A stretch of 64,000 bases of DNA, taken from NCBI RefSeq assembly GCF_003390325.1, contig NZ_QUOK01000003.1, positions 124,001 through 188,000 of the forward strand, in the 5' to 3' direction. A program made the position numbers and the translations under genes. Origin of the DNA: Rhodohalobacter sp. SW132. GTDB taxonomy: Bacteria; Bacteroidota; Rhodothermia; Balneolales; Balneolaceae. This document shows, piece by piece, positions 1 to 64,000 of the stretch. How positions within the stretch are numbered: position 1 is the first letter of the stretch; each line of letters begins with the position of its first letter. The notes beneath the pieces were generated by a model. That model was not told the origin of the DNA. It saw nothing but the letters and a program-made list of their open reading frames with translations, and searched no databases.

Positions 1-25
1 GAGTTTGAAATGTTGGCTGATCCAT

Positions 26-70
26 AAAAGGCTGAGTTTCCGTATTTCCAGTTCCGGGACTCAGCCTTTT
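26..70 (-). terminator. Bidirectional-type intrinsic terminator
   Basis: A 12-bp perfect inverted repeat (AAAAGGCTGAGT at 26-37, ACTCAGCCTTTT at 59-70) encloses a 21-nt loop. The stem starts with an A-run and ends with a T-run, so it can stop transcription from either side. It lies 31 bp beyond the stop of the leucine-rich-repeat lipoprotein gene and closes the minus-strand receptor operon. A gene outside the left edge may share it. Confidence 0.85.
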
Positions 71-101
71 TAATGAATTAATAACAGATTTTTGATGAAG
101 C

Positions 102-905
102 TCAATCTCCGGGATACCCGTCGAGATTGCTGATTTGATCGAGGTATGGCTCGATAGGTGACCAATCCTCAATATCAAGTTGACGAAGATCGAGATCTGC
201 TCCGCCATTTTCTTCGGCTCCGGGTGTGGAATCGAGCAATGCTCCTTCGGCCATCAGTTCACCGAGAACGGTGATATCCGTAACGCCGGTATTCCGCATG
301 TTGATTCTGTGGAGGGATGTCAGCTCGCGAATGGTTGTCATTCCTTCATTCCCAAACGGCACATTTCTCAGAATTGCGGTCTGCAGATTCTCATTTCCGG
401 CAAGCGGACTGATATCCTCGAGGCCGGTCACCGTATTTGCGTTAAAATATGTCAGTGAAGTGTATCCTGAAATTGGTGAGATATCGGTGATTGCGGTATT
501 GTTAAATCGAAGATACTCGATATTTTCAAGATCACTGATCGGCGACAAGTCCGTCACACTGGTGTAGCTAAGTCGAAGAAACGTGAGATTTTCTGCATAC
601 TGCAATCCTGTGAGGTTTGAAATATCACTAAGTTCACCTGAAAAGTCATCGCTTGCATCGATGTTCAGCTCTTCGAGAGTCAGCATCAGCTCTGGCGTGA
701 TATCTTCATCACTATCAATATCGAGGGCCAGCCGGATTTGAGCTTCAAGAAGCCCATCAGGAAACTCCACTAATTCAACTTCATCCGGATCATCGTCATC
801 TGTTGGATCTACGAATACAGGATCATCACTTCCACAGCCTGTAAGAAGGATTGCCAGCATTAACATCAGAAGGCTTAACGTTTTGTAAGTATTTTGTTTC
901 ATCAT
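102..905 (-). CDS. Leucine-rich-repeat lipoprotein
   Basis: This is a 267-residue protein with a lipoprotein signal peptide; the lipobox LLTGC places the lipidated Cys at residue 24. An acidic linker (DPTDDDDPDEVE) follows, then internalin-like leucine-rich repeats over about residues 95-215, with recurring TDLSPI/TDISPI turns every 21-24 residues. LRR domains of this kind bind proteins or sugars at the cell surface; no enzyme motif is visible. Acidic residues after the Cys are typical of surface-exported lipoproteins in Bacteroidota (family knowledge). The start overlaps the stop of the upstream lipoprotein gene (ATG at 903-905 against TGA at 902-904), which indicates translational coupling. 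It is the last gene of the TonB receptor operon. The ligand is unknown. Confidence 0.85.
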   Translation of the reverse strand: MMKQNTYKTLSLLMLMLAILLTGCGSDDPVFVDPTDDDDPDEVELVEFPDGLLEAQIRLALDIDSDEDITPELMLTLEELNIDASDDFSGELSDISNLTGLQYAENLTFLRLSYTSVTDLSPISDLENIEYLRFNNTAITDISPISGYTSLTYFNANTVTGLEDISPLAGNENLQTAILRNVPFGNEGMTTIRELTSLHRINMRNTGVTDITVLGELMAEGALLDSTPGAEENGGADLDLRQLDIEDWSPIEPYLDQISNLDGYPGD

Positions 906-1882
906 TCGTTGATTAGATTATATTTGTAAAGGTTTGGTTGTGTGGTGGAATTCAACGCTTCGCTCAGCGTATAGTAGTTGTAGTCAAGATCAAAGCTGAT
1001 CGCTTCGCCCTGCGGTTCTCCGGCATATGGTGCCTTTACCGGTGTTCGGGAGAGCATCTCGGTCATCGTTTCACCGGGAAGCCGTTCCCAGTAAAAAATC
1101 TCCACCCGGTTTTTAATCAGCACCCTTGATCCATCCCATGCGGATGTGCCTGCGGATGCCTGCCGAAAGGAGAATTCCCCGGCTTTGTAAATCGTATAGG
1201 TTTCATCAATCGGCTGAGGATAGGGAAGCGCATAAAGAACTGAGACAGCTCCTCTTTTTGTGACCAGAAAAATATCATTGGTGTACGGATCTACCAGCAG
1301 GCTCTCTGTATCTTTACTTCCATCGGGATATTGAAACCGGATTCGATCCACATCGATATCTGTCAGATGGATATTCTGGCCGCGGTGAGCTTCTTCGAAC
1401 ACGGGCTCCGGAAATCTGTAAATGCTGTATTCCGGACGCTTTTGATCGTTATCACCCACATCACCAACATAAATGTAGCTTTCACCCTCAACCGGACCGC
1501 CGGATACTTCCATATCTTCCCAGTCGAGATTTATAGTTCCGCCAATTTTGTATCGCGCAACGATTTCACCGGTGGATGCATCAAGCAGAAACAGGGTGTT
1601 TGTATGACCTGAATCATTGTGAGACCAAATCATACCGGGATTTTTCATACTCCATCCCAGACCTGAGGCTTCCGACATAGCAACGGTTCCCATTGTGTCC
1701 GGATACGGATCGTACAGATCGGTGACAGACATGCTGAATGTGCTGTAGTTTGTCGTGAACGGAGTGTGATTTTCCCAGTCGTAATTGTAGGGGAAATCAT
1801 CGGTATCACTAATCAGATCATCACTGCTGCATCCAATAACAAGCAGAATTGTGATGCTTAAGAATGAGGTGAGATATTTCAA
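902..1882 (-). CDS. Lipoprotein, probable beta-propeller
   Basis: Starting at the TTG at 1880-1882 gives 326 residues. The frame is open up to another TTG at 1918, but that codon lies inside a terminator hairpin. The 1882 start has an AAGGA ribosome site just upstream and yields a compact lipoprotein signal with lipobox LVIGC (Cys18), so I prefer it. The body contains motifs such as WSHNDSG, LDWEDMEV and YVGDVGDND, the pattern of a poorly characterised family of secreted propeller-like proteins; I see no catalytic motif that I can name. It is the third gene of the operon led by the TonB-dependent receptor, and its stop overlaps the start of the LRR lipoprotein gene. A role in binding or processing the receptor's substrate is inferred only from position. 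Confidence 0.8.
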   Translation of the reverse strand: MKYLTSFLSITILLVIGCSSDDLISDTDDFPYNYDWENHTPFTTNYSTFSMSVTDLYDPYPDTMGTVAMSEASGLGWSMKNPGMIWSHNDSGHTNTLFLLDASTGEIVARYKIGGTINLDWEDMEVSGGPVEGESYIYVGDVGDNDQKRPEYSIYRFPEPVFEEAHRGQNIHLTDIDVDRIRFQYPDGSKDTESLLVDPYTNDIFLVTKRGAVSVLYALPYPQPIDETYTIYKAGEFSFRQASAGTSAWDGSRVLIKNRVEIFYWERLPGETMTEMLSRTPVKAPYAGEPQGEAISFDLDYNYYTLSEALNSTTQPNLYKYNLINE

Positions 1883-1895
1883 ATTGTCCTTTTTA

Positions 1896-1928
1896 GAAAG
1901 AAAAAGCGGGCCTTTCAACGCCCGCTTT
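1896..1928 (-). terminator. Intra-operon terminator/attenuator
   Basis: On the minus strand a 9-bp stem, AAAGCGGGC paired with GCCCGCTTT (1920-1928 and 1903-1911), has an 8-nt loop and is followed by a T-rich tract. It begins 15 bp after the stop of the beta-helix lipoprotein gene and ends just before the ribosome site of the next gene. It should reduce transcription of the two distal lipoprotein genes relative to the receptor and the beta-helix gene. Confidence 0.7.
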
Positions 1929-1942
1929 ACGGTTAGATTAAA

Positions 1943-3370
1943 TTAGTTGCTCCCGAATGCGCCGAAAAATTCAGACGGTGCAGGCGGATTGAAAGTCATT
2001 GTTCCATCCAGTGTAGTGTAGCTGTCGTGAACAAAATCGAAGTCAGTAAATCCGCCGGTGAGAGCCGGTGAGTCGGCCTGAAGGTGGAAATCCGCATCGG
2101 CCGGAATCGGGTCGATATTCAGGCGCAGCGGATCGGTACCGATTGTGCTGTTACCGCTAAATTCAAAATCTGACGGATCGTAGTTCACGAACATCGGATC
2201 ATTTTCGCCCGGTTCGCCTGTAACGTCAGAATCAGGAATTGGAGTTCTTGGATCGTTGCCAATCAGCCCAACAGAAGAAGTGTTAGTTGATGGATAGAAC
2301 TCATCAACAATCGTTTGAACGCTGCCATAGTACCAGTTGTATCCGTAGTTAATACGTGAGATATCAGGCTCATCTTCACCAGATACCAGTCTGAGGCCGA
2401 ATCGTACGTTTACCTGCAGGTTATTATACACATCACCAAAGCCATCAGATTCATAGTTCAGTCCGGCACCGCGTCCTGGTTCTGCTCTTCGGAAACCTGA
2501 GTTCAGGATGGTATTATTGTAGAAGTTGGTATGAGCCCTGCCGCGTTCGCCCGGCCCGGTGTCAGCTGTTTTCAGGCAATTCGTAGCAACATTGTAGCAA
2601 AGGTTGAAAGCAAAGTCGCCGCTTGTTGCTGCTTTGATGTTTACCACATCGCCGCCGGTACCGCCAATCACTTCAAAAGTGTTATGGGTCATGAGAGTTT
2701 TACCGCCATTCGTACGAATCCCATCATCAGGGGTAAAAGCAATTCTTGAGTGCTGAAGTACAAATATACCGTCTTGTCGTTCACCATCTTCGCGCACAAA
2801 ATAGATTGCGTAGCTGGCATCACCTGCGTCCAGTTCACCACCGCCGCCGGTTACAGGCTGTGCCATCGCGTTTTCTTCGCGGGTTGTTCCCCCGGCGTGC
2901 AGAATATCTGTGTACTGAATCACAAGATCGCCGGTAGTTATCGTTCCGATAACGCCGCCCCAAAGCTGACCAATTCCATTATTTTTGGGAGAGTTGATCA
3001 GATCATCAGATGCTGTAAGCGTTACACGCGCACCTTCTTCACCCAGAATGTAAAGTGAACCAAACACTTCAATAAACCAGGCTTCACCATTTTCTCCTTC
3101 CTGGAATTCAAGCGTTACACCTGCAGGAATGGTTACGGTTTCGCCCTCTGGCACATAAAGATCTCCGGTTACTTCATACAGTTCGGCCTCTTCGAAGGTG
3201 AGTTCTGTCATGTCTCCTGAAATACCGCTGGTCTCCTCAACAGGATCCCCGTTGTCTTCATCGCCGTTATCAATGTCAGGTCCTACTGAATTATCGTCAC
3301 TGCAGGAAACAGCAGCAAAAGCAATAATCAAGGCCATCATCAAAGATGTTAAAAGATTTCGTTTTTTCAT
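1943..3370 (-). CDS. Beta-helix lipoprotein paired with TonB receptor
   Basis: The frame is open to 3487, but the ATG at 3368-3370 opens a good lipoprotein signal (MKKRNLLTSLMM..., lipobox AAVSC, Cys23), giving 475 residues. The upstream extension would overlap the receptor gene. After an acidic linker, residues about 50-330 show the short strand-turn repeats of a right-handed parallel beta-helix, with Asn-rich ladders such as THNTF and YNNTILNSG. Similar lipoproteins are commonly encoded next to TonB-dependent receptors in this phylum and are thought to act as surface partners. The gene follows the receptor after 49 bp, and an intrinsic hairpin lies just after its stop. No pectate-lyase or other catalytic signature is visible, so the substrate cannot be named. 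Confidence 0.8.
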   Translation of the reverse strand: MKKRNLLTSLMMALIIAFAAVSCSDDNSVGPDIDNGDEDNGDPVEETSGISGDMTELTFEEAELYEVTGDLYVPEGETVTIPAGVTLEFQEGENGEAWFIEVFGSLYILGEEGARVTLTASDDLINSPKNNGIGQLWGGVIGTITTGDLVIQYTDILHAGGTTREENAMAQPVTGGGGELDAGDASYAIYFVREDGERQDGIFVLQHSRIAFTPDDGIRTNGGKTLMTHNTFEVIGGTGGDVVNIKAATSGDFAFNLCYNVATNCLKTADTGPGERGRAHTNFYNNTILNSGFRRAEPGRGAGLNYESDGFGDVYNNLQVNVRFGLRLVSGEDEPDISRINYGYNWYYGSVQTIVDEFYPSTNTSSVGLIGNDPRTPIPDSDVTGEPGENDPMFVNYDPSDFEFSGNSTIGTDPLRLNIDPIPADADFHLQADSPALTGGFTDFDFVHDSYTTLDGTMTFNPPAPSEFFGAFGSN

Positions 3371-3419
3371 GTGTTGTCTGTTTGAATTATGAATTATGAT
3401 TTTTGATTTGAGTTTTGCG

Positions 3420-6224
3420 TTAGCTGGATTGAAAGTTGTATCGAATGCCCACCCTGTAGGATTGCCCGAATAGATCCCGTCGCACAAACCCTACATTTGT
3501 TGGATCGGTTTGATAGGGATAGGGATCATCAGGCACGGCCAGCGGCTTATTCACATAAAGCTGGTATGGAGTGTTAAGCAGGTTATTTGCTTTCACAAAA
3601 AGAGTTAAGCCGCTGTTAAACCCTTTTTCGAGTGAGACATCCATCTGGGTCATCGGGCGCATATAGTGGTCTGCCTCATAAAACGGGGAAACAAAAGCGA
3701 TACGCTCCCCTGTGTAATTAAATACAAGCTGGGCGTCGAACTGACGAGCCTGGTCTTTAAACAGCAAGCTAATATTCCCAACGTGGTCAGATTGTCCCTG
3801 CAGTGGACGGGTTTGATTGACCAGTGATCGGGACCAGTCCTGATTGATCACAATTTTGTTGGTTGTAATTTCTGACTGAGTAAATGTGTAGTTCATCCGA
3901 ACCCCGAATCGGTTGAAATACTTTGTGAGATCGAACTCCACTCCAAAATTGACCGCATCATCAAAATTCTGCGGAAGGATACGGTTGGTTCTCGGGCTTT
4001 CTTCTGCGCTTTGAACCTGTGGAAAACCATATTCAATCGGGTCAATAATCCGCTTATAGAAAACACCGACTAATAACTGGTCTACGCTCGATGGAAAAAA
4101 CTCATACCGCAGATCGGCGTTATGCCCGATGGATGGCTTCAGGTCAGCGTTACCGCGCTCACTATAAAATGAATCCCCGCCGCCGGCACTTCGAATCGTG
4201 GGTACAATCTCATAAAATCCAGGCCGGCTGATCGCTTTATAGTAGTTTGCTTTCACGTTGGTGCGATCCGATAGCGGAAGCTTCAAACTGAAGGATGGGA
4301 AAAGATTCAGATACTCCTGTTCCTGGCTCAGTTCCGTATCATTTGAGGCTGCAGAGAGAGGGTTGATTTCATAGGATTGGTATGTCTGTTCTGCGCGAAC
4401 GCCCAATTGCAGCTGTGTGCCTGAAAAATTCAGAATTGAGGTGATGTAGGCACTGTAGATGTCTTCTGCTGCATCATATACAAGATTACTGCGATCTCCG
4501 CTGCCCCGCGGATTAGCCATTGAAGCAAAGGATACGTCTCCAAAATCGTCCCAGTCTGTGCCCCGAAACTGACCAAAAATCTGGGAATAGTTGTAGTAGT
4601 TGTAATAGTTATCCCGTTCCTTATTTCGGACAACACCTCCAAATTTCAACTTTGATCCACTGCTCAGAGCATCCAGGTTGTAGGTGAAATCAACGTAAAG
4701 TGAGAGATCGTTATCACGGTTGCGTTCCCAGGCACGCGAATTCCGTTCTCCCTGGAAATAGACAATCTCATTCGTTACCTGATCCAGATCGGTATCGAAC
4801 TGACCGGCCCTGGAAAACACCCCATCATCCGGGCGATCGTTTTCTGCGACTGAATACACCGCGTTCCATTCCAGGTTCAAGTTCCTAAACAGACCGTGAG
4901 TACCTCCAAGATCTGCGGTTGTGATATCCTGGTAGATGTTGCTGAATCGTGTAATTGGGTAGACCGCATAATTCTGTGTAGAAACAAAACTCTCTCTTCT
5001 CACCTGATCCCGCACTCTGAATTCATCAAGCAGATATTTACCCAGGTACAAATCAATCGTATGATTCTCGCTGATGTTAAAATCCAGCTTACCATGAACA
5101 GCCATTCTTCGCATTTGTGAGCTTGTTTCGCGCTCAATCAGCTGGTTCATGATCAGCGGGTTTCCTTCACGAAAATTGACGGAAGGATCATAGAAGTAAT
5201 TTGAAACAGGCTTGTAGGAGTTTTGAAAGCTTGCTCCTGCCATTATGCCCAGTCGGTTGCCAAAAATCCGGTTACCATAGGTAGCACTTGCCATCAGATC
5301 CGGCAACGGGGTTTTATGATCCATAATCATGTTTTCCACTGGAAAATCATCCGGTGTTGCCCTGTAATCTTCTCCGTGAATCTCCCTGGGTGACCGCATC
5401 TGCAGATTGGATCGGTCGTACGTGGCAAATTTATCCTTTAAGTTGAGATGATTGTAGCCAAACTGTAGATCGGCATCCAGAAACTTTTTGAAGGGAGCAT
5501 CCCTCATCACCATGTTCACGGTTCCGCCTATCGCATCTGCTTCCATATCGGCTGTCAGCGATTTTGATACTTCCAGTCTTTCAAGAAAAACGGCTGGAAA
5601 AATATCAAGCGGTACAAACCGGTTTTCGTTATCCGGAGATGGAATTTTAATTCCGTTTACCAGCGTGTTGTTGTACCGCTTGTCCATCCCCCGCACAATA
5701 GCGTATTGAGGCTCTCCGCTTGAATTACGCTCGATGGACAGTCCCGACACTCTCTGAATCACATTTGCAACCGTGATGTCGGGTGACAGTTGTATCTGCC
5801 GGGCAGATACGATGTTGGTAACATTTACAGCCTGCCTCTCCAGTAATCTTGCCTGGGTATCTGTCCCCCGGTTATCCCCCATAACAACGACTTCAGCGAG
5901 CATCTGCTCATCAGGCCTCAGCTCAAAATCTCTCCGGATCCGGGAATCTGATTCAGAAACTGATATTTCAGCTTCATGGGTAACATATCCCAGGTAAGAA
6001 ACTCTCAGGCGGTAATTGCCCTGTTCTAAGTTTCTGATTGTGTAACTGCCATCAAGCCCTGATGCAGCCTGTCGTGATTCGCCACTATCATTATGTACTA
6101 CTGATATATGAGCACCAATTAACAATTCGCCATTCTGGGCATCGGTAACCGTGCCGTGCAATTCTGTGGCATATGCATTCAAAGCAAATAAGAAGAATGT
6201 TGTAACTGATAATATAAATCTCAT
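3420..6224 (-). CDS. TonB-dependent outer-membrane receptor
   Basis: This 934-residue protein has a cleavable signal peptide (about 1-20), a carboxypeptidase-regulatory-like beta-sandwich (about 22-105: LHGTVTDAQNGELLIGAHIS), a plug domain (about 125-245, with RVSGLSIERNSSGEPQYAIV and GGTVNMVMR) and a long beta-barrel ending in the aromatic strand RVGIRYNFQSS. Such receptors import a bound ligand into the periplasm using TonB-ExbB-ExbD energy. It heads an operon with three lipoproteins, a receptor plus surface lipoprotein arrangement. No SusD homologue, sigma or anti-sigma gene is adjacent, so I cannot assign a glycan, siderophore or other substrate. Transcription starts from the 265-bp divergent region shared with the S9 peptidase. 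Confidence 0.95.
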   Translation of the reverse strand: MRFILSVTTFFLFALNAYATELHGTVTDAQNGELLIGAHISVVHNDSGESRQAASGLDGSYTIRNLEQGNYRLRVSYLGYVTHEAEISVSESDSRIRRDFELRPDEQMLAEVVVMGDNRGTDTQARLLERQAVNVTNIVSARQIQLSPDITVANVIQRVSGLSIERNSSGEPQYAIVRGMDKRYNNTLVNGIKIPSPDNENRFVPLDIFPAVFLERLEVSKSLTADMEADAIGGTVNMVMRDAPFKKFLDADLQFGYNHLNLKDKFATYDRSNLQMRSPREIHGEDYRATPDDFPVENMIMDHKTPLPDLMASATYGNRIFGNRLGIMAGASFQNSYKPVSNYFYDPSVNFREGNPLIMNQLIERETSSQMRRMAVHGKLDFNISENHTIDLYLGKYLLDEFRVRDQVRRESFVSTQNYAVYPITRFSNIYQDITTADLGGTHGLFRNLNLEWNAVYSVAENDRPDDGVFSRAGQFDTDLDQVTNEIVYFQGERNSRAWERNRDNDLSLYVDFTYNLDALSSGSKLKFGGVVRNKERDNYYNYYNYSQIFGQFRGTDWDDFGDVSFASMANPRGSGDRSNLVYDAAEDIYSAYITSILNFSGTQLQLGVRAEQTYQSYEINPLSAASNDTELSQEQEYLNLFPSFSLKLPLSDRTNVKANYYKAISRPGFYEIVPTIRSAGGGDSFYSERGNADLKPSIGHNADLRYEFFPSSVDQLLVGVFYKRIIDPIEYGFPQVQSAEESPRTNRILPQNFDDAVNFGVEFDLTKYFNRFGVRMNYTFTQSEITTNKIVINQDWSRSLVNQTRPLQGQSDHVGNISLLFKDQARQFDAQLVFNYTGERIAFVSPFYEADHYMRPMTQMDVSLEKGFNSGLTLFVKANNLLNTPYQLYVNKPLAVPDDPYPYQTDPTNVGFVRRDLFGQSYRVGIRYNFQSS

Positions 6225-6489
6225 GAAACGTACTTAGATTAAATTCAACTGAGCTGGAACTGATCGTTTTCATGAGACAAGATCCTCGTGTTATGTTACC
6301 AAACAATTAATTCGCTGTTACGATACTATGAGGTTGCTGTGCACTCGTGATTGCATTGAGATGAGACATTCACTCTTGTTGCAAGAGTCTTAAAAATGTT
6401 GTAAAACAGGTAGAATCAATAAATATCTATTTTTAAGGCAATCAGTCATCAATTACCTTACAGCTCCATTTTAACTTTTCAGATGCTTT
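6225..6489. promoter_or_regulatory. Divergent promoter region
   Basis: This 265-bp AT-rich region separates the divergently transcribed receptor operon and S9 peptidase gene, so it must hold both promoters. The only clear symmetrical element is a 7-bp inverted repeat with a 3-nt gap (ACTCTTG at 6372-6378, CAAGAGT at 6382-6388), which could be an operator. Precise -33/-7 boxes cannot be assigned with confidence. Confidence 0.4.
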
Positions 6490-8574
6490 ATGACGAAACT
6501 ATCACAAATCTTACTGCTGCTTTTTATTTCCACATTTTGTTTAACCTTCTACCTTCACGCCCAAACCGGTATTCAGCCCGAAGATTACTATAAAACTGTA
6601 TTTGTAGGCAGCTCGGAGATCTCCCCGAATGGAGATTTGATCGCGTTTACCAAAACTGTTGTGAAAGAGGAGGATAACAGCCGTCATACCGAAGTGTGGA
6701 TGCAGAAAATTCGAAATGGCCGTGCCGATGGAGAGCCGTTTCGTTTTACAGATCCTTCGGTTCAGTCTTCTAACCCGCAGTGGTCACCTGATGGAGAGCT
6801 TTTGAGTATTCAATCGCGGCGAGGTGATGATTCTAACACGGTCCGGTTTATCCGCGTGACGGCTCCGGGTGGTGAAGCATTCCAGATTGAGGGACTCGAT
6901 CAGACCCCGGTGTGGTCACCCGATGGCGAAAAAATCGCCTTTACCCGTGTACCTAAAGATCAGGAAGTGGAAGAAGATCGCTCAGGATGGATCGCACCCG
7001 ATGCCATCACCACCACGCTCGACTCCGCCCGGTTTGATGGCCGTGTAATCACGCAGATGCGCTATAAAAGTGATGGCCGGTCAAGCTGGCTTCCCCATCC
7101 ATCCGTAAATCCAAAACGTCAGCTTCATATCATCTCTGCTGATGGCGGTGAACCGGAAATTATTACTGATCTCCCCTATCATGTCGGGCAAATTGAATGG
7201 TCAGCCGACGGCTCAAGAATTTACTTTTCCGGTGATCCTGAGGAGGATGATGAATACAACACCGATCTTACAAGGAATTTGTATGTAACAGATCTGGAAA
7301 GTGGTGAGACAACAATACTTATTGAGATGGATGGGAATCAATCATCTCCTCAGATATCTGAAAATGGGTCCTACCTTGCATTCAGCCATACCGAGGAGCG
7401 TGGTGCTGAGACTGATGTGATGGTTGTTCAAATTGGCAATGATGGAATGCCTGCTGGCGAGATTGCCAATCTTACATCCGACTGGGATTTGAGTCCGGGG
7501 AATATCCACTGGACACCCAACAACCGCACCGTTCGATTTACAGCGCAAATTCGCGGAAACAACCATCTCTTTGAGGTCAATCACTCTGGCGGTGACGTTC
7601 GCCAGGTCACCCTGGGTGACCGGCGGCTGAGTTCCATTTCAACCACTTCTGATGGACGATATATGGCCTACACATCAACAGATGCCACTACACCGGATGA
7701 ACTTTTTATCAGCCGAAATAACGGGAACCAGGAAGTTCAGCTTTCGCGGTTTAATGAGGAGTGGATGGCAGATCGTTCCATCAACCCGGCTGAACAAATC
7801 ACGTGGACGGTAGAGGATGGAACTGAAATTGAAGGCTGGGTGATTAAACCGGTTGGACATGAAGAAGGAGAAAGTTACCCGATGATTCTTAAAATTCACG
7901 GCGGGCCTCACTCCTATTACGGCAATACCTGGTTCCAGACATTTCACGTACTCTCCGCCTCCGGATTTTTCGTTTTCTATCCCAACCCGAGAGGTTCTTC
8001 TTCATATGGACACGAATTCACGTACGCAACAAAAGAACAGTGGGGTTTGATGGACGAAGAAGATTTCATGACCGGACTGGATGCCGTGTTCGAAAAATAT
8101 CCGGATGTGGACCCTGAACGTGTTGGTGTTTCCGGCGGAAGTTATGGCGGCTTTATGACCAACTGGCTTACCGCTCGTTTTCCCGATCGTTTCGCGGCAG
8201 CCAACACCAGCCGGTCAATTTCGAACTGGAAGAGCTGGTACGGGGCATCAGATGCCCAGGGTCTCACTGAGTTTGAATTCGGGGGTGCTCCATGGGAAGA
8301 GCGTGAACTCTATCGTGAACTCTCACCCATCAACTATGTGGAAAATGTAACGGCCCCTACGCTGATCATCCACAGTGAGGAAGACTGGAGAACTCCGGTT
8401 GCCGATGCCGAACAGTGGTACATCTCCCTGAAAAAGATGGAAGTGCCGGTTGAGTTTATACGCTATCCCCGATCATCGCACGGACTCTCCAGAACCGGAG
8501 AACCCTGGTTATTGGTAGATCGTCTGGAGCGAATTCGAAGCTGGTTTGATTATTGGTTAAACGAAGAGAATTAA
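6490..8574 (+). CDS. S9 family prolyl-oligopeptidase-type peptidase
   Basis: This 694-residue secreted serine peptidase has a signal peptide (1 to about 24, ending HAQ), an N-terminal seven-bladed propeller with WSPDG/WSADG blade motifs (about 30-430), and a C-terminal alpha/beta-hydrolase domain. The catalytic triad is visible: Ser551 in GVSGGSYGGF, Asp632 in SEEDWRTP and His664 in RSSHGL. The family releases di- or tripeptides or acyl-amino acids from short peptides in the periplasm. It fits with the M28, S41 and gamma-glutamyltransferase enzymes elsewhere in the window as part of peptide scavenging. It is monocistronic as far as can be seen, divergent from the TonB receptor operon. Confidence 0.93.
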   Translation: MTKLSQILLLLFISTFCLTFYLHAQTGIQPEDYYKTVFVGSSEISPNGDLIAFTKTVVKEEDNSRHTEVWMQKIRNGRADGEPFRFTDPSVQSSNPQWSPDGELLSIQSRRGDDSNTVRFIRVTAPGGEAFQIEGLDQTPVWSPDGEKIAFTRVPKDQEVEEDRSGWIAPDAITTTLDSARFDGRVITQMRYKSDGRSSWLPHPSVNPKRQLHIISADGGEPEIITDLPYHVGQIEWSADGSRIYFSGDPEEDDEYNTDLTRNLYVTDLESGETTILIEMDGNQSSPQISENGSYLAFSHTEERGAETDVMVVQIGNDGMPAGEIANLTSDWDLSPGNIHWTPNNRTVRFTAQIRGNNHLFEVNHSGGDVRQVTLGDRRLSSISTTSDGRYMAYTSTDATTPDELFISRNNGNQEVQLSRFNEEWMADRSINPAEQITWTVEDGTEIEGWVIKPVGHEEGESYPMILKIHGGPHSYYGNTWFQTFHVLSASGFFVFYPNPRGSSSYGHEFTYATKEQWGLMDEEDFMTGLDAVFEKYPDVDPERVGVSGGSYGGFMTNWLTARFPDRFAAANTSRSISNWKSWYGASDAQGLTEFEFGGAPWEERELYRELSPINYVENVTAPTLIIHSEEDWRTPVADAEQWYISLKKMEVPVEFIRYPRSSHGLSRTGEPWLLVDRLERIRSWFDYWLNEEN

Positions 8575-9044
8575 TGAATAAGGCATGCGAAGACTTTTGA
8601 GACTTCACATGTCTTAAAGACTGATTCTTTTAATGAATTAGTTAGCTATCCAAAATAATTACAGTACCATCGGTGCGGCATGTCCGGTGTGCCGCACCTA
8701 AGAGGAGCTGATTTCACCCCTGGAATGGTGAATATCATTCCATCAACTAGAAAATTGTCATCCTCTTCCGAAGGAATCACTTTGTGTGAATAGCGAAGAG
8801 GATGAACCTACACGTGTTTATTTGACTCAATTAATCAATAGTTAACCTCGAATTCACTCCTTTTCATCCCCCATTGCCCTCCGTCAGCTGAAGGGACACT
8901 CAATAATTAGCTATTATCTCGAACTCGGGATAGTAGGTACTCTGATCCATACATGTGTAGTATCAACAGCACTTTTACTCCAGAACTGATACTTGCGGAT
9001 CAGTTTGATAAACTAAGTGATGAATATGCAACAACCCTGCAGCC
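8575..9044. other. Intergenic region with hairpins
   Basis: I see no gene in this 470-bp stretch. It carries a strong GC-rich hairpin (GGTGCGGCA at 8672-8680, TGCCGCACC at 8690-8698) without a T-run, a small inverted repeat (TGGAATG at 8721-8727, CATTCCA at 8736-8742), and the longer palindromic element listed separately at 8758-8805. Confidence 0.5.
8758..8805. repeat. Palindromic intergenic element
   Basis: A perfect 11-bp inverted repeat (TCATCCTCTTC at 8758-8768, GAAGAGGATGA at 8795-8805) flanks a 26-nt loop containing GAAGGAATC. The pattern resembles the GTCATCCT...GAAGGAT type of short intergenic palindromes found in many genomes of this group. It is not followed by a T-run, so it is unlikely to be a simple terminator. 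Confidence 0.5.
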
Positions 9045-9659
9045 ATGTTTAATGAACTAGAAAGAACTTTTGAAGCGAAAATCTATTGGTTAATTCTGGC
9101 GGGCGGGCTGTTTTTTATGGCTGGTTGTGATGCGATTACAAACCCGTTTGGCAGTTCAGGTAATTCTTCTGGCGACTGGCTTCTGGGATCAGGGTACCTG
9201 CCTTACGGAATCGAACTTACGCTGGATCTGCCTGAGAAGGTTGAAAAGGGAGAATCGGTACCACTGAAACTGACCATCCGAAACAGCACCAAAAACGATA
9301 TTGAATTACGTTACAGAGAATATCGGAGGAATTTCGGTATTGAAGACGGAGATAGTGGTGAACTGGTCTGGTCATCAGAAATGATAAATCCGGTACTTCT
9401 AATGTACAAGACCCCCCTAATCACTCTTGAGGCGGGAGAAGAGATCACGTATGAAGAGGAGTGGAATCAAACCTTCGGAGAATACAGAGATAAATATGAG
9501 CCGGGTTCTCAGCAGCACAGAAGAAATGATGATCAAGTTGGTAAACAGGTGCAAGCCGGCACGTATAGAGTATATGGTCTGCTCTATTTTGGCATTAAAG
9601 GTGCCGGCAACGAACAAGACTTCCACACCCGGCCCCACACTATAACCATAGTTGAATGA
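9045..9659 (+). CDS. Lipoprotein with BsuPI-like domain
   Basis: A 204-residue protein whose N-terminus has a hydrophobic stretch and lipobox FMAGC (Cys28). The mature part resembles the BsuPI (intracellular proteinase inhibitor) beta-sandwich family: an LTIRNSTKNDIEL strand pair, an acidic turn ending ELVWSS, a GEEITYEEEWNQ strand and a terminal QAGTYRVYGLLYFG. BsuPI domains are often found as stand-alone exported modules, and inhibition of a protease is demonstrated for only a few. The gene stands alone, with 470 bp of empty DNA before it and 122 bp before the next lipoprotein gene. The family call is from motif spacing and should be read as probable. Confidence 0.65.
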   Translation: MFNELERTFEAKIYWLILAGGLFFMAGCDAITNPFGSSGNSSGDWLLGSGYLPYGIELTLDLPEKVEKGESVPLKLTIRNSTKNDIELRYREYRRNFGIEDGDSGELVWSSEMINPVLLMYKTPLITLEAGEEITYEEEWNQTFGEYRDKYEPGSQQHRRNDDQVGKQVQAGTYRVYGLLYFGIKGAGNEQDFHTRPHTITIVE

Positions 9660-9781
9660 GGCCGATCACCGGATGAATTATTGTATTTTTTTCGGTTTTT
9701 CAGTATATCTACAGTAGATAAATCTGTATGAACGTAGTACTTCATCCGTTATACACGAGATAGGAAATTTATAAATCTGCC

Positions 9782-10696
9782 ATGAAACGGAACCCATCTC
9801 TCCTGCTTACCATCACAATTATTTTGATTCTCCCGCTTGGTTTTGCCTGCACAGAACTTGGTTCCGATAATATCATGTCTGATGAAATTACGGACTACGA
9901 ATGGCCGCGGGAAAATTACCACGCCATATGGGGTACATCACCAAACACCATTTTTACAGTTGGAAGTTCAGGAGTGATTCTTCGGTATGATGGCGTAAAC
10001 TGGACACAGATGGAAACCGGCACGGAATCCACGCTATTCGGTGTTTGGGGTTCTTCCGGCTCGAACGTATACGCGGTCGGGGAAAGCGGAACGCTACTCC
10101 ACTATGACGGAACTGAGTGGAGTGCTATCGATCTCGGTCTGAGAACAAGAATTCACTCCATTTGGGGTGCATCAGAAGATAAAATCTTTATCGGCACGGC
10201 CGCAGGCAGCATTTACCATTTTGATGGTCATGAGTGGAACGAACAGCAGCTCTCCGTTTCGGGTGCCATTAATGGAATCTGGGGGTCTCACACCGATGAG
10301 ATATTTGCGGTAGGCACGGCAGGAACCATTCTTCGCTACGAGGAGGATGAGTGGATAAGCGTCAGTGATGGAAACCCCTCCCTCTTCGCAATTTGGGGCA
10401 CATCGGATGCAGATATAATCTATGCAACGGGATCGGGCGGCACGGTATTGAAGTACGACCGGGAGACAGATGAGTGGATGGATGAAAATCTCAACACAAC
10501 CAACGGCATATACGGAATCTGGGGCAGCTCTGCCACCAATGTGATCGCAACCGGACTTAACGGAACCATCCTCTTTTTTGATGGAGAAGACTGGACTGGC
10601 CAGGATCGATTTTCCATGGAAAACATCTCCGGGGTTTGGGGATCACGCGGAACGGTTTTCATCGTAGGTGGGTACGGTTTGATCCGGGAACTTTAA
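9782..10696 (+). CDS. Seven-repeat beta-propeller lipoprotein
   Basis: A 304-residue exported protein with a lipobox-like site LGFAC (Cys23). From residue about 43 it is built of seven tandem repeats of about 40 residues, each starting with an IWG, VWG or similar motif and continuing IFAVGxxGTILxYDGxxW; the last copy is partial and ends the protein (GGYGLIREL). This is the blade pattern of a seven-bladed beta-propeller whose last strand closes the ring. Such proteins usually bind partners or carbohydrate; no catalytic residues stand out. It is separated from the previous lipoprotein gene by 122 bp in the same direction and may share a transcript with it. Confidence 0.8.
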   Translation: MKRNPSLLLTITIILILPLGFACTELGSDNIMSDEITDYEWPRENYHAIWGTSPNTIFTVGSSGVILRYDGVNWTQMETGTESTLFGVWGSSGSNVYAVGESGTLLHYDGTEWSAIDLGLRTRIHSIWGASEDKIFIGTAAGSIYHFDGHEWNEQQLSVSGAINGIWGSHTDEIFAVGTAGTILRYEEDEWISVSDGNPSLFAIWGTSDADIIYATGSGGTVLKYDRETDEWMDENLNTTNGIYGIWGSSATNVIATGLNGTILFFDGEDWTGQDRFSMENISGVWGSRGTVFIVGGYGLIREL

Positions 10697-10781
10697 AGCT
10701 GATATCTTCACAGGGATGCAACAGGTTCCACCATTCATCCCGGCAATTCATTTACACTAAAGCTCTGGGATAGCATTGGTT

Positions 10782-10882
10782 AGACATGATATTTCTGAGG
10801 ACTCTGAATTATGCGAAAGGCATCAACACATTCAGGCTCAGAATATTGAAACCAAATGATTTCCATGAGAAATACCATGTCT
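10782..10882. repeat. Palindromic unit, RAYT-associated family (variant core)
   Basis: This 101-bp unit is bounded by AGACATGATATTTCTG (10782-10797, one mismatch from the family end) and GAGAAATACCATGTCT (10867-10882). These are the same inverted ends as in the large array at 46.3-48.3 kb, but the 69-bp interior differs. An identical-length sister copy lies 103 bp further on. Confidence 0.8.
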
Positions 10883-10984
10883 CTTCATTGGCTGGGTACC
10901 CGGCATCTCACACACCCCAATTAAAGCCCATTTTCAACCGAGCACAAATTCTCTTCAGGTTTATTGCTTTACTTACGAGCAATC

Positions 10985-11085
10985 AGACATGGTATTTCTG
11001 AGGACTCTGACTTATGCGAAAGAAATCAACCCATTCAGGCTCAGAATATTGAAACCAAAGGGTTTCCATGAGAAATACCATGTCT
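10985..11085. repeat. Palindromic unit, RAYT-associated family (variant core)
   Basis: A second 101-bp copy with perfect ends AGACATGGTATTTCTG (10985-11000) and GAGAAATACCATGTCT (11070-11085). Its interior is nearly the same as that of the copy at 10782 (shared ATTCAGGCTCAGAATATTGA) and differs from the cores in the main array. The DNA between the two copies (10883-10984) is not repeated, so these are two separate insertions or a diverged duplication. Confidence 0.8.
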
Positions 11086-11110
11086 CTTTCAGGGATACCT
11101 AGCCATTTCA

Positions 11111-11152
11111 TTCATCGGACGAAAATCCCGAAAGTTTTCGGGATCCGATGAA
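11111..11152 (-). terminator. Strong hairpin after the GspF-like gene
   Basis: A two-part hairpin: the outer arms TTCATCGGA (11111-11119) and TCCGATGAA (11144-11152), and the inner arms ATCCCGAAA (11125-11133) and TTTCGGGAT (11136-11144) with a 2-nt loop. It lies 12 bp beyond the stop of the minus-strand GspF-like gene. Only four T residues follow the inner stem on the minus strand, so termination is likely but not certain. Confidence 0.55.
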
Positions 11153-11163
11153 GGTCGTGATTT

Positions 11164-12492
11164 TTAGTTCGGCTGAATAATTGCAGCTTCGGACGAAACA
11201 ACCGTAATCGCAATCAATGCAATCATAATAAACAGGTTAATGAATAGATTGATTGTATCGATTACCGATTCCATCTTATAGGTGGTCTGGACTTCATAAT
11301 ATTCGGCAAGCTGCTTTGCATTCTCACGCAGGGCTCCCGACTCGGCTCCTAGACGAAACCGGCTGATCGCTGTATTCGAAAATACACCTGTAGCCTCCAT
11401 TGACTCCACAAGGCCCGCACCATCTTTCAGCATCATTTTAATGGCAACTTCTTTTATTCGTTTCTCCATATAGGTGTTCCGGCACGCCTCCGCGGCAACT
11501 TTAATCACATCAATATTCTGCCCTGAACCACTGTAGAGTGTATAAAATACACGTGCGAATATCTCGATACTGGTTTTATGCAGCAGATCCCCAATCACCG
11601 GAATTTTAATGATATACTGATCGAGCAGAAGTTTGCCTTTTGGTGTCTTTACATACCAAATAAACAATGAAAGTGGAATAATGTGAGCGAGCGTCAGCAT
11701 AATCCAGTTATCCTGTAGCCAGTAACTCACTTTCAGAGTCGCCTCCGTCATTGGGGGAAGCTGGATATCAAATTCCAAAAAGAGTTCAGCTGTAGCGGGA
11801 AATATATATCCAACATAAAAAAGCACGGTTGCGATAACTGCAAGTACCGTAACGGCCGGCATCATCAGTGAACGCCGCAGGTTCTTTTTAAACTCTGCAT
11901 CCCGCTCTAAAAATTTTGCCGTACTTTCAAACACGAGGGCCATGTTACCCGATGTGGAAGCCACACTAAGCATATATGCAGCGAACTTGCCAAATACATC
12001 TTCGTGTTTACCATAAACCTCGCTTCCCTCCTTTCCATCCTTCAGATCTTTCTGAATCTCTTTGATCACCTCCTTCATCTTCTTGTTCTCTGTATCTTCA
12101 TACAGCAGATCAAGAATTTCATCATACGATAGCTGTTGACGTAAAAGGTCGGCAGACAGGCTCACAAACGTCACAATTTCGTTTGTAGGAACTCCGCCTT
12201 TAAAATTGAACCACTTTTTATTTATCCGGTCAACTTTAAAGCCAAGCTTTGTTAATGCACGCTCCAGTTCCTCTTTATTGTAAGCTTCCTGTTCTCCGTT
12301 TACCTTTTTTCTCCCGGGGCGCTGCGCTTTGTATTCATAAATCTCTTTTTTTTCAAGAGCCTGAACACTGATGCCGTTCTTTTGAACCAGTCTGTCAACT
12401 TTACGCTTCGCCTCTTTTTTCGAACCGGCTTCAAATTCTGTCTTGATAGCCTTGCCGGCCTTTGAGGTTGCTTTTAAACGAAACTTTGGCAT
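11164..12492 (-). CDS. GspF/PilC-like type II secretion F-domain protein
   Basis: This 442-residue inner-membrane protein has two F-domains (about 105-230 and 300-430), each ending near membrane helices (about 208-232, 265-285 and 412-436), as in GspF/PilC platform proteins of type II secretion and type IV pilus systems. The first 100 residues form a basic cytoplasmic region (KATSKAGKAIKTEFEAGSKK) that resembles the N-terminal pilC extension. The platform protein normally contacts the assembly ATPase. No gspE, gspD, pilin or prepilin peptidase gene lies nearby, so this is an isolated component; partner genes must be elsewhere or absent. A hairpin follows its stop. Confidence 0.85.
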   Translation of the reverse strand: MPKFRLKATSKAGKAIKTEFEAGSKKEAKRKVDRLVQKNGISVQALEKKEIYEYKAQRPGRKKVNGEQEAYNKEELERALTKLGFKVDRINKKWFNFKGGVPTNEIVTFVSLSADLLRQQLSYDEILDLLYEDTENKKMKEVIKEIQKDLKDGKEGSEVYGKHEDVFGKFAAYMLSVASTSGNMALVFESTAKFLERDAEFKKNLRRSLMMPAVTVLAVIATVLFYVGYIFPATAELFLEFDIQLPPMTEATLKVSYWLQDNWIMLTLAHIIPLSLFIWYVKTPKGKLLLDQYIIKIPVIGDLLHKTSIEIFARVFYTLYSGSGQNIDVIKVAAEACRNTYMEKRIKEVAIKMMLKDGAGLVESMEATGVFSNTAISRFRLGAESGALRENAKQLAEYYEVQTTYKMESVIDTINLFINLFIMIALIAITVVSSEAAIIQPN

Positions 12493-12674
12493 AGCAGAGC
12501 GAATGAATTAGAAAGTGTTTTCCATTTACCTTTTGTTATCGACAAGAGTATCCTAAAGCATAAATGTTACAGATTAAAGAGAATTTCACTCAATCGGATG
12601 GAAGAAAAGCTGTTTTAATTCAGAAGCTCTGCGTACCTTTGAGAGATAGAAATCCTAATGCTAAAAACCGTTCC

Positions 12675-13238
12675 ATGGGCACTTCAGAAAAACTGCAAAC
12701 ATTAAAGCATTCCGATAAAGAGGTATCTTCATATCTGAAAACTCTCTCCGATATTAACCTCGATGGCAGTTACTATCTTACCATAGCTGCAGGTAAAAAT
12801 AAAAGTGCAAAAAAGGATTTCTATAAAAAAGTAAAGAAACAGGCCGGAAACAGTTTCAAGGAGATTGATCTGCGTGAAATTATCACCACACAACTGGACG
12901 AAACTGCCAAAAACCTTGATGAACTTTTTTTATCTCTTGGATCAGAAAAGTATGTATGGCTAAGCCACGGAGATCAGCTTGGCGGCGTTTATACCGGATA
13001 TTCTTATTCCGTTCGTCGGTATGCCACACCTCAGGAGAGATATTTACTGGAAAAAATCACAGATAGTGAAAAGATATTTTTTATAGATCTCGATGATAAA
13101 CACACCGTTAACAATACCATGAGACGGCATGCCCAAACATTGATTACATTTGAGCACCCGTCTTCCTTCCTTGGCCGGTTAAAGCAAATCACCATTAACG
13201 GTTCATCCTTTGAAAGCAGCCGAAAACCGCTGGTCTGA
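12675..13238 (+). CDS. Uncharacterised protein, degenerate AAA-ATPase-like
   Basis: The reading frame is open from 12564 (224 residues), but the first 37 residues look non-conserved; the ATG at 12675 gives 187 residues and no clear ribosome site marks either start. Sequence order resembles an AAA+ core: a strand followed by AAGKNKSAKKDFY where a Walker A loop would sit, then SEKYVWLSHGDQL in the Walker B position, and EKIFFIDLDDKHTVNNTMRR followed by AQTLITFEHPS, like sensor 1 and the arginine finger region. The canonical GxxxxGK[ST] and DE residues are missing, so ATP hydrolysis is doubtful. It is convergent with the metallopeptidase-like gene. The fold assignment is inference. Confidence 0.6.
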   Translation: MGTSEKLQTLKHSDKEVSSYLKTLSDINLDGSYYLTIAAGKNKSAKKDFYKKVKKQAGNSFKEIDLREIITTQLDETAKNLDELFLSLGSEKYVWLSHGDQLGGVYTGYSYSVRRYATPQERYLLEKITDSEKIFFIDLDDKHTVNNTMRRHAQTLITFEHPSSFLGRLKQITINGSSFESSRKPLV

Positions 13239-13263
13239 TTTCACCCGGCACCATTGATTACAA

Positions 13264-13758
13264 TTACATGGTAACCTTATTCTCCTGACGTGGATCCAGG
13301 TCATACAGCGATGACACCGTTGCCTGAATCGTTTTATACCACTCATTCCCAAAGGTGTCATTTATCTCGTAAAAGTCGGAAAAGTCCGGTTTTCTGATCT
13401 TCATCTTCCACTCCTGGTTTTTGGCCTTAAAAACCGGGTCGATATGAAGCAGCTGATGATATAGAAGCATCTTTTTAGTATCTCCATCAAGCATATCCCA
13501 CAGCTCTCCGGATATTTCGATCAGGTAGTCATTTCCGGAATAGTGTTTTACTTCCCGGCTGGACTTCACACATTTTGCTGCCCGCTGTTTTGAAATGTTT
13601 GGATAGATGAGCAGGTATCCCACTTCCGCAGGACCAAGCTCTATTTTATGCTGTTCAATAACCTCTGCAGCAACTTTCTCCATCTCCGGAGATTCCATTA
13701 GCTGCTTATCTGTTAATTTGATATCTCCTTCAGGCTTTAAAAAATCGTTTTCTGGCAT
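13264..13758 (-). CDS. Metallopeptidase-like protein with altered HExxH
   Basis: A 164-residue cytoplasmic protein that resembles the putative phage metallopeptidase family: AAEVIEQHKIELGPAEVGYL, then AAKCVKSSREVKHYSGNDYL, and a strand IEISGELWDML leading into the zinc helix. Where the family has HExxH this protein reads LLYHQLLHIDP, with Gln in place of the catalytic Glu, so it may bind a metal without cleaving peptides. It is convergent with the AAA-like protein at 12675 and separated from it by 25 bp. No phage genes are nearby; a binding or regulatory role is possible. Confidence 0.65.
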   Translation of the reverse strand: MPENDFLKPEGDIKLTDKQLMESPEMEKVAAEVIEQHKIELGPAEVGYLLIYPNISKQRAAKCVKSSREVKHYSGNDYLIEISGELWDMLDGDTKKMLLYHQLLHIDPVFKAKNQEWKMKIRKPDFSDFYEINDTFGNEWYKTIQATVSSLYDLDPRQENKVTM

Positions 13759-13982
13759 GTAATCTGGTAAAATATTTTTGGTTCATTTGAAGAGCTTAAG
13801 GTACAAAAGATGGTCGTCAACTTTAAGTTACATCAGCCGATATTTTCTAAGAATATCCCCGCTGTATGAAAAACCATTGTGGGGGCTGAAATTGAATGGT
13901 ATTCATTCTGCATCTGATCAGATTTTTATCTATTCTAAAGCCGTTAACCAGATTTTTATGAATATCGGAGTGAAATCCAGCT

Positions 13983-14438
13983 ATGAAAAAAAGTATAATC
14001 GGCAGTTTTATTGGCCTGGCTATTGTAGTAGCCGCAGACACCTTAATTCGCGTTATCATATCGCTTACTACCCATCATCCCTTGTCTCTTTTTCATTATG
14101 AAATATATGATGGATTTATCTGGGCTATCGTCATCTGTGCATCTACATTTGCGACCAGTTTTGCCGGTGGAGCCTTCACGGTAACCTATGCGGATAAAAA
14201 TAAACTGGTCGGGTTGATCTCATTCGGAATTTTGCTCACTCTGATACGATACGGACAGATCCATTACGTGATGGAAACTGAACTTCTTTTCCCGATGGTG
14301 TCACTCTTTTTATCTTTAGTTGCTCTGTTTTTAGTCTGGAAGTTTTACCTTCGCAAAAAAGGAAAACCATCGCATCAGCAGGAACCTCCGGAGACGGGCG
14401 GAAAAAAACATCACCAGCCAGATACTACCCCTTGGTAG
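13983..14438 (+). CDS. Small integral membrane protein
   Basis: A 151-residue protein with about four predicted membrane helices (roughly 5-27, 45-68, 75-92 and 98-120) and a hydrophilic basic C-tail (KKGKPSHQQEPPETGGKKHH). I recognise no family signature. Its 3' end overlaps the convergent plsC gene by 14 bp, which suggests both ends are functional coding sequence. The start at 13983 (ATGAAAAAAAGT) gives a normal first helix. Function unknown. Confidence 0.6.
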   Translation: MKKSIIGSFIGLAIVVAADTLIRVIISLTTHHPLSLFHYEIYDGFIWAIVICASTFATSFAGGAFTVTYADKNKLVGLISFGILLTLIRYGQIHYVMETELLFPMVSLFLSLVALFLVWKFYLRKKGKPSHQQEPPETGGKKHHQPDTTPW

Positions 14439-15186
14439 CGTCTACCCGGTTTAACGGTTCATTACGCCACTCCGAAATCTGAGCCGCCATTTTAATCCGC
14501 ACACGCTCCATCAGCTCTTTTGCCTCTTCTCCGGATGAAATATCCGGCATTACCGGGTCAAGAACTTTAAGATTCACGTACACATCTTTTGTAAAGACCC
14601 AGGTCTTTTTGGGCAGGCACTCCTGCGTACCATCAATAACAACCGGCAAAATGGGCACTTGTTTTTGAATTGCAAGATCAAAAGCTCCCATGGTAAATCG
14701 TTTCAGCCGGCCATCGCGGGATCGGGTACCTTCCGGGAAAAACATTACAGAACAGTTCTTCTCAAGAAAATAGCTGCACTTCTCAAAAACATGAACACGC
14801 CGGTTTGATGCCTTACGATCAACCGGAATATCGCTGGCCCATTTCATCATACGGCCGAGTACCGGGATTTCGAAAAGCTCTTTTTTTGCAACCCATTTCA
14901 TCTCCCACGGCAAATTTGAAATGAGGGGAATATCCGCATTAGACAGATGATTCGCTACGACTATAAACGGTTGCCTGTCGTCAACTTTGCCCGCCCCTTC
15001 AATCGTAATATTCCAGTTTGAATTAATTCTGGAGATTAAAAGGCCCAGCTTCCGAAATAATTTTCCGGTTCGGTAACGGACCGGATCTCTGTCAAAAAGC
15101 CTGACAATTCCCACCATCGGCAGCCATACGAGAACAAGTAAACTAATCCCTGTCCAGACAAGTACCGAAAAGATTTTTTGCTTCAT
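14425..15186 (-). CDS. plsC: 1-acyl-sn-glycerol-3-phosphate acyltransferase
   Basis: This 253-residue membrane enzyme adds the second fatty acyl chain to lysophosphatidic acid to make phosphatidic acid, the precursor of all phospholipids. An N-terminal membrane helix (about 8-30) anchors it. The acyltransferase motif NHLSNAD holds His80 and Asp85 (HxxxxD), and FFPEGTRSRDG (about 149-159) is the glycerol-phosphate-binding block. Its start is 6 bp from the stop of the rhlE-like helicase gene, so the two are probably cotranscribed. Length and motif order are normal for PlsC. Confidence 0.9.
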   Translation of the reverse strand: MKQKIFSVLVWTGISLLVLVWLPMVGIVRLFDRDPVRYRTGKLFRKLGLLISRINSNWNITIEGAGKVDDRQPFIVVANHLSNADIPLISNLPWEMKWVAKKELFEIPVLGRMMKWASDIPVDRKASNRRVHVFEKCSYFLEKNCSVMFFPEGTRSRDGRLKRFTMGAFDLAIQKQVPILPVVIDGTQECLPKKTWVFTKDVYVNLKVLDPVMPDISSGEEAKELMERVRIKMAAQISEWRNEPLNRVDATKG

Positions 15187-15192
15187 AGAAAA

Positions 15193-16848
15193 TCAGAACT
15201 TCGGCAGAAAACTTTTAACAATGCCCCAGAACCCTTTTGCCGGCTTCAGGCTATTTTTATTCCTTTCCGCGGCTTTTTCAATTGCAGGCGGTATTGCCAC
15301 TTTTTCCAGCTCAGCAATTTTTTTCTCATGTGCTGCTGCTTCGGTATTTACCTTATCATCCTGTTTCTTTGATGATCTTCCGCTGCCATTGGTGCGGCCA
15401 CCGGAACGTCCTTCTGACTTGGTTTTATTTTTTTCTGATCTGCCTTTGCTCTTTTGGTCAGAATCCGTCTGTTTATTTTTAGGTGAGCTTTGCTCAGATT
15501 GTTCGGTTTTCTGAGTTGGTTTACCGTTCCTCTTCTGTCGTGAATCAGATTTTTTCCCTGAATCCCGGCTTTTATCCTTATCTGTATCTGTATCCGAAGA
15601 CTCAGTAGATCTGGATTTCTTTGACTGCTGGTTCCGCTTTTCACGGTCTGAATCATCTTTCGACCTGGATCTGTCGCCACCTGACTTCTTCGCCTGCTTC
15701 AGGTCACTATCCCAGCTAAACTCACTTTTCTCATTAAAATTTGAAGGGAGATCGATCGTCTTGATTTTATTCCCTTTAATGTTCTCGATCTGAGAAAAAA
15801 CGCGGCTATCACGCTTGCTCACAAACGTGATGGCAATTCCGGATTTATCATACCGTCCGGTACGCCCGATACGGTGAACATAATCATCGGTATTGTTCGG
15901 CACATCATAATTGATGATAATTGAAACTTCTTTGATATCAATTCCGCGAGCAAGGACATCTGTGGCCACAATAACCGGAACCTGGCCATTTTTAAATGCC
16001 TGGAGTGCTTTATTTCGCTCATCCTGTGAACGGTCGCCGTGAATACTTGCCGCTTTTATACCTTCACGTTTTAGGAGTCGCTGCAGTTCATCCGTTCCTT
16101 TTTTGGTAGATGTGAAGATGATACAAGAATCCCATTGCAGGTCATCAAAAATCTTTTTAACAAGGCTGACTTTCTGTTTACTGCGCAGCTTGTACGCCCG
16201 CTGTTCAACCGATTGACTTGGTTTTGATCGTTCGATTTCTACCAGCGCCGGATTTTCCATGATGGAACCGGCAAGTTTTTGGATCTCCTTTGGCATTGTT
16301 GCTGAAAACAGTAGTGTTTGTCGTTTTTCAGGCAGCCATGAGATGATTTTTTTCATGTCCGGGAGAAAACCCATGTCGAGCATTCGATCCGCTTCATCGA
16401 GCACAAAATATTCCAGCTTCGAAAAATCGATGCCCAGAACTTTATTCTGATCTATCAATCGCCCCGGAGTTGCCACAATGATGTCAACGCCCGCTTTCAA
16501 CGCTTTGGCCTGCTGTGAAAAATCGCTGCCGCCAATAACCGTGGCAGATGAAATTCCGGCGTGGTAGCCAATAGCAAAAATCTGTTCATCAATCTGTGAG
16601 GCGAGTTCACGGGTTGGGCTAAGTATCAGGGCTTTAATGCCTTCTCGATTGCTCTTTAGCACACGCTCCATAATTGGAATAACAAAAGCGCCGGTTTTAC
16701 CGGTGCCGGTTTGGGCAGCTGCAATAAGATCTCTGCCTTCCGTTACAATAGGAATAGCTTGCTCTTGTACCGGTGTGGGCTCATTAAACTGTAAATCATT
16801 TAATCCGGCAATCAGTTCGTCGGATAAATTAAAATCGGTAAACTTCAA
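15193..16848 (-). CDS. rhlE: DEAD-box RNA helicase, RhlE type
   Basis: A 551-residue ATP-dependent RNA helicase. Visible motifs are the Q motif (FNEPTPVQEQAI), Walker A AAQTGTGKT (about 44-52), PTRELA, TPGR, DEAD (151-154), SAT (182-184), and in the second RecA lobe VATDVLARGID and HRIGRTGR. After residue about 375 comes a long low-complexity tail rich in Ser, Lys, Arg, Asp and Gln, typical of cold-adaptation helicases that use a basic tail to bind RNA, and a short hydrophobic C-terminus. Proposed roles are ribosome assembly and mRNA turnover at low temperature (family knowledge). It is probably cotranscribed with plsC. Confidence 0.92.
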   Translation of the reverse strand: MKFTDFNLSDELIAGLNDLQFNEPTPVQEQAIPIVTEGRDLIAAAQTGTGKTGAFVIPIMERVLKSNREGIKALILSPTRELASQIDEQIFAIGYHAGISSATVIGGSDFSQQAKALKAGVDIIVATPGRLIDQNKVLGIDFSKLEYFVLDEADRMLDMGFLPDMKKIISWLPEKRQTLLFSATMPKEIQKLAGSIMENPALVEIERSKPSQSVEQRAYKLRSKQKVSLVKKIFDDLQWDSCIIFTSTKKGTDELQRLLKREGIKAASIHGDRSQDERNKALQAFKNGQVPVIVATDVLARGIDIKEVSIIINYDVPNNTDDYVHRIGRTGRYDKSGIAITFVSKRDSRVFSQIENIKGNKIKTIDLPSNFNEKSEFSWDSDLKQAKKSGGDRSRSKDDSDREKRNQQSKKSRSTESSDTDTDKDKSRDSGKKSDSRQKRNGKPTQKTEQSEQSSPKNKQTDSDQKSKGRSEKNKTKSEGRSGGRTNGSGRSSKKQDDKVNTEAAAHEKKIAELEKVAIPPAIEKAAERNKNSLKPAKGFWGIVKSFLPKF

Positions 16849-17148
16849 ATGGTTCCTTTTTTTCTTTTTTATTAAAACTGGTACAGAACTCTATACTTCT
16901 GCCGGAAGAATAATAATTGATTTGACGCCGGCAGATCAGGCTGTAATCGTTGTGTATTTTTTGAAAAGTTGTAACAGTGTATATTATTTTTATACCAAAA
17001 AGTAGTTATCTATATAATATACGAGTTTTCTGCATAATTATTGAATTGAAAGAAATCAGTATGTGGCTCTTTGGTTCGCATTTAAAAAGTGATACCTTTT
17101 CATCCGCATAACCGATGAAAATTTTCACCCATTAATACAGTATTATTT
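16849..17148. promoter_or_regulatory. Divergent upstream region of rhlE and FKBP genes
   Basis: This 300-bp AT-rich spacer lies between two divergently transcribed genes and should hold both promoters. The rhlE side begins with a pyrimidine-rich leader (CCTTTTTTTCTTTTTT read on the plus strand just upstream of its start). I see no riboswitch fold or strong inverted repeat. Confidence 0.35.
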
Positions 17149-17865
17149 ATGAAACGAACAGTATACCCGGTGCTGATGGCACTCATTTTTTTATTTGCCA
17201 CCATTGGATGTGAGTCTCCTTCAGGCGGCGGTGAAACATCGCTCGACTCACAAATCGACTCAGTAAGTTACAGTCTTGGATACCTGTACGGACAAAATCT
17301 TTCATCCGGCGGTGTTGAATCACTTGAAGATGACAAATTCCTCTCTGGCCTGAACCAGGCCCTCGATCGCGGAGATTCTCAGATTGATGATATGGCGATG
17401 CAGTCCCTGATGCAGCGATATCAACAGGAAATTACACAAGCCGCACAAGCCCGGCGTGAAGGAGAAGCAGCTGCGAATATTGAAGAGGGAAATCGTTTCC
17501 TGGAAGAGAATGCTCAAAATGAAGATGTGAGTGTTACAGAATCAGGCCTTCAGTATCGCGTAATTGAAGAAGGATCAGGCGATCGTCCGGAAGTTTCAGA
17601 TGAAGTTGAAGTTCACTACCGCGGCACACTGGTCAGCGGAGAAGAATTTGACAGCTCCCACAGCAGAAATCAAACCGCTACTTTTCCGGTTAGTGGAGTG
17701 ATTGCAGGCTGGACTGAAGGACTGCAATTGATGAGAGAAGGTGCAACATATGAATTCTTTATCCCTTCCGAACTGGCATACGGCAACAACCCGCCGCCGG
17801 GAAGTATTATCGAACCCGGTTCAGTGCTTATTTTTGAAGTGGAACTGATCGATATTAAAGAATAA
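17149..17865 (+). CDS. FKBP-type peptidyl-prolyl isomerase lipoprotein
   Basis: A 238-residue Mip/FkpA-like foldase. The signal ends at lipobox ATIGC (Cys21). Residues about 30-125 form the helical dimerisation domain (SYSLGYLYGQNLSS... and a long charged helix around EITQAAQARREGEAA). The FKBP domain (about 145-236) carries VHYRGTLVSGEEFDSS, GVIAGWTEGLQLM and IPSELAYGNNPPPGSI, with the usual aromatic active-site residues. It should speed proline isomerisation during folding of envelope proteins. It is transcribed alone and ends at a strong intrinsic terminator. Confidence 0.92.
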   Translation: MKRTVYPVLMALIFLFATIGCESPSGGGETSLDSQIDSVSYSLGYLYGQNLSSGGVESLEDDKFLSGLNQALDRGDSQIDDMAMQSLMQRYQQEITQAAQARREGEAAANIEEGNRFLEENAQNEDVSVTESGLQYRVIEEGSGDRPEVSDEVEVHYRGTLVSGEEFDSSHSRNQTATFPVSGVIAGWTEGLQLMREGATYEFFIPSELAYGNNPPPGSIIEPGSVLIFEVELIDIKE

Positions 17866-17884
17866 TCAGCCGTTTCTGCATTTT

Positions 17885-17923
17885 AAAATCGCGCAATAAT
17901 TGACCTATTGCGCGATTTTTTTT
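17885..17923 (+). terminator. Intrinsic terminator
   Basis: A 14-bp perfect stem (AAAATCGCGCAATA at 17885-17898, TATTGCGCGATTTT at 17906-17919) with a 7-nt loop is followed by more T residues. It sits 20 bp after the stop of the FKBP gene. Confidence 0.92.
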
Positions 17924-18047
17924 CATCAACCCTCCCTATTCTATTCTCCCGCATCAGAGTGCATGTCTGCCTTGCAGCCCCTACCTTTCAGGTCAGTAAC
18001 ACGTACCACAGAATTCATTTACAAACTGACGAACCGAATTTTTTAAC

Positions 18048-19004
18048 ATGGATCCACTTGTCATCACCCACAAAGTTCGCCAGAAAGCCCGTGAGCTTGG
18101 TTTTGACGGATGCGGATTTTCCCGTGCAGGAAAGCTCGACAAAGAAGCACGCCGCCTGGAGCAGTGGCTTAATGAGGGTCGTCACGGCACGATGGACTGG
18201 ATGGAAAATAATTTTGATAAACGAATTGATCCAACACGTCTTGTTCCCGGATCCAAAAGTGTTGTGAGTCTTCTGGCCAGTTATCGTTTTGAAAAAAATG
18301 AATTAGATGACAAAATTAATCCCGGACCTAAAATTGCAAAATATGCGCGTGGAAGAGATTATCATAAAACATTTAAATCGCGTCTGAAAAAACTTTTTCG
18401 CTACACCAAAGAACAGTCAGGTGGCCTTGAAGGGCGTATTTTTGTGGATTCGGCACCAGTGATGGATAAAGCCTGGGCAGAAAAATCAGGTCTTGGCTGG
18501 ATGGGGAAAAACGGAAATATGCTTAATAAAGATCTGGGCTCATGGTTCTTAATCGGTGAAATGATTGTGGACATCCCATTTGTCTATGATGCCCCTGTTG
18601 CAGAGCACTGCGGAAGCTGCACCAGGTGTATTGATGCATGCCCCACAAACGCAATTTACGAGCCGTACCGCATCGACAGTGAACGCTGCATCTCCTATCT
18701 CACCATCGAGTTAAAAGATAAAATTCCTGAATCGAAAAAAGCCGGGCTCGGGGAGTGGGCTTTCGGCTGCGATATCTGTCAGGATGTGTGCCCGTGGAAC
18801 AGGAAAGCTGACTACAGTTCTGTGGAAGATTTCACGCCGAGAGAGCAAGTATTACGGCCGCCCGAATCCAAAAACTGGAGTGAAATCACACCGGATGAAT
18901 TTGATATAGTATTTGAGGGAACACCCATTCGGCGGGCAAAACACAAATGGTTTACAAGAAACGCAAAGATTGCGGAACAGAATATCATCTCCGGTTCCGG
19001 GTAA
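18048..19004 (+). CDS. queG: Epoxyqueuosine reductase
   Basis: This 318-residue cytoplasmic iron-sulfur and cobalamin enzyme performs the last step of queuosine synthesis, reducing epoxyqueuosine to queuosine in the wobble position of tRNAs for Asp, Asn, His and Tyr. Two 4Fe-4S clusters are marked by Cys188/191/194 with Cys248 and by Cys198 with Cys214/241/244 (CGSCTRCIDACP and CDICQDVCPWN). The conserved proton donor Asp140 lies in APVMDKAW. The ATG at 18048 fits the family's N-terminus; an overlapping plus-strand frame starting at 17908 is non-coding. No other queuosine gene is adjacent. Confidence 0.95.
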   Translation: MDPLVITHKVRQKARELGFDGCGFSRAGKLDKEARRLEQWLNEGRHGTMDWMENNFDKRIDPTRLVPGSKSVVSLLASYRFEKNELDDKINPGPKIAKYARGRDYHKTFKSRLKKLFRYTKEQSGGLEGRIFVDSAPVMDKAWAEKSGLGWMGKNGNMLNKDLGSWFLIGEMIVDIPFVYDAPVAEHCGSCTRCIDACPTNAIYEPYRIDSERCISYLTIELKDKIPESKKAGLGEWAFGCDICQDVCPWNRKADYSSVEDFTPREQVLRPPESKNWSEITPDEFDIVFEGTPIRRAKHKWFTRNAKIAEQNIISGSG

Positions 19005-19103
19005 AACGAAAAGGTACACTCAAAATTTATTTTTTTTGAAACGCAACCGCCCTCCTCTTAGTTGTATGGATAACAACAAACCCAAACCAAACGAGGAAGA
19101 CGA

Positions 19104-19367
19104 ATGCTTGACAAACTTGGATATCTCGCAACAGGACTTGGACTCTCATCGATTGCTGCAAGTGTAGCCGCATGGTATAAAGAAAAAACCGATGATGAAG
19201 CAGAAAATGCTCATGCCGAACGTACCGGTATCTTTATCGGGCTTTGGCCACAAACTTTTTTCGCACTTGCAATCATCTTTTTTAAACTCCGTGAGATGGG
19301 GCATGAAAAAGATGCTGAACGTTTGATGAAACGGCTGGAAAAGAAGATCAATGAAGTTAAAAAGTGA
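19104..19367 (+). CDS. Small membrane-associated protein
   Basis: An 87-residue protein with a short hydrophobic N-terminus (about 5-24), a charged middle (KEKTDDEAENAHAERT), a hydrophobic segment (about 43-60: GLWPQTFFALAIIFF) and a basic amphipathic C-terminus. GGAAGACGA with its AGGAAG core immediately precedes ATG CTT and acts as a ribosome site. It is followed directly by an intrinsic terminator, which supports a real short gene. I recognise no family; small two-helix proteins of this type are often stress-related, but that is only a guess. Confidence 0.6.
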   Translation: MLDKLGYLATGLGLSSIAASVAAWYKEKTDDEAENAHAERTGIFIGLWPQTFFALAIIFFKLREMGHEKDAERLMKRLEKKINEVKK

Positions 19368-19383
19368 TTATTCGAAACAGCAT

Positions 19384-19412
19384 CCCGGTCTGAATATGTG
19401 ACCGGGTTTTTT
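19384..19412 (+). terminator. Intrinsic terminator
   Basis: The 7-bp stem CCCGGTC (19384-19390) and GACCGGG (19400-19406) has a 9-nt loop and is followed by TTTTTT. It ends the 19104 gene and runs up to the stop of the convergent AI-2E family gene. Confidence 0.85.
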
Positions 19413-20589
19413 ACTCATTTTCATCGGAATCGTTCTTCTCTTTCTTTCTTACCTCTCTCTTTTCCTCCAAGTCTTTACTAACCTTGTCTGAAAATGCGCT
19501 CATCTTTTCAGCAAACAGACTTTTTCGGCGCTTGTAGTCCGTTGGCACACGTCCCATTACAAAACCATACGGTTTCATAGAATCTATCTCGTCAAACACC
19601 ACTTTCAATATTGCACCGATAGGGATCATCAAGATCATGCCGATAATCCCCCAAATCTGAGCGCCGATAAAGAGCAAAAGAAGTGCTGCAAATGCATTGA
19701 TACTTACCTTGCTGCCTACAATTATAGGTGTAAAGATGTTGCTCTCCATCAGTTGAATGATATAAAATCCAAGCATGATAATCAGTGGAATAACAAGCGA
19801 ATCCATCGTAAACAGTGCGTAAAGAATTGGCAATATCGAACCGAGAAGCGGGCCAACGAATGGAATTACATTAAGCATAGCAGCAAAAACCCCGAAAAAG
19901 ATCGCATGATCCACTCCTATCACAAGGAGCATGACTGAATTCAACACAGAGAGAATCAGAATAACCAGGATGATACCGGTGAGATATCCCTGAACCACCT
20001 TCTTCACTTTTCCGATGATCGACTTTACTTTTTCGAAATCTTTCTGACTATTTTGTCCAAATACCTTCAGGATAAACTCCTCTAAAAAATCCCTGAACAG
20101 GAGTAGAAAGAACATAAATACCGGTACCAGGAATATTGATGTAAAAACGGATGCAGCACCAGCAATTCCGCGGGTTAAAACAGCGGTATTTTCCCGGAAA
20201 AATTCCTGCGTGGATTCCCGCACCAATTCAATATCTATAAGTGCCTCGATACCAAACCAGCGATACAGCAGATCCTGAGATGCTTCCAGAATTTCCGCCA
20301 GGCGTTCCCGGAATATATCTACATCTCCGGCAAATGCGGTGAGCTGCGTATAGAAAAAGAACCCGATACCCGCCACCGCAAGTACACCGGTGATTATCGC
20401 AATGGATACGGAGAGCAGCCGGGGGACTTTGTGACTCTCCATCCAGCTGCAGAAAGGCGAAAGAAGAATAGAGAAGAAAAGCGCGAATAACAGCGGTTGC
20501 AACAGTGAATTGGCCTCTATCATCGCATAGATTGTCAAAATAACTGCAGCAAGAATGTAGGTATATTTTGCAATCAGGGATGAATTCAT
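19411..20589 (-). CDS. AI-2E family transporter / permease
   Basis: The ATG at 20587-20589 gives 392 residues starting MNSSLIAKYTYIL. The frame is open to 20748, but the extra 53 residues are hydrophilic and overlap the DUF3820 gene. Seven or eight membrane helices are visible with the family's PFVGPLLGSILPILYAL and IIQLMESNIFTPIIVGSKVSI segments and a charged C-tail. Members export autoinducer-2 (TqsA) or act as Na+(Li+)/H+ antiporters, and the true substrate is unknown for most. It is 29 bp downstream of the DUF3820 gene in the same direction. Confidence 0.88.
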   Translation of the reverse strand: MNSSLIAKYTYILAAVILTIYAMIEANSLLQPLLFALFFSILLSPFCSWMESHKVPRLLSVSIAIITGVLAVAGIGFFFYTQLTAFAGDVDIFRERLAEILEASQDLLYRWFGIEALIDIELVRESTQEFFRENTAVLTRGIAGAASVFTSIFLVPVFMFFLLLFRDFLEEFILKVFGQNSQKDFEKVKSIIGKVKKVVQGYLTGIILVILILSVLNSVMLLVIGVDHAIFFGVFAAMLNVIPFVGPLLGSILPILYALFTMDSLVIPLIIMLGFYIIQLMESNIFTPIIVGSKVSINAFAALLLLFIGAQIWGIIGMILMIPIGAILKVVFDEIDSMKPYGFVMGRVPTDYKRRKSLFAEKMSAFSDKVSKDLEEKREVRKKEKNDSDENE

Positions 20590-20618
20590 AAATTGAACAG
20601 ACTTCTTCGAATTTCTGT

Positions 20619-20846
20619 TTATGGCCTTCTTTGATATTTTTTTTGAATCGGACGAATTAAATCTTCTAATCCGTTTGTCTTGATTTCGTACATCGTTGCC
20701 AGGTACTGGCCAAGCTTCCCCCCCGGAAATCCTTGTCTCTGGAACCATTCAAGATAATGTACCGGAAGGTCGGTTACATATCGGCCTTCATACTGCCCGA
20801 ACGGCATTCGAAATTGCACCATGTGTATCAAAAAATCGCGTTCCAT
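20619..20846 (-). CDS. DUF3820 family protein
   Basis: A 75-residue cytoplasmic protein with the family's hallmark blocks MPFGQYEGRYVTDLPVHYL, WFQRQGFPGGKLGQYL and MYEIKTNGLEDLIRP. The family is small and widespread, and some members have been described as quorum-sensing-regulated virulence factors. Its biochemical role is not known. The length is normal and the gene is complete. It lies between the AI-2E family permease gene (29 bp downstream) and the GlsB/YeaQ gene (54 bp upstream) in the same direction, so a small operon is likely. Confidence 0.85.
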   Translation of the reverse strand: MERDFLIHMVQFRMPFGQYEGRYVTDLPVHYLEWFQRQGFPGGKLGQYLATMYEIKTNGLEDLIRPIQKKYQRRP

Positions 20847-20900
20847 TTAATATTCATTTCTCCGGCTTTGCATTTTTTAATGTATAAAATCCCATTATCA

Positions 20901-21182
20901 TCAGCGCCGCGGAGGACGGCGTGTAAACAGACCGACGATCGCAACAAAAACAACGGCCCCGATGATCGACCATATAATCGGAAACTCATTCCCACCGATG
21001 GTTACACTAAACAGTTCCGGCACATTTAACTGAGCGCTGATCCACGAGCCGAGTAACGCTCCCACAAATCCAAGTACAATTGAAACGAGACACCCTCCCC
21101 TGGTGTAGCCGGCAATGGATTGTCCGATGGAACCGCAAATTCCCGCAATCAGTAGTAAGAGTAAAAATTCTAAAATGGTCAT
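20901..21182 (-). CDS. GlsB/YeaQ/YmgE family stress membrane protein
   Basis: This 93-residue protein has three membrane helices (about 3-22, 28-48, 65-86). The glycine-rich pattern IAGICGSIGQSIAG and GGCLVSIVLGFVGALLGSWI is that of the transglycosylase-associated (GlsB/YeaQ/YmgE) family. Members are induced by general stress in several bacteria; no enzyme activity is established. A short basic tail (RRPPRR) ends the protein. It leads the probable operon with DUF3820 and AI-2E family genes, and is 51 bp downstream of ggt on the same strand. Confidence 0.88.
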   Translation of the reverse strand: MTILEFLLLLLIAGICGSIGQSIAGYTRGGCLVSIVLGFVGALLGSWISAQLNVPELFSVTIGGNEFPIIWSIIGAVVFVAIVGLFTRRPPRR

Positions 21183-21233
21183 TATATTACTTTCTGTTTG
21201 ATATTGATTTTATCTGTAGATCGAACGAAAACA

Positions 21234-23057
21234 TCAGTTGCCCATCACCACGCCTTCACGCCGTGGATCCGCACCGCCGAAAAATCCGTCTTCCGTTTTT
21301 TGTATGGCTTGAATTCCGCTGGTTTGATCACGCGTTGATATTTCATGTCCCAGTTCTTCAAGTGTTGAAATTAGAGATTCCGGCCAGCGATCCTGTTCAA
21401 GCACAGACGGACCGTTGAAATTTGCGAAGTTTGGCAGATTGATCGCATCCTGGGCGTTCAGGTTCCAATCAAGCATTCCAATAATCGCTTTTGCCGTGTA
21501 ATGAATAATTGCCGCTCCGCCGGGTGATCCCACGCTGGCCACAAAATCCCCTGTATCTGCATCAAAAATCAGTGTTGGGGTCATACTTGATCTCGGCTGT
21601 TTATCCGCTTCAACACGGTTCGCCATCGGTCTGCCTTGTTCATCATAGGGTGCACGGGAAAAATCGGTCAGCTCATTGTTCAGGTGAAATCCGCCCGGCA
21701 ACCCGGTACCGCCGTCTGACATTATTCGGCTGCCGAACCCATTTTCAATGGTTGTTGTCATCGATACCGCCTGTCCAAATCGGTCCACGATACTGATATG
21801 GCTGGTTCCCATCTCAGGTTGTTCCGGCTGAATACCGAACATTGTTGTAGATTCTGAAGGATCACCGGGTTCGGCTTCTCCCATACTTGTTTCACCGATT
21901 AATTCGGATCGTTCAGTCAGGTAGTTGGTATTCAGCAGACTCTGCCAGTCACCAGCGGGAGCTTCAACAAATTCAGCGTCACCGATGTAAAGTGCCCGGT
22001 CTGCAAACGCCAGTTTTGCAGCTTCCAGGTAAAGATGCATCCACTCTGCTGTTGGCAGCGAATCCCGAAACGCTTCGAACGGCTCCCGGTTTTCAATCAC
22101 TTCCAGGATGCCAAGCATCTGCATTACCGCAATGTGTCCGGATGATGGCGGCGGCATCCCGCATAATCTGTACGCCTTCCATTCATTGCACATCGCATCA
22201 ACCTCAAAATTTCTATCCGGGTACCGGAGAACATCCTCCACAGTCATCGTCCCGGGCCGCTCATGCGAGCGTATTTGTTCAACCATGGATTCCGCTACGG
22301 TCTCATTGTAAAAAGCGGGTGTTCCCTCGGATGCAACATTGCGCAGGATTTCTGCAAGTGCCGGGTTTTGGAGGTTATACCCAACCGGGTGAGGATCTCC
22401 ATTTTCATCATAATAAAGTTCAGCGGCGATTGAATCTTCACGAAGCGTCTCATCTGCTTCCAGCAAACCAAATAAGCGGGGACTGATGTTAAATCCTTCC
22501 TCGGCAAGAGTAATTGCGGGAGTAAACAGCTCCTCCCAGTCGAGCCTGCCGTGCTGTTGGTGCGCTTCTGCCAGCATCGCAATCGTTCCCGGTACTCCCA
22601 CTGATAACCCGCTTCGAACCGATTCGCGATATGGAAGGGGTTCACCTGTTTCATCCAGGAAAAGATCCGGGCCTGCGCCGGATGGTGCAGTTTCCCGGCC
22701 GTTGTAGGCCCTGGTGTTTCCATCATCGAAAGTGATCAAAAATGCACCCCCGCCGATTCCGCTGCTTTGCGGTTCAACGAGTGTTAAAACCATTTGAACC
22801 GCAATGGCCGCATCCACAGCAGAACCGCCAGCTTGCAGGATTTGATACCCGGCATCCGTAGCCAGCGGATTGGCTGCCGCAACGGCAAACTCAGACGTTG
22901 CCCAGCCGGGTTTTTCCGTATACCCCGTCGCTAATTCAGGTTGCTGCGGAATCACATATTGAACGTCCTGTTCTGGCTGATCACCGTCACATCCTGTTCC
23001 AATAAATACAAAAAATAGCAGAAGAGAGAGTACACCGGTTATTCGGTTTGATAGCAT
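21234..23057 (-). CDS. ggt: Gamma-glutamyltransferase (lipoprotein)
   Basis: The ATG at 23055-23057 gives 607 residues with lipobox IGTGC (Cys23); the longer frame to 23141 adds only a hydrophilic leader. This is an N-terminal nucleophile hydrolase made as a proenzyme that cleaves itself before a threonine, here Thr in EMGTSHISIVD. The acceptor pocket block GGTGLPGGFHLNNELTDFS and the large-subunit block SSGIGGGAFLITF are both present. In the periplasm it hydrolyses glutathione and gamma-glutamyl peptides, or transfers the glutamyl group. With the S9, M28 and S41 enzymes it suggests reliance on peptide nitrogen. The lipid anchor is unusual compared with soluble E. coli GGT. Confidence 0.93.
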   Translation of the reverse strand: MLSNRITGVLSLLLFFVFIGTGCDGDQPEQDVQYVIPQQPELATGYTEKPGWATSEFAVAAANPLATDAGYQILQAGGSAVDAAIAVQMVLTLVEPQSSGIGGGAFLITFDDGNTRAYNGRETAPSGAGPDLFLDETGEPLPYRESVRSGLSVGVPGTIAMLAEAHQQHGRLDWEELFTPAITLAEEGFNISPRLFGLLEADETLREDSIAAELYYDENGDPHPVGYNLQNPALAEILRNVASEGTPAFYNETVAESMVEQIRSHERPGTMTVEDVLRYPDRNFEVDAMCNEWKAYRLCGMPPPSSGHIAVMQMLGILEVIENREPFEAFRDSLPTAEWMHLYLEAAKLAFADRALYIGDAEFVEAPAGDWQSLLNTNYLTERSELIGETSMGEAEPGDPSESTTMFGIQPEQPEMGTSHISIVDRFGQAVSMTTTIENGFGSRIMSDGGTGLPGGFHLNNELTDFSRAPYDEQGRPMANRVEADKQPRSSMTPTLIFDADTGDFVASVGSPGGAAIIHYTAKAIIGMLDWNLNAQDAINLPNFANFNGPSVLEQDRWPESLISTLEELGHEISTRDQTSGIQAIQKTEDGFFGGADPRREGVVMGN

Positions 23058-23299
23058 ATAATTAAATCTGGTAATTAATAATTTGACTGGACGAAATTTA
23101 GCAAAGAGTGAACTGCAGTCACTTTCCTTTATTACTGTCATCGAAAAACAAAATACATGTTCGGCAACAGTTTGTCAGTTTTTTTTAAAGTTTCATCAAG
23201 CCTCATTTTGCCGGTTACAAACGATTACAAAAATTCGTCTTTCATTTTAGCTGTGTGTCACTATTTTGTACCCTCAAACTTTAACTAAATTATAGCATA

Positions 23300-24856
23300 T
23301 TGAAAGTACGTTATCTGATACTATCCCTGTTCCTGATCGCAAGTTTCAATCTGGCAGTGGCCCAATCAACGGATACCGATTCCGTAGTAGAGCAGATTGT
23401 AAACCAGGTGGAGGAAAATTCCCATCTTGAAGAACTTGCTCACCATTTGCTTGACGTAATCGGCCCGCGGCTGGTTGGAACTCCTCAACAGCAACATGCA
23501 CATGACTGGGCAGTTGAAAAGTTCGCTGAATGGGGAATTGAAGCCCGTAATGAGCAGTATGGTGAGTGGCGCGGCTGGGAACGCGGCATCACTCATGTTG
23601 ATATGGTTTATCCCCGCGTAGTTTCCCTCGAAGCGATGCAATTGGCATGGAGCCCGTCAACTCCTGCAGAAGGAGTTACCGCCGGACTGGTAATCATTCC
23701 TGAAGTTGAAGACCGCAGTGAGTTTGAGGATTGGCTGCCAAATGTGGAAGGCAAATTTGTGATGATCTCTATGCATCAGCCGACCGGGCGCCCCGGCTAT
23801 AATTGGGATGAATGGGCTACTGAAGAGTCTAAAGAAGCGATGCAGCAAACCATTGCTGAAAATACAAGAAACTGGCGCAGCCGCATGCAGAATACCGGCC
23901 TGAATACCCGGTCATACATTGAAGCCCTGGAAGAAGCAGGCGCTGCAGGTATTGTAATTTCAAACTGGTCACAAGGGTTTGGTACCAACCGGATTTTTGG
24001 CGCAAATACGTCAGAAATTCCAACAATCGATGTTCTGCTTGAAGATTACGGAATGCTCTACCGCCTTGTTGAAAACGGACATGAACCTGAAATCAGGGTT
24101 CGGACAGAATCTGAAGATCTGGGGATGGTTCCAACATTTAACACCATCGCAGAAATTCCGGGAACTGAAAAGCCTGACGAATATATTATTCTATCCGCCC
24201 ACTACGACTCATGGGACGGCGGAACCGGTGCGACAGATAACGGTACTGGATCTATCACAATGATGGAAGTGGCAAGAATTCTGAGTGAAGTTTACCCGAA
24301 TCCCAAGCGCACCATACTGGTTGGTCTATGGGGTGGTGAAGAGCAGGGCCTGAACGGATCACGGGCATTTGTTGAAGATAACCCGGAAATCGTTGACGGA
24401 GTGCAGGCGCTTTTCAACCAGGATAACGGAACCGGGCGTGTAGTGAGCATTCAGGGTGAGGGATTTATTCATTCATATGAATATTTCACGCGATGGCTTT
24501 CCGCCGTGCCATCAGGCGTTACGGATCACATTGAAACCAATTTTCCCGGAATGCCAAGCGGAGGCGGCACTGACCACGCTTCGTTTGTAGCGGCCGGAGC
24601 TCCTGCATTTATGATGCGATCCCTGAGCTGGGACTACTGGAACTACACATGGCACACCAACCGCGACACCTACGATAAAATTGTGTTTGATGATGTGAAA
24701 AACAACGTAAAGCTGATCGCGACACTGGCTTACATGGCGAGTGAAGATCCGGAAACATTTGACCGCGAACGCCGTGTGATGCCGATCGATCCGCGAACCG
24801 GTGAACAGCGTGAGTGGCCTCAACAGCGATCTCCCAACCGAAGCGGCGGGAATTAA
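23300..24856 (+). CDS. M28 family zinc peptidase with PA domain
   Basis: The start is TTG at 23300: it is the only usable start after an in-frame TAA at 23282-23284, and it opens a clean signal peptide ending in AVAQ. The protein is 518 residues, secreted. A protease-associated insert (about 100-265) precedes or interrupts the M28 aminopeptidase/carboxypeptidase core. Zinc-site motifs are visible: LSAHYDSWDGGTGATDNGTG (His and bridging Asp), GGEEQGLNGSR (catalytic Glu and ligand Glu), FNQDNGTGR (Asp) and WHTNRDTYD (His). Typical products are free amino acids from peptide ends. It ends at a bidirectional terminator shared with the beta-barrel protein gene. Confidence 0.92.
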   Translation: MKVRYLILSLFLIASFNLAVAQSTDTDSVVEQIVNQVEENSHLEELAHHLLDVIGPRLVGTPQQQHAHDWAVEKFAEWGIEARNEQYGEWRGWERGITHVDMVYPRVVSLEAMQLAWSPSTPAEGVTAGLVIIPEVEDRSEFEDWLPNVEGKFVMISMHQPTGRPGYNWDEWATEESKEAMQQTIAENTRNWRSRMQNTGLNTRSYIEALEEAGAAGIVISNWSQGFGTNRIFGANTSEIPTIDVLLEDYGMLYRLVENGHEPEIRVRTESEDLGMVPTFNTIAEIPGTEKPDEYIILSAHYDSWDGGTGATDNGTGSITMMEVARILSEVYPNPKRTILVGLWGGEEQGLNGSRAFVEDNPEIVDGVQALFNQDNGTGRVVSIQGEGFIHSYEYFTRWLSAVPSGVTDHIETNFPGMPSGGGTDHASFVAAGAPAFMMRSLSWDYWNYTWHTNRDTYDKIVFDDVKNNVKLIATLAYMASEDPETFDRERRVMPIDPRTGEQREWPQQRSPNRSGGN

Positions 24857-24891
24857 TGTAGTCTTTCTCCAGAGTTGAATAACTATCTGAC

Positions 24892-24933
24892 AAAAGAGCG
24901 GAACCTGTGTTCTCACCTGTCTTCCGCTCTTTT
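24892..24933. terminator. Bidirectional intrinsic terminator
   Basis: An 11-bp perfect stem (AAAAGAGCGGA at 24892-24902, TCCGCTCTTTT at 24923-24933) with a 20-nt loop lies between the convergent M28 peptidase and beta-barrel genes, 36 and 76 bp from their stops. Confidence 0.88.
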
Positions 24934-25008
24934 ACATCATCCATTTTTTGTAAGTTCCAAGCTAATCAAAGCTTCTTTCTGAACAATATATACCAAATCA
25001 AGAATAGT

Positions 25009-25665
25009 TTAGAAGTATGCTGAGATTCCTAAGCGAACACCACTGCTTCTTAAACTAAGATCCCAGGTTTCAATCTTATTCAGGTCGTCAAATCTCTCCG
25101 ACTCTTCAAACGAATACCCGACTCTCAAAAAAGCTCCATACTCGGCATGCAGACTCATCGAACGGTGAAAAAACCATTCCACTCCCGTTAACCCAAGAGC
25201 AGCTACACCAAAATATTTCCTTGTTAATTCTGTTTCATTGTCATTATTCCCACTCTTTTGAGTTCTAATATCTGCATCAATGCCTGGACCAAATCCATAA
25301 AAGAATTTTATATCAGAATCAGGATCAGTATATCTCAAAAAGGATACATCTATACTTGTAGAAAATAGTATAGAATCCAGATCCAAATCATTATCATCCT
25401 GTTTCCTTGTCGTTGTTCTGTATTCGTTCCTAAAACTCAACCCAACTCTAACAGCACGGGTATCGGAACTGTGCCTTTTGTAGGAAAAAGCGGAACCCGT
25501 AAACGAGCTCAAATTAAAATTGTCTGTAATCTGGAATTGCAGGGCTTTTGAATTCTCCTCCAGAGAATGTGTTCGATCTTCTTCAGCCTGGCCAAAGGCA
25601 TTTGAAACCGTAAAACATAAAAAAACAATTGTAATAACCGGAAAGCATACGTAATTATTTCTCAT
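25009..25665 (-). CDS. Outer-membrane beta-barrel protein
   Basis: A 218-residue protein with signal peptide (ending AFGQ, about residue 26) and alternating-hydrophobicity strands separated by charged turns (FRNEYRTTTRKQDDND, DADIRTQKSGNNDNET), finishing with Phe (GVRLGISAYF), the C-terminal signature recognised by the BAM machinery. The size suggests a small barrel of about eight to ten strands. No named family is evident. It is monocistronic and has 205 bp of AT-rich sequence upstream containing no clear motif. Confidence 0.75.
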   Translation of the reverse strand: MRNNYVCFPVITIVFLCFTVSNAFGQAEEDRTHSLEENSKALQFQITDNFNLSSFTGSAFSYKRHSSDTRAVRVGLSFRNEYRTTTRKQDDNDLDLDSILFSTSIDVSFLRYTDPDSDIKFFYGFGPGIDADIRTQKSGNNDNETELTRKYFGVAALGLTGVEWFFHRSMSLHAEYGAFLRVGYSFEESERFDDLNKIETWDLSLRSSGVRLGISAYF

Positions 25666-25870
25666 AAGTAATAGTGGTTAGTTTTATCTCTATTTTTAAT
25701 GCTGTTTCTAAATTAGCACAAAGAGATATACAAATAATAGCATGATCATGTGAAGTGAAGAAAACCGCATGAAGTTCAGAAAAATAGCTTTCCTATTCAG
25801 TCAAATGCTGAAAAGATACCTATCAAGATCTGGCGTTTGATTGATAATACTTATGATTGGAAATACTTAT

Positions 25871-27625
25871 TTATTCATCCTCCACAGTAAACCCGCCTCT
25901 GAACTGCAGTGCCTCCAGCCCGGCGGAGAGATATACCATCGGAGCGTTCCAGTTGATCGCAATTTCATTGGCGGCGTAGGAGCACCAGTCGTCTATAAAT
26001 GATTTGGCGGGCAGATCCGATGGATATTCGCACTCATCCTGCTGACCGGGATTGGGTCCCCCTGATAACAGTCCCGGAACCGGATCTATATTCGCTCTTG
26101 CATCCGAAGGCCGATGGTGAATATATAGCGGTGTTTTGTGGCCGTGGCCGGTCAGAAAAGAGAACCCGGTAGCATTTCTTCCAAGAAGATAATCGAGGTT
26201 CGAGTGCGCATATTTCAGATAGGTTGTGTCGTCTGTGTGCAGAAATGCCTGGATCAGCGCCATCCCCTGGTTGGCAGCAACACCGGAACTTCCCCACGTA
26301 TAATTGCTTTCATCGCGGTCCATTACGGTTCGGTATCCGGTCTCTGAAACACCATCCATCAGCCGGTTGGCAAGATCGATGACTAAATCCCGCGCGTCGG
26401 ATGCAATCCCGGAGTCTATATTTTCAGAATGACGAGCAAGAGTATAATACGCCATCGTTTGAACACTTCGCCAGGTTGGAACCGATGCTTCATCAGATGG
26501 AAAGAGATCCACTTCATCGAGATAGTCGCGGTTGCCGGTTGTGATATAAAGCTCAGCTGCTGCCCATGCGAACTCATCTGAAGCATCATTGTCGCCATAC
26601 GCCCCGGTGAGAATATCGGGATTAAACCGCTCGTTCATCTCATTTTGATTGTAGAGTTTTTCGGGATTATCAAGCGCCCACTGCCATGCCGATTCCGCGG
26701 CAGAAAGAGTTGAATCCGCCAGGCCCGGAACCACATTTTCATAGTTCTGAAAAATTCGTGATGCCTGAGCCATTACTGCGGCAAAATTCAGCGTTCCGGT
26801 TACGCTTTTTTGAATCACATAGCGCGTGCCTTTCGCTTCAGCCGGCATCACGCGGCCTTCAAAATTCGCGGTTGTGAGTTTGTGGTAAACTCCGCCATCA
26901 TGCGGATCCTGAATATCCATAAACCAGCGCAGATTCCACAATAGCTCATTCAGAAGATCCGGCAACCCATTTCCGGTTTCCGGAATATTGATGTCAAAAT
27001 CCCGTATATATTCCGGAAAATCTTCATACAGGGAAAACAGAGTTCCCATCGTAATACCTGAGTTTACCGCGTATTTGTTGTAATCTCCCGCATCATACCA
27101 TCCCCTGGGCGCAGAAATAACAGAATTAGCAGGGCGTTCAGGTGATGCAGCTGATGGATGTATCACCACGAGCGTATCCGGGTGTCCGGCAGGCCGCGCC
27201 CATTTCCCGCCATATTCATACGGAATTCCGGCAGAAACCCGCTGATGATAAAATCCTTTCAGGCTCGCTTTTGCCGCATCCTCATATACCCTGGGTGCAA
27301 CCGTAAACGGGTAGGAATAACCAAGCTTGGTAATCCACAAAATATAATTTCCCGGCTCGGTCATATCAGTAAAATCCGCAACACGCACACGTTCACCGGA
27401 ATTGGGTGCCTCCCGAATTGTGCTGAGCTGACCTGTGTAGAGTGTATCGGAAAAATCAGGTGTGAGAATGTAGAAATAATCCGGTTCTCCTTCAGTTACC
27501 ACCGCGATTTTTGGGGATTCCGGGTAGAATCCAACCTGGTTCAGATGAATCGATTCAGAAAGACGCTGGGCGTCGGCATGGCTGATTGTGATAAGGAATA
27601 GAATTGCACTGATAAAGTATTTCAT
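25871..27625 (-). CDS. Glycoside hydrolase family 9 enzyme
   Basis: A 584-residue secreted enzyme: signal peptide (about 1-19, ADAQ), an N-terminal cellulase Ig-like domain (about 25-110: LNQVGFYPESPKIAVV) and an (alpha/alpha)6 barrel. Catalytic features are visible: GWYDAGDYNKYAVNSG carries the two Asp residues that activate water, TGHGHKTPLYIHHRPS is the His-containing substrate loop, and NEIAINWNAPMVYL holds the acid Glu. GH9 enzymes cut beta-1,4 glucans (endoglucanase, cellobiosidase) or related glucosides. It is transcribed alone; no carbohydrate-uptake genes flank it, although kdgK at 32.3 kb also points to polysaccharide use. Confidence 0.92.
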   Translation of the reverse strand: MKYFISAILFLITISHADAQRLSESIHLNQVGFYPESPKIAVVTEGEPDYFYILTPDFSDTLYTGQLSTIREAPNSGERVRVADFTDMTEPGNYILWITKLGYSYPFTVAPRVYEDAAKASLKGFYHQRVSAGIPYEYGGKWARPAGHPDTLVVIHPSAASPERPANSVISAPRGWYDAGDYNKYAVNSGITMGTLFSLYEDFPEYIRDFDINIPETGNGLPDLLNELLWNLRWFMDIQDPHDGGVYHKLTTANFEGRVMPAEAKGTRYVIQKSVTGTLNFAAVMAQASRIFQNYENVVPGLADSTLSAAESAWQWALDNPEKLYNQNEMNERFNPDILTGAYGDNDASDEFAWAAAELYITTGNRDYLDEVDLFPSDEASVPTWRSVQTMAYYTLARHSENIDSGIASDARDLVIDLANRLMDGVSETGYRTVMDRDESNYTWGSSGVAANQGMALIQAFLHTDDTTYLKYAHSNLDYLLGRNATGFSFLTGHGHKTPLYIHHRPSDARANIDPVPGLLSGGPNPGQQDECEYPSDLPAKSFIDDWCSYAANEIAINWNAPMVYLSAGLEALQFRGGFTVEDE

Positions 27626-27799
27626 AACCGAAAACCTGTTTTACGTGAATGGTAGTTTCATGGATAGAAATCTGCCCCTTCTGATTCCACCCGGTTGGTT
27701 TCGGTAGTATACTTGCCGAGAGCGACTTAATCAAATTGTTTTATTAACTGTCTTTATTATGGATTGGATTTTAAAACTAATTCGTATTTGAAAGTCAGA

Positions 27800-28045
27800 C
27801 TACCACTCCTCAGATCTCTTTTCTTTTGTGGCTAAAAACTTTTTATAGATTGAACTGAAGCCTAATGCCCATAAAAGTGTCATAGCTATTAAAAAAGATA
27901 CCAACGAGTAGGTAAATCTCCAGTGTTCGTCAGTGCTTATAACTTCAATCGACTGGATCAGAATGTATCCCGTCACTAAACAAAACAAAATTGAAACTGT
28001 ATATACAATGAATGAATAAAGCGGATTGTCGAATTGTGTTTTCAT
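27800..28045 (-). CDS. Small two-helix membrane protein
   Basis: The preferred start ATG at 28043-28045 gives 81 residues; the frame is open to 28123. Two membrane helices are predicted (about 11-34 and 46-66), followed by a charged tail (KKFLATKEKRSEEW). No family is recognised. The composition is plausible for a real gene, but no ribosome site or neighbouring operon supports it. Confidence 0.45.
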   Translation of the reverse strand: MKTQFDNPLYSFIVYTVSILFCLVTGYILIQSIEVISTDEHWRFTYSLVSFLIAMTLLWALGFSSIYKKFLATKEKRSEEW

Positions 28046-28261
28046 GTCTATTTCATGTCTGGATCCTTTTTGAATTTTGATTCTGTTTGTATGAGCTGTT
28101 TTGAAGCAGTCCATTACACTCATTAAGTTATTTTAACATTTCGCCCCGCAGTTTATCTGAATCCAAATTGCAAATAGATAAATTTCTGAACTGATCTTTG
28201 TATATTGATGTTTTCTATTATTGATGCACCAATACTGTCAACCGTTTTAAAAAGCGCTTTT

Positions 28262-29206
28262 ATGGATACTCAACAACAGCTCGACCAATTTCAGGAACGA
28301 ATTGATAATGGCGAAACGATCGAGCCGAAAGACTGGATGCCGGAGAGGTATCGCAAACAGCTTATTCGAATGATGAGTCAGCATGCGCACTCCGAAATCG
28401 TAGGGATGCTGCCGGAAGGAAACTGGATCACCCGGGCTCCCTCTCTCAAAAGAAAAATGGTTCTTCTCGCCAAAGTACAGGATGAAGCAGGACACGGTCT
28501 TTATCTCTATAGCGGAACGGAAACGCTGAACGTCAAACGTCAGGATCTGATCGAAGATTACATCTACGGAAATGCCAAGTATTCAAGCATTTTTAACTAC
28601 CCCACTCTAAGCTATGCAGATATTTGCGTGATCGGATGGCTTGTTGATGGTGCCGCGATTGTAAATCAAACCATGCTTGCAAAATCATCCTACGGACCGT
28701 ACGCCCGTGCCAATCTTCGGATTTGCAGAGAGGAGAGTTTTCACAAAAAGCAGGGATACGAGATGCTGGCTAAAATGGCGGATGGAACTCCTGAACAGAA
28801 AAAAATGGCCCAGGATGCAGTGAACAGATGGTGGTGGCCCACACTAATGATGTTCGGCCCGCACGATACTGACTCACCCAACAGCGCTGAACTGATCAAA
28901 TGGGGTGTTAAAACAAAAACAAACGATGAACTTCGTCAGAGTTTTGTGGATCGCGCCGTGATGGAAGCTGATGCAATCGGGCTCACACTCCCCGATCCTG
29001 ATCTCACCTATAATGAAGAGACCGGCCACTGGGAGTTTGGCGAAATTCCCTGGGATGAGTTCTGGAGCGTGGTGAAAGGAGATGGCCCGATGAACCGGGA
29101 ACGAATTAAATCGCGAAGAAAAGCATACGAAGAAGGTGAATGGGTGCGGGAAGCTGCAATGGAATACGCCCGGAAGAAAAAGCTGCGGGAAGAGAAAGCA
29201 TCCTGA
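28262..29206 (+). CDS. paaA: Phenylacetyl-CoA epoxidase subunit PaaA
   Basis: The start at 28262 ([14 protein letters not shown]) gives 314 residues; an upstream in-frame ATG at 28205 adds 19 residues unlike the family. This is the catalytic di-iron subunit of the ring 1,2-phenylacetyl-CoA epoxidase, which forms the ring epoxide in aerobic phenylacetate breakdown. Ligand motifs are visible: [11 protein letters not shown] (ExxH) and [15 protein letters not shown] (ExxH), within a ferritin-like helical bundle, and the conserved [16 protein letters not shown] segment. The usual partners paaB, C, D and E are not in the window: the next gene is on the other strand. Confidence 0.92.
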
Positions 29207-29310
29207 TTATTTAACTTGTCGTATAAACTATTTCTCACCTGAACTCAGATGGCTAAAATGCGATCCGGGTTCTTTTGCTTTCTACCTAAATGTCAGTTCA
29301 CTTACCTCAC

Positions 29311-30798
29311 CTAAAAATCTCCCGGAAGAAGATAGATTTCATCTTGCAGAACCCCTGTATCGGCACTATCGAAAATAAATTCAGGATAGTCTTCAACATA
29401 CGTTTTTGCCACAGCCGGAAAACCATCACCTTTAATATGATTCAATGCAACGGATAACAAAGGCTCATTTGGATCACCCAATTCGGGAAGGTTTTCGAGA
29501 AAATCAAACTCCCGGATCTGAAAAGCGGGGAAGAAACCATTCGGATAGTCAGCCCTCTCTTTGTTGAATATTTTGAAAATAATTGGCTGCATAGCCCGCA
29601 TATGATTCGGATTAATCTTAGCCCGCTGCTCTTCATTTCGCGGCGAATACCCACTTGACGGCGCATCATAAACCGTAATCGAACCTTCATCTTTTCCCGC
29701 AGTTACTTCTCCAATCAAAATTATTTCCGTGCCGAAAGGAAGCAGTCCGTTGATCAGCACTTCACTTGCAGACGCTGAATTCCGGCTGGTAAGCACGTAT
29801 AATCGGTTCATTCTGAGGCTGTTTATGGGATCATTCCTGCTGAAATTGCCCTCATCATCGTAAACGGGAACGGAATCCAGAAATTCAAATGTATTGTTGC
29901 GAGACTCCCGCTTGCTCCCGTGAATTAACTCAGCAAATATTTCATCCGATGAAATCCCTGAAATCAGACTTGCCAGCAACGCACTTGTGACCAGCGTTCC
30001 TCCTCCGTTGTAGCGAAGATCGATCACCAGGTCATCTATTCCGACATTTTTAAATTCCCGGAAACGCTCATTGAGATCATCATGAAAATTAAAACGGAAT
30101 GAATTGTACATCAGGTAGCCCACTCTGGATGTTTCCGTCTCAATCACTTTTGATCGATGAATAGGGTTCTCCTGAAGATTGACTGCTGTTACATGAATCT
30201 CTTTATCAAGGCTCTCAACCGTATATTTTCGGGGAGATGGCACATAATCCGTCACTCTGGCCATCATCAGGGCGTACGTCTCATCGTTTAACTGGTTCTG
30301 ATAGTTATCGACGGTCAGAATCTGCCCATTGATGCCGTTAAACAGATCACCACGCTTCAACCCGGCAATATCAGCCGGAGAATCGGGAACCACATACCGT
30401 ACATATCCAAAAACCCGCGAATTATCGGGCGACTCCCTCAGCAAGCCAAATCTGAACCCAAAGGATTTTGATATTCCGAGGCGCGCTTCTTCATGAACTT
30501 TGTAATCTTGGATTAGCCAGGAGAAATTATCATCTCTGTGCAAAAGCTGGTTGAAAAGAGATTCTTCGTTATTGAACCGGTTCAAATAGGTGTTGAACTC
30601 GCTGTTGTTTCGAAATCTGTTATCAGCCAAATCAGCAACATCATCCTGCCAGAAATACCAGTGATTCAACCCGTTCCAGACAAATAATTTTTCGTCTGTC
30701 ACATCCAGAACCACATCATCCGGAGATGACGTGGAGCTGCAGCCCGAAAACTGCACCAGTAGAATCAAAGCAGTAATTAAAGAAACTGACTTCTTCAT
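29311..30798 (-). CDS. S41 family C-terminal processing peptidase (lipoprotein)
   Basis: A 495-residue lipoprotein (lipobox QFSGC, Cys20) of the tail-specific protease family. An N-terminal helical region is followed by a PDZ domain (about 120-200: VVPDSPADIAGLKRGDLFNG) that binds substrate C-termini, and the protease core with DLRYNGGG, the catalytic Ser in TSRNSASASEVLINGLLP and the general-base Lys in TAGKDEGS. Such enzymes trim or degrade periplasmic proteins. The gene is convergent with paaA and has a 395-bp repeat-bearing spacer upstream. Confidence 0.9.
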   Translation of the reverse strand: MKKSVSLITALILLVQFSGCSSTSSPDDVVLDVTDEKLFVWNGLNHWYFWQDDVADLADNRFRNNSEFNTYLNRFNNEESLFNQLLHRDDNFSWLIQDYKVHEEARLGISKSFGFRFGLLRESPDNSRVFGYVRYVVPDSPADIAGLKRGDLFNGINGQILTVDNYQNQLNDETYALMMARVTDYVPSPRKYTVESLDKEIHVTAVNLQENPIHRSKVIETETSRVGYLMYNSFRFNFHDDLNERFREFKNVGIDDLVIDLRYNGGGTLVTSALLASLISGISSDEIFAELIHGSKRESRNNTFEFLDSVPVYDDEGNFSRNDPINSLRMNRLYVLTSRNSASASEVLINGLLPFGTEIILIGEVTAGKDEGSITVYDAPSSGYSPRNEEQRAKINPNHMRAMQPIIFKIFNKERADYPNGFFPAFQIREFDFLENLPELGDPNEPLLSVALNHIKGDGFPAVAKTYVEDYPEFIFDSADTGVLQDEIYLLPGDF

Positions 30799-31193
30799 TG
30801 GATGTATATTTTGGATTAAATGGTTCCGTATTCTGTAAACCTGAATTCTATTTGAAAATAGCTGAATCAGTCCAAAAAGGCGTCACCTCACATCCAGAAT
30901 GAGCGTTCGGGACCTGATCTGCTGTCTTTGGCAAAGAACGGGAGATGCCGGATCGAAGTCCGGCATGACACTATTGACTCAAATAAACTTACTTAACACC
31001 TTTTTTTTTGGAGTTCACATAGAACTTATGAAAAAGCATTTTATTTCTATCACTCCCGCAAATTATATTTTTTGCAGCTGAGAATCTGGCAAGAAGAGTG
31101 TCCCGACAAAATTGGATCCAATATTTATGGTGGATTGCCGCAACTTTGCGGGTTATTTTCTGAACGTAATTATCAACAAAATCCCATCACTCT
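30799..31193. other. Divergent spacer with palindromic element
   Basis: This spacer is 395 bp. The segment about 30882-30968 resembles the CATCC-type dispersed intergenic repeats (CATCCAGAATGAGCG, then CGGGACCTGATCTGC) and ends in a perfect hairpin, ATGCCGGA (30945-30952) and TCCGGCAT (30959-30966). The rest is AT-rich and must carry the promoters of the S41 peptidase and dehydratase genes. No gene is seen. Confidence 0.5.
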
Positions 31194-32153
31194 TTGGATA
31201 CCCTTTCTATACCGAATTTCAGCGATATAATTGATGCCGCAGCGCGAATTAAACCTTATGCAAACCGAACGCCTGTTCTCACTTCGCGTTCTCTCAGCAG
31301 CATGACCGGTGTTGAACTCTTTTTTAAATGCGAAAATTTTCAGCGCGCGGGAGCTTTTAAGTTCAGGGGTGCCTGTAACGCAGTTTTTTCACTGCCGCAA
31401 GAGGAGGCTGAAAAAGGCGTGGCAACCCACTCATCGGGAAATCATGGGCAGTCTTTGGCACTTGCCGCAAAATTACGCGGTATTCCGGCTCATATCGTCA
31501 TGCCGGAGAATTCTCCGAAAGTAAAAGTTGCGGCTGTGAAAGGGTATGGTGCAGAGATAACGTTTTGTGAACCGAACCAGAAAGCACGGGAGCAGACCCT
31601 TGATAAAGTCGTAAAACAAACCGGGGCGTCGTTTATTCATCCGTATGATCATGAATTTGTAATTGCGGGTCAGGGTACTGCGGCCCTGGAACTGCTGGAG
31701 GAGATTCCCGATCTCGACGTAATCCTCACACCGGTTGGCGGCGGCGGTTTGATGAGCGGCACCTCTATCGCCGCGAGGCATTTGAAACCCGGAATTTCAG
31801 TAATCGGAACGGAACCGGAAAAGGCAAATGACGCCTGGCTTTCGTTGCAAAAAGGAGAACGTCAGTTTCCTGATACCACGCAAACCGTAGCAGACGGGCT
31901 TCGAACCACATTAAGTGAACGCACATTCCGAATTATATCTGAACATGTTGATTCCATCGCCACCGTTTCGGAAGAGTCCATCATCCGGGCGATGCGCCTG
32001 ATTTGGGAACGAATGAATATCATCATTGAACCCTCGTGCGCCGTTCCTTTTGCTGCCGTGCACGACAAAAAAATAGATATCAATGGAAAGAAAGCCGGTA
32101 TCATCCTGACCGGCGGAAACGTAGATCTGGACCGCCTCCCCTGGCAGCAGTGA
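31194..32153 (+). CDS. PLP-dependent threonine/serine dehydratase or racemase
   Basis: This 319-residue cytoplasmic enzyme of PLP fold type II begins at TTG (31194); an in-frame TAA lies 27 bp upstream and no ATG is available. Lys56 in AGAFKFRGA forms the Schiff base with pyridoxal phosphate, SSGNHGQS binds the substrate carboxylate, and GGGGLMSG holds the cofactor phosphate. The short length without a regulatory ACT domain fits catabolic threonine/serine dehydratase (giving 2-oxobutyrate or pyruvate plus ammonia) or serine racemase; sequence alone does not separate these. It stands 192 bp before kdgK, in the same direction. Confidence 0.88.
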   Translation: MDTLSIPNFSDIIDAAARIKPYANRTPVLTSRSLSSMTGVELFFKCENFQRAGAFKFRGACNAVFSLPQEEAEKGVATHSSGNHGQSLALAAKLRGIPAHIVMPENSPKVKVAAVKGYGAEITFCEPNQKAREQTLDKVVKQTGASFIHPYDHEFVIAGQGTAALELLEEIPDLDVILTPVGGGGLMSGTSIAARHLKPGISVIGTEPEKANDAWLSLQKGERQFPDTTQTVADGLRTTLSERTFRIISEHVDSIATVSEESIIRAMRLIWERMNIIIEPSCAVPFAAVHDKKIDINGKKAGIILTGGNVDLDRLPWQQ

Positions 32154-32345
32154 TTATCCGTTTCCATTTATTCAGGATTATGGCGTTCTTGTAAGCAGAT
32201 CTTTCGAAACGGTTTTTTCTGCAATCGGATCGACTCGGATATAAAAACGAATTGCAACACTACAGGAATCTTCCCGACTCGATCTTTATCGATAGCTGCA
32301 ATAGAAATGCGAAACAATATTTAAAATTCTAACCCATTTCATCGT

Positions 32346-33380
32346 ATGAAAAAAATCATCACGTTTGGCGAAATCATGATGCGCCTCTCTCCTCCCGGAT
32401 TTCAGCGGTTTTCGCAAGCTGATACCTTCGATATCAATTTTGGCGGAAGTGAGGCGAATGTAGCGGTTTCACTGGCCCAGCTTGGAATTCCATCTTCATT
32501 CGTCACCCGTCTGCCTGAAAATACACTGGGACAACTCACCCGGATGGATCTGCAAAAATATGGCGTGCAAACTGATAAGATTCTCACTGGCGGAGATCGC
32601 CTTGGAATCTATTTTCTTGAAACGGGTGCCTCACAACGGGGCGGGAATGTGATCTATGACCGGGAGAATTCATCCATCTCAACCATAAAAACGGGCATGA
32701 TCGACTGGGATGAGATCTTCCATGATGCTCAATGGTTTCACTGGTCCGGCATCACACCGGCAATCTCACAAAGTGCTGCGGATGTAACGGCTGAAGCTCT
32801 TGATGCCGCTGTACAATCCGGAATAACGATTTCCGTAGATTTTAATTTTCGGGCAAAACTCTGGAATTACGGCAAAAAAGCATCCGACATCATGCCTGAA
32901 CTCGTTGAAAAATGTGATGTGATTCTTGCCAATGAACTGGATGCAGAGCAGCATTTTGGAATCCAGCCGGATGGTGAACTCCAGTCGGTTGACGGGAAGA
33001 TTAATCAAAATGCGTACATCTCACTTTACGAACAGTTAACAGACCGGCTGCCCCGGGCAAAAAAAATCATCTCAACCCGGCGGGAGTCGTTCAGTGCATC
33101 GCACCACTCCTGGTCGGCGGTACTGTATAATGGTAATGAACTATTTGAAGCACCAACCTACCAGATTACCCATATTGTCGACAGGGTTGGCGGTGGAGAC
33201 TCTTTTGCCGGCGGATTGATCTACGGACTCTTAACGTACAAAGATGACCAGAAAGCGCTCAATTTTGCGGTCGCTGCGTCCTGCCTCAAACACACCATTC
33301 CCGGCGATGCCAACCTCGTGACCACTGAAGAAGTTGAAGCTTTGATGGAAGGGAAAAATTCCGGGAAAGTTTCTCGGTAA
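32346..33380 (+). CDS. kdgK: 2-dehydro-3-deoxygluconokinase (PfkB family)
   Basis: A 344-residue sugar kinase phosphorylating 2-keto-3-deoxygluconate to KDPG, which enters the Entner-Doudoroff aldol step. N-terminal FGEIMMRLSPPGFQRF and FDINFGGSEANVA are characteristic of KdgK, and the PfkB signature DRVGGGDSFAGGL contains the catalytic Asp and the anion hole. The gene serves breakdown of uronates such as pectin or alginate, or of galactonate. The neighbouring KDPG aldolase gene usually found with it is absent here; the preceding gene is the dehydratase. The small ORFs on the opposite strand are shadows. Confidence 0.9.
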   Translation: MKKIITFGEIMMRLSPPGFQRFSQADTFDINFGGSEANVAVSLAQLGIPSSFVTRLPENTLGQLTRMDLQKYGVQTDKILTGGDRLGIYFLETGASQRGGNVIYDRENSSISTIKTGMIDWDEIFHDAQWFHWSGITPAISQSAADVTAEALDAAVQSGITISVDFNFRAKLWNYGKKASDIMPELVEKCDVILANELDAEQHFGIQPDGELQSVDGKINQNAYISLYEQLTDRLPRAKKIISTRRESFSASHHSWSAVLYNGNELFEAPTYQITHIVDRVGGGDSFAGGLIYGLLTYKDDQKALNFAVAASCLKHTIPGDANLVTTEEVEALMEGKNSGKVSR

Positions 33381-33499
33381 CCCTTTAACACTCGATGATA
33401 TCAGGCATACGGGAGCGGCTGGAATCGTCTCTTCCATCTTTAGACTCAAAAAAAAATTCCCTGACTGGCTCAGCCCACAAGTCTTAGTTCCTGTAGAAC

Positions 33500-34624
33500 T
33501 TACTTAATTAACGTTAGCGAACGGGACATTGAAACTCCGTCTGCAGTTAATCGATAGGTATAAACTCCGCTGGGCAGATGATCGGCCTGAAACGTAATTT
33601 CGTGGGTTCCGGCAGATCGGTGCCCGTCTGCAAGCTCCGCGACTCTGCGTCCCGTCATATCAAATACCTCGAGCGTAACATTACTGCTGACCGGTAGATC
33701 AAAACTGATGATTGTTGACGGATTAAAGGGATTGGGGTAGTTTTGATTGAGTTGAAATGAGCTTGATAGTTCGTTCACCGGCTCATTGCTGGTAGCCATT
33801 TCATAGCTCATAATACTGGCGGAAATTTCTTCAGAAGATTGACTCACTTCAATTGTGGCAACGGTTCTGCCGTTTTCATCAATAAATTCATAATCAATTT
33901 CTTCTCCCTGGGAACCTGACTCTGCAGTTGTCTGAATAATCTTTTTCCTTAACACGTCATGCGTCCCGTTCGGAGTAATTACCTGGCCCCATGAATCTAT
34001 TTCAACTGATACTTCGAAATCCTGGTTATCAGTAAATCCCATAGAAATCATTTCCTCTTCAAATTCGTATTCCCAGCTATCCTCGTAGTTTAAAGGGAAT
34101 ACAAAATCTACTCTGTAGGGGCTTGAAATCACTACATATTCTTCGTTGCCATCTTCGAACGTTCCAACTTCGCCATATGAAAGTCCTTCACCGGTTGCAT
34201 CATCAATACTGATGTACGTATAGAAAGTCTCAAATTCAAAACCCTCCGGCACGTCTTCTCCGGTATCATACACATCAATATCAAAAGCTAAAATGAAGTC
34301 AGCTTGCGAGAAATGCGGATTATCGCCGCCCGGAGCATCTCCTGTGTTTGGCGATACAGAATAACTGCCCTCAATTCTTCCGTCAAATTCTATCCCGGTA
34401 AAATCCCATGTTTGATCGGCACCGGACTGGTCTATCAGTGGTAAAATTGACTCTGAGTCAACACTCAGTTCCTGAACTGTTAACTGATCATTCTCATACG
34501 ACTGTAAAATATCCTGTTGAGAAACAGATATCTGGGCCTGTACCCCATCAATTCCAAATAATAAAACGACAAAGAAGATGAGAGATAAATGAAATCTTTT
34601 TGAATTTGTACCTGATAATTGCAT
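33500..34624 (-). CDS. Secreted protein with type IX-like C-terminal sorting domain
   Basis: A 374-residue protein with a signal peptide (about 1-31, GVQAQ) and a mature region of beta strands rich in Glu and Asp (about 35-275) in which no family is recognised. The last 85 residues are a sorting domain: NYPNPFNPST, then VTLEVFDMTGRRVAEL and SGVYTYRLTADG, ending with a basic SLTLIK. This C-terminal domain is the signal for export across the outer membrane and surface attachment in this phylum. The gene is monocistronic and convergent with kdgK. Confidence 0.85.
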   Translation of the reverse strand: MQLSGTNSKRFHLSLIFFVVLLFGIDGVQAQISVSQQDILQSYENDQLTVQELSVDSESILPLIDQSGADQTWDFTGIEFDGRIEGSYSVSPNTGDAPGGDNPHFSQADFILAFDIDVYDTGEDVPEGFEFETFYTYISIDDATGEGLSYGEVGTFEDGNEEYVVISSPYRVDFVFPLNYEDSWEYEFEEEMISMGFTDNQDFEVSVEIDSWGQVITPNGTHDVLRKKIIQTTAESGSQGEEIDYEFIDENGRTVATIEVSQSSEEISASIMSYEMATSNEPVNELSSSFQLNQNYPNPFNPSTIISFDLPVSSNVTLEVFDMTGRRVAELADGHRSAGTHEITFQADHLPSGVYTYRLTADGVSMSRSLTLIK

Positions 34625-34827
34625 ATAAATTTTTTGTAGTTAAAAATTATATATCCTAAATAGTAAATAATCTGGCAAGTATCACATATAAATCCCTGTT
34701 TTTGGATTCTAAGTTTCCTGGGGTGCTTGAAATTGGATAATTTGATTTGATGTCATCATAATCTGACGATCTCTTTCTGTCCACCCCTGCCATAAGTCAT
34801 TAACTCTTTAACCCGATACCTTTTTCT

Positions 34828-35982
34828 CTACCCTTTGATCACAGCAAGAGGTTTAAGTTCAATTTCGATATCAATCAGGTCTTTTTGCAATTTCATGACC
34901 TCCTCGATGTCTTTATAACTTCCCGGTGCTTCATCGAGATCTCCCTGTGAACGTATGGCGTGAATGACGCCCATTTTTTCAAGCATTTCCGTCTCTTTTT
35001 CTACATCCAGGCTCCGCTTTGCTTCTGACCGGCTCATCACCCTTCCGGCTCCGTGAGAGCACGATTCAAACGATTGTTCATTCCCTTTTCCTCTCACGAT
35101 ATAGGAGTTTGCACCCTGTGAACCGGGAATCATACCCAGTTCATCTTTTCTCGCCCTGGTGGCTCCTTTGCGGTGTACAATCACATCTTTTCCGTAGTGA
35201 TGTTCCCAGGCTGCAAAATTGTGAGGCTTGTTTATAAAGTTTGAAAAGGCTGTTCCCGGAATGATTTCTGTAATTGCACTCTTCACTCTTTCCATCATCA
35301 GTTTTCGGTTTTGAAGGGCAAACTCGATGCAATAATTCATCTCATTCATATAGCTCGTAAAATCCCCGGAATCCATCGGGAAAAATGAGAGATCTTTCGG
35401 GACTGAACTGTTCATCGATTGATTCAGTTTCTTTGCCTTTTCGTTGTAGTGCTTAGCTACGGTATACCCGATGTTACGTGAACCGGAATGAATCATAATC
35501 CAAACATACCCATCAGAGCCTTTCTGGAGCTCAATAAAATGGTTTCCCCCGCCAAGCGTACCCACCTGAGACATCGCATTTTCATATTCCTGTTCAACGA
35601 TAGGAAGAGATTTTTCCAGGTCAGGCATCCACTTTTCATCTTGCTTTTGGGGATGGTGATTAAAGCCCACGGGTACGGTATCCCGGATGATGCCCATCAT
35701 TTTTTTCAGATCATCTGTGTTAATCTCCTCCAGATCAGTTCGCAGTGAGCACATGCCGCACCCGATATCCACGCCAACCGCATTGGGAATGATCTCTGCC
35801 TCAGCCGCAAGAACTCCCCCGATCGGCATGCCGTAACCCCGGTGCGAATCGGGCATAATTGCGATGTGTTTGAAAGCAAAGGGCAGATTTGCCAAATCTT
35901 TTGCCTGCGATAAGGCTCCCTCTTCAAGATCAGAAAGCCACATTTTGATTGGCAGTTTTTCTGTCGTTACTACTTTTTCCAT
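34828..35982 (-). CDS. rtcB: RtcB family RNA ligase
   Basis: This 384-residue cytoplasmic enzyme joins RNA 2',3'-cyclic phosphate or 3'-phosphate ends to 5'-OH ends using GTP and Mn2+. Metal ligands are visible in GVDIGCGMC, GGGNHFIEL and HSGSRNIG; the guanylylated His lies in CSHGAGRVMSRSEA, preceded by IPGSQGANSYIVRG. The length is at the short end for RtcB and fits the RtcB2-type subfamily, often linked to RNA repair after stress or toxin cleavage. No archease or rtcR/rtcA gene is next to it. It is transcribed alone. Confidence 0.92.
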   Translation of the reverse strand: MEKVVTTEKLPIKMWLSDLEEGALSQAKDLANLPFAFKHIAIMPDSHRGYGMPIGGVLAAEAEIIPNAVGVDIGCGMCSLRTDLEEINTDDLKKMMGIIRDTVPVGFNHHPQKQDEKWMPDLEKSLPIVEQEYENAMSQVGTLGGGNHFIELQKGSDGYVWIMIHSGSRNIGYTVAKHYNEKAKKLNQSMNSSVPKDLSFFPMDSGDFTSYMNEMNYCIEFALQNRKLMMERVKSAITEIIPGTAFSNFINKPHNFAAWEHHYGKDVIVHRKGATRARKDELGMIPGSQGANSYIVRGKGNEQSFESCSHGAGRVMSRSEAKRSLDVEKETEMLEKMGVIHAIRSQGDLDEAPGSYKDIEEVMKLQKDLIDIEIELKPLAVIKG

Positions 35983-36193
35983 TGTTCTGCTCCGCCGGAT
36001 GATGTCAAATTTTGAGAATTACTATTATTCTATATTTAAAATTGGTTCTAATGCCCCGAAAGTTCCGGAATGGTGGGAAAATGAAATTATAACATTGCAA
36101 TCTCCAATAAAAGATCTGTAGGTAAATGATAGATTTTAAGGCAACAACCATCAGGTGCTATCACCACTCCCAAGGGGATCCCTCCGGGGGAAG

Positions 36194-36258
36194 TCACGAT
36201 AACACGAAGTTTTCACGAATACTAATATATTGATATTTATATACTTCGTGGCACTTTG
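36194..36258. repeat. CACGAAG-type palindromic repeat
   Basis: CACGAAGT (36203-36210) and ACTTCGTG (36243-36250) form inverted arms around an AT-rich centre, with further CACGA copies outside. This is the same family as the elements at 39514-39606, 55499-55589 and 55652-55748. Confidence 0.65.
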
Positions 36259-36398
36259 ATCCGCCAGCCGGCGGACTAATGGGACAAAAGGTTTGTATTT
36301 TTTAGACGGCCTCCAGTAGAACCAAACTATTCATTTATAATTTTAGATGGTGCTGGAAGTGTCAAGTCAATTTTAATTTGTCGGGTTAAGGAAATTGC

Positions 36399-36520
36399 CT
36401 CATCCGCTGACTTCACGTCATCGGATGAGTGGATAGGGCTACATGTTACTCTGTCATCTTAAGCGATGGATAATGTACAGGTCGGGCAATTCACCGGATG
36501 AAGCGAATTCATCCGGTGAA
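36399..36520. repeat. Two CATCCG hairpins downstream of polA
   Basis: Two inverted repeats share the CATCCG motif: CTCATCCG (36399-36406) with CGGATGAG (36422-36429), and a very stable 13-bp stem, TTCACCGGATGAA (36490-36502) with TTCATCCGGTGAA (36508-36520), with a 5-nt loop. No T-run follows on either strand, so they look like repeat elements more than terminators, although the second could help end the polA transcript. The rest of the 35983-36583 spacer is without a visible gene. Confidence 0.55.
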
Positions 36521-36583
36521 GATTTGAAGCAAACATACCCGTCGATACATCAATGAGACGATACCAGGCTTTTACAGCCCTGA

Positions 36584-39322
36584 TCAATGCGCATCCAGCC
36601 AGTTGTCAGCCAGGCCCATCTCCACAACCAGCGGTACATCGAGCGTATATGCATTTTGCATCAGCCCCTGCAGTTTTTCGGGCAGGGTATCCTGTTCGTC
36701 ATGTGCAATTTCGAAAATAAGTTCATCATGAACCTGCAGCAGCATTTTTGATGTAAAGGCATTTTCCTGCAGGTAGTCCTGAATCTTTATCATCGCAAGT
36801 TTGATGATATCCGCCGCCGTTCCCTGGATCGGCATGTTGATGGCCGTACGTTCGGCAAATCCCCTCACGTTCCAGTTTCGTGAATTGATATCGGGAATGT
36901 AGCGCCGACGGCCCATCAGCGTGGTCACATATCCATCCTCTTTCGCCTGCTTCACCGTTTCATCGATATAGTTTTGAATACCGGGAAAACGCTCAAAATA
37001 TTGATCGATCATCTCCTTTCCTTCGCTATTGCTGATTCCAAGCCGGCTCGCCAGTCCGTATGCGCTCACACCGTATGGAATTCCAAAGTTCACCTCTTTG
37101 GCTTTTCGCCGCTGATTCGGGTCCACATCATCAAGAGAATCGAGCCCGAAAATCTCTTTGGCAGTTCTTGCGTGAATATCTTCGCCGTTCTTAAACGCCT
37201 GCATCATATTTTCATCCTGCGAGATCGAGGCAATCACTCGGAGCTCCACCTGCGAATAGTCCGCCGCAAGCATTTTAAATCCGTCAGCGGGTACAAATGC
37301 TTTCCTGATTTCGCGTCCGCGTTCGGTTCGGATCGGAATATTCTGGAGATTCGGATTGGAGGATGAAAGGCGTCCGGTTGCCGCTACAGTCTGGTTGAGT
37401 TCAGTATGAATTCTCCCCGTTTCGGGATTCACCAGCTTCGGTAGGGAGTCCACATAGGTAGAGAGCAGCTTACTCAGGCTCCTGTAGTCCAGAACCATCG
37501 AAGGCACTTCGTACTCAGCCGCAAGTTTGGTGAGCACGCTCTCGTTGGTTGAATACTGACCCGTTTTCGTTTTTTTACCCGCCGGAAGGCCCAGTTTATC
37601 AAACAGAACCTCTCCTAACTGTTTGGGCGAATTGAGGTTAAACTCTTCACCGGTCTCTTCAAATATTTTTTTCTCGAGAGCCTCAAGATCCTTAGTGAGA
37701 TCCTCAGAAAACCCGTTCAGCATCTCCACATCGATACTCACACCGTGACGCTCCATCTCTCCCAGCACACGGATCAACGGAAATTCAATTTCTTCTGCGA
37801 TCTCCATCAGCTCATCTTCTTCCAGTTTTTCACTGAATTTCTTGAAAAGCTGAAGTGTAACATCGGCATCTTCACAGGCGTAGTCCGACACCTGATCGTA
37901 TGGAATCTGATCCATCGATTTTTGGGACTTTCCTTTCTTCCCGATCACTTTTTCAATGGAAACCGGCTCATAATGGAGGTGTGATTTTGCCAGAGCATCC
38001 ATACTCAGTTTTTGGGTTCCATCGATCAGGTAGGCTGCGACCATCGTATCAAAAACCGGGCCTTTCAGCTTCAAGCCGGCTCTTCGAAGCACCAGGTAAT
38101 CATATTTATAGTTGTGGGCAATTTTCAGATTTTCTTCGCTGCCCAGAAGAGGCTTCAACAGATCCAGCACAGATTCTGCATCGGGGGCTCCTTCAACATT
38201 CACCGGGATGTAGTAGGCAACTCCCTGTTTCGCACAGAGGGAAATTCCCACCAGGTTTGCGGTGATGGGATCTGTGCTATCGGTTTCCGTATCAAAACAG
38301 AGCTCTTTCGCGTTTTTCAGCTCCGCAACTGCCTTCAGAATTTCATCTTGGGTGACGGCCGTTTTGTAGTTGGTTTCTACATCATCCAGGTTTTTTGGAG
38401 CTTCTCCCCCATTTTCATCAGAAAAGAGCAGCCCCTGCCCTCCCGGTTCTTCGCCCAGGTATTTTTGCGTGAGCGTGCGAAATTCCATCCGCTTAAAAAA
38501 GAGTCCCAGGCTTTTCTTGTCGGGCCCGCTCCATCCCAGGGTTTCCCAGTCTTGTACGTCAGGCACGTCGGTTTTTATAGTCACCATCATTTTGGCGTGA
38601 AGCGCCTGCTCTTTGAACTCCGTGAGACCCTCCCGGGCGCGTTTCGCTTTCATTCCGGGCGCGGCTTCTATCGCTTTCTCGAGCGATCCGTATTTGTTTA
38701 CCAGCTTAGGTGCTCCTTTCTTCCCGATTCCGGGAACGCCGGGTATGTTATCTGATGTATCGCCGATCATCGCCAGCACATCAATCACTTTATCGGGATA
38801 CACTCCAAAGTATTTTTTCACTCCTTCCGGGTCGATGATATTAAAGCCCCCGTTTTTGTTATCGGGCTTCACCATCACCACATGATCGCGAACAAGCTGC
38901 ATGAAATCTTTATCCGGCGTAACGAGGTATGCTTCCACATCATCTTCGTGGGCGTCGTAGGCAATCGTACCGATCACATCATCCGCCTCATAGCCATCTT
39001 TTTCGATATTCTTAATTCCAAAATTTTCAATCATCTCTTTGATGAGCGGAATTCCAACCTTCAGTTCTTCGGGTTGCGGTGGGCGGTTCGCTTTATACTC
39101 TTCATCTTTTTCATGGCGGAATGTCGGTGCGTGCGTGTCCCAGGCTACAGCAATGTGGGTCGGTTTCTCCTCTTCCAATAGTTTCACAAGCGTGTTTGCA
39201 AACCCGAGAATCGGGCCGGTAGCAATCCCTTCTGAGTTCTTCAGCCGGCTTTTGATGAATGCAAAATGGGCACGGTACGCAAGTGCCATGCCGTCGAGGA
39301 GATAAAGTTTTTTCTTAGCCAT
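36584..39322 (-). CDS. polA: DNA polymerase I
   Basis: A 912-residue enzyme with three domains: 5'-3' flap exonuclease (1 to about 290, LYLLDGMALAYRAHFAF, DDVIGTIA and IGDTSDNIPGVPGIGKKGA), 3'-5' proofreading exonuclease (about 325-510, with catalytic LCFDTETDSTDP and a later YACEDADVTLQL, so probably active) and the family A polymerase (about 540-912: AADYSQVELRVIA, RRKAKEVNFGIPYG and the final LLQVHDELIFE). It fills gaps in excision repair and removes Okazaki primers. The gene is monocistronic with long repeat-bearing spacers on both sides. Confidence 0.97.
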   Translation of the reverse strand: MAKKKLYLLDGMALAYRAHFAFIKSRLKNSEGIATGPILGFANTLVKLLEEEKPTHIAVAWDTHAPTFRHEKDEEYKANRPPQPEELKVGIPLIKEMIENFGIKNIEKDGYEADDVIGTIAYDAHEDDVEAYLVTPDKDFMQLVRDHVVMVKPDNKNGGFNIIDPEGVKKYFGVYPDKVIDVLAMIGDTSDNIPGVPGIGKKGAPKLVNKYGSLEKAIEAAPGMKAKRAREGLTEFKEQALHAKMMVTIKTDVPDVQDWETLGWSGPDKKSLGLFFKRMEFRTLTQKYLGEEPGGQGLLFSDENGGEAPKNLDDVETNYKTAVTQDEILKAVAELKNAKELCFDTETDSTDPITANLVGISLCAKQGVAYYIPVNVEGAPDAESVLDLLKPLLGSEENLKIAHNYKYDYLVLRRAGLKLKGPVFDTMVAAYLIDGTQKLSMDALAKSHLHYEPVSIEKVIGKKGKSQKSMDQIPYDQVSDYACEDADVTLQLFKKFSEKLEEDELMEIAEEIEFPLIRVLGEMERHGVSIDVEMLNGFSEDLTKDLEALEKKIFEETGEEFNLNSPKQLGEVLFDKLGLPAGKKTKTGQYSTNESVLTKLAAEYEVPSMVLDYRSLSKLLSTYVDSLPKLVNPETGRIHTELNQTVAATGRLSSSNPNLQNIPIRTERGREIRKAFVPADGFKMLAADYSQVELRVIASISQDENMMQAFKNGEDIHARTAKEIFGLDSLDDVDPNQRRKAKEVNFGIPYGVSAYGLASRLGISNSEGKEMIDQYFERFPGIQNYIDETVKQAKEDGYVTTLMGRRRYIPDINSRNWNVRGFAERTAINMPIQGTAADIIKLAMIKIQDYLQENAFTSKMLLQVHDELIFEIAHDEQDTLPEKLQGLMQNAYTLDVPLVVEMGLADNWLDAH

Positions 39323-39364
39323 TCCTTACATTTATAATCGTGATTCTGACGTTTTAGTCTTGAT

Positions 39365-39696
39365 AACCTGAGTTCGATTAATAATATATTTCATTTATTT
39401 GGTATCCAGTCTCCCCTAAAAAGGGAAGATTTTCCCAAAGGGATCCCTTCAGGGCCCTTTTGAAAGGATGTGAGAAAATAACGTATCAATACTTATTGAG
39501 AATTATAAAATTCACCACGAAGCCACGAGGGCTCGAAGATTCACGAAGTGGATTTGTTTGATTCTATTAAACTTCGTGTATCTTCGTGACTTTGTGCCTT
39601 AGTGGTAAAAATAAATGGTTCATATATTTGATTGTGAATTTTCTCACAGCCTCTACAAAGGGGGACTTTTAATGTCATTATTTAAGAACTCAGGTT
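39365..39696. repeat. Nested inverted-repeat element upstream of polA
   Basis: The outer arms AACCTGAGTTC (39365-39375) and GAACTCAGGTT (39686-39696) enclose inner arms TGTGAGAAAAT (39469-39479) and ATTTTCTCACA (39638-39648), which in turn enclose a CACGAAG-type palindrome. The left half also contains CCC/GGG-rich stretches (GGGAAGATTTTCCC, AAGGGATCCCTT). The whole 332-bp stretch has no gene and looks like one MITE-like element or repeats inserted into one another. It occupies most of the 39323-39870 spacer. Confidence 0.6.
39514..39606. repeat. CACGAAG-type palindromic repeat
   Basis: The left arm ACCACGAAGCCACGAGG... runs to TCACGAAGT and the right arm ACTTCGTGTATCTTCGTG runs to the closing TAGTGGT, around an AT-rich centre. 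It is the innermost layer of the nested element at 39365-39696 and matches the copies at 55.5-55.7 kb. Confidence 0.7.
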
Positions 39697-39870
39697 GATA
39701 TTAAAGATACAACTCCATGCCAAGCCTGAAAAATCTGATCCCGCCTTTTTCTGTCTGCAATACAATGGACTGTAGGGTCGGAATCCTGTATTTTATTTTG
39801 GACTGCTAAATTTATCAAACCGAATAGGCTGCTGCACGGAGCATCATTTAACTTTAAATTTGTCTGAAGC

Positions 39871-40707
39871 TTGTCATTTGTAACCTCCATTTTAGTGCCG
39901 ACCGATTTTTCCCGAAAGTCGGAAAATGCCATCCGGTATGCGTGTGAAATTGCCAGTAATACGGGAGCGGAAGTCCATTTTCTGAATATCATCGAAGAGC
40001 CGTACGATTTTCCGTCACGTGTGGATGAAATTTTGAAGGAAAAAAAGGAGCAGAACGAGAAGCGGCTGACGTCGATGATTGAAGAACTGCATTCGGTTGA
40101 TGAATTTCGAATTGTGCAGATGAAAGGGCTGGTTCGCGTTGGTAAGGTGATCTCCACCACGCGGTCGGTTGCCCGCGAATATGATCACAATCTTGTAGTA
40201 ATCGGGCTTGGAGGTGATGCGGATCTCAAAAAAGTTCTATACGGTAGCATCACCAATAATCTGCTCATGACGAGCTCCATACCAGTTCTGGCCATAGCGA
40301 AGCGAATCGATTACCGGCAGCCGCGCAGGCTCCTTTTTGCAACCGGCCTTCGGAAAAAAGATATCGCCCACATCAAAAAGATGCGGGAGTTTAGTATTGA
40401 TATCGGTGTTTCACTGGAGGTTGTGCATATTTCGGAACCTGACACCAAAACGAATCCTGGTAAAGTAGAGTCATTCAACCAGAAACTGCAGAAGATCACC
40501 AAAAACCCGGAAGCTTCGCTGACGATTCACAATGCACCGTCATTCATGGAGGGAATCACCGAACTGATCGGGGATGATAAACATACACTTTTAGTGATGA
40601 CCCGCTACCGCAAAAAATTCCTGGAATGGCTGCTCTCCAACAGCACCGTCCGTACAGTCGCTCAGATGGCCTCCGTTCCGCTGCTGATGCTTCCGGCTGA
40701 TGAGTGA
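39871..40707 (+). CDS. Tandem universal stress protein
   Basis: Two Usp domains in one 278-residue cytoplasmic chain. The TTG at 39871 directly follows an in-frame TGA (39865-39867), so it is the first possible start and gives the usual ILVPTDFSRKSENA beginning. Domain 1 (about 5-140) ends VVIGLGG...GSITNNLLMTSSIPVLAI, close to the ATP-binding GxxGS pattern; domain 2 (about 150-276) lacks a clear nucleotide motif. Usp proteins aid survival during starvation and energy stress. It is divergent from polA with repeats between, and is followed by a stray RAYT-family half site. Confidence 0.85.
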   Translation: MSFVTSILVPTDFSRKSENAIRYACEIASNTGAEVHFLNIIEEPYDFPSRVDEILKEKKEQNEKRLTSMIEELHSVDEFRIVQMKGLVRVGKVISTTRSVAREYDHNLVVIGLGGDADLKKVLYGSITNNLLMTSSIPVLAIAKRIDYRQPRRLLFATGLRKKDIAHIKKMREFSIDIGVSLEVVHISEPDTKTNPGKVESFNQKLQKITKNPEASLTIHNAPSFMEGITELIGDDKHTLLVMTRYRKKFLEWLLSNSTVRTVAQMASVPLLMLPADE

Positions 40708-40725
40708 AATTGGATTGGGTGGCAT

Positions 40726-40741
40726 GAGAAATACCATATCT
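40726..40741. repeat. Solitary half of the RAYT-associated repeat
   Basis: GAGAAATACCATATCT differs by one base from the right-hand end (GAGAAATACCATGTCT) of the units in the 46.3-48.3 kb array. No matching left end lies within 150 bp, so it is a remnant, 18 bp after the stop of the stress-protein gene. Confidence 0.6.
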
Positions 40742-40872
40742 CCAGAGCGTTGGTTTTTTCATCGGACGAGTTCCTGCGCCTCTATCTCTAATTCAAAGCC
40801 ATGTACTTATTCAAAACCATGTGACCAGCCGATCAGATCTTGTATGAACAACTAAGTTCATCTACTCCTAAT

Positions 40873-40996
40873 TTTAAAACGAACGATACCACTCCGAAGG
40901 AGTGCAACGTGAATAGCCCTCAGCGTAGCTGGGGGAATTGAACGCTGCGCCTAAACCTCAACCCCGATAGCGGGTTGAATTCCCCGGCATCGGAAT
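40873..40996. repeat. Composite GC-rich intergenic repeat
   Basis: The stretch from about 40889 contains CTCCGAAGGAGTG, then GGGGAATT (40932-40939) and AATTCCCC (40978-40985) as inverted arms, with an inner AACCC/GGGTT stem. The phrase pattern (CCGAAGGAGTGCAACGTGAATAG) resembles dispersed repeats of this phylum. It fills the space between the stress-protein and nfo genes; no gene is seen there. Confidence 0.4.
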
Positions 40997-41042
40997 ATAT
41001 CACTTTGATAGCTTTAACCTTTCATCCCACTGGTTTAACCAA

Positions 41043-41885
41043 TCACACAGCCAGCTCTTTAAGTTTTGCGATCTCTTCGGGCCAGCGGTCGGGGTTAGGC
41101 GTTTCGAGAATGAGCGGAATTCCATCAAACCGTTCATCTTTCATAATCAGCTCAAACGGCGTCCACCCGATATGTCCGTCTCCCAGACTGTCGTGGCGGT
41201 CAACCTGAGTGCCGCACGCTTTTTTGGAGTCGTTCAGATGCATTGCTAGAAGGTATTTCAGCCCGACTATATCGCTGAACTGCTGAATGGTATCTTCAAA
41301 GCCCTCTGCCGTTGAGATATCATATCCGCCGGCGAACGCATGAGCCGTATCGATACAAACACCAACACGATCTTTTTGATCCACCTGCTCAATCATTTCG
41401 GCCAGGTGTTCAAACCTGAATCCCATATTGGTACCCTGACCTGCCGTATTTTCGATGGCAGCCTTCACATACTCCGTCTGATCCAGCGCGATGTTGATCG
41501 ACTCGGCATTTCGTGCCAGGCAATCTTTTTCGGTGATTTTATTCAGATGGCTTCCGGGATGAAAATTGAGCAGTTTAATTCCCAGCTCTTCACACCGCTG
41601 CATCTCCACGAGAAAAGCATCTCTCGATTTTTGCAGCTTCGGTTTTTCGGGATGTCCCAGGTTGATCAGGTAGCTGTCGTGCGGAATGATGGCATCCATG
41701 GTGTAGCCATATTCGCTGCACCGTTCTTTAAACAGTGTGATATTTTCTTCGGTAAGCGGCTTAGATTTCCACTGACGCTGATTTTTTGTGAAGAGTGCAA
41801 AACCGGTTGCGCCAATTTCGTGAGCGCGAACCGGTGCATTTTCAACACCACCGGCCGCACTCACATGTGCTCCAATATACTTCAT
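41043..41885 (-). CDS. nfo: Endonuclease IV
   Basis: A 280-residue apurinic/apyrimidinic endonuclease that cleaves DNA 5' to abasic sites in base-excision repair. It is a TIM barrel with three Zn ions, and the ligand-bearing segments are visible: [75 protein letters not shown] (in two parts) and LILETPNPD. The start ATG at 41883-41885 is 15 bp from the ppa stop, so the two genes form an operon. Length is normal. Confidence 0.95.
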
Positions 41886-41900
41886 GAAATTGTCTGTCCT

Positions 41901-42512
41901 TTAGTTTCCAAACATTTCGTCGTAATCTTCCATCGAGGCTTCAATGACCTTAAACGCTTCTTCGCGGCCATACACCTTTTCAACGGAGACATCCACTTTT
42001 TTGCCCGGAATCATCTTGTAAGTGGCAAAATAGTGACGCAGACGCTCAATCAGCACTTCCGGGATATCGGTGATATTATTTACATCCTTATAATACTGAT
42101 CGTTGCTCAGAACAGAGATAATTTTATCATCGGCTTCACCTTCGTCAATCATATGAAGTCCGCCAACCACACGGGCTTCCAGGATCACTTCCGAACGGTC
42201 AATCGGCCGCTCACTCAGCACACAAATATCGAGCGGATCGCCATCGCCAAGCTTGGTATCCTCAGACAGGGCTCCAACACGGTCACCACAGTACGTTCTG
42301 GGAATAAATCCGTAGAGTGATGGCGGCAGTGAAGAGCTTCGCTGCGGACGATCAACACGCATGTACCCGGTTTTTTTGTCAACCTCGTATTTAATCGTAT
42401 CGAAAGAGGTAATCTCAACAAAAGCGTTTACGACTTCCGGAGTATTTGCCCCGACTTCAAGTCCGTGCCAGGGGTGTGGGCGCCATCGGTAAAAAGGGTT
42501 GGGAAAATTCAA
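41901..42512 (-). CDS. ppa: Inorganic pyrophosphatase
   Basis: This 203-residue soluble family I enzyme hydrolyses pyrophosphate and so drives biosynthetic reactions. The signature [10 protein letters not shown] holds the Mg2+-binding Asp residues, and the active-site blocks [15 protein letters not shown] and [11 protein letters not shown] are present. The reading frame begins at TTG (42510-42512), since the next in-frame ATG would remove the start of the fold. It is upstream of nfo by 15 bp and probably in one transcript with it. Confidence 0.93.
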
Positions 42513-42585
42513 TGTTATCTTATTTAGGTTAGTTTTAGTATTTCCGGGCGGCCGGTTGGCGCCCGCAGATCGTGTTCGTTTACAA

Positions 42586-43665
42586 TTAGTTCATGATTGC
42601 GTTCAGTTTGTCCAGGTTATCCTGCACTCTGAGCGAATCGATAACTTCTGCGATATCACCTTTCATGATATCGTCGAGATTATATAGTGTTAAATTAATT
42701 CGGTGGTCGGTTAACCTGCCCTGTGGGAAATTGTATGTGCGGATTTTCGCACTTCTGTCACCCGTGGATACCTGGCTTTTTCTTTCAGCGGCGCGTTCAG
42801 CCCGCAGTTTTTCCTGTTCAATTTCGTAAATTTTTGAGCGCAGCATGGTCAGGGCTTTATCTTTATTCTGATGCTGCGACCGCTCCTGCTGGCACTCTAC
42901 CACAATGCCGGTCGGTTCATGGGTCAGCCGGATTGCGGAGTCGGTTTTGTTTACGTGCTGACCTCCGGCCCCGCTCGAGCGAAACGTATCCACACGGATA
43001 TCGCCCATATCGAGGTTCACCTCTTCCACTTCTTCCACTTCGGGAAGAACAGCAACCGTTGCCGCCGATGTGTGAACGCGTCCCTGCGATTCGGTATCGG
43101 GAACCCGCTGCACGCGGTGAACTCCGCTCTCGTACTTCATCTTGCCAAACACTTCACTGCCGGAGAGTTCAAACACTATTTCTTTAAATCCGCCCATATC
43201 TCCTTCCTGGACCGAAAGAACACTCATTTTCCATTTTTCAGAATCGGCGTACCGGCGATACATATCAAACAGGTCACCGGCAAAAATTGCGGCTTCATCC
43301 CCGCCTGTTCCCGAGCGTATCTCAATGATACAATTTTTGGAATCATCGGGATCTTTGGGAATCAGTTTATACTTGATATCCTTCTCAAGCTGTTCCAGCT
43401 CCTCTTTCAGTTCACCGGATTCCAAACGAGCCATCTCGGTAATTTCGGCATCTTCATCAATCTCCATCAGCTCGGCATTCCCCTCAATCTGGTGCTGAAT
43501 CTCTTTCCACCGGTCGAAATCTTCTACAAGCTCTTTCAGCTGGGTGTGCTCTTTGGTAAGCTCGGTATACTCTTTCGGGCGGTCATAGATCGCCGGATCG
43601 GCCATCGCCTGGTTGATCTCATCGTACCGCTCACGTATCTGTTCGAGTTTTGCTTCTAAATCCAT
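42586..43665 (-). CDS. prfA: Peptide chain release factor 1
   Basis: A 359-residue factor that ends translation at UAA and UAG. The GGQ motif in [20 protein letters not shown] enters the peptidyl-transferase centre, and the RF1-type block [20 protein letters not shown] separates it from RF2. An N-terminal coiled coil (1-95) is normal. The usual partner gene prmC (hemK), the methylase of the GGQ glutamine, is not adjacent. It lies 73 bp upstream of ppa in the same direction. Confidence 0.96.
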
Positions 43666-43857
43666 AGGGGTATTCTGTAAAAATTGACAGACATAAAGAT
43701 ATTGAATTTTTTGCGTGGAAATGAACCGAATCGCAGATCAAAATTGAATCAGAGTTTTGTACCTTTCAGGCCGGATTTATAACAGAAATTTTAAAATGTC
43801 CGGGCAGTTTTACTACCGATTGTGCCCGGTCAGTTCTTTTATTGATTATTTTCAGAT

Positions 43858-45018
43858 ATGCAAAAAAACAGTTTAGAAGCGGGATTTACCATAGGATTTC
43901 TTGGAGCGGGACAGCTTGCGCGAATGTCGGCCCTGCAAGCCTTTCGATTTGGAATGCAGGTGGCTGTATTTTCCGATCGCAGTGAGCAGGAGCCCGTGGA
44001 ATTTGTCACACCTCATGCATACAACGGTTCATTTGATGATGTTGAGAGCATGATCGAATTTGCCCGCGCTTGTGATGTGATCACTCTTGAAAATGAATTC
44101 ATCGACTCTTCCATTCTGTTTGAACTTCGTGAACGAACCGGAACGCCGATCTACCCTTCTCCCGAATCATTTGAAATGATTGAAAATAAAGAGATTGAAA
44201 AACTGACGTTCAGTGATGCCGGCATTCCCGTAACTCCAAGCCGGATTGTTCAAGCCCCGGAAGAGATTGAAGCCTTTGCCGATGAGTTTGGGTGGCCGGT
44301 GATGTTAAAATCATCCAAGGGCGGGTATGACGGTTACGGAAACCGCACGGTGAAACATCCGGGTGAAACGTCCGCTGCATTCAGTGAGCTGGGTGGAGAT
44401 GATGGCCGCGATATCCTGGCGGAATCCTTTGTGGATTTCACCCACGAACTGGCGGTTCAGGTAGCGCGGAATGGAAGCGAAACCGTGGTCTATCCCTGCG
44501 TGGAAACCGTGCAGCAAGATCATATCTGCGTGGCGGTAAAATCTCCGGCAGATATCGACCCGGTGCTGGCAGAAGAGGCTCAGCGTTTGGCCCGTAAAGC
44601 CGCCGAAGCGATTGACGGAAGGGGAATTTTTGCCTTTGAATTTTTCCTGACTACCGACGGTCAGGTTCTGCTCAACGAAACCGCGCCCCGTCCCCACAAC
44701 TCCGGACATTACACCATCGAAGGATGCATCACATCACAATTCGAAAATCATATACGTGCAGTAACCGGACTCCCGCTCGGCTCATCCGAACTGACTCATG
44801 ACGCATCCGTAATGATCAATCTTCTCGGCACTGATAAACGAACTGCGCGCGTGGATTTTGCTGATGATGCACTCAATCAGGCGAACGGACACCTCCACAT
44901 ATACGGTAAAACCGGCAGCAAACCGGGACGAAAAATGGCACACTACACCCTGCTCGGAGATTCAATGGAGGAGATTTACGACCGGGCGATTAAAGCGACG
45001 CTGAATATCAGAATTTAA
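43858..45018 (+). CDS. purK: N5-carboxyaminoimidazole ribonucleotide synthase
   Basis: This 386-residue ATP-grasp enzyme makes N5-CAIR from AIR, bicarbonate and ATP in purine synthesis. The N-terminal nucleotide-like fold starts GFLGAGQLARM, the ATP-grasp core includes VMLKSSKGGYDGYGNRTV and FAFEFFLTTDGQVLLNETAPRPHNSGHYTIEGC, which carries the Mg2+ and substrate ligands (in pieces). It is 63 bp upstream of purE, the next enzyme, so the pair forms a two-step operon. Confidence 0.95.
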   Translation: MQKNSLEAGFTIGFLGAGQLARMSALQAFRFGMQVAVFSDRSEQEPVEFVTPHAYNGSFDDVESMIEFARACDVITLENEFIDSSILFELRERTGTPIYPSPESFEMIENKEIEKLTFSDAGIPVTPSRIVQAPEEIEAFADEFGWPVMLKSSKGGYDGYGNRTVKHPGETSAAFSELGGDDGRDILAESFVDFTHELAVQVARNGSETVVYPCVETVQQDHICVAVKSPADIDPVLAEEAQRLARKAAEAIDGRGIFAFEFFLTTDGQVLLNETAPRPHNSGHYTIEGCITSQFENHIRAVTGLPLGSSELTHDASVMINLLGTDKRTARVDFADDALNQANGHLHIYGKTGSKPGRKMAHYTLLGDSMEEIYDRAIKATLNIRI

Positions 45019-45081
45019 ACCTGACCTGATGAATTCACGTTATTGAATCAATAGAAAAACACTCAATCAATCTGCATAAAC

Positions 45082-45567
45082 ATGTCAAAACCAATTGTAG
45101 GACTGGTAATGGGCAGCGACAGCGACTGGCCCACCATGAAAGAAGCCGCTGAAATTCTTGAACTTTTCGACATTCCATTTGAGAAAAAAGTGGTTTCAGC
45201 CCACCGCACACCCGATTTAATGGCCGGATACGGGAAAGAAGCCCGGTCGAAAGGGTTAAAAGTTGTGATTGCTGGTGCCGGAGGAGCGGCTCATCTGCCC
45301 GGAATGCTGGCGGCATATACTACCCTGCCGGTGATTGGCGTTCCTGTCAAGACAACCGCGCTTGGCGGAGTCGACAGCCTCTATTCAATTGTTCAGATGC
45401 CGAACGGAGTCCCTGTAGCGACTGTGGCCATCGGCAAAGCGAAAAATGCCGGGCTGCTTGCCGCGAGAATCCTCAGTATTGAAAGTGAAGAGCTGGCCGG
45501 TAAACTGGAGGAGTATCACGCTTTGATGGCGGAAGAGTCCCTCAAGAAAACTGAAAATCTGAAATAG
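45082..45567 (+). CDS. purE: N5-CAIR mutase
   Basis: This 161-residue class I PurE converts N5-CAIR, the PurK product, to CAIR. The nucleotide and phosphate loops are visible: [21 protein letters not shown] with the conserved His, [13 protein letters not shown] and [12 protein letters not shown]. It is downstream of purK and 8 bp upstream of the NlpE-like gene. The length and order are typical of the separate (non-fused) form. Confidence 0.95.
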
Positions 45568-45575
45568 ATGGTTTC

Positions 45576-46343
45576 ATGAGCAAAAAAACAGGCCTGATTA
45601 TTGTCGCCTTTCTCATAATCTTTATTGTGATCCGGGTGAATTTTGCGCTGAACTACTCGACTCAGAACCAATCTTCGGAGGCCGCGGAACCGTTTTCTCC
45701 GGAACTTCCGGTTTCGTTTACCGGAACACTGCCCTGTGCAAGTTGTCCCGGGATCAGCTATGAGCTCCGCCTTGAAGAGAACCAATCCTTTACAGAATTC
45801 AGCCGGTATCTTGATCGGGACCCGGGCGATTTTGTCTACACCGGACGCTGGTCCGCCGCCGAAGACAGCCTGACCCTCCACTTCGATCACTCAGATGATA
45901 TAAAACAGTTTCTGTATGCTGATGAAACCCTCAAATTGCTCGACAGTGAGGGAGAGACCATTACCGGTGAACTTGAAGATCACTATGAACTGCAGAAAAA
46001 TGATGAATTTCGGTCTATTCTGAACCTGCATCGTGAACTTCGTACAGAAGGTGTTACCTTTGTGGCCAACGGAAATGAACCGTTTTGGTCATACCGAATC
46101 CTGGAGAACAATACACTGGAATATGCTGCCCCCGGTGAAGAACAAATCTCCCGATCGATTCAAAAAGAAAACAATGAAGAAGGGTTTGAACTGACCGCAG
46201 AATTGAGCAGCGGGTTGATCCTGGAATCAATCGTTGAGGAGAAATTTTGCAAGGACACGATGAGCGGATTCCGCTTTTCACATACCGTTACAATCACACT
46301 CGGCGAAGAGACCCACTCCGGGTGTGGCCGGTTTTTGAGGTGA
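45576..46343 (+). CDS. NlpE-N domain / COG3650-like envelope protein
   Basis: A 255-residue protein anchored by one N-terminal helix (about 5-25). Residues about 45-125 form an NlpE N-terminal-like barrel with the CASCP motif (FTGTLPCASCPGISYELRL), which in NlpE binds copper or senses envelope stress. The second half (about 150-254) resembles the COG3650 domain (VTFVANGNEPFWSYRI, then EKFCKDTMSGFRFSHTVTI and GCGRFL), often fused to MliC/NlpE modules. It starts 8 bp after purE, so it is probably cotranscribed, an uncommon partner for purine genes. The repeat array begins 10 bp after its stop. Confidence 0.75.
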   Translation: MSKKTGLIIVAFLIIFIVIRVNFALNYSTQNQSSEAAEPFSPELPVSFTGTLPCASCPGISYELRLEENQSFTEFSRYLDRDPGDFVYTGRWSAAEDSLTLHFDHSDDIKQFLYADETLKLLDSEGETITGELEDHYELQKNDEFRSILNLHRELRTEGVTFVANGNEPFWSYRILENNTLEYAAPGEEQISRSIQKENNEEGFELTAELSSGLILESIVEEKFCKDTMSGFRFSHTVTITLGEETHSGCGRFLR

Positions 46344-46352
46344 AAGACACTC

Positions 46353-47080
46353 AGACATGGTATTTCTGTTCCATCATCCGCGTTCTTGGTGATAGAACAT
46401 CAACTACCTGCCAGCATATGCAGGGTTCCGAGTCTTGAGAAATACCATGTCTCCTCCACGCCCGGTTACTTGCCCCTCAGACATGGTATTTCTGTTCACT
46501 CATCCCTGTTCTTGGCGATAGAACATCAACAACCTGCCAGTATATGCAGGGTTCCAAGTCTTGAGAAATACCATGTCTCCTCCACGCCCGGTTCCTTGCC
46601 CCTCAGACATGGTATTTCTGTTCACTCATCCCTGTTCTTAGCGATAGAACATCAACTACCTTGCCAGCTCATGAAGGGTTCCGAGTCTTGAGAAATACCA
46701 TGTCTCCTCCACGCCCGGTTCCTTGCCCTCAGACATGGTATTTCTGTTCGATCATCCCTGTTCTTAGCGATAGAACATCAACTACCTGCCAGCTCATGAA
46801 GGATTCCGAGTCTTGAGAAATACCATGTCTCTTCCACACCCAAATCCTTGCCACCAGACATGGTATTTCTGTTCGACCATCCCCGATATTGGTAATAGAA
46901 CATCCACAACCACTCAGCTCATGTAAGGTTCCGAGCCTTGAGAAATACCATGTCTCTTCCACGCCCGGTTCCTTGCCACCAGACATGGTATTTCTGTTCA
47001 ATCATCCCCGTTCTTGGTAAAAGAATATCAACAACCTGCCAGCCTGTGCAAGATTCCGAATCACGAGAAATACCATGTCT
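46353..47080. repeat. RAYT-associated palindromic array, left part (6 units)
   Basis: Six units of about 100 bp, each opened by AGACATGGTATTTCTG and closed by GAGAAATACCATGTCT, are joined by 26-28 bp linkers (CTCCTCCACGCCCGGTTCCT, then TGCC...). Left ends fall at 46353, 46479, 46605, 46731, 46856 and 46981, and right ends at 46437, 46563, 46690, 46815, 46940 and 47065, a period of 125-126 bp. Each core also contains an inner stem CCTGC...GCAGG or a variant, and shared blocks such as GTTCTTGGCGATAGAACATC. The right part of the array continues after the transposase gene. Confidence 0.93.
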
Positions 47081-47127
47081 CCTTCACGCCCGGTTACTTG
47101 TTTAGAATTTTTTACTATATTTTTCGA

Positions 47128-47706
47128 ATGAGTCTACTCTACAACTTCCCATTTGAAGCAAATGAGATCTACCATGTTTACAACAAAGCCGTAGGAAAGG
47201 AAAAACTCTTTTACGGTGAAGACAACTATAGATTTTTTCTTCAAAAATTTAGTCAATATTTATCTGACTCTGCTCACGTCTACACATACTGCTTGATACC
47301 CAATCATTTCCACTTTTTGATTCGGGTTGCTCCAACCTCGTCGCCAAATTTAATTTCAGAAAAATTCAGAAGATTTCTGATTTCCTATTCAAAATCCATA
47401 AATAAACAGCAAGAAAGAAGTGGTTCACTTTTCAATAAACACTTAAAGCGGGTGAAGATTGACCATATGGAGCAGTTAATTTGGATCGTTTATTATATTC
47501 ATAGAAATCCATTGCACCACGGAATCACAAAAGATTTTAAAACATATAAATGGAGCTCTTTCAAAGCATTAGTATCTAACAAATACACTGAACTCAAAAG
47601 ACAGGAACTCTACGAGTGGTTTGATGGGAAAAAGCATTTCTTACAATTTCATGAGGAAAATCAAGTGCTTGATTTGGAGCGTTTCAGTCATCTATTCCTT
47701 GAATAA
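47128..47706 (+). CDS. REP-associated tyrosine transposase (RAYT, Y1/HUH family)
   Basis: A 192-residue single-strand DNA nuclease/transposase of the IS200/Y1 type. The HUH metal motif is IPNHFHFLIRV (His60 and His62), and the likely nucleophilic Tyr is 122 or 123 in IVYYIHRNPLHHG; KWSSFKAL near residue 141 is the family's tail motif. The frame is open from 47014, but the ATG at 47128 gives the family N-terminus (NFPFEANEIYHVYNKA) and upstream residues are translated repeat. The gene sits precisely inside a linker of the palindromic array. RAYTs cut and join REP hairpins and are thought to spread them. Its composition is more AT-rich than the flanking genes. It appears intact. Confidence 0.92.
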   Translation: MSLLYNFPFEANEIYHVYNKAVGKEKLFYGEDNYRFFLQKFSQYLSDSAHVYTYCLIPNHFHFLIRVAPTSSPNLISEKFRRFLISYSKSINKQQERSGSLFNKHLKRVKIDHMEQLIWIVYYIHRNPLHHGITKDFKTYKWSSFKALVSNKYTELKRQELYEWFDGKKHFLQFHEENQVLDLERFSHLFLE

Positions 47707-47717
47707 TATAAATCCCC

Positions 47718-48319
47718 AGACATGGTATTTCTGTTCGACCCTCCCCGTTCTTGGCGATAGAACATCAAGTACCTGCCAGCCTATGCAGGGTTCCGAGCCT
47801 TGAGAAATACCATGCCTCCTCCACGCCCGGTTCCTTGCCCTCAGACATGGTATTTCTGTTCGATCATCCACGTCTTGGCGATAGAATATCAACTAGCTTG
47901 CAAGCTCATGCAGGATTCCGAGCCTTGAGAAATACCATGTCTCCTCCACGCCCAATTCCTTGCCACCAGACATGGTATTTCTGTTCGATCATCCCCTTTC
48001 TTGGCAAAAAACATCAACAACCTACCAGCCTGTGCAGGGTTCCGAGCCACGAGAAATACCATGTCTCCTCCACGCCCGGTTACTTGCCCCTCAGACATGG
48101 TATTTCTGTTTGATCATCCCCGTTCTTGGCGATAGAATATCAACTACCTTGCAAGCTCATGCAGGATTCCGAGCCTTGAGAAATACCATGTCTCCTCCAC
48201 ACTCTATTCCTTGCCACTTAGACATGGTATTTCTGTTCGATCATCCCCGTTCTTGGTGATAGAACCAGAATAACTTCCCAGCTCATACCAGATACCAAGC
48301 CACGAGAAATACCATGTCT
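47718..48319. repeat. RAYT-associated palindromic array, right part (5 units)
   Basis: Five further units are in the same orientation and phase as the left part: left ends at 47718, 47843, 47968, 48093 and 48220, right ends at 47802, 47927, 48051, 48178 and 48304. One right end is mutated (ACCATGCCT at 47809-47817). The last unit ends 7 bp before the stop codon of the convergent HAD phosphatase gene. F6 to F7 measures 737 bp, that is one 125-bp period plus 612 bp of transposase segment. Confidence 0.93.
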
Positions 48320-48325
48320 TGTACA

Positions 48326-49072
48326 TCAACCCACACTACGGTTGTATTCAATCACCTCTTCATACGCTTCGAGGACTCCCTGTGTGGTTTCTCCAACCGT
48401 GACTTTGGCCACATCTTTGGCAACTTTTCGTGCATTGCTTGGCGCAAATGGCATTTTCACTTCTTTCAGCGCTACCGCATCACCGCCGGTATCCCCGATA
48501 TAGGCCATCTGGTCAAGTGAAATATTCAGATGTTCGCCAAGCAGCTGCAGCCCTCTGAGTTTGTTGTTACCGGGCATTAAGATGTTAATGGAGATCTCGG
48601 TTGTGTGAATCTCCAGACCTTCAAAGTTTTCAGGGATGTATTTTAGCGCACGTTCATGAATTTTGTTAATCACAGATTCATCCGGACATACAATCCCGGC
48701 ATCCATCATTTTTGTGAATTCCAGAATCGCATTTGGATACTCCGGCAGAATTTCGTCGGTGAGCCACGCTTTTACAGCGTAAATCGGATCGAGGGATTCG
48801 CCCGTTTCATCGAGGGCTGTCTGGATGCGGTTTCCCTCCCAGTGGTAAAGTCCCGCGCTTTCAAACACAAACGGATAGCGAATATCAAGCCACTGCCCTA
48901 CAGCCTCGGCATATGGGAATGGCCGACCGGTGCAGATGGTGAGCGGCGGAATTTCTGAATCCTCCGCACTTTTCTGGTTTAGCTCACGCAGCCTGTTGAT
49001 CGATTCCCAGTGCGGTGTTTTGAAAGGGTGAGAAATACATCCGTCAAGATCGGTTACAAATAGTTTAATCAT
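48326..49072 (-). CDS. HAD-superfamily phosphatase, Cof/SPP type
   Basis: A 248-residue cytoplasmic hydrolase. Motif I DLDGCISHPF holds the nucleophile Asp9 and acid Asp11 (written DxDG), motif II is ICTGRPF, the Lys is in the NNKLRGLQLL region and motif III is YIGDTGGDAVAL. The C2B cap (about 85-170) places it with sugar-phosphate or Cof-type phosphatases; sucrose- or mannosyl-phosphate phosphatase is possible. The gene lies directly next to the palindromic array and is probably cotranscribed after the VWA gene (5 bp apart). Confidence 0.85.
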   Translation of the reverse strand: MIKLFVTDLDGCISHPFKTPHWESINRLRELNQKSAEDSEIPPLTICTGRPFPYAEAVGQWLDIRYPFVFESAGLYHWEGNRIQTALDETGESLDPIYAVKAWLTDEILPEYPNAILEFTKMMDAGIVCPDESVINKIHERALKYIPENFEGLEIHTTEISINILMPGNNKLRGLQLLGEHLNISLDQMAYIGDTGGDAVALKEVKMPFAPSNARKVAKDVAKVTVGETTQGVLEAYEEVIEYNRSVG

Positions 49073-49077
49073 AAAAA

Positions 49078-50115
49078 TTATGCAAATGCAGGTTCTTTAT
49101 TTTTTTCTGATCTGATGGTAAAATCGGGGAAGAAAAGTGAAAGTGACAGAAATACCATTCCGATCAGAACCATCAGCTGATAGCGGTTCACGTAGTTGGC
49201 ATACTCCTGGGATGAAAACTGTCCGCGTTCGAGTTCGCTTAATCGAGAAAGGAACGGCTCGATGGTGTCACTGCCCCGTGAAATCTCATAATAGTTGCCC
49301 CCGCCCAGTGCGGCGATATTTCGCATCGATTCTGCGCCAAGCTGCGTGGTCACTTCCTGGCCCTGGCTGTCACGATGGTAACCGCGCAGGGTTCCATTGT
49401 CGTAAATCGGAATTCTGCCGCCCTGTTCCGTGCCGATACCCACAGTAAAAATGGTTACCCCCATCTGGTTCAGCCGCTCTACGGCTGAACGGTAATCGGG
49501 GCCGTGACTTTCTCCATCAGCAATAAACAGCAGAACATCAGCAGCATCACTGTTCTCTTCGATCGACTGAAAGGTTTCTTCAGCCTTTACCATCGCTGCA
49601 TGAAAATTGGTGGTGGAAGATGGCATTTGATCGGTTTGAGCGATATCGAGATAGAGACGAAGCGCGGAGTAGTCAAGCGTCATCGGGCTTTGTACAAAAG
49701 CTTCGCCGGTAAAAACGAGCAGTCCTACCCTGTCACCCTCCAGCCGGTCGACCAGTCTGTTGATCTCAAACTTCGCTTTTTCGAGCCGACTTGGAGAGAT
49801 ATCCTCCGCATTCATACTTCGGGAAAGATCGAGTGCGATAAGCATATTCACGCCCGAGCGCTCCACTTCGCGAATTTCGGTGCCGATTTTCGGACCGGCA
49901 AGCGCCACGATGAAAAAAAACATCGCGATCAGAAAACTGAAAAACCGGACTCTCTCTCCGGTGCGCCAAAAATTCAGCCGGAGCAATGATAGAAGCCGGT
50001 CATCAAAAAGTTCCTGGCGTTTTTTGTTGCGAACCACCCGAACCCACCAGAAAACTCCCCAGAAAAGCGGGATCAGAAATAAAAGCCAGAGGTATGTGCT
50101 GTTGTCCCAGATCAT
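49078..50115 (-). CDS. BatB-like VWA-domain membrane protein
   Basis: A 345-residue protein with two N-terminal membrane helices (about 7-26 and 55-75), a von Willebrand A domain in the periplasm (about 88-300) and a final helix (about 315-333). The metal-ion site is intact: DLSRSMNAEDISPSRLE (DxSxS) with later Thr and Asp residues (PSSTTNF, FIADGESHG). It resembles BatA/BatB of the Bacteroides aerotolerance (bat) cluster, which usually lies with moxR and DUF58 genes; none is adjacent, so it stands alone here. Its start is 125 bp downstream of the MFS gene on the same strand. Confidence 0.85.
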   Translation of the reverse strand: MIWDNSTYLWLLFLIPLFWGVFWWVRVVRNKKRQELFDDRLLSLLRLNFWRTGERVRFFSFLIAMFFFIVALAGPKIGTEIREVERSGVNMLIALDLSRSMNAEDISPSRLEKAKFEINRLVDRLEGDRVGLLVFTGEAFVQSPMTLDYSALRLYLDIAQTDQMPSSTTNFHAAMVKAEETFQSIEENSDAADVLLFIADGESHGPDYRSAVERLNQMGVTIFTVGIGTEQGGRIPIYDNGTLRGYHRDSQGQEVTTQLGAESMRNIAALGGGNYYEISRGSDTIEPFLSRLSELERGQFSSQEYANYVNRYQLMVLIGMVFLSLSLFFPDFTIRSEKNKEPAFA

Positions 50116-50239
50116 ATTGTGTGTTTACTTGCTTACGTACTTGAAAAACGTGTGAAAGATAACCATTAAAACCGTTAACGCAGAAGAAACTTGAACGACC
50201 GGATTGATCCTTCATTGTGCCGGGCGGATGGTATATAGT

Positions 50240-51532
50240 TCAAAATTTCTTTTGCTGATATGCAGCCTGAACGGGTTCGGGATCTGTATCAGACTGGGAT
50301 GCTTCTTCTGCCGGCACAATTTTCATCAGCCAGAAAACCCCAACCATACTCAGCATAATGGAGAATAAGAATATCGTCTCACGAATGGTAAGCAGGTTGA
50401 ACTCCAGCAGAAGAGCCGCAATGGTGACCGATACCGACTGTGCAAGGGTAAACAGAAGCCATTCGGTGCTGAACACGCGTCCCCGGAATGTATCCGGTGC
50501 GCGTCTCTGAAGAAGAACGGTGCTCATCACCCAGTTTGAACCGGAGGCGGCGTGTGCAAGCATCACCAATATTGTAATCAGATACAGCGCCTCTGAAATG
50601 CTTACAAGCGTATACATCAAACCGCCAAAAACCATGCAGAAACCCATCGCTTTAATCCATGTGGACTCCTTGTTGAATATTCGCCGACCGATTACAGGAC
50701 CAATCCCGGTGCCCACTCCTCGCGCCGCATACAAGATTCCCAGGCCGACGCTGCCCATCAGCAGAATATCTTCCGCCACTAAAATCAACAAATAGACCAG
50801 CGCACCGATACAGCTTGTAAACATCCCCTTTGCCATCGTTGGACGCATAACTTCGGGGTGATCTATCAAAAACTGAAACCCTTCTTTGATGCCTGTGAGC
50901 GGATTCCTGGTTCGTTTTTTCTCCTTGTCGCTCATCACCTCCTGCGGGATTACGGCACGGTAAATAAACACGGCCGACAGCAGGTATGTGAAAAAATTGA
51001 TTACAAAAACGGCGTCCGTTCCCAGCCATGCGGTTGCAAATCCGCCGACGGCCATTCCGGATGTAAAAATAATGCTCCAGGATGCAGCAGAGAGAATATT
51101 GGCAATCACCAGCTCCTGCGGCGTGGTTACATTTGGGATGGATGAGGTTTTGGCCGGCTCAAAAATTGCTGAAAAAATCATCTGAACAGCCATCAGCAGG
51201 TAGGCCAGCCAGAGCAGTTCGTATGATACGATCAAAATAAATCCGAGCACCACAAAACCGCGAAAAATATCGCACCAGATCATGAGTTTGCGCCGGTTCA
51301 TCCGGTCGGTGATATATCCCGCAAAAGGAGAAAAAAGCGCCAGGCTCAGCGTTTTAATCACAATGATCAACCCGAGCAGAAGTTCCGAATCTGTATAGGA
51401 TTGGATCAGGGCGTAAATCGCCAGCAAGCCAAACCAATCCCCAAAATTTGATATAATCTGGGCAAGCCAAAGACGGCGGTAGTTCTTGTTGTTGCCAACA
51501 AGGTCGAAATATGGTTTGGGGGAAAATTTCAA
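50240..51532 (-). CDS. MFS transporter
   Basis: A 430-residue major-facilitator protein with about twelve membrane helices and a central charged loop (about 205-225, KEKKRTRNPLTGIKEG). The motif-A-like loop GYITDRMNRRKLMIWCD between helices 2 and 3 and the acidic/basic pair at the start of the second half fit the enterobactin-exporter (EntS/MFS_3) type, typically proton-driven exporters of drugs or small metabolites. The substrate is unknown. It is separated from dut by 48 bp on the same strand. Confidence 0.88.
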   Translation of the reverse strand: MKFSPKPYFDLVGNNKNYRRLWLAQIISNFGDWFGLLAIYALIQSYTDSELLLGLIIVIKTLSLALFSPFAGYITDRMNRRKLMIWCDIFRGFVVLGFILIVSYELLWLAYLLMAVQMIFSAIFEPAKTSSIPNVTTPQELVIANILSAASWSIIFTSGMAVGGFATAWLGTDAVFVINFFTYLLSAVFIYRAVIPQEVMSDKEKKRTRNPLTGIKEGFQFLIDHPEVMRPTMAKGMFTSCIGALVYLLILVAEDILLMGSVGLGILYAARGVGTGIGPVIGRRIFNKESTWIKAMGFCMVFGGLMYTLVSISEALYLITILVMLAHAASGSNWVMSTVLLQRRAPDTFRGRVFSTEWLLFTLAQSVSVTIAALLLEFNLLTIRETIFLFSIMLSMVGVFWLMKIVPAEEASQSDTDPEPVQAAYQQKKF

Positions 51533-51580
51533 AAGAGAGCGCTCAGGTGCGTTTTTTAATCACGGAATATTTCAGATTGA

Positions 51581-52042
51581 CTACTCCACACCTGTACTGC
51601 CAAAACCTCCATCGCCGCGTTCTGTCTCCTCAAGGGAGTCTACTTCGGTTACTACGGCCTGAATGACAGGTGCAATCACCATTTGTGCGATTCGGTCGCC
51701 GTGCCGGATTGTGAACGGTTCGCTGCCCAGGTTTACAGCCAGGAGTTTTACCTCTCCCCTGTAGTCGGCATCAATGGTTCCGGGCGTATTTAACATGGTG
51801 ATGCCGTGCCGGAATGCCATGCCGCTGCGCGGACGAATCTGCGCTTCGAAACCACGCGGGATCGACATTTTGAGGCCGGTGGGGATCAGCTGCCGCTCAC
51901 CCGGTTTTAGTTCTACGGGTTCAGCCAGTGCCGCCCGAAGGTCCATGCCGGCAGAGTCAGCCGATTCGTAGGATGGAAGCTGCAGATCGTTTGCATGTGG
52001 CAGTTTCTGAAATTTACATACCATCGTAGTGTGTTCGCTCAT
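51581..52042 (-). CDS. dut: dUTP diphosphatase
   Basis: This 153-residue trimeric enzyme hydrolyses dUTP to dUMP and keeps uracil out of DNA. All five motifs are visible: [41 protein letters not shown] and the Gly-rich tail [10 protein letters not shown] that closes over the substrate. The start at 52042 overlaps the DUF3108 gene by 29 bp; the internal ATG at 52022-52024 (MVCKFQKLP) is an equally good start and would overlap by 11 bp. Either way the two genes are translationally coupled. Confidence 0.95.
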
Positions 52043-52850
52043 AGGATATTAGTCGTACTCTTACGTTTCCAAAAATAACTTTTACGTGTGCTTCAAGCGG
52101 CACTCTTAAATCATCGGTTAAATACCAGGCTTTGAATTCACCTGAAAATCCGAACGGGCCGTCCGCGTCTGTTGTACCTTCGCTAAAATAGGTTTCTACG
52201 TCATCATCGAAAGCGTCATAACTTCGCATCTCAATGTTTGAACTGCTTGATGCGGTCAGGTAGCTTTTTTCTCCTTCGATATACACCGGAAGTTCATACG
52301 GCTCCTCGATACCGGCAAACAGCCGGGAGTAAAGGAAAACCAAATCGCCGCCGCTGGCGGGTTCTTCGAGTTCGAGCGTGTCAGCAGGTTCGCCTTTTTC
52401 AAAAAAACGGACCTCCATCGCCTCCCGGTCAAATTTGATCTTTGCCGTTTCGTACTCCTCATCGTGGATATCATCACGCCAGAACAGATGGCTGTAAAAC
52501 CAATCCTGGTTATAGCTGAACAGCGTTTCGTAGTTCACGATGCGTGTTCCCACGAAAGGTACGCGGCGGTTGGATCGAATTCGTGTTCGCAGATGGTGAA
52601 CCGTTTCGCCCTGGTAGGTTGTATCGGGCAGAATCTCAACATCAACCCAGCCGAGTGTAAAAAAACCGTACCGCACTTCGAATTCAAACACTTCACGAAC
52701 GTCCATCAGCATCTGCTTAGTCGGCGGCTCATCCCTGTCGAACGTGAGGTTGTGATCCTGCGCCTGCAGATTCTGAATCAACGCTCCCGGGAGGAGAATC
52801 ATCAGCAAGAGGAAATATTTAAATAAATGATTCAAACGCATCTTCATCAT
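52014..52850 (-). CDS. DUF3108 family exported protein
   Basis: The ATG at 52848-52850 gives 278 residues with a signal peptide (ending LQAQ); the frame is open to 52886, and another ATG follows 3 bp and 9 bp inside. The body carries the DUF3108 pattern: [21 protein letters not shown], then [24 protein letters not shown] and the C-terminal [23 protein letters not shown]. Members are periplasmic beta proteins of unknown function, sometimes proposed to assist outer-membrane or lipid processes. Its start overlaps the ArsC-like gene and its stop overlaps dut, so the three genes form a tight unit. Confidence 0.85.
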
Positions 52851-53163
52851 ATCCAACCAGCACAGCGCCGTCTCCTTCCTCTTCAATCACCGGCCGTTTA
52901 ATCATCATTTGGTTTTCCAGCAGTTTTTCAAACAGTTCCTCATCACTCAAATCCTGATCCTTCAGGCCAAGATTCCGCCAGGTCGTTCCACGGCGGTTGA
53001 TCAGCACGTCGAGACCTACTTTATGCACAAACTCATCCAGTTTATCAGCGGAAAGCGGCTCTTTTTTCAGATTTACAAACGTGTACTCAATATCACGCTC
53101 ATCCAGCCATTTCAGCGAGTCCCGAACTTTATTACAGTTTTTGATGCCATAAACCTTTAGCAT
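52819..53163 (-). CDS. ArsC/Spx-like thioredoxin-fold protein (YffB type)
   Basis: A 114-residue cytoplasmic protein of the arsenate reductase-like family. GIKNCNKVRDSLKWL carries the single reactive Cys9 or Cys10 region, followed by EYTFVNLKKEPLSADKLDEF and the conserved NRRGTTWRNL and MIKRPVI segments. YffB-type members probably use glutathione and do not necessarily reduce arsenate; no arsB or arsR gene is present. It leads the unit with DUF3108 and dut and is divergent from the lipoprotein gene at 53385. Confidence 0.85.
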   Translation of the reverse strand: MLKVYGIKNCNKVRDSLKWLDERDIEYTFVNLKKEPLSADKLDEFVHKVGLDVLINRRGTTWRNLGLKDQDLSDEELFEKLLENQMMIKRPVIEEEGDGAVLVGYDEDAFESFI

Positions 53164-53384
53164 AATCGATATATTCTGTTTACAGTTATTGATTGTTTTT
53201 CGGGGATTGATATACTCAACGACCGGTGACCCCGTTCTCTACACCGCCGCAAATTATGAACAACGTTAAAGATACAACGATTACGATCCATTTATTAACC
53301 AATATCGTTAAATCCTTTACCGCTTTTCCATTACGGAGTAAACCGTGTTTTTCTGATAATGATTCATCCCGATCCAGCGCGAAT

Positions 53385-53921
53385 TTGAAAAATCTCATTC
53401 CATTCACCTCGTTTCGATACGCTGCGGTTGCGGTTCTGCTGATCGCTATAATTAGCGCCTGCGGGCAGGATGATGATCAGCGGGATTTTGAACAAGAAGC
53501 GTTCTCCCTTCCGGATGGTATCACGCAGACAGACAATTCTGGTCAGATTGTGGAAGGAAATGAAGATCCCGACGACTGGCGTGTTGCCCCATTTTTCCAG
53601 GGGCTGGTCTATATTGATCCGCTGCCATTCCCAAATCCCGTTCAAGTGAGTGATGTGCTGAGAATTCACGTGGATCCGTTCCAGGAGGCTTTGAATGGCC
53701 TGATCATCCTGGTGATCAGTGAAAATGCGGCAAACAGGGAACCCCGCCAAATCTACAATCATGCACAGAGCCCTCTGCCCCCCGGCCCTACTGTGGTTGA
53801 CCTGAATCCCATTCAGTTTAGCTGGAACAATACGGCTCAAAATGCGCGCGGCCTGCACCGGCTGATTTTAGTTGATGGATCTGGAAACGTAATCAGTTAT
53901 GGCGACATCCTTGTAGAGTAG
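53385..53921 (+). CDS. Small lipoprotein, TTG start proposed
   Basis: The frame is open from 53226, but only the TTG at 53385 gives a compact lipoprotein signal (MKNLIPFTSFRYAAVAVLLI, lipobox IISAC, Cys26), 178 residues in all; the ATG at 53256 would leave a 43-residue leader. The mature protein is Asp- and Pro-rich at first, followed by a beta-sandwich-like part (VLRIHVDPFQEALNGLIILVI). No family is recognised. No ribosome site supports either start strongly. Confidence 0.65.
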   Translation: MKNLIPFTSFRYAAVAVLLIAIISACGQDDDQRDFEQEAFSLPDGITQTDNSGQIVEGNEDPDDWRVAPFFQGLVYIDPLPFPNPVQVSDVLRIHVDPFQEALNGLIILVISENAANREPRQIYNHAQSPLPPGPTVVDLNPIQFSWNNTAQNARGLHRLILVDGSGNVISYGDILVE

Positions 53922-54047
53922 AATTTTACCTCCAGGATTCTAAAATCAACTCACCAAATTTTACAGAAATTGATCGTAGAATTGTGAAAGTTAGGAACGA
54001 AGTCTCTGTTCCAGGTAATCACTCGTATAACCATCAATTTCTGCTCT

Positions 54048-55466
54048 ATGAAAACATCGATATCGCTCCTCTCCCTGCTCTTTATTATTCAATTCTCCCT
54101 GCTCCATGCCCAAACTACAACGAACGATCCGTTTCCTGACCCGCTGATTGCTGATGAGGATGTGATCCTCGTAGGGGCTGAAGAGTTTGCCGAACTGCCT
54201 GATTACGACGGCAATCCCGTCCGGATGATGCTGATGGTGGATGAGCCGGGAACCTCCCGGATGTTTGTGAATGACATGTACGGCCCGATTTACAGTGTGA
54301 GTTATGATGGAGAAGAAGTCTCGCTTTATGTTAATATCAACGATCCGGAGTGGGGAGTTGGAGTTGAGTACAGGGGACGCGAACGAGGATTTCAGAGCTT
54401 TGCATTTCATCCCGATTTTGGCAGGGAAGGGAGTGAAGGGTACGGCCGTTTTTATACATTTTCGGATGTGAGAGATAATGAAACAACACCTGATTTCATA
54501 CCTAATGGAGGTGACAACACCCATCACACGGTACTGCACGAATGGATTGCGGATGATCCTTCTGCGGATCGGTTTGATGGAGAGGCTCCCCGCGAACTAA
54601 TGCGGTTTGAGCAGCCGTTTGGCAATCACAACGCCGGACTGATCGCCTTTCACCCTTTCGCCGAAGCGGGCAGCAGTGAATACGGCCTGTTGTACATCGG
54701 CTCGGCTGACGGAGGGAGCGGCGGTGATCCGCTGAATCTGTCGCTGGATCTCACTTCGGCTTTCGGTAAAATGCTTCGGATTGATCCGCTTGGATCAAAC
54801 AGTGAAAACGGGCAATACGGTATTCCGGACGACAATCCCTGGGCAGGCGAAGAGTTCAGCGATGAGCTCGGTGAGATTTATGCGTACGGAATGCGCAACC
54901 CGCAGCGCTTCGGATGGGATCCGGATAATAATAATCTTTTTATGGCCGATATCGGGCAAAACATTGTCGAAAAAGTGAGCCTTGTACCTAAAGGCGGAAA
55001 TCTGGGATGGAATGAGTGGGAAGGGAGCTACCGGTTTGTCAGCCGATCCGAAGTCATTGTGGATGAGCCGCGAAGTGATCCGGATGTGGTATATCCTGTA
55101 GTGGAATATGGCAGGTATGATCCGCTGATGGCAAATCGCGTGGCCGTAACCGGAATTCACGTCTATCGTGACGGACCGGTCTCGCAACTGATGGATCTTG
55201 TTCTATTTGGTGATATGGTGAATGGCGAAATCTTTTACTTTGATGCGGATAACCTCCCCGAAGGCGGAACGGAAGGACTCCGGCGTGTACTGCTGCATGA
55301 TGAGAATGGAGACAGTAAAACCTACCTCGAGCTGATTCAGGATAAAAACCGAGAACAAAATCGTGAACCGGCATCCCGAACCGACCTTCGTTTCGGCACC
55401 GGCCCGGACAACATGGTGTTTCTGCTAAACAAACAAGATGGCACCATCCGGGTTTTAACTCCGTAG
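54048..55466 (+). CDS. PQQ-dependent sugar dehydrogenase-like protein
   Basis: A 472-residue secreted protein: signal peptide (about 1-22, LHAQ) and a six-bladed propeller of the glucose/sorbosone dehydrogenase family. Characteristic blocks are GFQSFAFHPDFG, GGDNTHHTVLHEW, GNHNAGLIAFHPF with the conserved His, GKMLRIDP, YAYGMRNPQRFGWD and GGNLGWNEWEG. Relatives oxidise aldoses with pyrroloquinoline quinone as cofactor in the periplasm. Whether this organism makes PQQ is not shown here. The gene stands alone, 126 bp after the lipoprotein gene, and two dispersed repeats follow it. Confidence 0.87.
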   Translation: MKTSISLLSLLFIIQFSLLHAQTTTNDPFPDPLIADEDVILVGAEEFAELPDYDGNPVRMMLMVDEPGTSRMFVNDMYGPIYSVSYDGEEVSLYVNINDPEWGVGVEYRGRERGFQSFAFHPDFGREGSEGYGRFYTFSDVRDNETTPDFIPNGGDNTHHTVLHEWIADDPSADRFDGEAPRELMRFEQPFGNHNAGLIAFHPFAEAGSSEYGLLYIGSADGGSGGDPLNLSLDLTSAFGKMLRIDPLGSNSENGQYGIPDDNPWAGEEFSDELGEIYAYGMRNPQRFGWDPDNNNLFMADIGQNIVEKVSLVPKGGNLGWNEWEGSYRFVSRSEVIVDEPRSDPDVVYPVVEYGRYDPLMANRVAVTGIHVYRDGPVSQLMDLVLFGDMVNGEIFYFDADNLPEGGTEGLRRVLLHDENGDSKTYLELIQDKNREQNREPASRTDLRFGTGPDNMVFLLNKQDGTIRVLTP

Positions 55467-55498
55467 TTAAGCCGGGATTTATATCTCGAGTATTTTTA

Positions 55499-55589
55499 CC
55501 ACGAAGGACCCGAAGACTCTAAGGTTCACGAAGTTTTTTTAATTCTTCCCTTCGTGTTTCTTCGGGACTTCGCGCCTTCGCGGTTCCCA
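55499..55589. repeat. CACGAAG-type palindromic repeat
   Basis: The unit opens ACCACGAAGGACCCGAAGAC, continues to TTCACGAAGT, and closes CCTTCGTGTTTC through CGCCTTCGCGGT. It is 33 bp beyond the sugar dehydrogenase stop and 63 bp before a second copy. Confidence 0.75.
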
Positions 55590-55651
55590 AACGAAGTTCA
55601 GTTGAGGCTTGCTAATAACCAATTTGGCTTTAAATAAATATCCAAAGGTTT

Positions 55652-55748
55652 ACCACGAGGGCACGAGGACTCTAAGGTTCACGAAGTTTTAAATATTGAA
55701 AATTCCTCCAACCATATTTCTTCGCGGCCCTGCGCCTTCGCGGTTCCC
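55652..55748. repeat. CACGAAG-type palindromic repeat
   Basis: A second, nearly identical copy (ACCACGAGGGCACGAGGACT to CTTCGCGGTTCCC). Both copies share CTCTAAGGTTCACGAAGTTT. Together the two fill most of the 401-bp gap between the dehydrogenase and EamA genes, in which no gene is visible. Confidence 0.75.
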
Positions 55749-55867
55749 ATCTTACAGTCGAATGTTTACTGTTTACTTCAACGATCAACCACCCTACCTT
55801 CAAGTCCGATTTGAATAAACTTCAGCCATTAAAACCCTAACCTGCTTAACGCCACGGACACCATTCT

Positions 55868-56785
55868 TTGAAACAAAATGAAAACCAAAAATTACCGCGG
55901 CTGGCCTGGGCGGGAGTCCTTACCGGAGCAGCGCTCTGGGGCACACTCGGATTGTTTATCGCTCCTCTCACTGAGGCAGGATTTCCAACCCTCACGCTCG
56001 CTTTTTTGCGAATGGCCGGTGGCTTCATCCTGGCTCTTCCGCTGCTGTGGATCGCCAAACCGGGTGTCCTGAAACTTAACCGCTGGCAGGATCTCTCCTA
56101 TTTCATACTTACCGGCACCGTCAGCCTCGGACTTTTTCAGTGGTTTTATCTTTCAGCGATCAATGAACTGGGCATGTCGCTTGCTGTAGTTCTGCTCTAC
56201 ACCGCTCCTGCTTTTGTGGTTATTATGGCGCGGTTTTTATTTGGTGAACCGATCACCCTCCGAAAAACGATCGCCATCTGCATCATGGTTGCAGGATGTG
56301 TGTTTGTACTGGAACTTCCGGCTCAATCCGGTCTCAACATCTCGGTCACCGGATTCCTCTTAGGAATGGGTGCGGCAATCACGTTCGCCCTCTATAATGT
56401 GAGCAGTAAATTTGCCCTTCAAAAATACAGTGTGTTGACGGTCACAATATACACCTTCCTTTTCGCTGCCATCGGGCTTATGCCGCTTGCAGGTGCCGGC
56501 GTTTCGGCGGATCTCTTTCTTCAGACCAACGTTTGGGTTTGGCTTGCATTAATGATGGTTGTTCCCACACTGTTTGCATATGGCTTCTACATGGTTGGAC
56601 TTCAGAAAATAGAATCAGGCCGCGCCACACTCGCTGCAGTAATTGAATTGCTGGTAGCCGTATTGCTTGGCGTGATTATCGCCCGTGAACCGTTCAGCCC
56701 AATGATGGGGGTTGGCGTGCTGATGGTTCTTTCTTCCGTGTTGATGATTAGTCTTTTTCGGCGGGATAAAGTAGTTGTTAGGTGA
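55868..56785 (+). CDS. EamA family (DMT) transporter
   Basis: A 305-residue drug/metabolite exporter with ten predicted membrane helices in two EamA halves (about 10-145 and 158-298). Motifs include ALWGTLGLF at the start of helix 1, LGMSLAVVLLYTAPAFVVIM and the C-half SGRATLAAVIELLVAVLLG. It starts at TTG (55868); an in-frame TAA is 21 bp upstream and no ATG is available. Substrate unknown; the family exports amino acids, purines and drugs. Confidence 0.88.
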   Translation: MKQNENQKLPRLAWAGVLTGAALWGTLGLFIAPLTEAGFPTLTLAFLRMAGGFILALPLLWIAKPGVLKLNRWQDLSYFILTGTVSLGLFQWFYLSAINELGMSLAVVLLYTAPAFVVIMARFLFGEPITLRKTIAICIMVAGCVFVLELPAQSGLNISVTGFLLGMGAAITFALYNVSSKFALQKYSVLTVTIYTFLFAAIGLMPLAGAGVSADLFLQTNVWVWLALMMVVPTLFAYGFYMVGLQKIESGRATLAAVIELLVAVLLGVIIAREPFSPMMGVGVLMVLSSVLMISLFRRDKVVVR

Positions 56786-56792
56786 GTGATTT

Positions 56793-56899
56793 GGACCGCG
56801 GAGTGGGGGTTCTCGCAGCGGCGCGACGGCGCAACGTGTTTGAACCGCAGGGGCGCGAAGTCGCGGAGTTAGTAGATGAGGTTTGCCAATGATAGAATG
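56793..56899. repeat. GC-rich CGGCGC repeat, copy A
   Basis: The sequence contains GGGGTTCTCGCAGCGGCGCG, GACGGCGCAACGTGTTTGAA and CCGCAGGGGCGCGAAGTCGC blocks, and its 3' end (GTTTGCCAATGATAGAATG) is a diverged form of the GTTTTGCCGATGATGAAGTG seen in copies B and C. It starts right after the EamA stop. Long ORFs across it are artefacts of its GC content. Confidence 0.65.
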
Positions 56900-57045
56900 A
56901 TTAGATCGCTGAAAAGTATGGTCACATTTATTGGGTACAGTAACTCTACCAGAATCCCGCAGTATGGGGTTAAAGAAACGCGTCACCAAACGAGCGAGCG
57001 AGATGAAAGTTACATGTTTTAGGTAAACGGGAAACAGGAAAGAGT

Positions 57046-57174
57046 AATCTCAAGATTCTGAAGCTTTTGCGCCTGGAATATCAGCAACATTATGTCCCCC
57101 ATTTTCTCTCATACAATTATTAATTCTACGCAAATATCTTCATTAGTTAAATTCACAAAACGATTATAGCCGGA
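57046..57174 (-). pseudogene. Possible gene remnant
   Basis: Minus-strand translation in two frames gives NRFVNLTNEDICVELI followed by NCMRENGGHNVADIPG and a stop. The first frame breaks at about 57110, and the pieces look like the C-terminal end of one protein with a frameshift. No start is visible and the family is not recognised, so this is weak. Confidence 0.2.
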
Positions 57175-57194
57175 AAATTAAAATTAAAATTAAA

Positions 57195-57222
57195 AAAGCT
57201 TCCTGACGAATCAGGAAGCTTT
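57195..57222 (-). terminator. Intrinsic terminator
   Basis: The 12-bp perfect stem AAAGCTTCCTGA (57195-57206) and TCAGGAAGCTTT (57211-57222) has the 4-nt loop CGAA; on the minus strand it is followed by a T-rich tract. It lies 24 bp after the stop of the 57246 lipoprotein gene. Confidence 0.88.
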
Positions 57223-57245
57223 CTTGTCATTTAAACATCAGAGTC

Positions 57246-58139
57246 TTATCTGCCTCCGCCCCGGCTTTTACCTTCGCTGGCAACATAGCTTACACAATCA
57301 CCCTGATTGCGAAATCCATTGCCATCTTCATCAACCAGGTTTTCCCAGCCACCGTTTTTACATTCTGCCTTATCTTCAGGAGTTGCAAGTGATTCAAAGT
57401 TGAAGACCTTGCCGTTAAAATTTACACCGTCCGCAGCAACCGTCCAAGCCGGATTCCCAGAACCGAGGTTCAGTGCGATGGCAGTTACTGTGGCACCGGT
57501 TTCAAACCCGACAACGTCATCGAGTGTGTAGAATGGGTCACCACCATTGCCGGCATCTAAACCACCAGCAGTATGACTTGACCAAAATATGCCCTCATCA
57601 GCAATGTCGCTTTGGTGTTGCCAGATCTTCGGCTCAACCGGATCCGGATTCGCAACACCGTTTTGCCAGTATGGCTCGTAAACCAGCCAGGTCCAACTAT
57701 CATCATCAAAGACTACATATAGCTGGTAAGATACAGCAGCCAGCCCTGGACCCTCGTGCTGATATGTCCAGTAAGAAAGCTCTGTTACATCACCAAGAGA
57801 AACTCCTTCGCTCAATTCATACCGTATATTGGCTTTTGAAGCAATTTCATCGACAGTGGAAAGCTCTATAGCATACTCACCTAACCCTGCCGGTGCTCCG
57901 TAATCAGTTACCCAGGCAAGAGCACCGCCTTCCCTGGTTTCATCTGAAAACCAATCTACTCCAAGATTATTTTCAGAAACAATGTGACTGTGATCGCTAA
58001 ATGGTAGTGATTCTGTATATGCCTGATGATAAGGTTCTGATTCATCTGCTAGTTGGTTTGAATCTGTTACAGAATCACAGCCCGCTGAAATCAAGCCGAC
58101 TGTTATCATCAAGAGTACAAGTTGTACAACCCATCTCAT
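57246..58139 (-). CDS. Lipoprotein with C-terminal NGGW-CVSYV motif
   Basis: A 297-residue lipoprotein (lipobox ISAGC, Cys21). The mature part looks like a jelly-roll beta domain (EYAIELSTVDEIASK, LSYWTYQHEGPGLAAVSYQL, WTVAADGVNF), a shape often used for carbohydrate binding. The last 35 residues, AECKNGGWENLVDEDGNGF then RNQGDCVSYV, match a short Cys-containing motif seen at the end of many exported proteins of unknown function. The gene has its own terminator and 800 bp of mostly non-coding DNA upstream. It is monocistronic. Confidence 0.8.
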   Translation of the reverse strand: MRWVVQLVLLMITVGLISAGCDSVTDSNQLADESEPYHQAYTESLPFSDHSHIVSENNLGVDWFSDETREGGALAWVTDYGAPAGLGEYAIELSTVDEIASKANIRYELSEGVSLGDVTELSYWTYQHEGPGLAAVSYQLYVVFDDDSWTWLVYEPYWQNGVANPDPVEPKIWQHQSDIADEGIFWSSHTAGGLDAGNGGDPFYTLDDVVGFETGATVTAIALNLGSGNPAWTVAADGVNFNGKVFNFESLATPEDKAECKNGGWENLVDEDGNGFRNQGDCVSYVASEGKSRGGGR

Positions 58140-58760
58140 ATTTTGCTCCGTTTTATTAAGTTTTTATTGATTTAATCTTCTGTCAACTCTCTGAGAATAT
58201 TATCCCAATCCTCATCGACGCAGAAAAAAGAAACACAAATCGATTCTATTATCTTCAGACAATTCTATTCGTGCCCCCCTAAAATGTTAATGATCATTAA
58301 CTTACCCAAATTTTATTGAGATTCTATGTAGGAAATATTAATGCTTAGTTTTATGCAGATATTGAGAATTGTAATGATTTATAAAAATGGCTTTTTAATC
58401 AAATTTTAGTCTAATAAATTACCAATACTCCGTGCTGATGCGTTGCATTATAACTGGGCTACGGATATGACAACCCTCCGGGTCTTTTTTTAAAGGGATA
58501 TAAATTTTATCCATCCAGTAGAATTCAATAGAGATGAAAAAAGGTTACTCGCCTGTGCGTAACAAAGAGCCACGGCAGGGGCGCAACATTTTGTAGCCCC
58601 CGAGACAGAGCATCGGGGCAGGCCCGTACAAGGGCCGTGTTTTATCCGGCCCGCAGTGCGGGGGAAGAGGACAAGCGTGGCCCGGTATCCCCAAGGCGAT
58701 GTATTCTGCAGAAGCAAGGAATAATGTCGACGGGGAATTTATCGAAATGGTGCAAAGATT
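58140..58760. other. Long non-coding spacer
   Basis: The first 350 bp are AT-rich and should hold the promoter of the 57246 gene. From about 58540 the sequence turns GC-rich with several short inverted repeats (for example GGCCC and GGGCC around 58622-58637, and CGGCCCGCAGTGCGGGGG). This looks like dispersed repeat material. No ORF here has believable protein features. Confidence 0.45.
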
Positions 58761-58881
58761 CGGAGTTGGGGTTCTCGCGACGGCGCTACGAAGAAACGTT
58801 TTTTTTTACCGCAGGGGCGCGAAGTCGCGGATTTGGGAGATGGAGTTTTGCCGATGATGAAGTGCCGATATTGATAAAAAT
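58761..58881. repeat. GC-rich CGGCGC repeat, copy B
   Basis: It contains GGGGTTCTCGCGACGGCGCT, a T-run, ACCGCAGGGGCGCGAAGTCG and the tail GTTTTGCCGATGATGAAGTG followed by CCGATATTGATAAAAA. The tail is identical to that of copy C at 60115-60364, so the conserved element includes it. Confidence 0.75.
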
Positions 58882-58942
58882 ATAGCTTGATATATCGTTT
58901 CGATGGGTATCTTCATCTCAAACGGAAGGCCACACTGAACTT

Positions 58943-59491
58943 TCACCCAGTATCTATCGATTCCACCAGCTCGTAAATCATATCGGAGACGGAATCATGG
59001 TATCCCCAACCTATATTCTCACAGGCTGCTTCGAGATTGATAAGACGATCCCTAAATTTAATGTAATACACCGGGTGTTTTTGAATTTGTTTGCAAAAAC
59101 TACCCAGCATCGATTCCATGGAGTTGTAGAATCGTTCATCGATGTCGCCGTACTCATTGGTAATATCCGTACCGGTCTCCACGTAATAGAGCTGTAAATC
59201 CGCAATTTGACCGGGATAATCCTTCAAAAGCTTACTGTACTCCCTCACCTACTTTCTGGCCCCAGCCAGATCGATTTTGGCGAACATAGAATTTCCGTAG
59301 AGGTGAGAATAGATCTTCTTCTTTGCTTCTTTTGTGATCGACTCTACATTTGCCTCATTCGAACTCCGAACGTGAAGCTCCAAAAATTGTCGGTTCTTCG
59401 GATTAAGTTTACAAAGCTCCACAATCACGTCACAAAGGTCATCGCGATCGAGATCTTTAAGAAGTGATTTTATGGGGGTTGATTTTGGCAT
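58943..59491 (-). pseudogene. DUF6155 family gene with internal amber codon
   Basis: Reading from ATG 59491, the frame gives PKSTPIKSLLKDLDRDDLCD and continues to AGARK, then TAG at 59249-59251, then in the same frame GTG AGG GAG TAC (VREYSKLLKDYPGQIADLQL) to the stop at 58943. The two halves together (about 182 codons) have the usual length and order of DUF6155 proteins, whose middle has this KKL...IADLQLYYVE segment. So a single stop codon splits an otherwise intact gene. It could be a true pseudogene, a sequencing error or a programmed readthrough. The function of DUF6155 is unknown. It lies 25 bp beyond the ParE-like toxin gene. Confidence 0.75.
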
Positions 59492-59515
59492 GGTGGTAAA
59501 AGAGGTAAAATTCAA

Positions 59516-59809
59516 TTAAAGTGGAAAATCTTCGGGATCTCTTCGAGTGTCCCAGATGTGCAAAATTGTTATGGTCTCACCATCCTCCAAATAAAAAATT
59601 TGATAAGCATCTTTCACAAAAAATCGCTCCTCTTGGTTCTTAAGCTTCCTTCCAAGATCAGGAAATCGAGAAAGTAGTTGGACAGTATTCCTAAACGTAT
59701 CATCCAATTTAGTTGGATAATCTTTACTTCCCAGACGTTGATACCAGTAATCAAGGATCTGGATACGATCTGCTAAAGCCTCTTTTGACCAGACTATCCG
59801 TTTAGCCAT
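59516..59809 (-). CDS. ParE/RelE-superfamily toxin
   Basis: A 97-residue protein of the RelE/ParE fold: KRIVWSKEALADRIQILDYWYQ at the N-terminus, a central DDTFRNTVQLLSRFPDLGRKL helix pair, and the C-terminal strands FFVKDAYQIFYLEDGETITILHIWDTRRDPE (in parts), where the DTRRDP tail is typical of ParE-type plasmid-stabilisation toxins. ParE toxins poison DNA gyrase; RelE types cut mRNA on the ribosome. The start overlaps the antitoxin gene by 16 bp, the usual coupled layout with the antitoxin first. Confidence 0.88.
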   Translation of the reverse strand: MAKRIVWSKEALADRIQILDYWYQRLGSKDYPTKLDDTFRNTVQLLSRFPDLGRKLKNQEERFFVKDAYQIFYLEDGETITILHIWDTRRDPEDFPL

Positions 59810-60036
59810 CGATCTACCAGCTCATCAGCCTGCTCGTTCGTTAGCGTCTCCCCTTTTGAGATACTTCTTTTCGCTTTCTCTATACGCTTGACCTGGTACT
59901 CAGTCAATTGAGGTTCAGCTACCGATTGAGATTTATGATCCAGAATAGTTTTGACAGTTTGAAGCAACTCTTCATCATCAATGTTTTCGATTCTCTCGTG
60001 AAGGAGGGTTTTTAACTCTTTGGTATTTTGAGACAT
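59794..60036 (-). CDS. Antitoxin of the ParE-like module
   Basis: An 80-residue acidic/basic helical protein (KTLLHERIENIDDEELLQTV, then QVKRIEKAKRSISKGETLTN and EQADELVDRWLNG). The C-terminal SKGETLTNEQADELVDRWL segment matches the addiction-module antitoxin type that usually accompanies ParE/RelE toxins. It should bind and neutralise the toxin and repress its own promoter. The GC-rich repeat lies just upstream (60115 onward), so the promoter must be in the AT-rich 60037-60114. Confidence 0.85.
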   Translation of the reverse strand: MSQNTKELKTLLHERIENIDDEELLQTVKTILDHKSQSVAEPQLTEYQVKRIEKAKRSISKGETLTNEQADELVDRWLNG

Positions 60037-60114
60037 AGTATCGGAGATTAATTTACAGGTACTCCATTATAATCAAGAAATTCCAAAGATTAAATCTTTT
60101 GGTTTAGTGGGGTT

Positions 60115-60364
60115 TGAACCGCAGGGGCGCAAAGTCGCAGAGATGGGTTCTCGCAACGACGCGACGGCGCAATGTTTTTTTTTGAACCGCTGGGGCGCGA
60201 GGTCGCGGAGATGGTTTCTCGCAACGGCGCAATGGCGCAACGTTTTTTGGTGGGTTGGCCCGTGCTGGAGCGACGGCGCAACGTTTTTTAACCGCAGGGG
60301 CGCGATGGCGCGGGGTTGGAGGATGGGGTTTTGCCGATGATGAAGTGCCGATATTGATTAAAAA
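60115..60364. repeat. GC-rich CGGCGC repeat, copy C (three modules)
   Basis: Three modules follow each other, each with ACCGC(A/T)GGGGCGC..., GTCGC and CGGCGCAACGTTTTTT-like blocks (60119-60182, 60184-60250, 60270-60320), and the last ends in the GTTTTGCCGATGATGAAGTG tail. It fills most of the gap between the toxin-antitoxin unit and the propeller pseudogene. ORFs across it on both strands are artefacts. Confidence 0.75.
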
Positions 60365-60366
60365 AC

Positions 60367-60907
60367 TCAGTTCATCAATTCAATATACCGTATCAGGGTG
60401 CCTTCCTCTTCACTGGTTAGGGAATAGATCCCTCCTTTTCCATCCGCAGCGATCATATGGGTGGTATGGTCCAGTTCAAAGCCTTCGATCAGCTCCAGAT
60501 CCCAGTTGAAGAGATGGACTTTGTTTGTATATAGTGCGTTTTCTTCCGCTCGCATAGTTCCGCTATAAAGGGCATAGATAAGGTTTGCATCGGCGTCCAC
60601 CCAGCTGTAGCCCGCTTTACCGCCGTCGTCTACCGGCCAAGGCTGACCAGATTGTGTTTCCAGGCGCATTTTTGGGAGAGGGAATTCTGATCCCTGAACC
60701 CGGGTAATGAGAGTGCCATCGGCATCATATTTTTCGATGAAATCAGCATTTAATGAAAACAAAACTTGCCTGATGCGAGGTTGGCGCAGGTCGATAGTTA
60801 AAATCGCTGTTAAAAAATTCCTCGTGACCTGAATTCTCACCGCTACAGGATAGCAGCAGCAAAGCGGTTAAAAGTGTGATTAGATATGGGGTGGTTTTTT
60901 GAGGCAT
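60367..60907 (-). pseudogene. Broken propeller lipoprotein (BF3164-like)
   Basis: A lipoprotein signal starts at ATG 60907 (MPQKTTPYLITLLTALLLLS, Cys21) and runs to a stop at 60743-60745 after 54 residues. In a different frame, ending at 60367, the sequence reads like the C-terminal part of a six-bladed propeller lipoprotein (NADFIEKYDADG, WVDADANLIYALYSGTMRAE, ELIEGFELDHTTHMIAADGK). The frames overlap at 60746-60840, so a frameshift, and judging from the length also an internal deletion, has broken the gene. A full member of this family has about 350 residues. Confidence 0.65.
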
Positions 60908-60943
60908 GTATAAATCTGTAATGTCGGTTAACGGTATATTATT

Positions 60944-61245
60944 TCAGCGGCCTTTGGAATCAAACTGATGAATTGTATTCTCAGCCAAATCGGCACTAAA
61001 TACTTTTCCGAAATGATCTACAGCAATATTTTCGACCATACGACCAAAAAAAACTGATCGGTATCCCCAAATGAAATTTCCCAGATTAATTCGATGTCAG
61101 TGGCAGGAGTTGGATTTTCAGAATAAACGGTAAGATTTTCAATAGTTGAAAGATACTCAGGCAAATCCTCCGCCTTTTCTGAACCACAACCGACTAATAA
61201 GTTTAGTAGAATTAAACAGGTAGCTAATCGCAGAGAATCTATTAT
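60944..61245 (-). pseudogene. N-terminal remnant of a propeller lipoprotein
   Basis: Minus-strand reading from 61245 gives a lipoprotein-like start without ATG (ATA ATA GAT TCT, then LRLATCLILLNLLVGCGSEK), the mature part ENLTVYSENPTPATDIELIW and EISFGDTDQ, then a stop at 61018-61020. If one T is added to the T8 run (plus-strand A8 at 61046-61053), the frame becomes FFFGRMVENIAVDHFGKVFS and ADLAENTIHQFDSKGR, a typical propeller blade, before a TGA at 60944-60946. So the start is lost, a slip in a homopolymer broke the frame, and the C-terminal part is missing. Confidence 0.65.
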
Positions 61246-61341
61246 TTAAGTTAAGGTACAAAAACGTTTTGGTGTTTTTACGGCGTGGCAATCAATTTTA
61301 AAGTCGAGCAAAAAACGCTTGCGCGTACACAGGAAATGCTT

Positions 61342-61348
61342 GTTAGGC
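61342..61348 (-). other. attC-like R-type core at a stop codon
   Basis: On the minus strand GCCTAAC overlaps the TAA stop of the 61343 gene, continuing AAGCATTTCC; the plus strand reads GTTAGGC, a match to the integron core GTTRRRY. Overlap of a cassette ORF's stop with the first attC core is common in integron cassettes. No second core of the right type is seen within 130 bp downstream, so this attC seems truncated. Confidence 0.45.
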
Positions 61349-62263
61349 ATTTTGATTAGTTGCAAACGGTATAGTTGCTAGAATTCTATTAGTTAGTTTT
61401 TTATGTAAATCTTCAGGCGTTTCCCAGACGATGTGATTGTATTGTCTAGTATCGAAGTGAGTTTTATCAATATAGTCTTCTCGACAAGTCCAGATAACAG
61501 GAATACCTAATCCTAAGGCATACCCTGCCTCAAAATAGACGCCACCTCTATTATCTGTAAAATCAGCAACTAACAAGTTGCTTCGATTAATTTGAGCAAT
61601 TATTTCATCACAAATTTTATCATTGTGCTCTAACATGTCTATTCGAAATGGATTCAAGTTTAAATCATCTAAAGCTTTGTGAAATCCATTTTCCCATGCA
61701 TTATTCATTTCTTCACTAAACCACATTGCAACAAATGCTTGATTATTTTCAGGCTTTCTTTTTCTTAGCTCTTGAATGTATTTCCATCCTTCGAGTGTAA
61801 TGATAAAATTATTGAATGCTGCACCTTGTGAAAAAATATAGCCTAGATCACTTAGCTTTCTCAGATAATCTATAAATTCAGTCGAATTTTCTGCATAAGC
61901 GATTGGGTAATCTTTATTATGATCAATTTCGATCTTTTCAATGATTTTTTCGCATCTCCGATAGAAAAAGAGCATTATTTTGTCAAAAATTTCAAATGGG
62001 TCGTGCTCAAAGTATTTATCGTCTAAATCTTCGATTTCATTTATATCTAATTCTAGCTTTATACCTTTTTCAGTCTTTTCTCTGATAAATGCAGAAATGA
62101 GATGAGGCTGACTCAACTCCTTCTCTTGTAAAAGTGCTATTGCGGAGTTATAGATCTTATATATACCGCACCGTTCACAATTGACTTCAAATTTTTCATT
62201 AGCATTAATTCCGTTGAAGTCAGCAGTATCTTTGCAGAATATACAATTTGAATAGTCAGTCAT
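61343..62263 (-). CDS. Zinc-ribbon protein with nucleoside deoxyribosyltransferase-like domain
   Basis: A 306-residue cytoplasmic protein. Residues 7-32 carry two CxxC pairs (Cys7/10 and Cys29/32), a zinc ribbon. A helical middle with a winged-helix-like segment (about 125-165: YLRKLSDLGYIFSQG) is followed by a C-terminal Rossmann-like domain (about 173-300) of the nucleoside 2-deoxyribosyltransferase/TIR-related type: AFVAMWFSEEM, LVADFTDNRGG and YFEAGYALGLGIPVIW, with the candidate nucleophile Glu245. Such domains can cleave nucleotides or NAD and occur in some antiphage proteins, but this one's substrate is unknown. Its AT-rich composition and the flanking attC-like cores suggest an integron cassette. 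Confidence 0.8.
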   Translation of the reverse strand: MTDYSNCIFCKDTADFNGINANEKFEVNCERCGIYKIYNSAIALLQEKELSQPHLISAFIREKTEKGIKLELDINEIEDLDDKYFEHDPFEIFDKIMLFFYRRCEKIIEKIEIDHNKDYPIAYAENSTEFIDYLRKLSDLGYIFSQGAAFNNFIITLEGWKYIQELRKRKPENNQAFVAMWFSEEMNNAWENGFHKALDDLNLNPFRIDMLEHNDKICDEIIAQINRSNLLVADFTDNRGGVYFEAGYALGLGIPVIWTCREDYIDKTHFDTRQYNHIVWETPEDLHKKLTNRILATIPFATNQNA

Positions 62264-62288
62264 AGATTTAAAAGTAATTTGTATAAAT

Positions 62289-62415
62289 GCCTAACGATCT
62301 ACGGTTTAACCGGCTTGGCCTTTGGCTGATAATGTAATTACAACTTAGAATTTCTATAAGCCAACGAATTTTGAACCGGCAAACAACGGCCAAGTCCCTG
62401 TTGAAACCGTTATAA
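62289..62415. other. Candidate integron attC recombination site
   Basis: A 127-bp imperfect palindrome is bounded by GCCTAAC (62289-62295, GTTAGGC on the minus strand, matching the GTTRRRY core) and GTTATAA (62409-62415, TTATAAC on the minus strand, as in Vibrio-type sites). Inner arms pair: GGTTTAAC (62303-62310) with GTTGAAACC (62400-62408), which has one extra base, then CTTGGCC (62314-62320) with GGCCAAG (62388-62394), then TTGGCT (62322-62327) with AGCCAA (62359-62364). A single unpaired base in one arm is a hallmark that sets strand choice in attC. The site lies 11 bp after the kinase stop and 25 bp before the next gene's start, the usual cassette position. Confidence 0.7.
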
Positions 62416-62426
62416 AGCCAGATTAC

Positions 62427-63479
62427 TTAAGATTCAAGTCTAGGAATATGAACCTTAAAAACATTTTGTCCGTAATTTCCATATCCATTTTTTTCATAGG
62501 TGATTGAACCATCATGTGCTTCACACAACGTTTTTGCGATCCATAAACCCATTCCAATTCCTTCATTGTTTTGGGAATTTTCGCCTCTATAATACTTTTC
62601 AAATATTTTTTCAGATTCAGAATCATCAACAAATTTTCCAAATGAAGAAACGTGGACACTTACACTATCTCCATGTTCATAAATTCCAATTTCAATCGAT
62701 CTGTCATTAGATGAATATTTTATTGCATTGTCAATAAGTATTAAAGGTAAAAATTGGAAGGCCGGGTAGAGTTGTATGTCGTTCACCCTTCCACTGTCAT
62801 GCCAATTTATTGTTAAATTCTTTTTCTTTGTGTTGTTTCTTAAAAGACGGCTGAATCTCTCAAATAGTTGGAAAACATTTATTGGTTTTTTTCTAGCATA
62901 TTTGACTTTATTTGTATTAACTAAAATATCAATCATTCCTAAATGCTCTGTCAGAAGTGATATTGAGTTGTAGAGATCAAATAGTTCATTTTCTGAATTC
63001 TGCAACTTATCTTCAAATGTATCTCCCTTATTTTTATTGATTAAGTTTTCTGCACAATTTGTTACTGTTGTTGCTGTAGTCTTTACATCATGGAAAACAG
63101 AAAAGTGTTCTTCAATAGTGTTTAATATTTTTGACTCAATAACTCCTTCTACATTATTTATCAAGTCTATCACAACTTGTATGTTAGTTTTATCAACAAA
63201 ATAATTTTTTTTAAATTTCTTTAATGTTGGATTACTGTCTTCATCAAACAGGAGTCCATTTAGAAAAAAAGAGTTCCCATTATTGGTTGATACTTTAAAT
63301 GTCCGTAAATCTTTGTAGCACTTATAGTAATTTTTGTCTTCATAATTACTTTCGTCAATGCAGTCTAGCCTTTTACATCCGGTACAGGAGTTATTCTGCA
63401 TCAGCTTTAAACCGTCGTTTAAATTACCATGATAGATGAAAGGGTATGGGGATATGCTTTTAAATTCTTCAAGCTTCAT
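62427..63479 (-). CDS. Histidine kinase with Cys-rich N-terminus
   Basis: A 350-residue sensor kinase without membrane helices. Residues 32-54 hold four Cys (CTGCKRLDC and a later C), which could bind zinc or an iron-sulfur cluster. The probable phosphorylated His130 is in FHDVKTT, and the GHKL ATPase domain has LPLILIDNAIKYSS (N box, Asn251) and NNEGIGMGLWIAKTLCEAHDG (G2 box). The G1 box is weak (SSFGKFVDDS, no DxGxG). Its start overlaps the response-regulator stop by 11 bp, so the two are cotranslated. The AT-rich composition differs from the housekeeping genes in this window. Confidence 0.85.
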   Translation of the reverse strand: MKLEEFKSISPYPFIYHGNLNDGLKLMQNNSCTGCKRLDCIDESNYEDKNYYKCYKDLRTFKVSTNNGNSFFLNGLLFDEDSNPTLKKFKKNYFVDKTNIQVVIDLINNVEGVIESKILNTIEEHFSVFHDVKTTATTVTNCAENLINKNKGDTFEDKLQNSENELFDLYNSISLLTEHLGMIDILVNTNKVKYARKKPINVFQLFERFSRLLRNNTKKKNLTINWHDSGRVNDIQLYPAFQFLPLILIDNAIKYSSNDRSIEIGIYEHGDSVSVHVSSFGKFVDDSESEKIFEKYYRGENSQNNEGIGMGLWIAKTLCEAHDGSITYEKNGYGNYGQNVFKVHIPRLES

Positions 63480-64000
63480 AAGACGTATATAGATTTAAAA
63501 ACCTTAGGTACATATTTATAATCTGATTTCTAACTAAGTGGTCGTTAATGAATGATAACTCATTTTGAAGCCTAAGGACTTTATTGTTTTTTATTTTATT
63601 ATGAATTGATTTTTCTAGTGATATAATATCATTAGTTGAGATATTTAATTCATAAAGTTTATCGTGAATTATGTTTATTTCGTTTTCCGGATTAAATCTA
63701 TTGAAAATGATATTATCCAAAACTTTTTTCATTTCTATAAATCCAACTGGTTTGTCAACTGCATCATCGGCTAAGTCCCAGAATTTTTTCTTAGATAGAT
63801 CATAAGAATATGCAGAAAAGGCTATGACGATTTGCAAGGGATTATTCTCTTTTATCGATTTTAAAACACCGAAACCATCCTCTTCACTTATGTCTGTAGC
63901 AATATCTCTTATGTCTAAAATCAAAATATCAAATTCACCTTGATGTAATGGCTTCATTGATTTTACCTGCTCCCAGTGTTCTAAAGAATATCCTTCCCTG
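63469..64000 (-). CDS. Response regulator (5' end outside window)
   Basis: The frame stays open to the right edge: before the ATG at 63957 it reads REGYSLEHWEQVKS without a stop, so the true start is beyond 64000 and the N-terminal part of the receiver is missing. Visible receiver features are the phosphorylated Asp in FDILILDIRDI, the switch residues IAFSAY and the DKPVG Lys-Pro pair. After about residue 110 of the visible part a helical tail (NEINIIHDKLYELNI to the end) follows without a DNA-binding motif that I recognise; it may act by protein contact. It precedes and overlaps its cognate kinase gene. Confidence 0.82.
   Translation of the reverse strand, partial: REGYSLEHWEQVKSMKPLHQGEFDILILDIRDIATDISEEDGFGVLKSIKENNPLQIVIAFSAYSYDLSKKKFWDLADDAVDKPVGFIEMKKVLDNIIFNRFNPENEINIIHDKLYELNISTNDIISLEKSIHNKIKNNKVLRLQNELSFINDHLVRNQIINMYLRFLNLYTSYEA

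Follow-up and report, generated by a model that had tools for sequence, protein, structure and literature searches.

Concentric palindromes upstream of polA in Rhodohalobacter sp. SW132 as probable nested MITEs, one of them from a family that inserts at hairpin tips

Here we report that the concentric palindromes occupying 332 bp between polA and a Usp-family gene of Rhodohalobacter sp. SW132 (39365-39696, in G000:C3) are very probably nested MITEs: an element A that entered an AT-rich site first, an element B that came later into the tip of A's second hairpin, and a CACGAAG palindrome, C, that B carried as cargo. Copies of B in this and related genomes support the conclusion that B, as a family, inserts at hairpin tips. 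Positions are those of the window, by which we mean the whole 64,000-nt stretch analysed, taken from a draft assembly of 5.08 Mb in 45 contigs.

The two neighbouring genes are arranged head to head with the palindromes between them (Table 1), and the closest named relative of this polA is that of Rhodohalobacter halophilus (78% in the best segment), followed by other Balneolaceae. A preliminary description of this DNA had noted three concentric palindromic layers upstream of polA, and all three are present. The outer arms, AACCTGAGTTC (39365-39375) and GAACTCAGGTT (39686-39696), are shorter than the 12-nt limit of our inverted-repeat search and were read directly from the sequence; the inner arms (39455-39479 and 39638-39662, containing TGTGAGAAAAT and ATTTTCTCACA) are 84% complementary over 25 nt; and the arms of the CACGAAG palindrome (39511-39549 and 39571-39609) match at 79% over 39 nt with 21 nt between them. 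A further small palindrome, D, is present on the left side, between A and B.

Table 1. Features of the layered palindrome and its neighbours, in window coordinates
Feature	Position	Strand	Basis
polA, DNA polymerase I (neighbour)	36584..39322	minus	NF004397, TIGR00593
Left 5-bp target duplication of A, TGATA	39361..39365		exact repeat of 39696-39700
MITE A, left part and first hairpin (TCTCCCCTAAAAAGGGAAGA here)	39366..39432	plus	96% to L009, an uninterrupted A copy, over its positions 1-68
Palindrome D, GGGATCCC core, where A's middle is missing	39433..39454		genome pattern search
Left arm adjoining B (CCCTTTTGA); final 4 nt, TTGA, at the position of the left 4-bp duplication	39455..39463	plus	flank comparison
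MITE B, 190 bp, CACGAAG type, with ends of an IS1182-family IS	39464..39653	minus	96% to L029; ends common to IS1182-coding elements
Palindrome C (CACGAAG), cargo of B	39511..39609		inverted-repeat search; stand-alone copies elsewhere
MITE A, right part; opens with TACA, the B duplication in decayed form, and with AAGGGGGACTTTT, which is the second hairpin's right arm	39654..39695	plus	match to A 121-172; junction at A 125
Right 5-bp target duplication of A, TGATA	39696..39700		exact repeat of 39361-39365
Usp-family gene (neighbour)	39871..40707	plus	PF00582

The layers are different elements, each of which occurs without the others: A alone, B in other surroundings and C alone. When the genome was searched with the 332 bp, 62 matches were returned, nearly all of them to the ends (A) or the middle (B, C), and end-pattern controls gave 0; because the layers are thus dispersed families, their concentric arrangement is beyond chance.

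Element A proper lies between exact TGATA duplications, and its terminal inverted repeats (ACCTGAGTTCGATT) together with a 5-bp AT-rich target duplication are those of a MITE. Its end pattern has 104 matches in the genome at no more than one mismatch, as against 0 for the reversed pattern. The 5-bp duplication is exact in 16 and retains four of five bases in 8 of 29 chosen copies, 11 of which come from relatives and 18 from this genome (the latter taken from 37 end pairs, the rest having poor ends or doubling a pair). Empty copies are represented by the uninterrupted L009 (172 bp) and by eleven end-to-end matches without B, some with other small inserts, and folding of an empty copy as DNA predicts two strong hairpins with 4-nt loops at A 54-57 and 125-128. 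The insertion sites of A show no hairpin preference (17% hairpin-centred versus 12% in shuffles). The copy in the window has lost its middle, corresponding to about positions 69-120 of the empty copy, and four others (L011, L014, L019, L022) carry a block CTCATTTTTTGAACACGCAGCG..AGCGTAGTGA, with variants, at the foot of the first hairpin. Among the matches listed in relatives, no transposase of an autonomous partner of A was reached, the contigs stopping just inside A-ended elements. A different family of ~180 bp lies between A-type ends in G063 (L226-L232), and contigs of G072 (L220, L222) stop ~125 bp inside such elements; the A-ended elements of these two genomes suggest a multi-copy autonomous element.

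Element B has the ends GAGGCTGTGAGAAAAT-N7-CAA. Its end pattern matches the genome 75 times at no more than two mismatches and 0 times when reversed. Pairing these ends gave 42 copies in this genome, 162-349 bp long, without a transposase gene and with several kinds of interior, the CACGAAG type among them; the copy sets leave out end pairs with more than 4 mismatches or more than 420 bp apart (such as L100, at 608 bp), as well as an overlapping pair in L150. The copies are flanked by a 4-bp direct repeat with 71% identity in register as compared with 14-43% out of register. It is exact in 14 and retains three of four bases in 15 of the 42 own copies; in a larger set of 65 copies that adds those of related genomes, 23 are exact, 20 keep three of four and 22 keep two or fewer, and the commonest words fit TNNA. 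These repeats are true direct duplications, since the exact ones include the non-palindromic words TAGA, GTTA, AATA, TCTA and TCAA. The window copy has a poor duplication, TTGA/TACA, identical at two of four positions.

The 42 own copies of B sit in A (15), in a second host family, E (10), or in neither (17). Of the 15 copies with A-like flanks, 14 have at least one flank that could be followed to no more than 9 bp from the junction, and every flank so resolved ends at A 53-56 or 124-129, that is, at the loops of the two hairpins. Five flank ends could not be placed, other sequence intervening: the right end at L028 (for one B), L031, and the left ends of L046, L048 (the window copy) and L096. 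In the window it is D that intervenes, so that the left flank of B was not tied to A by BLAST and the right flank alone is resolved. Of the 40 matches to host family E, 23 run through the insertion point without a break. One A copy, L028 (G000:C1:1043200-1044600), bears a B in each hairpin (419-609 and 696-905). In L024, a single B bridges A's first loop to its second and A's middle is lost; recombination between paired B elements such as those of L028 could yield bridged forms of this kind.

Over 48 non-redundant targets drawn from the 65 copies, the best hairpin centre falls within 1 bp of the insertion in 33, compared with 22% of random positions. Because some of these loci came from a query that included the hairpin arms, we repeated the test on 36 B copies in loci fetched solely by the 16-bp end pattern, of which 12 have an exact duplication and 14 keep three of four bases. 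Removal of redundancy left 28 targets. A stem centred on the insertion, with at least 6 of 7 pairs formed, is present in 21 of them, whereas random positions give 11.5% and base shuffles 11.6%; the best hairpin centre lies within 1 bp of the insertion in 20. Nor is this simply a property of these intergenic regions, since A, tested alike, gave the result described above. The preliminary description had proposed that repeats were inserted into the loops of older repeats, each layer perhaps choosing hairpin tips. These observations support both ideas for B, through its resolved right flank in A's hairpin loop and through the habit of its family; a choice of hairpin tips is not supported for A, which occupies AT-rich 5-bp sites.

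What the inserting enzyme responds to is a separate question. We tentatively propose, with rather less than even confidence, that in Balneolaceae the substrates of IS1182-type transposases are extruded hairpins, the enzymes cutting on both sides of the 4-nt loop, duplicating the loop and keeping the stem, so that each insertion would lengthen the palindrome and leave a target. It is also quite possible, if somewhat short of an even chance, that B recognises a sequence (roughly CCCCT-TNNA-AGGGG) and not a hairpin, palindromic hosts being hit for carrying it; the nesting would stand in either case. An arm-shuffling comparison of structure and sequence was marginal: cross-paired arms reached the observed mean in 81 of 2000 shuffles with the best shift and 227 of 2000 with no shift for the 48 targets, and in 71 and 224 of 2000, respectively, for all 65 copies. 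Arms from different B copies pair nearly as well as true pairs because they share a C-rich/G-rich consensus, which favours sequence recognition, as does the fact that two hosts, A and E, account for 25 of the 42 own insertions. Against it, fuller IS1182 elements in relatives can lie between palindromic arms of quite different sequence. Eleven such elements with placeable ends were used (L192, L202, L204 and L205, without clear ends, were dropped), and four have significant palindromic flanks at p below 0.05 (L154, with CACGAACC, L155, L156 and L170); in the other seven, four of which have GGAGTCTGTCGG ends, the palindromic flanks do not reach 0.05, and the IS1182 element L166 shows an exact ATTA duplication without a hairpin. 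IS1272 is likewise reported to lack a sequence consensus (PMC5678879, PMC4923244).

The assignment of B to the IS1182 family comes from its ends and targets. The B end is found at no more than one mismatch in 30 of 92 genomes of the bacterial family, SW132 being one of the 92. In G046, two copies lead from the B end into an IS1182-family transposase reading frame (PF13751); against NF033551 these frames score 244.8 and 239.5 bits (E 1.8e-72 and 7.4e-71), below the 270-bit cut-off, and in G021 a 92%-identical fragment adjoins the same B end. Contig ends truncate the IS1182 frames that adjoin the B end. The pattern GAGGCTGTGAGAAAAT-N7-CAA is common to the ends of B and to those beside IS1182 frames at L136, L137 and L153, with one end available per IS, and none of the genomes examined showed a complete IS with B ends and both of its junctions. 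Since this end lies directly beside a transposase gene of the IS1182 family in two related genomes, B is best read as a putative MITE derived from an IS of that family. Contigs also end some 30-140 bp inside B-ended elements at L133-L135 and L141-L143 (G003, G046, G090), which is what short-read assembly would be expected to give on collapsing the identical copies of a multi-copy IS.

The SW132 assembly, a 45-contig draft that could lack a copy, yielded no intact B-type transposase. The one trace of IS1182 there is a 780-bp remnant with different ends, GGAGTCTGTCGG (L210, G000:C7 at about 225.5 kb), so that B is at present an orphan MITE in this genome, unless the assembly has missed its partner; we infer that an IS1182 transposase acting in trans moved B in this lineage. 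The remnant belongs with another IS1182 subgroup that has GGAGTCTGTCGG ends (L160, L200, L201, L210) and, by eye, CTAG or CTA at its junctions.

Most B copies are flanked by CCCCTT..AAGGGG arms, and these might be viewed as B's own extended inverted repeat, with no hairpin targeting at all. Flanks of the TTGA..TCAA type (e.g., L101, L180) do resemble inverted rather than direct repeats, and inverted identity at four of four positions occurs in 11 of 65 copies, partly because TCGA is self-complementary. Closed hairpins without B, however, are present in A and in the uninterrupted matches to E, and these empty hosts rule out the arms as part of B; the direct 4-bp register and the exact non-palindromic words also speak against this account, which we regard as highly improbable.

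Palindrome C lies inside B in the window and occurs without B elsewhere in the genome. Two neighbouring stand-alone copies without B ends (55495-55590 and 55649-55749) follow just after a gene end within the window. In the CACGAAG-type B copies compared by eye, C sits at the same place in each, and it may therefore have been captured once; no empty B of this type was seen among them. We interpret C as probable cargo of B. In G002, B-ended elements of 123-130 bp (L150 516-638, L151 1953-2082) carry a palindrome GCCACTGAAACACAGAA..TTCTGTGTTTCAGTGGC in the place of CACGAAG, suggesting that the palindromic cargo of B-ended elements is exchangeable.

The D pattern has 25 strand matches in the genome and 0 when reversed; being near-palindromic, many sites are counted twice. 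D, ~25 bp around the GGGATCCC core, is found inside the arms of C in L032 and L021 and beside a C-like piece at window positions 36165-36250, and in the copies viewed by eye (L016, L021, L032) it is not at hairpin tips. In the A copies L016 and L020, D-like repeats occupy other positions, and it is possible for this reason that the middle of the window's A was lost between two D copies.

Based on the nesting, we suggest the following history. A, with its two strong hairpins, would have entered an AT-rich site between polA and the Usp-family gene, generating the 5-bp duplication; that A came first is read from the intact TGATA repeats. B, with the ends of an IS1182-family IS, would later have entered the tip of A's second hairpin, with C arriving as its cargo. 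In an insertion of the B type the cuts would fall around the 4-nt loop and the loop would be duplicated, a cutting chemistry that we infer; the arms of the stem would thus come to flank the new element, leaving a longer palindrome with a new centre. Dating the layers by divergence, as had been proposed, did not settle the order (the left arm of A is 96% identical to L009 over 68 bp, and B 96% to L029 over 190 bp), and the order given here follows from the nesting.

The position between divergent genes could also point to a structure with a regulatory or terminator role, retained for polA or for its Usp-family neighbour. Terminator-like hairpins do exceed the numbers in shuffles: an empty A copy has 2, which overlap, where shuffles give 0.1, and the window has 3 where they give 0.4. 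The DNA upstream of polA, however, has no match to the 332 bp in any of 24 relatives, some with little upstream DNA (~130 bp in L055); these were drawn from 37 loci, 13 being left out as more distant or without upstream DNA. Rhodohalobacter halophilus (L049), the only tested relative with the same polA gene order, has a gap of ~100 bp without a match. For this lack of conservation a regulatory structure is not favoured, and we give it a very low probability. Least probable of the readings considered is that the 332 bp move as one composite unit, the outcome that would have undone the earlier idea of separate insertions: the layers are concentric and small palindromes occur in all of them, but one of the 62 genome matches spans the whole, which rejects a single unit for this genome, and there is no full-length match among those listed in 37 relatives.

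Nested MITEs of this kind may be set beside other short dispersed palindromic mobile DNA of bacterial genomes, such as cyanobacterial small dispersed repeats and REPINs. REPINs are tied to RAYT (Y1, HUH) transposases; for B, the putative partner is an IS1182 enzyme of the DDE class, and the target duplication is 4 bp long. Other insertion sequences target REP palindromes, namely ISRm22, ISRm19, IS1397, ISKpn1 and IS621, which we take to belong to IS3, IS110 and other families. ISRm22 is reported at the palindrome axis (PMC1525189). These REP-targeting IS resemble B in inserting into repeated palindromes; their targets are REP-specific, whereas B, a MITE of IS1182 type, is found in palindromic repeats of several families.

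The closest parallel is with IS1272 and TnSha1, IS1182-family elements of staphylococci. According to PMC5678879 and PMC4923244, these target hairpins, often terminators, and partly or wholly delete or replace the stem-loop, with no target duplication; the latter source cites Siguier 2015 for palindrome targeting by some IS1182 members. B shares with them the transposase family of the element bearing its end, the hairpin target, and multiple insertions per hairpin in both orientations. It differs in being a MITE and in leaving the stem in place with a 4-bp duplication at the loop, L024 being a possible exception, and thus shows the hairpin target of IS1272-type replacement and not the loss of the stem-loop without duplication. 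In this respect B matches the loop-only duplication drawn as alternative pathway c in Figure 13 of PMC5678879. Among the matches listed in the open-licence PMC literature, we found no description of IS1182-derived MITEs in hairpin tips, or of such repeats in Balneolaceae.

Dozens of natural insertions, together with uninterrupted copies of their targets, place IS1182-family ends at hairpin tips with the loop duplicated. They make loop-only duplication testable, a pathway that is drawn, and not reported as observed, in the part of PMC5678879 at hand, and they offer a hairpin-directed transposition system to assay. Because dozens of relatives of the inner element share the hairpin-tip habit, palindromes can accumulate one inside another in the manner of Russian dolls, which accounts for the rise of concentric palindromes in intergenic DNA. 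If IS1182-type transposases of Balneolaceae do act on extruded hairpins, the process would be a self-reinforcing ratchet building nested palindromes, and MITEs would be parked by preference in terminator-like hairpins and within other MITEs, where little harm would result.

Follow-up and report, generated by a model that had tools for sequence, protein, structure and literature searches.

In Pseudomonas fluorescens SBW25, dense tandem clusters of REPINs beside RAYT genes have already been described (Bertels and Rainey, 2011, PMC3116915). E. coli BIMEs contain inverted REPs in consecutive tandem copies (PMC8266576), and REPINs in this species are commoner in genomes that carry a RAYT and persist in genomes without one (PMC8049555). 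Among the TnpA-Y1 transposases, subclass 2.6 comprises Bacteroidetes members whose associated palindromes are atypical (Quentin et al., 2018, PMC6006769). The copying of REPINs by RAYTs is still unsolved.

We analysed a 64,000-nucleotide stretch of DNA (the window) from a member of the Balneolaceae, in which a tandem array of inverted-arm units surrounds a RAYT gene. The reading that fits best is a BIME-like cluster adjoining its RAYT. With a probability of roughly 0.78, it is a tandem cluster of REPIN-like mobile elements beside their own RAYT (a "REPtron"), dispersed by the RAYT and copied locally.

An array of inverted-arm units around a RAYT gene

Eleven units, each 99-101 bp, occupy positions 46353-48319. 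Unit starts follow a period of 125-127 bp, or 737 bp where the RAYT gene intervenes, and TRF recovered the array independently (scores 828-1094), bearing out the eleven units of about 100 bp and the period given in a preliminary description of this DNA. The 16-bp inverted ends of that description are 15 bp long, position 16 setting G against G; that they are near-perfect stands, with perfect arm pairs in 10 of 11 units and one exception, unit 7, which ends ATGCCT. All linkers are 25-26 bp. The placing of the transposase gene between units six and seven also proved correct, as did the splitting of a linker into TTACTTG and CCCC, here by a segment of 613 bp: linker 6 reads CCTTCACGCCCGGTTACTTG (47081-47100), then the 613 bp, then CCCC (47714-47717), and the other linkers read CCTCCACGCCCGGTTACTTGCCCCTC. 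The segment showed neither a target duplication nor recognised IS ends.

46353..47080, + strand: left half of the array as a whole
46353-46452, 46479-46578, 46605-46705, 46731-46830, 46856-46955, 46981-47080, + strand: units 1-6, left half
46353..46367, + strand: left arm of unit 1, AGACATGGTATTTCT, a 15-nt REP-like sequence (AGACAT GGT ATTTCT), from arm covariation and the 6-3-6 register test on relatives
46438..46452, + strand: right arm of unit 1, AGAAATACCATGTCT, the inverse complement of the left arm
46453..46478, + strand: linker 1, 26 bp
47101..47713, + strand: 613-bp segment within linker 6, carrying the RAYT gene
47128..47706, + strand: RAYT, a TnpA-REP-like Y1 HUH transposase of 192 aa (HUH H60-F-H62; Y123 in YIHRNP)
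47718..48319, + strand: right half of the array as a whole
47718-47817, 47843-47942, 47968-48066, 48093-48193, 48220-48319, + strand: units 7-11, right half

An NlpE-domain gene (45576-46343) and a HAD-hydrolase gene (48326-49072) converge on the array, which lies 9 bp past the stop codon of the first and 6 bp past that of the second. In a Rhodohalobacter genome (G022; HAD protein identity 61%), the same convergent nlpE and HAD pair, with purE before it, is free of an array, indicating that the array was added where two convergent genes end. A clean empty site with exact junctions was not obtained, and in G003 the array locus is rearranged.

Three further members of the family in the window were absent from the preliminary description.

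10782..10882, + strand: dispersed unit with a core unlike those of the array
10985..11085, + strand: second dispersed unit, its core similar to that of the unit at 10782
40705..40741, + strand: truncated relic, right end only (GGATTGGGTGGCATGAGAAATACCATATCT)

The two dispersed units, 102 bp apart, lie past the end of a 304-aa ORF and that of a convergent secretion-type gene; synteny upstream of their site is absent in G001 and G003. Bases adjoining the relic match elements at C2:35913 (GGATTGGGTGGCATGAGAAATACCATATCT), making it a decayed singlet. The window also holds a 68-bp unit in two copies with 86% matches (60113-60248).

Paired arms, free cores and 6-3-6 hairpins

Pairing between the arms is compensatory. 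In 140 units from 24 genomes, arm positions 2, 4, 12, and 14 co-vary on both sides, as G-C or A-T at position 2 (96/43), C-G or T-A at position 4 (107/31), T-A or G-C at position 12 (110/29), and C-G or T-A at position 14 (119/17). The paired fraction at each of these positions is 0.95-1.0, against 0.24-0.40 in the control in which the arms were slid. Unit length is nearly constant, spanning 96-102 bp in 131 of 135 cases in a search open to 600 bp. As single-stranded DNA, whole units fold far better than shuffles (z -3.8 to -5.3), and cores alone fold no better than shuffles.

The units thus have the two inverted REPs, diverse spacer, and hairpin of a REPIN. The arms lack the GTAG/GTGG tetranucleotide, which is not conserved in the flanks either, and the units would work like GTAG REPINs while standing outside the GTAG superfamily. 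Other classes of repeat were considered. Both attC sites and CRISPR were rejected, as the arms are palindromic, there are no cassette genes, and no exact repeat alternates with unique spacers. A search of Rfam at E<=1 gave a single sub-threshold chance match, inside the RAYT gene, so no known RNA family is represented.

Units spread without their flanks. Within the genome that contains the window, homologous cores at distant sites are 76-86% identical and unrelated cores at most 67%, with flanks mostly at background; two sites that share a core, C1:432511 and C1:1106311, are separated by 674 kb. Homologous cores between background flanks indicate that arm, core, and arm spread as one piece. 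The outward flanks of 85 clusters revealed no target motif and no duplication. One sequence, CCACAACGCT, is common to unit flanks in several Rhodohalobacter genomes (L185, L187, L190, and L193) and could reflect either another family of repeats or a preferred site.

What the arm represents became apparent from RAYT homologues in other genomes. In the order, palindromes border these homologues at 28 of 45 loci, compared to 2 of 26 control gene loci, and in a scan of GTDB species they border 64 of 73 Bacteroidota RAYT loci, most often in a 33-bp format (15+3+15). Since palindrome-bordered RAYTs are common in Bacteroidota, the earlier view that the arrangement is unusual in this phylum fails for the pair itself. 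When 79 distinct arms of the 33-bp format were examined, 326 of 474 positions paired at the centre, against a mean of 129 and a maximum of 159 in shuffles, and in the adjacent half-step registers the fraction fell to 0.38-0.41. The 15-nt arms of this format are thus 6-3-6 hairpins, and for the window the most fitting reading is that the "end" is a REP and the whole unit a REPIN. At Bacteroidota homologues, each 15-nt 6-3-6 mini-hairpin arm of the 33-bp palindromes amounts to a compact REP that lacks GTAG.

The window arm, AGACAT GGT ATTTCT, fits the 6-3-6 plan with one mismatch (C4.T12), and a left arm of the AGACATGGTATTTCT type, a 6-3-6 near-hairpin, is present in every array unit. This 15-nt arm did not fold alone in silico; the Rhodohalobacter variants AGACAT GGT ATGTCT and AAACAT GGT ATGTTT are perfect 6-3-6 sequences. 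Arm variants include AGACATGGTATGTCT. The sequences are best read as making the window unit a REPIN in which the two REPs would lie ~70 nt apart instead of 3. Across Bacteroidota (L222-L301), each RAYT has its own arm sequence in its 33-bp palindromes, and a downstream palindrome copy is often found within about 40 bp of the RAYT stop codon. A 98-bp inverted repeat at the RAYT of G014 was not counted as an example of the ~100-bp format, as its arms face the other way.

Dispersal of units and linkage to RAYT genes

In the window's own genome, the arm was found 139 times with up to 2 mismatches, compared to 17 times for a reversed control. The two-arm pattern occurred at 53 sites, with 0 for the reversed control; arm pairs are therefore not products of chance. 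We collected 58 units at about 24 sites, one of which is the window array, so that the elements are dispersed and multicopy, as REPINs are, and mostly intergenic. The sites have the arms in common and differ in cores and linkers, and units within one array are alike. Most classifiable sites are flanked by convergent genes, in many cases with a stop codon 6-30 bp away, a position typical of REPs. Arrays of 5 and 8 units occur elsewhere in this genome with no RAYT near. An 8-unit array with AAACATGG arms lies at a contig start (L063, G000:C6:146-1112); assembly breaks of this kind probably hide further array copies.

Across the order, the two-arm pattern was present in 24 of 129 genomes (control hits, zero) and was limited to two genera, the window's own and g20 (Rhodohalobacter), whose named records are R. 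sulfatireducens WB101, a cultured strain that has a RAYT, and two Balneolaceae MAGs. Unit number ranges from 0 to 53 between related species. No IMG/VR contig carried the two-arm pattern.

The residues N59-H60-F61-H62 and Y123-I-H-R-N-P of the RAYT, which include the motifs of class 2 TnpA-Y1 proteins, are invariant or nearly so in the alignment. An AlphaFold (AF2) model (pLDDT 93.7) best matched PDB entry 4ER8, TnpA-REP with a REP hairpin (E=1.9e-8, TM 0.77 by target), followed by IS200/IS605 transposases; the predicted fold is thus that of TnpA-REP. A profile of the family also matched 4ER8 (E=2e-6). Scores fall below curated cut-offs (NF047646, 51.1 versus 80; PF01797, 20.1 versus 23 bits) and are still significant, consistent with a divergent homologue that would work like a RAYT. 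The gene is single copy, the two other homologues in the genome being 36-41% identical (L015, G000:C9:8019-8582, and L016, G000:C3:314355-314942). L015 is bordered by 33-bp palindromes (AACCCTCCAAGGGTT, AGACCTGACAGGTTTT); none were found beside L016. The G+C content of the linker-6 segment and RAYT is about 33-34%, versus 48% in the neighbours, which hints at transfer. Plasmids and phages yielded only distant matches to the RAYT, and PHROGs and PADLOC yielded none.

To place the RAYT among its relatives, we searched all 32 genomes of the two unit-bearing genera and found six close RAYTs: that of the window's own genome (G000) and those of G124 (54%), G058 (52%), G044 (52%), G123 (52%), and G134. 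The G134 gene is a contig-edge fragment, and a frame change breaks that of G123 (L202, G123:C289); this genome still carries 36 units. Units border every one of the six, as expected of a RAYT and its cognate REPINs, and in G000, G124, and G123 the gene lies within an array. One clade (support 100/94) unites the five genes that could be placed. Its sister clade (G060 and G047) has RAYTs flanked by 33-bp palindromes, whose arm, GATGGCATC, is related.

These relatives bear on whether the RAYT is an IS200-like insertion sequence that landed by chance in a linker of a pre-existing array. The clean split of linker 6 by an A+T-rich segment is what such a landing would leave. We consider it highly improbable, as the gene has one copy, no neighbouring tnpB, and no recognised IS ends, and thus lacks the features of an IS200/IS605 member, and as its fold and profile are TnpA-REP-like. 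The arrangement shared by the six RAYTs also argues against chance: in five other genomes the closest RAYT also has units of this family at its borders, and two of these genes lie within arrays whose linkers differ.

Units are more numerous where a close RAYT is present. Genomes with a close RAYT have a median of 30.5 units, versus 2 in those without (p=0.0025), and the association holds in genomes at least 90% complete (p=0.038), both values ignoring the relatedness of the genomes. Units in the absence of a detected close RAYT were seen in about 18 genomes, including G136 (23 units), G031 (22), and G139 (18); some of these absences are uncertain because of contig breaks in arrays, and fragmented assemblies may hide a RAYT. 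Arm decay was not significantly greater without a RAYT than with one (Fisher p=0.25). This co-occurrence resembles the REPIN/RAYT pattern of E. coli (PMC8049555), and the pairing of RAYT and element is well supported.

The preliminary description proposed that the transposase amplifies or maintains the units, and held that arrays without a linked RAYT would count against this. Taken literally, G136 has such an array, with 6 units and no close RAYT found; for the element family as a whole, the linkage stands. We retain a RAYT with cognate elements. The linked RAYT as maker or maintainer of the array is at most partly supported, given the 5- and 8-unit arrays far from any RAYT and the array of G136.

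Alternatively, the array may be host DNA that is retained because it serves the cell, for instance by terminating transcription in both directions, protecting mRNA 3' ends, or binding gyrase or a nucleoid protein at the ~125-bp period; the RAYT would then be incidental. E. coli BIMEs bind host proteins, and both the position of most classifiable sites close to convergent stop codons and the near-constant period and linker length of unrelated arrays fit this idea. However, it is unlikely, as it leaves unaccounted for the linkage of all six RAYTs, from one clade, to units, the variation in unit number between related species, and the lack of conservation of cores. Moreover, a scan of the array gave 3 terminator-like sites, close to the 1.5 (sd 1.3) expected from shuffled sequence, and none arose from the arms.

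Array growth and comparison with known systems

In our reading of the array as mobile elements beside their RAYT, each 15-nt arm would act as a REP, its short near-hairpin being recognised in single-stranded form. A pair of inverted REPs with about 70 nt between them would make one ~100-bp element, and this would form a long hairpin wherever the DNA is single-stranded, as on the template of the lagging strand. Acting in trans, the RAYT would cut and rejoin single-stranded DNA at the REPs, and in this way has likely carried the element to its roughly 24 sites, most of them immediately past stop codons. As the arms lack a GTAG/GTGG tag, recognition would have to differ from that of the tested TnpA-REP enzymes. 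A resident element and ~26 bp of neighbouring DNA would then be copied head to tail into a local array, for which replication slippage or recombination between hairpins seems likelier than repeated independent transposition.

In most arrays, adjoining units and linkers are copies of each other in a single orientation, which fits slippage or recombination. These processes leave unexplained the near-constant lengths of unit (96-102 bp) and linker. Linkers are 22-30 bp in 25 arrays of the two genera, and these arrays carry about 20 unrelated linker sequences (mean identity 0.55, equal to background). In a few cases (L065, L182, L201, and L202), the spacing is also held between neighbours with unrelated cores. 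Either the enzyme measures distance or selection does.

If the enzyme does, growth could be RAYT-driven, by measured insertion ~26 bp from a resident REP or by rolling-circle-like HUH copying, rather than by passive slippage. The constant linkers and the spacing between unrelated cores favour this route. It is the less likely route, as most neighbours and linkers are clear copies explained by slippage or unequal crossing-over, a genome in which no RAYT was detected also has arrays, and selection could set the spacing instead. For the window array, RAYT-driven amplification is possible. A more specific and doubtful proposal is that the cognate HUH protein measures two distances, the unit span and the 22-30 bp gap to the next unit, that arrays grow by targeted insertion, and that the rule switched with the RAYT clade from the 33-bp format of the sister RAYTs to the ~100-bp format.

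The unit family offers a compact test bed, with 15-nt GTAG-free arms, natural compensatory variants, spacing that is constant despite unrelated sequence, and a sister clade whose 33-bp palindromes have related arms. Our findings suggest that REP/RAYT systems can do without GTAG, that REPs of Bacteroidota have a 6-3-6 mini-hairpin as their basic unit, and that the substrate may include the spacing.

The units resemble the REPINs of SBW25 (PMC3116915) in their build, a diverse spacer enclosed by a pair of short, conserved, inverted arms, in being dispersed and non-autonomous, and in forming tandem clusters that include flanking DNA and adjoin single-copy RAYT genes. They differ in lacking a GTAG-tagged REP, with 15-nt arms on a 6-3-6 plan instead, and in the larger array (11 units with the gene inside), the phylum, and the lineage of the RAYT. 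With the E. coli BIMEs and TnpA-REP (REPtron Ec; PMC8266576, 4ER8), they share tandem inverted REP pairs, the predicted TnpA-REP fold, and REPs around the gene, although their arms are half as long and lack GTAG and the bulge, and the proteins are about 14% identical by structural alignment. TIRYTs and TIRtrons (Di Nocera et al., 2013, PMC3733652) also combine a RAYT homologue with inverted repeats unrelated to GTAG REPs, some in dimers or clusters; unlike these, our arms (AGACATGGTATTTCT) contain no GGGGWSAS motif and the protein is short, without a long C-terminal extension.

By sequence, the RAYT has the features of class 2 and appears close to subclass 2.6 (PMC6006769), with which it shares a Bacteroidetes host, the Y---NP motif, and atypical structures without GT[AG]G at the gene and in copies elsewhere in the genome. 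It departs from the motifs and spacing of that subclass: the HUH-Tyr distance is about 61 residues rather than the median of 82, NHFH and YIHRNP replace NH[LIV]H and YIH[QN]NP, F replaces the W motif, and the elements have the long-spaced ~100-bp format. The locus thus represents a new version of the REPIN/RAYT (BIME) theme, with tags that lack GTAG, 6-3-6 arms, a ~100-bp format, two fixed spacings, and a large array around the gene.
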